From IMG/VR virus record IMGVR_UViG_3300010883_000549, positions 1 through 22,501 of that record: a DNA stretch of 22,501 nt. One strand, written 5' to 3'. The notes beneath the pieces are model-generated. The model was not told the DNA's origin. It worked only from the letters and a program-made list of their open reading frames with translations, and did no database searches. The first letter of the stretch is position 1. The number at the start of each line of letters is the position of its first letter. Position numbers and translations under genes: made by a program. This DNA is from a virus. Shown here piece after piece: positions 1-22,501 of the stretch.

Positions 1-168
1 GTAAGCACCGTGGCACCGGCATCGCAGACAACCGTCGACGCAGACGCCAAGATATCAGCAGACGAAGCGGCACGGGTCAAAGCGCGTAAGACAGCAGCAG
101 GTTCCACCACGTCCGCATCAAGCACGCTGCTCGATGACGACGACAGCACAAGCGGAGCACTCAAATGA
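1..168 (+). CDS. Small virion-associated protein, C-terminal part only
   Basis: This is an open frame from the first base to a TGA at 166-168; its start lies before the window. The 55 visible residues are rich in Ala, Ser, Thr and Asp, with no membrane segment, and end in a run of four Asp. The stretch around ADEAARVKARKTAAG followed by STLLDDDD resembles the end of the next protein (ADEIKRSKLAAG, then GGILTDEAS...KTLLG). Small proteins ending in a TILTG...KTLLG-like motif are common just upstream of podophage portal genes, so I infer a minor virion or assembly protein. The function is unknown. The stop overlaps the next start as ATGA, which suggests translational coupling. Confidence 0.6.
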   Translation, partial: VSTVAPASQTTVDADAKISADEAARVKARKTAAGSTTSASSTLLDDDDSTSGALK

Positions 169-407
169 TCAAGCTACTAAAACGATTTCTATACATGCCC
201 GGCTTCGGTGGCGGCAGCGCACCAGCTCCTCCGCCTCCGCCTCCGCCTCCACCTCCGGCACCGAAGAAGCCCGACGTCGCAGTGCAGCAGGCACGCGCCG
301 ATGAGATCAAGCGGTCGAAGCTGGCCGCTGGTCAGGCGGGCACCAACAAGACAGGCGGCATCCTCACCGATGAGGCAAGTACCGCCAGCAAAACATTACT
401 GGGGTAG
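165..407 (+). CDS. Proline-rich small virion-associated protein
   Basis: An 80-aa protein with a short basic, hydrophobic N-terminus (MIKLLKRFLYM), a Gly-rich turn, then ten consecutive prolines (residues 22-31) encoded by alternating CCT and CCG codons. A charged helix and the ending GGILTDEAS...KTLLG follow. The ending matches the TILTG...KTLLG-like tail of small proteins found before portal genes in many podophages (family recollection, not searched). GGAG at 153-156 lies 8 bases before the ATG at 165, and that ATG overlaps the upstream stop, so I use this start. An in-frame ATG at 195 would give a family-like N-terminus (MPGFGGG) but has no visible ribosome binding site. The role is unknown, probably a minor structural or assembly protein. 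Confidence 0.7.
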   Translation: MIKLLKRFLYMPGFGGGSAPAPPPPPPPPPPAPKKPDVAVQQARADEIKRSKLAAGQAGTNKTGGILTDEASTASKTLLG

Positions 408-410
408 ATC

Positions 411-689
411 ATGGCCAACCTCGCACGCAGAAGCTCCGACACCTTGATGGGTGACAACGACAGGGTCGACTACCCAATGGTGCATTTCTCCGCCGAGCAG
501 GTTGCATCTCTCGGCCTGTGGGATCACGACGTGGGCGACACGACGAAGATGCAGGCCAACATCCGCATCTCATCGAAGTCAAAGGACAGCGGCGAGGACC
601 GGCACGTCACCATCGAGCTGGTGGACGCGGTGGTGAAGAAGCCGGAAGGCGTCGACGCCAACAAGATGTTCCCCTCGACGAAAGGTTAG
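411..689 (+). CDS. Capsid-staple-like small protein
   Basis: A 92-aa soluble protein that starts 3 bases after the previous stop. The core reads YPMVHFSAEQVASLGLWD, then VGDTTKMQANIRI, then RHVTIELVDAVV. This pattern (a Tyr-Pro, a LGL-D turn, a 'GD' turn, a beta strand, then an R-x-V-x-I-E-L strand) matches the small phage proteins often named capsid staple proteins, which are encoded near the portal. I infer a small beta-rich virion protein. The assignment rests on pattern recollection only; the alternative is an unassigned head protein. A weak GGGG lies about 10 bases before the ATG, so coupling to the upstream gene is likely. Confidence 0.6.
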   Translation: MANLARRSSDTLMGDNDRVDYPMVHFSAEQVASLGLWDHDVGDTTKMQANIRISSKSKDSGEDRHVTIELVDAVVKKPEGVDANKMFPSTKG

Positions 690-692
690 CTC

Positions 693-2429
693 ATGCCAAT
701 CATCAGCCCCGGAAATCTCGGCGACAACATCCCACCTCATGGGAAGAAGTCGACAGTCCTCAAGCGTTACGTCACGTTGGAGAACGACCGCTCGTCTTGG
801 CGCAACCACTGGATGGAGATCAGCGATTACATCCTGCCGAGACGTGGCCGCTTCCTATTCACGACGGCTGACGACAGAGGCAAGAAGCGCAACAACAAGA
901 TCATCGACAGCACCGGCACGCAGGCCGTGCGGACGCTTGCCGCTGGCATGATGTCCGGTATGACCAGCCCGGCGCGTCCTTGGTTCCGTTTCGCCACGCC
1001 AGACGAAGAGTTGATGGATCACCATGAAGTAAAGACGTGGCTTGCCGACGTCGAGCGGATCATTCGCTCCATCCTTCAGCGGTCCAACTTCTACAACTCT
1101 GCCTTCACCATCTACTCGGAGCTGGGTGCGTTCGGCACGGCACCGCTATACAGACAGAAGAGCTTCAGCAACGTCATCAGGTTCAGGCCGTTGACGGCTG
1201 GTGAGTATGTCATTGCAGAGAATGACCAAGGAGAGGTCGACACACTTGGACGGTCGTTCACCATGACCGTCAGCCAAGTCGTAGAGAAGTTTGTCATCAA
1301 TTCAGAGAAGGGCATCGACGACTGGACAGGTGTCAGCCGAGCGACGCGCAACCTGTGGAACTCTAAGAACTACGACGCACTGGTGCCAATCATCCACATG
1401 ATGGAGCCTCGCCGTAAGTCAGAGCGCGACCATAAACTATTCAGCAATCAGCACATGCCGTTCAAGTCGGTCTACATGGAGCAGGGTTCAGACAACGACG
1501 AGGTTCTGTTCGAGGGGGGCTTCAAAACATTCCCCGCATACATTCCTCGGTGGGATGTACTGTCCGGCGACGTGTACGGCAGGTCTCCCGGCATGGATCA
1601 CCTCGGCGACATCAAGCAATTACAACAGCAGCAGAAGCGCAAGGCGCAGGCCATCGACAAGATGGTCAACCCGCCGATGACCGCGCCTACCTCGCTGCGT
1701 GGTAAACCTTCGAGCGTGCTGCCCGGCGGTACGACCTACGTCGACCCGTTGCAGGGCGGCCAAGGTTTCACGCCAGCCTATCAAGTTACCCCTCGCCTCG
1801 GAGAAATGCAGCAGGACATCGCTGAAGTTCAAGAGCGTATCCAACGTGGATTTTATGCCGACCTCTTCGCCATGATGATCAACAGCGACCGCCGAAACAT
1901 TACGGCGACTGAAGTCATTGAGCGGCAGGAAGAGAAGCTCGTTTTGCTGGGTCCAGTTCTGCAACGCCTAAACACAGAGCTGCTCGATCCGTTGTTGGAT
2001 GATGTGTTCCAGTTTGCGCTAGACGCGGAACTCCTCCCTGAACCGCCAGCCGCACTAGACGGGGCTGAGTTGCGCGTTGAATACATCAGCCTACTCGCGC
2101 AGGCCCAGCAAGCTGTCGCAGCCAGTGCCCTCGAACGTACCATGGGTTTTGCAGGTAACTTGGTCGGCGTCTTCCCTGAGATCGTCGACAACTTTGATGC
2201 CGACATGGCAGTCAGGCAGTATTCAGAAATCTTGGGCAACTCGCCTGACCTTCTCAAGGACAGCAATCAAGTCGCAGCCGTCAGGCAGCAGCGTGCCGAG
2301 CAGCAGCAGGCAGCGCAGGCCGCCGAGCAGGCCGGAGCTGCAGCGCAGGGTGCCAAGGTATTGAGTGAGACCGACACGCAGAACCCCAACGCGCTAACTG
2401 ATCTGCTCGGAAGGGGAGCCACCGCCTAA
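693..2429 (+). CDS. Portal protein (T7 gp8-like head-tail connector)
   Basis: A 578-aa protein of the podovirus head-to-tail connecting (portal) family. Twelve copies would form the ring through which DNA enters and leaves the head. The N-terminal part shows family signatures: RSSWRNHWMEISDYILPRRG (residues about 29-48), then DSTGTQAVRTLAAGMMSGMTSPARPWFRF, then NFYNSAFTIYSELGAFGTAPLY. The middle holds the stem/wing region (GRSPGMDHLGDIKQLQQQQKRK) and RNITATEVIERQEEK. The C-terminus is Gln/Ala-rich and helical, as expected for the portal barrel. T7 gp8 is 536 aa, so the length fits. AAAGG lies before the start. The stop and the next start share one base (TAATG). The assignment is confident at family level. 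Confidence 0.93.
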   Translation: MPIISPGNLGDNIPPHGKKSTVLKRYVTLENDRSSWRNHWMEISDYILPRRGRFLFTTADDRGKKRNNKIIDSTGTQAVRTLAAGMMSGMTSPARPWFRFATPDEELMDHHEVKTWLADVERIIRSILQRSNFYNSAFTIYSELGAFGTAPLYRQKSFSNVIRFRPLTAGEYVIAENDQGEVDTLGRSFTMTVSQVVEKFVINSEKGIDDWTGVSRATRNLWNSKNYDALVPIIHMMEPRRKSERDHKLFSNQHMPFKSVYMEQGSDNDEVLFEGGFKTFPAYIPRWDVLSGDVYGRSPGMDHLGDIKQLQQQQKRKAQAIDKMVNPPMTAPTSLRGKPSSVLPGGTTYVDPLQGGQGFTPAYQVTPRLGEMQQDIAEVQERIQRGFYADLFAMMINSDRRNITATEVIERQEEKLVLLGPVLQRLNTELLDPLLDDVFQFALDAELLPEPPAALDGAELRVEYISLLAQAQQAVAASALERTMGFAGNLVGVFPEIVDNFDADMAVRQYSEILGNSPDLLKDSNQVAAVRQQRAEQQQAAQAAEQAGAAAQGAKVLSETDTQNPNALTDLLGRGATA

Positions 2430-2731
2430 TGGCAAAGAAGAACTACGACGCCAGCGACCCTAAGCACGTCGAGGAAGCTGAGAAGGATATGAAGGACCGC
2501 GACCAAGACGTCGTGTTCATCATGTCCCAGCCGCGTGGACGCAGATGGATGTATGACTTGATTTGGAACAGGTGCCACAAGGATGGCATCAGCCATGTGC
2601 CGAGCGACAAAGAGAGTACAGCATTTAACGAGGGAGCGCGGAGCGTAGGTTCCGTATTGGAAAGCATACTTCGGCGAGATATGTCGAGGATGTACATTAA
2701 GATGTTGGAGGAGAACCATTTCGATGGCTGA
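2429..2731 (+). CDS. Bbp19-like head module protein
   Basis: A 100-aa protein whose start shares one base with the portal stop. It has the pattern of the Bbp19 family: VVFIMSQPRGRRWMYDLIWNRC (residues about 29-50), then STAFNEGARSVGSVLESIL, then MSRMYIKMLEEN. The GRRW-DL-W and AFNEGARSVG blocks are the key matches. Members sit between portal and scaffold genes in phages related to BPP-1 and epsilon15, which is exactly the position here. The biochemical function is not established to my knowledge. It ends 8 bases inside the next gene, so translation of the two is probably coupled. Confidence 0.8.
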   Translation: MAKKNYDASDPKHVEEAEKDMKDRDQDVVFIMSQPRGRRWMYDLIWNRCHKDGISHVPSDKESTAFNEGARSVGSVLESILRRDMSRMYIKMLEENHFDG

Positions 2732-3425
2732 AGAAATTGAAGCGACTGAAGAGGCAACCGAGGAAGTGGCCGAGGTCACTGAGGAAGTCACGACAGGTGA
2801 AGCGACTGAAGAAATTACGGACGACGTCAAGCCGGAAGGCGAAGGCGACGTCAAGGATACCAAAACCCTGCTGTCGGACGACGAGGGCGATGGAGCCGGA
2901 GGCGCACCCGATAAGTACGAGTACGTCTCTCCAAAGGACATCGGGGAAATCGATATGACCCCCGAAGTCCAAGCACAGTTTGATAACTTCAACGAACGGG
3001 CGAAGGATGCTGACCTAACACAAGACCAGTATCAAAAGCTCGTTGACGGAGAGATCAGACGGGGCCGCGCTGCCGTAGACGATATGGTAGTGGGCTATCA
3101 GCAGCGTGTAGACGGATGGGCCGACCAGACGAAGGCAGACAAGGAGCTAGGCGGTGAAGAACTCGCTGAGAACCTGAGCACTGCCAAACTGGGCATGGAC
3201 ACATTCGGGACACCTGCCTTGAAGGCTTTGCTAGACAAACCTTCAGAGCAGAACCCCGATGGTCTGGGCATTGGCAATCATCCTGAGATTATACGTCTGC
3301 TCCATCGCGCTGGGTTACAGGTGAAGGAAGACGGCGACCTTGTTGGCGGAGACGGCGGCAAGGCTGAGAATGATGCTTCCTTACGCAGAATGTATCCCAG
3401 TATGTTCAAAGACGAAGCAGCTTAA
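2724..3425 (+). CDS. Capsid scaffolding protein
   Basis: A 233-aa, strongly acidic, mainly helical protein directly before the major capsid gene, the usual place for a scaffold. Residues 1-50 are Glu/Thr/Val-rich near-repeats (EATEEATEEVAEVTEEV). The middle holds charged helices (AQFDNFNERAKDADLTQDQYQKL). The C-terminus is LRRMYPSMFKDEAA, a basic-aromatic end of the kind scaffolds use to bind the capsid protein. Function is inferred from position, composition and length rather than from a catalytic motif. The start at 2724 is set by GGAGGAG at 2707-2713 and overlaps the previous gene by 8 bases. Confidence 0.85.
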   Translation: MAEEIEATEEATEEVAEVTEEVTTGEATEEITDDVKPEGEGDVKDTKTLLSDDEGDGAGGAPDKYEYVSPKDIGEIDMTPEVQAQFDNFNERAKDADLTQDQYQKLVDGEIRRGRAAVDDMVVGYQQRVDGWADQTKADKELGGEELAENLSTAKLGMDTFGTPALKALLDKPSEQNPDGLGIGNHPEIIRLLHRAGLQVKEDGDLVGGDGGKAENDASLRRMYPSMFKDEAA

Positions 3426-3437
3426 AGGAGATAACTA

Positions 3438-4436
3438 ATGGCTACTCTAAGTGTTGTTAACCCCACCTTGGCCGATCTGGCTAAGGTCACTGACCCCGAC
3501 GGCGGAATTGCCGACGTGGTTGAAATTCTGAACGCGACGAATGAAATCCTGACTGACATGTCATGGATGGAAGGTAACCTCACGACTGGTCACCGTTCGT
3601 CTATCCGTGCTGGCCTGCCCACTCCGACGTGGCGCAAGATGTATGGTGGCGTTCAGCCGACAAAGTCCCGCGCAGTCCAAGTCACGGACAACTGCGGAAT
3701 GATGGAAGATTATGCCGAAGTCGACGCCGCCCTCGTTGGGATGGCTGGTGACCCGGCAGCCTTCCGCCTTCAAGAGGATCGTCCTCACATCGAAGGCATG
3801 AACCAAGAGTTTGCTTCTACTCTCTTCTACGGAGATGAAAGCACGGCACCGGAAGAGTTCACTGGACTTGCCCCGCGCTACAACTCTACTACTGCAGACA
3901 ATGGTGATAATATCATTGCAGGCGGTGGATCGGGTTCTGATAATGCTTCTATCTGGCTCATCTGCTGGTCTCCGCAAACCCTCCACGGGATTATTCCCAA
4001 GGGTTCCAAAGCGGGCATCCAACAGCGTGATCTGGGTGAAGTTACCATCGAAGACGCTGACGGCTCGAATGGCCGGATGCAGGCTTTCCGCACGCACTAT
4101 CGTTGGGACGTTGGCCTCACGGTCCGCGACTGGCGTTATGCGGTTCGGATCGCTAACATCGACCGTTCGGCTCTGGTTATCACCGCCGCTAGTGGTGCTG
4201 ACCTCAACGACCTGATGCACCAAGCATGGACCGAGCTGCCTTCGACGGCGGCTGGGCGTTGTTCTTGGTACATGGACAAATCCATTCTGTCCATGCTCCG
4301 GCGTCAGACGTCTAACGCGGTGTCCTCTTCGACGCTGTCTGTCGACATGGTCGGCGGAACTATGCAGACGAGCTGGGGCGGTATTCCGATCCGTCGTTGC
4401 GACGCTCTGCGCCCTGACGAAGCGACTGTCTCCTAA
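3438..4436 (+). CDS. Major capsid protein (epsilon15 gp7 / BPP-1 Bbp17-like)
   Basis: A 332-aa protein preceded by a strong AAGGAG (3425-3430). The sequence NPTLADLAKVTDPDGGIADVVE, then TDMSWMEGN, then GLPTPTWRKMYGGVQPTKS, then CGMMEDYAEVD is typical of the HK97-fold capsid protein of epsilon15/BPP-1-type podophages. It includes an N-arm, an E-loop region and the conserved 'FYGD' element near residue 134. The epsilon15 protein is about the same length (335 aa, from memory). It has two consecutive stops (TAA TAA, 4434-4439), as often seen in very highly expressed genes. The stops sit in the loop of an RNA hairpin described separately. The neighbours (scaffold before, Bbp16-like cement after) support the call. 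Confidence 0.93.
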   Translation: MATLSVVNPTLADLAKVTDPDGGIADVVEILNATNEILTDMSWMEGNLTTGHRSSIRAGLPTPTWRKMYGGVQPTKSRAVQVTDNCGMMEDYAEVDAALVGMAGDPAAFRLQEDRPHIEGMNQEFASTLFYGDESTAPEEFTGLAPRYNSTTADNGDNIIAGGGSGSDNASIWLICWSPQTLHGIIPKGSKAGIQQRDLGEVTIEDADGSNGRMQAFRTHYRWDVGLTVRDWRYAVRIANIDRSALVITAASGADLNDLMHQAWTELPSTAAGRCSWYMDKSILSMLRRQTSNAVSSSTLSVDMVGGTMQTSWGGIPIRRCDALRPDEATVS

Positions 4437-4448
4437 TAACGGGAGACA
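4427..4448 (+). promoter_or_regulatory. Hairpin over the capsid gene stop codons
   Basis: TGTCTCC (4427-4433) pairs perfectly with GGAGACA (4442-4448). The 8-base loop TAATAACG contains both stop codons of the capsid gene. There is no T-run, so this is not a terminator. An RNA stabilising or 3'-end-protecting role for the abundant capsid message is inferred. Confidence 0.5.
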
Positions 4449-4461
4449 CTGTTAACCCCTA

Positions 4462-4492
4462 GGCGGGGAGCACCCACTAACCCCTCCCCGCC
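4462..4492 (+). terminator. Hairpin between capsid and cement genes, possible partial terminator
   Basis: GGCGGGGAG (4462-4470) is a perfect inverted repeat of CTCCCCGCC (4484-4492), with a 13-base loop. The following bases (GCCTTCTCTCG) make only a weak, interrupted T-tract. It could act as a leaky terminator or as a block to RNA decay, lowering cement expression relative to capsid. It lies entirely between genes and ends 12 bases before the cement gene's AAAGGAG. Confidence 0.5.
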
Positions 4493-4516
4493 GCCTTCTC
4501 TCGAAAGGAGATTGCT

Positions 4517-4957
4517 ATGATTTTAGATAAACGCCTTGAGTTCTCTGACGGTGGAGACATCTCCGCCGTTGCATCAACTGTCTTGTCTGACAACGTCATC
4601 GACCTGCAAGAAGCTCGTGACATTGGTAACGGCCAGCCGTTGTATCTGGTTATCCAGATCGACACCGCTGTCGTCGGCACCTCGTCCACGATCAACTTCC
4701 GGCTCCGGTCTGACAGCTCTGCTGCCATTCACGCCACCACCTCATCCGCTCATTATGAGACTGGCGCGATTGCCGAAGCCGTTTTGGTTATCGGCTACAC
4801 CGTCGTCATCCCGCTGCCTATTGAGGGCACGGTTTACGAGCGGTATCTTGGTCTTCAAGCGGTTATCGGTGCGGCCACGACTACGGCTGGTACTTACTCC
4901 GCCTTCTTGACCCTCGATCCGTATGGTTGGAAAGCCTACCCAGACGCGGTCAACTAG
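4517..4957 (+). CDS. Capsid cement/decoration protein, Bbp16 family
   Basis: A 146-aa beta-rich protein immediately after the capsid gene, with AAAGGAG at 4504-4510. The N-terminus MILDKRLEFSD, then NVIDLQEARDIGNGQPLYLV, then IQIDTAVVG, then the late pattern YLGLQAVIGAATTTAGTYSAFL, matches the Bbp16 family of capsid cement proteins. These clamp the outside of BPP-1/epsilon15-type heads at their symmetry axes. No signal peptide or membrane segment is present. Position and sequence agree, so confidence is high at family level. The gene sits between two sets of strong hairpins, which suggests its dosage is set separately from that of the capsid protein. Confidence 0.88.
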   Translation: MILDKRLEFSDGGDISAVASTVLSDNVIDLQEARDIGNGQPLYLVIQIDTAVVGTSSTINFRLRSDSSAAIHATTSSAHYETGAIAEAVLVIGYTVVIPLPIEGTVYERYLGLQAVIGAATTTAGTYSAFLTLDPYGWKAYPDAVN

Positions 4958-4968
4958 ACCGTAAAACC

Positions 4969-5006
4969 GGGGGAGACAATCATGTCTCCCCCACCTTATT
5001 CTTTTC
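4969..5006 (+). terminator. Rho-independent terminator after the cement gene
   Basis: GGGGGAGACA (4969-4978) pairs over ten bases without mismatch with TGTCTCCCCC (4983-4992), around the tetraloop ATCA. A pyrimidine/T-rich stretch follows (ACCTTATTCTTTTCT). This is the best terminator-like structure in the window. Genes of the same cluster continue downstream with no clear promoter, so readthrough must occur and the element probably attenuates. Confidence 0.75.
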
Positions 5007-5023
5007 TAGGAGGAGAGAAACAA

Positions 5024-5347
5024 ATGGCTACGATGGACGTTAAATTTAGAAACCCTTTCTACCATAACCAGCTAGGTCTTCTTGGCGGAGCTGGAGATGA
5101 AGGAACCACCTACGTCTTGGACGACGACGAAGTTATCCCTCGGACTGCAGACGTGGTCGACGGCGTCAGCCTAGACCGTAAGAAGAATGACGAACGTGGC
5201 AGTGCCGCTACCAAGGCTGCCCGCGTACAGGCTGACAAGGACGAGGCATCAGACGACGAGCCGCATGACGAAGGCCCAGCCAAGCGCGTCAAGCCGAAGG
5301 AAGGCAAAGCCAAGTCCGATAACATAGTGAAGAAGCGTAAAGGCTAA
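5024..5347 (+). CDS. Charged small head-module protein, function unknown
   Basis: I choose the start at 5024 because AGGAGGAG (5008-5015) lies 8 bases before it. The upstream in-frame ATG at 4982 falls inside the terminator hairpin and has no ribosome binding site. The product is 107 aa. The first 40 residues (FRNPFYHNQLGLLGG... TTYVLDDDEVIPRTADVVDG) look folded. Small phage proteins with a similar 'YVLDDDE-IP-TA' pattern occur after capsid genes. The remainder is a low-complexity tail of Lys, Asp, Glu and Ala ending KKRKG, probably disordered and able to bind nucleic acid or charged surfaces. Its position between the cement and the adaptor corresponds to the Bbp15 slot. I do not recognise a function. 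Confidence 0.75.
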   Translation: MATMDVKFRNPFYHNQLGLLGGAGDEGTTYVLDDDEVIPRTADVVDGVSLDRKKNDERGSAATKAARVQADKDEASDDEPHDEGPAKRVKPKEGKAKSDNIVKKRKG

Positions 5348-5358
5348 GGAGACCGATC

Positions 5359-5949
5359 ATGGCGTCTGAAACACAAATCGCCAAGCTGGCACTGCAGCAC
5401 ATTGGTGACAGGTATGACATCACCGACTTGACCGAAGAGACGGTTGAGGCGGAGCAGGTCAACCTGATCTTCGATGACACGCGGGACTGGCTTCTTCGGC
5501 AGCACAGTTGGAACTTCGCAAGGAAATTTGCGTCTCCTGCCGCGCTGACTGGAACCGTGCCAAACAACTTCGATTACATGTACACCTACATGACCGACGC
5601 GGTCAGGGTGAACGGCGTAGTCGATCCCCTGAACGCAAACACGGTTATCAAATACGAAATTGCGAGAAATGCTTCAGACGTCAAGGTCATCCTAACAGAC
5701 CAAGCCAGTGCCGAATTTTTCTACACGGCACGCATCACTAACACCGCCCAGTTTGATCCTGAGTTCACCATGGCGTTCTCTTACGCGCTGGCGGCGAAGC
5801 TGGCGATGCCCCTGACCGGCGACCGCGCCATCATGGGTGACATGTCTACATTGGCTAGAAATATCGTCAACAGTGCATGGGAGACCGACAGCAACGAGGG
5901 GCTGGAAGATACAATTCCAGACGCGGACTGGATACAAGCGAGGGCGTAA
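5359..5949 (+). CDS. Head-to-tail adaptor (T7 gp11-like tail tubular protein A)
   Basis: A 196-aa protein with AAGGAG (5346-5351) in front. The N-terminus ETQIAKLALQHIGD, then EAEQVNLIFDDTRDWLLRQH, then SWNFARKFA is the classic pattern of the podophage tail tubular protein A/adaptor family. The protein forms a dodecameric ring between portal and nozzle. The C-terminal half (FTMAFSYALAAKLAMPLTGD) also fits the family. T7 gp11 has 196 residues, the same length. It is followed 3 bases later by the nozzle gene, its binding partner. Confidence 0.9.
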   Translation: MASETQIAKLALQHIGDRYDITDLTEETVEAEQVNLIFDDTRDWLLRQHSWNFARKFASPAALTGTVPNNFDYMYTYMTDAVRVNGVVDPLNANTVIKYEIARNASDVKVILTDQASAEFFYTARITNTAQFDPEFTMAFSYALAAKLAMPLTGDRAIMGDMSTLARNIVNSAWETDSNEGLEDTIPDADWIQARA

Positions 5950-5952
5950 ACG

Positions 5953-8733
5953 ATGCCGAAGGTAATTCAATCAAGCATGGCTGGCGGTGAAGTCTCCGCT
6001 GCCATCGGTGCCAGAGTAGATATTGGAAAATACAAGTCGAGCCTTGAGACGTGCGAGAACGCATTCGTCCAAGTGCACGGTGGCGTTTCCAATCGCCCCG
6101 GTCTTCAGTATGTGGCCGAGTGTGTCAGCGGTACACTGAATACCCGCATCATTCCATTCGAGTACAATACTGAGCAGACCTACATTTTAGAGTTCGGCAA
6201 TCTGTACATGCGCGTCGTCAAGGACGCTGGTCAGGTTCTAACCGGAACATCGAAGACCATAACAGGTGTCACCGCTGCTAACCCCGGCGTCGTGACGGCG
6301 ACAGCGCACGGCTTCAGCAACGGAGACGACGTGTACGTCATTGGCGTAGTTGGGATGACACAACTCAACGGTCGAACCATGCGCGTCGCTAACAAGGCAA
6401 CGAACACCTTCGAGCTGAACGATTACGACGACAACAACATAGACACGTCGGCCTACACAGCTTACGGCAGCGCGGGAAGCGCAGAGGCTGTTTACGAAAT
6501 CGTCACGACATATACAACGGCGGAGCTGTTCGACATTAAGTTCGTCCAGTCTGCCGATGTTATGACTATCGTTCACAAAGACCATAACCCTGTAGAGCTT
6601 ACGCGGACGGGGCACGCGGCGTGGACAATGACCGACATCGTGTTCGCACCACAGCAGGCATTCCCGACCGGCGTCGCCGTCGGCGCAAACACTACAGGCG
6701 CGGAGACCGAGCGTTATGTAGTGACAGCGGTGAACGACGAGAACGCCGAGGAGAGCCTAGTCGGCATAGCGTTGGGCACAAGCATCACCGCCATCACTAA
6801 AGCAAACCCCGCTGTCGTCACAGCGGCGGCTCATGGGTTTACAAATCTTGACGAGATCGAAATACAAAGCGTCGTGGGTATGACCGAGGTAAATAATCTT
6901 CGCTTCAAGGTCGCGTCCAAGACGACTAATACCTTCGAGCTGCAGGACTTGTCTCGCGTCGACATCGACAGCAGCGCGTACACGACTTACAGCTCCGCTG
7001 GCACGGCCTTTCCAGCCTATGATAAAATAACCAACGGTGCGGTGACCAAAGATAACACGATCACATGGACAGCAGTGGCTAACGCCATAAGCTACAACGT
7101 CTACCACGAAAAGGATGGCATCTTCGGTTTCATCGGACGGAGCGAGATCGACAGCTTCACTGACAACAACATCGACGCCGACCTCGAAGACACGCCACCG
7201 AAATTTCGAGACCCCTTCGTCAGTACAAACGAGAAGCCGTCGTCTGTTGGCTACTTCCAGCAGCGGAGGCTCTTCGCAAGCAGCGCAAACAAGAAGCAGC
7301 GCATGTGGTTTACGCAGACTGCTAATCACTACAACCTCGGCGTCTCATCCCCCACTAAGGACGACGACGCCATCACCGTCACCATCGCCAGCCTTCAGGT
7401 GAACGAGATAAGGCACATGGTGCAGCTCGGTGAACTCATCGTACTGACGTCCGGCGGAGAATGGAAAGCCAGCGGCGTCGACGGTGTCATCACTCCCAGC
7501 ACAATCCAGATTGAACCTCAGACGTACTACGGCTCTGAGCAGTTGACGCCGGTCACGGCGGGCGACGTTGTCCTGTACATGCAGCCCGGGTGGACGGTGA
7601 GGGATTTGGCGTACAAGTTCGAGACTGACAGCTACAACGGAAACGACATCTCCATCCTCGCCCGGCACATGTTTGACGACTACACTTTCATCGACTGGGC
7701 TTACGCGCAGGCACCGCACTCCATCGTATGGGCTACGCGGAATGACGGCACCATATGCTCGCTGACCTATGTTAGGGAACAGGAAATTTTTGCATGGAGC
7801 AGACATATAACGCAGGGCGATTTTAAAAGCGTGGCCTCCGTACAGGAAGGCAGTGACGATTTCATGTATACCATTGTCCAGCGGAAAATTGGCACACGGA
7901 CGCGGCAGTACATCGAGCGTCTGCACGACGCCGAGTTCAGCAACGTGCAGGACGCCTTCTTTGTAGACAGTGGCCTGAGCCTTAACACGCCGATCACGAT
8001 CACTGGCTACACGTCTGCTAATCCTGTCGTCGTCACCGCAGTCGGACACGGACTGTCTAACGCCGACACCATCGACATCAATAACATCTACGTCGCCGAC
8101 GACACTGTCGACCAAGGACGTTCCATCTCTACAGAGTTGGACGGCATCGGTTACACGGTGTCCAACAAAACGACGGACACCTTCGAGGTCCAGCTTAACG
8201 CAGTGGACGTCGACGGCAGCGCATTTAAAACATACGACAGTGGTGGAGAGGTGCGTCTGGCCAAAACCTCCATCGGCGGGCTGTGGCACCTAGAAGGGGC
8301 AAGCGTCGTTGGCATAGCTAACGGGTACGTCACTGGCGCACTGACCGTCGCCAATGGTTCAGTCACTATCCCCAACGCATCCAGCCGTGTGCACATTGGT
8401 CTCAACTACACGTCGACTGTCAAGACGTTGAAGCTGGACAATGCTAATCCTCTCGACACTGTGCAGGGACGCAACAAGAAATTGACGCGGTTGACACTGC
8501 GCCTCGAGAAGACCATGGGCCTGTGGCACGGCCCAGACCTCACGCACATGCGCCAAGCAAAATTTGGCCTGCCGTCGCTGTACGGGCAGGAGCTGTCGAT
8601 GATCACCGGAGATAAGGATGTCACCCTGTCGCCGAGCTGGAACAAGAATGGCCAGATCGTCATACAGCAGCGCGACCCCCTACCTATGACATTGCTTGCC
8701 ATAATCCCCGACGTCATCATTGGGGGTGACTGA
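5953..8733 (+). CDS. Tail nozzle (T7 gp12-like tail tubular protein B) with three FCCH-like modules
   Basis: A 926-aa protein that forms the short tail tube tip in podophages. The N-terminus QSSMAGGEVSAAIGARVD, then CENAFVQVHGGVSNRPG is the family start. Other matches are VGYFQQRRLFASS (about 430-442), GELIVLTSGGEWKASG and the end GQIVIQQRDPLPMTLLAIIPD. Into this framework are set three related beta modules at residues about 99-176, 277-352 and 680-766. Each reads ITG-T-ANP-VVTA-AHG-S-GD, then V-NKTTNTFEL, then D-SAYTTY-S-G. They resemble the E1 FCCH domain commonly annotated in phage tail proteins. Residues about 245-275 and 356-415 look like two parts of a fibronectin-type segment. The family's T7 member is near 800 aa, so the added modules explain most of the extra length. 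The stop shares one base with the next start. Confidence 0.9.
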   Translation: MPKVIQSSMAGGEVSAAIGARVDIGKYKSSLETCENAFVQVHGGVSNRPGLQYVAECVSGTLNTRIIPFEYNTEQTYILEFGNLYMRVVKDAGQVLTGTSKTITGVTAANPGVVTATAHGFSNGDDVYVIGVVGMTQLNGRTMRVANKATNTFELNDYDDNNIDTSAYTAYGSAGSAEAVYEIVTTYTTAELFDIKFVQSADVMTIVHKDHNPVELTRTGHAAWTMTDIVFAPQQAFPTGVAVGANTTGAETERYVVTAVNDENAEESLVGIALGTSITAITKANPAVVTAAAHGFTNLDEIEIQSVVGMTEVNNLRFKVASKTTNTFELQDLSRVDIDSSAYTTYSSAGTAFPAYDKITNGAVTKDNTITWTAVANAISYNVYHEKDGIFGFIGRSEIDSFTDNNIDADLEDTPPKFRDPFVSTNEKPSSVGYFQQRRLFASSANKKQRMWFTQTANHYNLGVSSPTKDDDAITVTIASLQVNEIRHMVQLGELIVLTSGGEWKASGVDGVITPSTIQIEPQTYYGSEQLTPVTAGDVVLYMQPGWTVRDLAYKFETDSYNGNDISILARHMFDDYTFIDWAYAQAPHSIVWATRNDGTICSLTYVREQEIFAWSRHITQGDFKSVASVQEGSDDFMYTIVQRKIGTRTRQYIERLHDAEFSNVQDAFFVDSGLSLNTPITITGYTSANPVVVTAVGHGLSNADTIDINNIYVADDTVDQGRSISTELDGIGYTVSNKTTDTFEVQLNAVDVDGSAFKTYDSGGEVRLAKTSIGGLWHLEGASVVGIANGYVTGALTVANGSVTIPNASSRVHIGLNYTSTVKTLKLDNANPLDTVQGRNKKLTRLTLRLEKTMGLWHGPDLTHMRQAKFGLPSLYGQELSMITGDKDVTLSPSWNKNGQIVIQQRDPLPMTLLAIIPDVIIGGD

Positions 8734-9179
8734 TGATCAGGAAATTAACCAGAGAGGATGTGCCCGTCCTTGTTGACGTGTGCATGGACTTCCACGGTGA
8801 CAGTGTCTTGTCCCAGTTCACCTTCGACAAAAGCAAAGCACTGTACATCCTTGACGAAATCATCGAGCACGAAATGGTCTTCGCCTACGGGGCTTTTCAT
8901 AAGGATCAGTTAATCGGGGGTCTGGTTGCGGAGGCAAAATCACATCTTTTTCTAGACGTCCTGTTCGCCGAGGACATCGGCTTCTTTATAAAAAGCGACC
9001 GGAGGGGTGGCCTGAACGCCAAGAGGCTAGTCAATAAGTTTAACTTGTGGTGCGCCGACCTTGGGGTGGATGTAACCCAGATATCAGTCGACGCCGGTAT
9101 ATCCAATGAGAGGACGTGTGGCTTTCTAGGATATATGGGTTATAAGGATACAGGCAGCCTGATGACGATAGGATTGTAA
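8733..9179 (+). CDS. GNAT-family acetyltransferase-like protein
   Basis: A 148-aa protein with the GNAT layout. It has an N-terminal 'RKLTREDVPVLVDVCMDF' start, a central strand (MVFAYGAFHKDQLIGGLVAE), and an acetyl-CoA loop-like RRGGLNAKRLVNKF (residues 90-103). Then come VTQISVDAGISNERTCGFLGYMGY and a final strand. The enzyme would transfer an acetyl group from acetyl-CoA; the substrate is unknown. Podophages often carry such a gene between the nozzle and the gp14-like core gene. Start and upstream stop share one base (TGATG). The gene uses AGA/AGG arginine codons noticeably often compared with its neighbours, a possible sign of separate origin. The loop deviates from the consensus R/Q-x-x-G-x-G/A, so activity is not assured. 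Confidence 0.75.
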   Translation: MIRKLTREDVPVLVDVCMDFHGDSVLSQFTFDKSKALYILDEIIEHEMVFAYGAFHKDQLIGGLVAEAKSHLFLDVLFAEDIGFFIKSDRRGGLNAKRLVNKFNLWCADLGVDVTQISVDAGISNERTCGFLGYMGYKDTGSLMTIGL

Positions 9180-9180
9180 T

Positions 9181-9708
9181 ATGCCAGCAGCTACATCAAT
9201 TTCAATAGGGCTGTCCGCCCTCGGTACTGTGATGGGGGCGGCGTCCGCGTACCAGCAGTCACAGGCTCAGAAGTCTCAGGCAAACTATCAGGCTGCAGTC
9301 GCCAACAACAACGCTATAATCAGCCGTCAGAACGCTGCCAGTGTAGCCGAGCGTGGTGAGATTGCGCAGCAGGAGCACCGTCGCAAAGTCAAAGCCGTCA
9401 AGGGTGCCGCAAAGGCGCAGCAGGCGTCCAAGGGATTTTTGGTGGACGACACTGCTGACAGCTCGAACCAGCAAGCAATCCAAGACATAGCAGAGATGGG
9501 CAAACTGGACGAGCTACGCATAAAACACAACGCCGACTTAGAGGAACGCCGTGCGCTAATTCAAGGCGTCAACTTCCAAGCGCAGGCCGGGCTGTACAGT
9601 ATGAAGGCAAGCCAGAGCAACCCGCTTATGGCGGGCACCAGCTCATTGATCTCAGGTGCAGCCAGCACTATGTCGACAGCCCAGAAGCTCGGCGTGTTTG
9701 ACGATTAA
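9181..9708 (+). CDS. Internal core/ejection protein (T7 gp14-like)
   Basis: A 175-aa helical protein. The N-terminus is small-residue and hydrophobic (ISIGLSALGTVMGAASAY, residues about 6-23) and could insert into a membrane after ejection. A Gln/Ala/Asn-rich helix follows. The block ASKGFLVDDTADSSNQQAI, then AEMGKLDELRIKHNADLEERR, is the familiar 'A-GV-V--GSA---LADTA--GELDAL-IRNNA' pattern of gp14-like internal virion proteins. In T7, gp14 leaves the head and forms part of a channel in the outer membrane; the same role is inferred here. It starts two bases after the preceding stop, and the gp15-like and gp16-like genes follow. Confidence 0.82.
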   Translation: MPAATSISIGLSALGTVMGAASAYQQSQAQKSQANYQAAVANNNAIISRQNAASVAERGEIAQQEHRRKVKAVKGAAKAQQASKGFLVDDTADSSNQQAIQDIAEMGKLDELRIKHNADLEERRALIQGVNFQAQAGLYSMKASQSNPLMAGTSSLISGAASTMSTAQKLGVFDD

Positions 9709-9722
9709 GTAGGATAAGACAG

Positions 9723-11771
9723 ATGGCAAAACGCGGTAAACGAACGATAGGTGTGGGGAACCCACAAGGCGGGGCTATTGGAACCGTCGGCCTAGACGTG
9801 GCCGAGACGCCGCTGCAGAGATTTGACGTGCCTATATTTGATGGTATGGCTAAGGCGTTGGGGGAAGGGTCCAAAGGACTTTTTGCTGCATCCGCTATGG
9901 TCGCGGACATAGCTAAGGACGCCTCAGATGCGGATTACCTGACGACCAGTAGAGACCTCACTACCACAGTGCAGGATATGCAAAGCTCTTGGACGGCTGG
10001 TGGTGTCTCATCCGACCCGTCGACGGCTGTGGCGCAGGGCGGTGCGGAGGCATTAGCAGGCACCATCGCCGGGCAGCCTTGGAATAGAGGACCGGCTATC
10101 GGCAAAGGGGCCAATAGGGATTGGTTTGCTGCGACTACAGGCGATATGACTACCGAGCTGACCCGTATTAAAAGCACCAAGGAATACGGTAACCTCACGC
10201 AGTCTGACAAGAAGGCAATGGACAAGCTCATCCTTAATACTGAGTTGTCCTACCGCGCCAAGGCTCTGCTGCACATGAAGGAGCAGACCAAGATACACAA
10301 GAAGGCGGAGCTGTCTACAGCGCGAGACATGAAGAAAGACGCCGCTGTGGGGGATGCCGGTGACGCCGGTATAGCCAACACCAGCCTCGCCACTATGATC
10401 TCCTCTGTGCAGGAGGTCGAACGCATGGAGACCGGCGCGACGCTGGATGACTTAGCAGTGCGCGGTGCAGCGACCGAGGCGATGGATGACGTCGCGCAGA
10501 AAAGTATCGACAACCTTCTGAACAGCGAAGCTCCTGATAAAGCGGAACGTGCCCGGCAGTGGATGGCGATGAACACGACCGTCGAGGTCGATGGGCACAA
10601 AATTTCACTGAGCGACGATAAGAGGAATGACCTCAACCAGCTCATCGCCACCAGTGTACAGGGAGAGGTGGGCCGCAATATGGGCAACAGCATGTTCGCC
10701 ACCTATGGCGACGACGCTGCTGGTGCTCAGAAAGCCATTGAAGCCGACCCCAAATTGACAGACGGTATGAAGACGGCGGCGGCGGCCCAGTATGAGAAGA
10801 GGCGCACCATCGTAGCAGCGCAGGTCAAGCGCGTGGATCAGAATAACGTAGACGCCGCCATGGACAAGGCAGGCAAGGGGCAGATGCCGGGCGATGCTGA
10901 GATGGCGAAGCTCAGGGGGCCGGACAAGCGTTCCGTCAGGGCAGAGGTTCTGTTCTGGCAGACTTATCCAAAGGGCGGTCGGGTCACAGACAAGACCGCC
11001 AAAGATAAGTGGATGGGTATGACCCAGCCGGAGCGGGCCGAGCTGACGTATGACAAATTTCTAGATCAGTTCGCCAACAGATTTAACGCAGCCGACGGAA
11101 CGCGGGACAAGGCCATCGCCGCATGGACGTCAGCGCAGAACTCGCAGCTCACCCTCGAGACGGCGCAGGGCATCCGGCTTAACACGCTGGTACGGTCCAG
11201 CAACAAATCTGAGGCCGGTCGGATCAGGACATATTTCAACAGCCAAGTGGCGTCTCGGAAGACTCGGTTGTGGCCGGGTAACGGAGATAATGACAAGCGC
11301 AAACGGGCAGCCTTCGAGCAGGCGGCAGAGAGCGAGTTCGAGGAGCGCAACAGCAACGAAAGGCCGATGAGTAAGGTCGAGGCAGACGCTATGATGTCCG
11401 ACTTGGCCTCACAGATAACTATAGATGGCGACGAGTACCAAGCCTTCAACGTCGTCACCGAGCTGAAAGACGAAGACGGAGACCTGATTAAGGGCAGCGC
11501 GGACGCCGCCCGCGTTATGGCTGGCGTCGATGTCCGCGACAGGTTCGAGGTTATGCGGTGGTATCGCAGGTCTAAAGGGTTGAGTAGCAGTGATCCCATC
11601 AAGCTCGAAGACGTGGGCAGCTTCATTCTGGGAGAGATTACTTTGAAGACGCCGCCGGAAGCCTTGGTGCCGAAGCTGCGTGCGACACTGGTAAAGAACG
11701 GCATCCCCCCGACACCGGACGCCATGAACGACTGGTATCGCCGTTGGCTAATCAACAAGAACGGTGGCTAG
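9723..11771 (+). CDS. Internal core/ejection protein (T7 gp15-like)
   Basis: A 682-aa, largely helical, Ala/Lys/Asp-rich protein with no signal peptide and no membrane segment. The N-terminus (KRTIGVGNPQGGAIGTVGLD) is Gly-rich and basic. The rest has many short helices (for example DKKAMDKLILNTELSYRAKALLHMKEQ) and a tail DAMNDWYRRWLINKNGG. Length and position between the gp14-like gene and the giant gp16-like gene fit the gp15 core protein (747 aa in T7), which forms part of the periplasmic ejection tunnel. I see no catalytic motif. The assignment is mainly by context. AGGAT lies before the start; the stop directly abuts the next ATG. Confidence 0.75.
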   Translation: MAKRGKRTIGVGNPQGGAIGTVGLDVAETPLQRFDVPIFDGMAKALGEGSKGLFAASAMVADIAKDASDADYLTTSRDLTTTVQDMQSSWTAGGVSSDPSTAVAQGGAEALAGTIAGQPWNRGPAIGKGANRDWFAATTGDMTTELTRIKSTKEYGNLTQSDKKAMDKLILNTELSYRAKALLHMKEQTKIHKKAELSTARDMKKDAAVGDAGDAGIANTSLATMISSVQEVERMETGATLDDLAVRGAATEAMDDVAQKSIDNLLNSEAPDKAERARQWMAMNTTVEVDGHKISLSDDKRNDLNQLIATSVQGEVGRNMGNSMFATYGDDAAGAQKAIEADPKLTDGMKTAAAAQYEKRRTIVAAQVKRVDQNNVDAAMDKAGKGQMPGDAEMAKLRGPDKRSVRAEVLFWQTYPKGGRVTDKTAKDKWMGMTQPERAELTYDKFLDQFANRFNAADGTRDKAIAAWTSAQNSQLTLETAQGIRLNTLVRSSNKSEAGRIRTYFNSQVASRKTRLWPGNGDNDKRKRAAFEQAAESEFEERNSNERPMSKVEADAMMSDLASQITIDGDEYQAFNVVTELKDEDGDLIKGSADAARVMAGVDVRDRFEVMRWYRRSKGLSSSDPIKLEDVGSFILGEITLKTPPEALVPKLRATLVKNGIPPTPDAMNDWYRRWLINKNGG

Positions 11772-14700
11772 ATGGCAGAGTTTAATCCATTCGAGGAGTT
11801 CGTCTCCAGTCAGGCCAGCCGTCCACTCGATGACCCGCTGACGCCTGACATCAAGGACGATGAGCCAGACCCCTTCGCTGGGTTTGTGGAGCAGGAGCGG
11901 AAGCGTGACCAGCAGCAGGCTCTGAACACTGTCGCCGACGCTACGCCGGTCAACCCCGACACCTACGCTGCCATGCGCACCATGGCGCAAGACGTCAACA
12001 TCAATACTCGGATGCTTCTGGGTGATGTGGAGCCAGACAAGCTGCGCACCAAACACGTCGTCGAGCAGACCCGGTCCTTTCTAAAAGAGAACCCGAGGGT
12101 CGAGCGGTTTCTCCGCGACCCCGACAGCGTCCGCCTGACCCACGATGACATCGCCGGTCTACGCTCGGTGCATGAGGCGTCGAAGCGGTTGTCTCTCAGC
12201 GAGGAGGACAAAGGCTTCGGTGAGGTCACGTCTGGCATCGCCGAGCGGTTACCGAAAATTTTCGAGCAGGTTGGTATCGCCACTGGTGCGGCTGTCCTAG
12301 AAGGAAACGAAGACACTATATTCCCGCACGAAGCCTTGGCCAAAATGGACGACGAAGAGAAGGCCGCCTACAACGCGATGGACACCAGAGAGAAAGTCAG
12401 CTTCCTCTTCTCCGACAAAAACAAGAAGAGGTTTAAGTCTGAGCTGGGTAAGGAAGGCCGTGAGAAGGTATCTGCCAGTCTCGACGAGGTGACCAGAGAG
12501 CTAAACATTATGCGGGCGCGTGCGCCGAAGGAGGGGGTGGCGTTTTATGCGTCGGCCATTGCTGAAGGCACAGCCGCGATGCTACCAGCCATCGCCACTG
12601 GTATGCTTACAAAAAACCCGAAGCTGGCGTTGTCAATTATGTACACGCAGGCGTTCGGCGGCAGGTACGCGCAGGCTAGAGAGCGCGGCAAGAAAGACGG
12701 CACGACACAGAGCGACGCCTTCGCCGAGGCGTTCGTCTTCGCCGGTCTCGAAGTCGTCAGCGAGAAGATACCGCTGGGCATCCTACTGAGCGAAGGCGGT
12801 CGGGGCTTTAGGGGTATTTTCAAGAGCATGGGCGCGGAGGCCATACAGGAGACCTTCATCGAGGGCGTCGATATTGGGTTTGAGATGGGACTTCTAAACA
12901 AGGACATGACAGTGCCTCAAGCCTTCGCCCGGTTGCGCGACGCCGCCATCATTGGCGCGGGCGTCGGCGGCACACTGAGGGGTGGCGTTCAAGGCGTCCG
13001 GCGGCTGGCCGAAATAGGTGGGCTGCGCAGAGCCGGTGACGACGCACAGGATTATGAGACACGGTTGACCGATGCGCAGAAGGCAGTGCAGGAAGCCAAG
13101 CTGGCTGCACGGTCACCGGAGAAGATGAAGGAGTTCCTCGATCAGTCCAACGACGACGCGACGGTGCACATTTCAGCAGAGGATGTGATCGAGCTGCAGC
13201 AGAGCGGTGTGCTCACCGACGAGGTCATGGCCGAGCTGGAACTGAACGAAGAGATGGCCGAGACCGCTGCGCGGAACGGTGACTTCGAGATCAGCGTATC
13301 CAAGCTGTTGATGCTGGACGAGGCGACCTTCTCGGCTGTCTCCCCCAGCATCAGAGAAAAGCCCAACAGCCTGTCTGCCAAGGAAGCAACCTCGCAGGTC
13401 GCCGACAGAGAGGCGTTGATCAAGACGCTGGTCGAGCAGATGAATACGCAGCTTGATGAAGACCCAGACGCAACGCCCATCGCTGACGCCGTCGGCGCAG
13501 CACTTGCGGCGACTGGCAAGTTCACCGCTGCAGAGATTGGCCAGCAAGCGGAACTGGCCGAGGCCACCTACCAAACGAGAGCCGAAAATTTAGAGGGGGT
13601 CACAGCGGAGGAGCTGTTCCTCGAAGAGAATGTTCAGATACGCGGACCGGCTGACACGACGCGCAACGCCGCGACCGTCAGCTTCAATCAAGTGGACCGC
13701 ACAAAACTAGATTTCAAAGACGTCACCAAGTCAGTTCCGGGTCTGGCAGAGGCAGCCGCCAAACGGCAGGCTGGTGAGATCACTGCCGAGGAGTACCAGC
13801 GTGAAGTAGACAAACTGAAGACTGTACTTCCATTCGACATCATCCCCGCGCCAGCCACAGTCAAAGAGATGCGCGATGCTCTAGACAAGAATAAAAAGAG
13901 TAAACTGGGGCAGTCCAAGAAGATACCTATCGGGCATCGTGTCGGTATCCGGCTCGACATCCCCGCCTACACAAACCACGGCGTCTGGGTGCCGACCATC
14001 CACAATACCCCGGTTGGTAATGTGCATGAGGCAGCCGTCCATATAACCAATGTCGACTTCGAGCCTACCGACAAAGAGCAGGAGAAGGCAGCCGGTGTTT
14101 CGCAGGGGGGGTCCAAGGCTCCGTTTGCGAGGATAGACGGTGACTTCCAATCAGCCGACGCCGATGCTTTGGCCGCCCGCGCTGCAGAGGTGCTGAACGA
14201 TCCTGAGTGGACGCAGGTTGGTTACGACCCCCAACGTCACTCGTTCTTTTATGATCGCACCACAGGCGAACCAATTCTGTCGGCGACTGAAGTGATACAG
14301 GTAGGGCCACTGATCCTTGCCCGCAACGCTGTCAAAGGCGAGGCGCAAGACTTCCTGTTTCAGCGGCCTGTCAGCTCTGCAGACACTCCGGCACCCCAGC
14401 ACCACACGCTAACCAAAGCCGACAATAAGCGTATCAAAGGGCTGAAGAAAAAGGTGCCCGGCCTCGGTCGGTTGCTGCCTCTTCTGCAGGCCGACGAGCA
14501 GGCTCTACTCACCGAGACATCGGCCAAGAACTTTGTCGAGCTGTACAACAAGATGCCGTCGCCGCAAGAGATGGCCGAGGTTGCTTTGTCCGGCGTCGCC
14601 AAGCGCGGATGGTATCTGAACAGTGGCCGTGCGCTGGTCGAAATATTCGGCGAGGACGCACCGCGCTTTGCCGCGCTGCTGGCCGCCCTGTCACCACAGA

Positions 14701-17700
14701 CATCGGTCGAGAGTAACACCACAAACGCGCTGGGCGTCTGGGGCGCATGGATCGCTGCCGGTAGGCCGACCGACCCAAACCAGATCATCCGCCTCATGGG
14801 CGAACATGTGCAGGGTGATAAAGGCGAGGATAGCGTCCTCGGCGCATGGCGCAATAACACCGTCAACGCGCTGACGTCGACGAACCCTGCGACGATCACG
14901 ATCTCCGGCCCGAAGGTCAACTCCTTCATGCTGAACCTCCTCGGCTTCTTCAACGAAGTAACCAACGACGCATGGATGGCGAATTACACAGGGGTGGCGC
15001 AGGAGGTGTTCTCTAAGAACCAAGCCGCACCCGGCTCCGGTAAGAGTGCCGGTTACCTAGCCCTCAGTGCGCGGGCCAGAAAAGCCGCGCAAGTCTTGAG
15101 CAAAAAGACCGGCGAAGAGTGGACTGGCGCAGAGGTGCAGGAGACCATCTGGTCGTGGGCGAAGGCTCTCTATGAGAAGGCCGACGCGCAGGGCGAGACC
15201 CGCACCGCGCTGAAGATTTTGAGAGAGGGCGGCCTCACCCACGAAGAGATCAACGCCGTGCCGGACTTCGAGCAGTTGTTCGTCGTCGGTGAATACCGGC
15301 AGCTCCTTGAGCAGGCTGGCTACGGTGATCAGCTCAAGGTCGTCGACGCCTCTGTGCAGGAACGACTGGCGGCGTCAACGCCGCCGACCGGCTCTGTCTA
15401 TGAAGGTGCCAATGCGCATCTGCATAGAGCCGCCAACCGGCTGAACGATCTGGCCAAGGCGCGTGCCGCTGCTAAGGTGCGGGCCGATGTAAAGGTAACC
15501 CTGTCTGCGACCACTGACACCATCCCCGGCCTCAACGCCCTGCACGAAGCGGTGCGGGAGGGCGATGAGGCAGCTACAGTGTTACTGCAGGAGGTCGCCC
15601 GCGACGCGCTGACCTACCTGACCAGCAAAATAAAATCCGTCGAGATCGAGTACGCCCCGTCGACAGGTCTTTACGACGGAGACGCCGAGCCGTCTCTGGG
15701 CTTGTCGATATCATTCCAAGAACGCGACCGCCCGGCAGCTCTGGCGGCTCTGGCCAAGTTCGCAGAGAACTTTAATCAGGAGCAAGTGCATGTTCGTGGT
15801 GACGCAGAGCCGCGCACCAAGGTGGGCCATGTGTACCCAGACGGTTCGTACAATACAGACGTCGTTGTATTTCGTTTAGAGACGCCCTTGTCACGATCAG
15901 ATACTGAGGATATAATAAGTGGTTCCGGTCTTTTCGGGTTCACAGCCTCGGACAAGACCCTTGAAGCATATTATGTAGGAGACCCAAAAAATGAAGAAGC
16001 CCTCGCAGACTTCCGCGCCGCCGTCATCGCAGCAAGGAAACTCCTTGGAAATCTCGTCACAGATGTTGACCGAGGAACTTCGCGCTTCTGGGCTTACGGT
16101 AAGGGAGAGGGCGCGACGCACGGCTACGGGGAAATACAGCGTGAATTTCGTCCCCCTACGCAAGACCAAGCAGTCGCCACCGCCCAACGAGTAGCGTCTC
16201 GCCTTGCTGCAAGGGAGGTGCAGGGCACAGAGCAGGCTGACCTGATCACTGAGAACCAGCAGGCTCTGCATGAGCGGATCGCCGAAGCCTACGAAGCCCT
16301 GCCTGTAAATGACCTCGCCAACCCAGACGTCCGCCGCGCCTATGAGGAGCTGGCGGCGGAGGTGCTTGAGCAGTACGACGCCCTGCCGATTAAGGTTGAG
16401 ATTTTCGACGGCAAAGGGGAGCCATACACAAAGGGCAAGAAGGTGTCGTCTGCCAAGATGAGGCAGGACATCCTACACAACAACCATCTATTTATTTTTG
16501 GAACCGAGGTCGCTGGCTTCGGACCTCCCGGCGTGACCTACGATAATCACCCCCTCCTCGAAGACGCCGGTCGTAAAGACGAGAACGGCGTGCCGCTGTT
16601 GTTCAATGATCTGTTCCGCGCCGTCCATGACTATTACGCCCACACTATACAGGTCACCACCTTCGGTCCGAAGGGCGAGGAGGCTGCGTGGGCAACGCAC
16701 ATGGAGATGACCAAAAGCCCGTGGGCACGCTGGGCACTGACCAGCGAGACACGCGGACAGAATAGCTGGGTCAACTTCCGAAAATCTGTGAAGGGCGTGC
16801 CGCTAAACAAACGGGGCTTCGCCGAGCAGAAGGTCGGTCTGCTGCCGCTTGAGTTTGTAGCGACAGGCAAACCCGACGTCGATGCCTCGCTGGGTCAGCT
16901 CCCCGGCTCCGAAGGCTTGACGCTAGAACAGAACAACGGTGCCGCCAAGGGTAGCTTCCGGCAGGAGCAGCAGACCTATGGCGACATCTCCAACATCATC
17001 ACGCTGACAGAGAACGCAGACCGCACGACGTTCCTGCATGAGCTGGGCCACTTCTGGTTGTTCCAGATGAACAAGGACTTGGTCGACACTAGATTGACGA
17101 AGCAGGGCCGCGTCCGCCTCGAGCGCATGATGGCGAACACCAAGAAGTGGTTTGGACAGAACTCCGCCGATGGCTGGCGTGACTACCAGAAGCTGGAGCA
17201 GGCAGCGCGGGAAGACGCGCAGGCTGATCCAGAGAATACGTCTAAGCAGCTAAAGGCGACCCGCATGGCCGCCGCCATGGAGCACGCCAAGAAGAACGGC
17301 GGAGCCATCTACATGGCGCAGGTCGCCGAAGCCTTCATGGACGGCACCGTAGATTTCGGCACCGACCTCGAAGTCGGCTTCCATGAGATGTGGGCACGCG
17401 GCGTAGAGAAGTGGCTGGGCCAAGGCAAGGCACCGTCCTCTGGTCTCCGCGAAGCCTTCTCGAATTTCTCGACATGGGTCATCGGCGTCTACAAAAAGCT
17501 GGCCACCTTAAACGTGAACCTGTCGCCGGAGATCACAGACGTGTTCGACAGGCTGGTCGCCACCGAAGAGATGATCCAGCAAGAGAGAGGGCGAACCCTA
17601 TACTCCATCCCTGACGACCTTCGCCAGCAGGCGACGCCGAAGGAGCTGGCCGCCTTGGAGAAGGCGGAGCAGGACGCGATGACAGAGGCGCGTGCCCAGA

Positions 17701-20700
17701 TGCAGGGCAAGGTAGGACGGCAGTTGGCCAAGGAGCGCGGCGACGAGTTCAGAGCCGAGGCAGAGCGGCTGACGCAAGAGATCACAGAAGAGGTTTCCGA
17801 GCGGCCCATCCACAAGGCCGAGGGTATCCTCAAGAGCAACTTACTGTTCCTCGACCGCGCAGAGTTCGTCGCCGTCTACGGCAAGGACGCTGCCAAGCGG
17901 ATGCCTCGCGGAGCCTTCACCAAGGCGAAAGGCGCGGACATGATACCGCTGGGCAACCTCGCCCATATGGCTGGCTTCGATAGTCAGGAGGCGATGGTCA
18001 ACGAGATGCTGGCACCGCACGCTTCACTGGCCACGGTCGTAAAGGCCGAGGTCGACGTGCGGCTGGCTGAGAAGTTCGGCACCTTCCTTGAACCCGACCG
18101 GCTGGCCGACGAGGCAGCCGAGGTAGTCCAGAACGAGAAGATGGTCGAGCTGATGGCCCTACAGGCCCGGCTGGTCCGGCGGCTGGCCAAAGGCCCGCTC
18201 AAGACGATAGCCGAGCGCAGGGCACAGGAAGAGGGAGTCGATACGACGGCAGCGGAGGACCGTGGGGCCGTGGAAGACGCCGAGCGTGGGGCAGAGGCCG
18301 CTCCGACGCCTCAAGACGCTGTACCGGGCGAATTGGCGGTCGCACAGACCAAAGCAGAGAAGGACGCCAATGTAGCCCAGCGACGTGCCCAGAGGGCCGC
18401 TGTACGGCGTATCAGGGAGCTGGCGCGGTCCATGGACACCGCCGCCATCAAAGAGGCCGCCCGGCAGATCACAGAGAAGATGACCGTCGGCAAGATGACC
18501 TCGCAGAAGTTCCGTCAGACTGCAGACCGGCTGGCCAAGAAGGCGCAGCTTGCCATCGCCAAGCGGGACTATACAGAGGCCGCCAACCTGCTACAGGAGC
18601 GCACCCTCAATCTGGAGATCGCCAGAGAGGTCACGGTCAAGCGGGCGAAGGTCGATCAGGTCATCAAGCAGGCACAGAAAATTTTAGGCCGGTCCGACAA
18701 GCAGCTCAAGAATGGGTACGACATCGACATCATCCAGACCGTGCGCATGATGCTGGAGCCATACGGCGTGCTCCGGTCGCGCAGCTCACAGATGCCCGCC
18801 GACGAGTTCTTGGCGACACTCAAAAATGTTGACCCCAATCTCGCAGGGGAGCTGGGCAAGATTGTCGAGAACGCCGTGCGTAACGCCGAGCCGTACATCG
18901 TTCGGACCGACGGCAAGATGCCCTACAAGGCGATGAGCTACACCGAGTTCATGGTGTTGATGAATGAGGTTAGAGGATTGATCACGCAGGCCCGCGACGG
19001 CCAGACGGTTAAGGTCGACGGTGAGCGTGTCACGTTTGACCGCATCAACGAGGAAGTCGCACGCAGCACCATCGACCTCGCTCCGGTGAACGCGGACAAC
19101 AAGGCGCGTGGCACAGACAACCAGCGCGACTGGAAAACCGCTATCGGCGCAATCCGCACATGGACGCGCCGGGTGGAGTTGTGGGCACGGGCGATAGACG
19201 GCGGGTCAGACGGCCCGATGCAGAAATACATAGTGCGCCCGGTGATGAACGGCATCACTGCGTACCAGACAGCCCGCATACCCCTAGTCGACAAGCTGCA
19301 CGATTTACTCACGCCGGTAGCGGATGATCTGGCCAAGCCTACGCGCATCGACGCGCCGGAGCTGGATGGGTACTTCTTCAATACCAAAGCCGAGCTGTTG
19401 CACTTCATGCTGCACACAGGAAACGCCAGCAACGAGCGCAAGCTACTGATTGGTGGGGCGACCGATATCAACTCCGGTCGTGAGTACCAGTGGACGAAGA
19501 CCATCGATCCACGGGAAGAGGTAGACACCGGACAGCTCGAAACCTTCATCAACCGCATGTTCGCCGAGGGCGTATTGACCCAAGCAGACGTCGACCTGTT
19601 GAATGGTATCTGGGCAATCTTCGATGAGACTAAGGTAGGTGCACAGAAAGCGCACCGTGAAATGCACGGCCACTTCTTCGACGAGATCGACGCGACGGCG
19701 AGGCAGACACCGTTCGGTGAGCTGACCGGCGGGTATGTTCCAGCCATAGCGGATAATCTGATGAACCCAGAAGGCACGCGCAAGGAGGCTGCCGATGATC
19801 TGGGCAGCGCACAGAACGCCGCCATGTTCCCCGGCGCAGAGGACGGCTTCACCAAAGGCCGGGTCGAGTACAACCAGCCGCTGGCGTTAGACCTGCGCAT
19901 GATCCCCATGCATATCGACAAGGTCTTGAAGTTTACCCACATTGGACCGCCGGTCAGGAACGCTGCGCGGATAGCGGTGAACAAAAAATTCCAAGCCACC
20001 GTCAACAAATTCGACCACTTCGCCGTCGGCGAGATCATCATCCCGTGGCTGAATAGGTCGGCACGACAGACGGTCACAGAGCCGGGTAACAGATCAGCCG
20101 ATAAATTCTTCACCGCCCTTAGCCGGAACATCGGCTTGCAGACGATGATGGGTAACATCGTCAACGCCGGGCAGCAGTTGACGGGCCTCATCACTGCTAC
20201 CAGCCGGGTAAAATCCAGCCTGCTGATTAAGAACCTCGCCCGGTTCCGCAAGGACGGCGAGACCGGACGCGCTTATGTATCCAGTCGGTCGCCCTTCATG
20301 GCGGTCAGGCTGCTCGACAGTGTCAACGATTTAACCGCCAACGTCAGCAACGTGCTGACCGCGAACACCACCATCCAGAAGGGCAGGTTCTGGGCAAACA
20401 AATACGGTTACATCCTGCAGCAGATGGCGCAGAACATGGTTGACCCAGTTGTCTGGATGGCAGCCGAGGAGCAGGCGCGTGACGAGGGCTTGTGGCAGGA
20501 CGTCTACGACGCACACACCGAGCTTGGCCTCGACATCGCCACGACTAAAGCTGACGCCGCCGTCGCCATGTACGCCGACGAGATCGTCCGCTCTACGCAG
20601 ACACCGCTCGGCGCACAGGACATTAGTAGGATGGAGGCGTCCGGCGCGTTCGTCCGTATCTTTATGAAGTTCCAAGGCTACTTCAACAATATGATGAACC

Positions 20701-21293
20701 TATCGTCGACCGAGTTCCAAGTCATCAGCCGGGACATCGGGTACAAGGGAAACAAGCCGGGGCGGTTCTTCTACCTTTATCTGGCGGTCATCGCTGCCCC
20801 TGCCATCGTGGCGGAGGGCATCGCCATGGCAGCCGGTGGAGACTTCGATGATCTCGACGAGAAGGACAGCGACGAGGTCGCCGCGACCTTCTTTAAGCTG
20901 TTCGTCGTATCACAGGGAAAATTTGTCGCTAACTTCCTCCCCGGAGCGGGCGCAGTAGCCAACTTTTTATGGGCGAGGGCCACCCCCCAGTTCTGGGACG
21001 ACAAGCTATCTGTAAGCCCTGTCATCTCCATCGGGGAGCAGGGTATAGCAGGGGCGACCCGCGTCGTCATGGATGTTATAGAGTACGCTCAAGAAGGAGA
21101 GTTCAACCGCGACGCCAGTGCGATGGTGAAGGACACGTTGGGTGCCATTGGTATAATGCTCGGCCTCCCCACAAACTGGTTTTCTAAGCCCCTCACCTAC
21201 CTGATGAAGATCAACGAGGGGAACGCCGATCCAGAGCATGTCGGCGATTATGTGCAGGGGTTCCTACGAGGTAGGGATGGCACTGAGGACTGA
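11772..21293 (+). CDS. Giant multidomain ejection protein (gp16 position; polyvalent-type, zincin and glycosylase-like domains)
   Basis: A 3173-aa protein in the T7 gp16 slot (1318 aa in T7), expected to be packed in the head and ejected. From N to C: two copies of a DPF-x-x-FV motif (residues 5-11, 33-39); a helical Gly/Ala-rich hydrophobic zone (about 255-410); a beta domain with RVGIRLDIPAYT and YDPQRHSFFYDR (about 697-856); an HhH-GPD-like domain (about 900-1140); a beta domain with DGSYNTDVVVFRLETPLS (about 1330-1410); an HDYYAH domain (about 1500-1700); a HELGH zincin-like domain (about 1735-1935); and long charged coiled-coil-like stretches (about 1945-2300). The helical C-terminus has a membrane-like segment YLYLAVIAAPAIVAEGIAMA (about 3001-3020). 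The mosaic resembles phage 'large polyvalent' proteins. I find no lytic transglycosylase. The start abuts the previous stop, with only GGTGG (11763-11767) as a weak ribosome site. Confidence 0.85.
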   Translation: MAEFNPFEEFVSSQASRPLDDPLTPDIKDDEPDPFAGFVEQERKRDQQQALNTVADATPVNPDTYAAMRTMAQDVNINTRMLLGDVEPDKLRTKHVVEQTRSFLKENPRVERFLRDPDSVRLTHDDIAGLRSVHEASKRLSLSEEDKGFGEVTSGIAERLPKIFEQVGIATGAAVLEGNEDTIFPHEALAKMDDEEKAAYNAMDTREKVSFLFSDKNKKRFKSELGKEGREKVSASLDEVTRELNIMRARAPKEGVAFYASAIAEGTAAMLPAIATGMLTKNPKLALSIMYTQAFGGRYAQARERGKKDGTTQSDAFAEAFVFAGLEVVSEKIPLGILLSEGGRGFRGIFKSMGAEAIQETFIEGVDIGFEMGLLNKDMTVPQAFARLRDAAIIGAGVGGTLRGGVQGVRRLAEIGGLRRAGDDAQDYETRLTDAQKAVQEAKLAARSPEKMKEFLDQSNDDATVHISAEDVIELQQSGVLTDEVMAELELNEEMAETAARNGDFEISVSKLLMLDEATFSAVSPSIREKPNSLSAKEATSQVADREALIKTLVEQMNTQLDEDPDATPIADAVGAALAATGKFTAAEIGQQAELAEATYQTRAENLEGVTAEELFLEENVQIRGPADTTRNAATVSFNQVDRTKLDFKDVTKSVPGLAEAAAKRQAGEITAEEYQREVDKLKTVLPFDIIPAPATVKEMRDALDKNKKSKLGQSKKIPIGHRVGIRLDIPAYTNHGVWVPTIHNTPVGNVHEAAVHITNVDFEPTDKEQEKAAGVSQGGSKAPFARIDGDFQSADADALAARAAEVLNDPEWTQVGYDPQRHSFFYDRTTGEPILSATEVIQVGPLILARNAVKGEAQDFLFQRPVSSADTPAPQHHTLTKADNKRIKGLKKKVPGLGRLLPLLQADEQALLTETSAKNFVELYNKMPSPQEMAEVALSGVAKRGWYLNSGRALVEIFGEDAPRFAALLAALSPQTSVESNTTNALGVWGAWIAAGRPTDPNQIIRLMGEHVQGDKGEDSVLGAWRNNTVNALTSTNPATITISGPKVNSFMLNLLGFFNEVTNDAWMANYTGVAQEVFSKNQAAPGSGKSAGYLALSARARKAAQVLSKKTGEEWTGAEVQETIWSWAKALYEKADAQGETRTALKILREGGLTHEEINAVPDFEQLFVVGEYRQLLEQAGYGDQLKVVDASVQERLAASTPPTGSVYEGANAHLHRAANRLNDLAKARAAAKVRADVKVTLSATTDTIPGLNALHEAVREGDEAATVLLQEVARDALTYLTSKIKSVEIEYAPSTGLYDGDAEPSLGLSISFQERDRPAALAALAKFAENFNQEQVHVRGDAEPRTKVGHVYPDGSYNTDVVVFRLETPLSRSDTEDIISGSGLFGFTASDKTLEAYYVGDPKNEEALADFRAAVIAARKLLGNLVTDVDRGTSRFWAYGKGEGATHGYGEIQREFRPPTQDQAVATAQRVASRLAAREVQGTEQADLITENQQALHERIAEAYEALPVNDLANPDVRRAYEELAAEVLEQYDALPIKVEIFDGKGEPYTKGKKVSSAKMRQDILHNNHLFIFGTEVAGFGPPGVTYDNHPLLEDAGRKDENGVPLLFNDLFRAVHDYYAHTIQVTTFGPKGEEAAWATHMEMTKSPWARWALTSETRGQNSWVNFRKSVKGVPLNKRGFAEQKVGLLPLEFVATGKPDVDASLGQLPGSEGLTLEQNNGAAKGSFRQEQQTYGDISNIITLTENADRTTFLHELGHFWLFQMNKDLVDTRLTKQGRVRLERMMANTKKWFGQNSADGWRDYQKLEQAAREDAQADPENTSKQLKATRMAAAMEHAKKNGGAIYMAQVAEAFMDGTVDFGTDLEVGFHEMWARGVEKWLGQGKAPSSGLREAFSNFSTWVIGVYKKLATLNVNLSPEITDVFDRLVATEEMIQQERGRTLYSIPDDLRQQATPKELAALEKAEQDAMTEARAQMQGKVGRQLAKERGDEFRAEAERLTQEITEEVSERPIHKAEGILKSNLLFLDRAEFVAVYGKDAAKRMPRGAFTKAKGADMIPLGNLAHMAGFDSQEAMVNEMLAPHASLATVVKAEVDVRLAEKFGTFLEPDRLADEAAEVVQNEKMVELMALQARLVRRLAKGPLKTIAERRAQEEGVDTTAAEDRGAVEDAERGAEAAPTPQDAVPGELAVAQTKAEKDANVAQRRAQRAAVRRIRELARSMDTAAIKEAARQITEKMTVGKMTSQKFRQTADRLAKKAQLAIAKRDYTEAANLLQERTLNLEIAREVTVKRAKVDQVIKQAQKILGRSDKQLKNGYDIDIIQTVRMMLEPYGVLRSRSSQMPADEFLATLKNVDPNLAGELGKIVENAVRNAEPYIVRTDGKMPYKAMSYTEFMVLMNEVRGLITQARDGQTVKVDGERVTFDRINEEVARSTIDLAPVNADNKARGTDNQRDWKTAIGAIRTWTRRVELWARAIDGGSDGPMQKYIVRPVMNGITAYQTARIPLVDKLHDLLTPVADDLAKPTRIDAPELDGYFFNTKAELLHFMLHTGNASNERKLLIGGATDINSGREYQWTKTIDPREEVDTGQLETFINRMFAEGVLTQADVDLLNGIWAIFDETKVGAQKAHREMHGHFFDEIDATARQTPFGELTGGYVPAIADNLMNPEGTRKEAADDLGSAQNAAMFPGAEDGFTKGRVEYNQPLALDLRMIPMHIDKVLKFTHIGPPVRNAARIAVNKKFQATVNKFDHFAVGEIIIPWLNRSARQTVTEPGNRSADKFFTALSRNIGLQTMMGNIVNAGQQLTGLITATSRVKSSLLIKNLARFRKDGETGRAYVSSRSPFMAVRLLDSVNDLTANVSNVLTANTTIQKGRFWANKYGYILQQMAQNMVDPVVWMAAEEQARDEGLWQDVYDAHTELGLDIATTKADAAVAMYADEIVRSTQTPLGAQDISRMEASGAFVRIFMKFQGYFNNMMNLSSTEFQVISRDIGYKGNKPGRFFYLYLAVIAAPAIVAEGIAMAAGGDFDDLDEKDSDEVAATFFKLFVVSQGKFVANFLPGAGAVANFLWARATPQFWDDKLSVSPVISIGEQGIAGATRVVMDVIEYAQEGEFNRDASAMVKDTLGAIGIMLGLPTNWFSKPLTYLMKINEGNADPEHVGDYVQGFLRGRDGTED
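12537..13001 (+). other. Hydrophobic glycine-rich segment of the giant protein
   Basis: Residues about 256-410. It contains FYASAIAEGTAAMLPAIATG, a 'FGGRYAQARERGKKDG' link, VFAGLEVVSEKIPLGILLS and AAIIGAGVGGTLRGGVQG. Alternating small residues and amphipathic helices of this kind are found in ejection proteins and in large polyvalent proteins. I infer membrane association during ejection. Boundaries are approximate. Confidence 0.5.
14469..15191 (+). other. HhH-GPD DNA glycosylase-like domain inside the giant protein
   Basis: Residues about 900-1140. FAALLAALSPQTSVESN (residues about 966-982) resembles the LLSAQATDVSVN segment of endonuclease III. SGPKVNSFMLNL (1045-1056) resembles its hairpin and catalytic-lysine segment, and NDAWM (1065-1069) its catalytic Asp segment. 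K1048 and D1066 are 18 residues apart, the spacing of K120 and D138 in E. coli endonuclease III. The cysteines of an iron-sulfur cluster are absent. The homology is inferred by eye and not proven. Confidence 0.5.
16269..16871 (+). other. Histidine-rich HDYYAH domain inside the giant protein
   Basis: Residues about 1500-1700. It contains NDLFRAVHDYYAH (H1619, D1620, H1624), then FGPKGEEAAWATHMEM (E1636, E1637, H1643), then SETRGQNSWVNF (1658-1669). The clustered His, Asp and Glu residues suggest a metal-binding hydrolase-like site. I recognise the pattern from other large phage virion proteins but know no assigned activity. Confidence 0.5.
16974..17576 (+). other. Zincin-type metallopeptidase-like domain inside the giant protein
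   Basis: Residues about 1735-1935. The helix TTFLHELGHFWLFQMN holds the HExxH motif (H1756, E1757, H1760). Downstream, FHEMWARGVEKWL supplies further acidic and His residues (H1871, E1872, E1879), and E1872 or E1879 could be the third zinc ligand as in gluzincins. The segment GKAPSSGLREAFSNFSTWVIGVYKKL follows. This layout matches metallopeptidase domains seen in polyvalent phage proteins. Confidence 0.65.
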
Positions 21294-21326
21294 AATGGTG
21301 TATAGCGATATTCGGAAGGACTTGAT

Positions 21327-22421
21327 ATGACGGTTGATCTAGAAACAGCAAAATCCGGCCCCTACACAGGAGACGGTGCTGTCACTGTTTTCGCTTACGC
21401 TTTTAAGGCGTTGAACGAGGCGCACCTTGTCGTTACTCAGACGGTGATTGCCACTGGCGTAGAGACGGTGAAAACGCTAACGACGCACTACACCGTCTCC
21501 GGCGTGGGCGTAGACGGTGGCGGTAACGTCACCATGCTCGTAGCACCTCCATCCACGGCAACCCTCACCATCAGCAGAGCCGTCACAAAGTCCCAGTCTA
21601 CCGATCTGGTGAACCGTGGTGCTGTCCAGCCAGAAAGTTTAGAGACAGCCTTGGACCGTGGCGTCCAGATGACGCAAGACCTCGAAGAGGTCGTTGACCG
21701 TTCAGTCCGCTTCGCGGTATCCGCCGACCTATCATCATTTAATCCCGACGTCCCTGAGCCTGTCGCCTCAAAAGCGATTTCTATCAATGCGGCTGGCACA
21801 GCATTCGAGTTGGTCGACACTCCTACTGTCGCTGCCGCTGCCGCCGCTGCAAGTGCCGCCGCTGCCTTGGTGTCAGAGAACGCTGCCGCTGCTGATCTGG
21901 TCCTGACGAATGCGGATGTCGTTCTTACCAACGCTGACGTTGTTCTTACCAACGCTGACGTTGTCCTTACCAACGCTGACGTTGTCCTTACCAACGCTGA
22001 CGTTGTCCTTACCAACGCGGATGTCGTTCTTACCAACGCCGATGTCGTTACGGTTGCCGCTACGGCAGCTACGATGACAGGCGCGGCAAGTTCAACGTCC
22101 CTTCTTATCGAGGTGGCAAGCAAAGCATTCACAGTTGCCTCTGGTCTTGGATTTATTGCTGGTGATTGGGTGTTGGCTACATCTGATGCAGGCATTACTA
22201 ATTATATGCATGGACAGATCGCCTCATACACTGGCACAACGATGACTGTTACCGTCGATAATATCGGCGGGTCCGGCACACTTGCTGACTGGACTATTCG
22301 ACGGTCAGGCACGCAAGGGACTACGGGTAATACAGGATCAACAGGATCAACTGGCCCAACAGGGGCAACTGGTCCCATTGGCCCCGTCGGGGTCGGATTA
22401 TCATTAGCACTAGGAGGCTGA
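21327..22421 (+). CDS. Tail fibre protein with T7-like anchor, heptad repeats and collagen-like end
   Basis: A 364-aa protein with GGAAGGA (21314-21320) before the start. Residues 1-about 150 resemble the T7 gp17 N-terminal domain that anchors fibres to the tail: a YTGDGAVTVFAYAFKALNEAHLVV start, then TTHYTVSG, then TLTISRAVTKSQSTDLVN, then ESLETALDRGVQMTQDLEE. An Ala-rich linker (about 171-191) leads into seven perfect copies of VLTNADV (192-240), probably a trimeric coiled coil. Next comes a small beta domain (about 250-325: SKAFTVASGLGFIAGDWVLATS), then nine Gly-X-Y triplets (328-354) and a short hydrophobic end. No receptor-binding or chaperone domain is visible, so it probably serves as the proximal fibre or adaptor for a following gene. 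Confidence 0.85.
   Translation: MTVDLETAKSGPYTGDGAVTVFAYAFKALNEAHLVVTQTVIATGVETVKTLTTHYTVSGVGVDGGGNVTMLVAPPSTATLTISRAVTKSQSTDLVNRGAVQPESLETALDRGVQMTQDLEEVVDRSVRFAVSADLSSFNPDVPEPVASKAISINAAGTAFELVDTPTVAAAAAAASAAAALVSENAAAADLVLTNADVVLTNADVVLTNADVVLTNADVVLTNADVVLTNADVVLTNADVVTVAATAATMTGAASSTSLLIEVASKAFTVASGLGFIAGDWVLATSDAGITNYMHGQIASYTGTTMTVTVDNIGGSGTLADWTIRRSGTQGTTGNTGSTGSTGPTGATGPIGPVGVGLSLALGG
21900..22046 (+). repeat. Seven 21-bp in-frame tandem repeats in the fibre gene
   Basis: Seven contiguous 21-bp units each encode VLTNADV. Units 2 and 3 (21921-21962) are identical, and so are units 4 and 5 (21963-22004), differing from 2 and 3 by one base. Units 1, 6 and 7 differ at a few silent positions. 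This suggests recent expansion by slippage or unequal recombination. The unit is exactly one heptad, so any change of copy number keeps the frame and changes shaft length. Confidence 0.95.
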
Positions 22422-22501
22422 CATGGCTGACACACTAACTGGCAAGGGTTACGCCATCACGACTACAGATGCAGTCGCCCTAACCGCTGCCGCTGGCGAA
22501 A
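22412..22501 (+). CDS. Start of the gene after the fibre, cut by the window end
   Basis: AGGAGG (22412-22417) lies 5 bases before an ATG at 22423, directly after the fibre stop, so a new gene clearly begins here (the coding part is 22423 onward). The visible 26 residues are MADTLTGKGYAITTTDAVAL followed by TAAAGE. This is too short to assign a family. By position it is a candidate for a fibre partner or receptor-binding protein. Confidence 0.7.

Follow-up and report, generated by a model that had tools for sequence, protein, structure and literature searches.

What part of a phage tail fibre would be built from seven identical heptads in a row, and can such a part grow and shrink while the fibre stays whole? 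The question is raised by the window, which is the entire virus record IMGVR_UViG_3300010883_000549 (22,501 bases) and probably a genome fragment, because the contig breaks off inside its last gene. The explanation that we consider likely is that the array is the helical shaft of an oligomeric podovirus tail fibre, that it grows and shrinks in frame by whole heptads, and that it acts as a phase-keeping joint for recombination.

The fibre gene and its virion anchor

The fibre gene is the last complete gene of the window and lies directly 3' of a gene for a 3173-residue protein. Its position is within a podovirus structural gene block, with head-tail adaptor, major head and tail protein families identified upstream by PHROG. 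The adaptor/portal protein shares 45.6-45.8% identity with those of Bordetella BPP-1-type phages and about 45% with those of epsilon15-type phages. The features of the gene are as follows, with related loci given by L numbers:

21327..22421, + strand: tail fibre gene, 364 aa (open reading frame; PHROG tail and tail-fibre families on the N-terminal part)
21327..21710, + strand: N-terminal virion anchor, residues 1-128 (phmmer, Foldseek, identity to L090)
21822..22067, + strand: predicted helix (shaft), residues 166-247 (AlphaFold2)
21864..21896, + strand: shaft-start cassette ALVSENAAAAD, residues 180-190 (26 stretches in viral contigs)
21900..22046, + strand: seven VLTNADV heptads of 21 bp each, residues 192-240 (sequence, Tandem Repeats Finder)
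22047..22307, + strand: helix end and distal domain, residues 241-327 (identity to L002 and L004)
22308..22391, + strand: collagen-like G-x-y stretch, residues 328-355 (Pfam Collagen below cut-off; sequence)
22389..22418, + strand: C-terminal peptide GVGLSLALGG (same or near-same ending in L002, L037, L040 and L053)
22423..22501, + strand: start of the next gene, MADTLTGKGY... (truncated by the contig end; the L002 contig stops at the same base)

The gene product is a podovirus tail fibre with an N-terminal anchor of the Carin-1/T7 gp17 type, as found by PHROG, phmmer and Foldseek. Its N-terminal part matches the tail protein family phrog_1640 (E 2.5e-24), and anchor residues 12-128 match Dpo31 of Cobetia phage Carin-1 (phmmer E 6.8e-14). 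Foldseek places the fibre model with the Carin-1 structure 8ck1 (E 2.9e-7) and with the T7 gp17 N-terminal structures 7ey9 (E 2.1e-3) and 7boz (E 1.6e-2), the likeness to T7 gp17 being one of anchor fold in a comparison that covers the anchor. Residues 1-128 are mainly strands, with a predicted helix at 102-125. A Pfam search of the fibre at E 0.01 returned no T7 tail-fibre model and only a sub-threshold Collagen match (E 0.0077, 16.4 bits, under its 27.2 cut-off). Matches of the collagen-like stretch to kinesin constructs in the PDB, and of the array to a Plasmodium HPPK-DHPS chain (PDB 5z79, E 2e-5), were judged to be of low complexity.

According to the report on Dpo31, this protein is a trimer in which a linker joins a beta-sandwich domain D1 (residues 8-87) to D2 (102-256), which has two three-helix coil regions (PMC13317679). 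Dpo31 (8ck1, 28lx) and the window fibre share a homologous N-terminal anchor followed by helices. Beyond this point they differ, since Dpo31 goes on into a beta-helix depolymerase, whereas the window fibre carries seven identical heptads on a predicted helix and then a small domain and a collagen-like tail.

Other genes of the window have features of their own. The tail protein encoded at 5953-8730 (926 aa) has two stretches matching Pfam E1_FCCH, a domain of ubiquitin-activating enzyme (E 2.2e-21), and an acetyltransferase-like gene (8733-9179; phrog_1249, E 1.1e-18) is found within the structural block. The single gene at 11772-21293, encoding the 3173-residue protein, takes up approximately 42% of the record and has Pfam matches to LPD22 and DUF7178.

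Homogeneity of the array and length differences among relatives

An earlier note, made from the letters of the window, had claimed seven in-frame copies of VLTNADV at 21900-22046 (residues 192-240), each adding one heptad with the frame kept, and adjacent identical DNA pairs that indicate recent duplication. The sequence is exactly so: the 21-mers of copies 2 and 3 are identical, as are those of copies 4 and 5, and Tandem Repeats Finder reports a 21-bp array at 21924-22039 (5.5 copies, 94% matches, score 197). The duplication was assessed against random codon choice in 20,000 simulations, with the codon usage of seven window genes. No simulation reached two identical neighbouring units; the observed 29 of 42 identical codons between neighbours (simulated mean 16.2) was reached in 5, and the observed 79 of 147 across all pairs of units (simulated mean 56.7) in 216. 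Reordering the seven units gives a weak signal, with the neighbouring-codon count reached by a fraction of 0.052 of the orders and the identical neighbours by 0.095, so that the array is homogeneous as a whole and the order of its units adds little. The note's further remark that identical heptads in a row are unusual also holds; the window run of 7.1 copies is the longest in 48 non-redundant heptad proteins (the window included, out of 84 found by motif in the loci collected), and the second longest has 4.6. The best reading of these patterns is that the array has recently been expanded by duplication of heptad units, presumably through slippage, as the note proposed, or through unequal recombination.

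Judged from aligned proteins, fibre shafts of this kind change by whole heptads among relatives. The closest fibre, that of L002, has the same start cassette and distal domain with two degenerate heptads instead of seven, and is 35 residues, or five heptads, shorter with its distal flank conserved. L061 and L062, found on contigs of different sample numbers with 98.8-99.3% DNA identity, are one heptad (7 aa) apart. When five related pairs or groups are compared gap by gap, all nine distinct gaps within the heptad span are multiples of 7: 28 residues for L011/L082; 14 and 7 for L019/L020; 7 and 7 for L038/L082; 7, 49 and 35 for L070 against L087/L088; and 7 for L061/L062. Gaps outside the heptad span in the same five alignments have many lengths. 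Several differences were not counted as array changes, namely one extra residue before the shaft of L011, six extra residues after that of L019, a 12-residue difference near the N-terminus of L034/L059, and a 7-residue difference in L035/L080 that lies beyond the motif span in an Ala/Glu/Thr-rich stretch.

Among named phages, a blastn search with the array gave eight records with short matches. One of these is the cultured Roseobacter phage CRP-361, which differs from CRP-227, also a cultured Roseobacter phage, by one block of 105 residues (15 heptads), with distal ends that diverge; the shaft of these two is Ala/Ser/Thr-rich and of another kind than that of the window. Another is Ochrobactrum ZX86, in which heptads of the array kind are absent from the two genes that were read.

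How live such variation is separates the explanation given above from its strongest rival, and this is the sole point on which they part. The rival supposes a helical shaft whose copy number is fixed or drifting neutrally after one past expansion, with no role in tuning, and we give it an even chance. Array length is unchanged in 12 of 13 groups of near-identical relatives (members at least 95% identical in protein, some overlaps being partial), the reordering signal is weak, and exact VLTNADV copies are found in neither L002 nor L090, the nearest relatives of the two halves of the fibre among the loci found, so that the array may be one event. Against a fixed number, the remaining group is L061/L062, one heptad apart at approximately 99% DNA identity, and whole-heptad differences within the span are also seen in four further related pairs or groups. 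That the array tunes fibre length in a population, as the earlier note suggested, is plausible.

Helix prediction and heptad phase

The shaft is predicted to be a helix, including residues 192-240, which the earlier note had taken for a possible coiled coil. The AlphaFold2 model of the full-length fibre (18 sequences; mean pLDDT 68.0, pTM 0.30 for the whole model) has a helix at residues 166-247, with block means of 83, 78, 76 and 75 over 191-230, 60 at 231-240 and 34 at 241-250; the predicted helix is continuous over the shaft, with low confidence at its C-terminal end in this model. When the shaft was folded alone with no alignment, the best model was helical over residues 2-85 of 86 (mean pLDDT 94.7), and the means of the five models were 94.7, 94.6, 93.7, 64.5 and 40.3, the last two being poor. 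These predictions are of single chains, and AlphaFold2 tends to draw helices in repeats.

The exact word VLTNADV seems a weak classical coiled-coil repeat, having low hydrophobic power at the helical angle (0.13-0.15) and a high content of beta-branched residues. Hydrophobic power is largest at the helical angle in 61 of the 132 other distinct heptad words. In the same 132 words, taken besides TNADVVL, columns 3 and 6 behave as core positions would, with hydrophobic residues in 83% and 88% of the words and charged ones in 2% and 0%; hydrophobic residues are also frequent in columns 5 and 7 (69% and 58%). Asparagine at core position d is a motif of trimeric coiled coils. A reading of the heptad as VxxNAxx with asparagine at d seems the less likely register, since columns 3 and 6 fit the core better and would put the asparagine (column 2) at g.

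Heptad phase was followed from motif to motif and from motif to landmark. Between one heptad motif and the next, counted up to 70 residues apart in the 48 proteins, the spacing is a multiple of 7 in 425 of 431 cases. All six off-phase spacings have a remainder of 4; two of them, both in L073, are inside an array, and the other four were judged to start or end outside arrays. The six are not taken as a sign of coiled-coil stutters. An FDDxYLG-type motif that follows the heptads served as an alignment-free landmark: measured from the last heptad motif, it lies a multiple of 7 residues away in 21 of 23 occurrences (22 loci, 14-252 residues), and measured from the first, in 18 of 23. A binomial figure of 3e-16 for this landmark presumes an independence that related fibres do not have. 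The FDDxYLG motif is absent from the window, so the window itself is outside the landmark test. As a control, the distance from the anchor to the first heptad is a multiple of 7 in 2 of 16 rows, a few of which fit the anchor pattern loosely; the remainder is 5 in 8 of the 16, and relatedness alone can thus yield some agreement. Phase is kept across the shaft in the motif spacings, in the gaps within the heptad span and in the landmark distances as set against the control. A larger count, in which 138 of 139 indels were multiples of 7 (and 10 of 18 more in other contexts), is not relied on because it is biased: periodic sequences can be aligned in no other way than in phase, and the repeats are all that many pairs have in common.

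A second rival would make the array a flexible or unfolded spacer rather than a coiled coil, as has been suggested for the heptad domain of NeuO, an enzyme of the CUS-3 prophage. In the report on NeuO, the number of heptads varies from 1 to 31 in isolates, and a triple coiled coil was proposed that the crystal structure did not bear out (PMC3046976). VLTNADV is itself weakly amphipathic, which speaks for a spacer. The landmark distances at 21 of 23 places in relatives, the helix predictions for the full-length fibre and the shaft alone, and the three-helix coil region beside the anchor of the homologue Dpo31 (PMC13317679) speak against such a spacer, and we regard it as unlikely. The poly-psi domain of NeuO, encoded by a prophage gene, resembles the window array in its tandem 7-residue units, the number of which varies between isolates (PMC3046976). 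It differs in that its unit is one of 7-nt repeats, in which many changes shift the frame and turn the gene off, and in that NeuO is an enzyme; the 21-bp unit of the window allows only lengthening or shortening.

The weakest rival, a copy number produced by short-read assembly over a tandem repeat, is very unlikely: the array is tandem and the sequence comes from a virus record, but synonymous differences tell the units apart, and the longest exact internal repeat is 53 nt, which usual long k-mers and reads exceed, so that long-k-mer assembly could resolve the array.

A mosaic fibre and its shaft as a possible joint

Among the loci found, the anchor and the distal end of the window fibre are each closest to a different relative. 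Identity to the sister phage L090 is 77% over residues 1718-3173 of the 3173-residue protein and 73% over residues 1-166 of the fibre; past residue 166 the L090 fibre continues as an Ala-rich stretch with no VLTNADV. Similarity between L002 and the window fibre is weak in the anchor, and no match to the 3173-residue protein was found within the 6 kb of L002 compared. Over fibre residues 241-360, 16-20 of every 20 residues per block are identical to those of L002, and DNA identity is 88.7% over 22017-22501; residues 255-349 are also 77% identical to L004. By these identities, the fibre is a mosaic, with an anchor nearest to L090 (to approximately residue 166) and a distal end nearest to L002 (from approximately residue 241), and the change-over accordingly lies in the helix. 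The corresponding shaft region of L090 has a tandem repeat of its own at 7362-7447, with a unit of 42 bp (14 residues, two heptads).

The start of the shaft is conserved more widely. ALVSENAAAAD is found in 26 stretches of viral contigs, many of them in contigs already in the set of relatives, and the fourth residue after it is the heptad T in all 26 and in the window. Mean identity is 0.87 over a cassette region of 25 residues, 11 of which were fixed by the search. Agreement at four-fold third bases is 0.31 over 351 pairs, near-identical contigs included, and since codons are thus varied, the conservation of the cassette would seem old and at the level of protein rather than a product of recent DNA exchange.

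In the explanation that we prefer, the array would form the shaft of a podovirus tail fibre that is a homo-oligomer, probably a trimer, with each 21-bp unit adding one helical heptad (approximately 1 nm at the usual helix rise) between an anchor seated in the tail and a distal domain. Slippage, or unequal recombination of near-identical units, may add or remove copies in frame, and the changes that survive would mainly be those of whole heptads, because these keep the phase of the helix. A shaft that keeps phase would let recombination join the anchor of one phage to the distal end of another. A more specific proposal is tentative and rather doubtful: a joint with a conserved start cassette, interchangeable words of the TNADVVL kind and phase-fixed exit domains (FDDxYLG), of which the window array has been caught expanding. 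If such a standard joint exists, different anchors would be fused in register to different distal domains, the rod would change by whole heptads, and the population of the window phage would be expected to contain fibres of several lengths.

The hosts within reach of a phage depend in part on its tail fibres, and it is fair to suppose that array length might affect host range. If the shaft changes mainly by whole heptads and the mosaic change-over lies within it, this would account for fibres that differ in length and exchange ends yet stay intact. The rule of distances in multiples of seven is simple and can be tested on phage fibres known from metagenomes alone. Coiled-coil surface rods such as the streptococcal M protein also change in length, through recombination between internal repeats; the M protein differs from the window fibre in being a bacterial surface protein with longer repeat units. 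In the open-licence literature searched, no description of heptad copy-number change in a phage fibre was recognised, and the strings TNADVV and LVSENAA did not occur.

Minor observations concern the opposite strand and the end of the contig. An antisense open reading frame that spans the array (21488-22195) reads as TTSALVR units and was dismissed as the repeat's shadow. The ending GVGL(S/A)LALGG closes fibres with differing shafts in L002, L037, L040 and L053 and might be a peptide on which the next fibre protein docks. In these four loci the gene next after the fibre starts with MAD(T/V)LTGKGY, and its product has 107 aa in L037, L040 and L053. The last 123 nt of the window (22379-22501) are identical to the end of contig L002, as if both contigs had met one assembly branch point, and the MADTLTGKGY... 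gene may be common to co-occurring phages.
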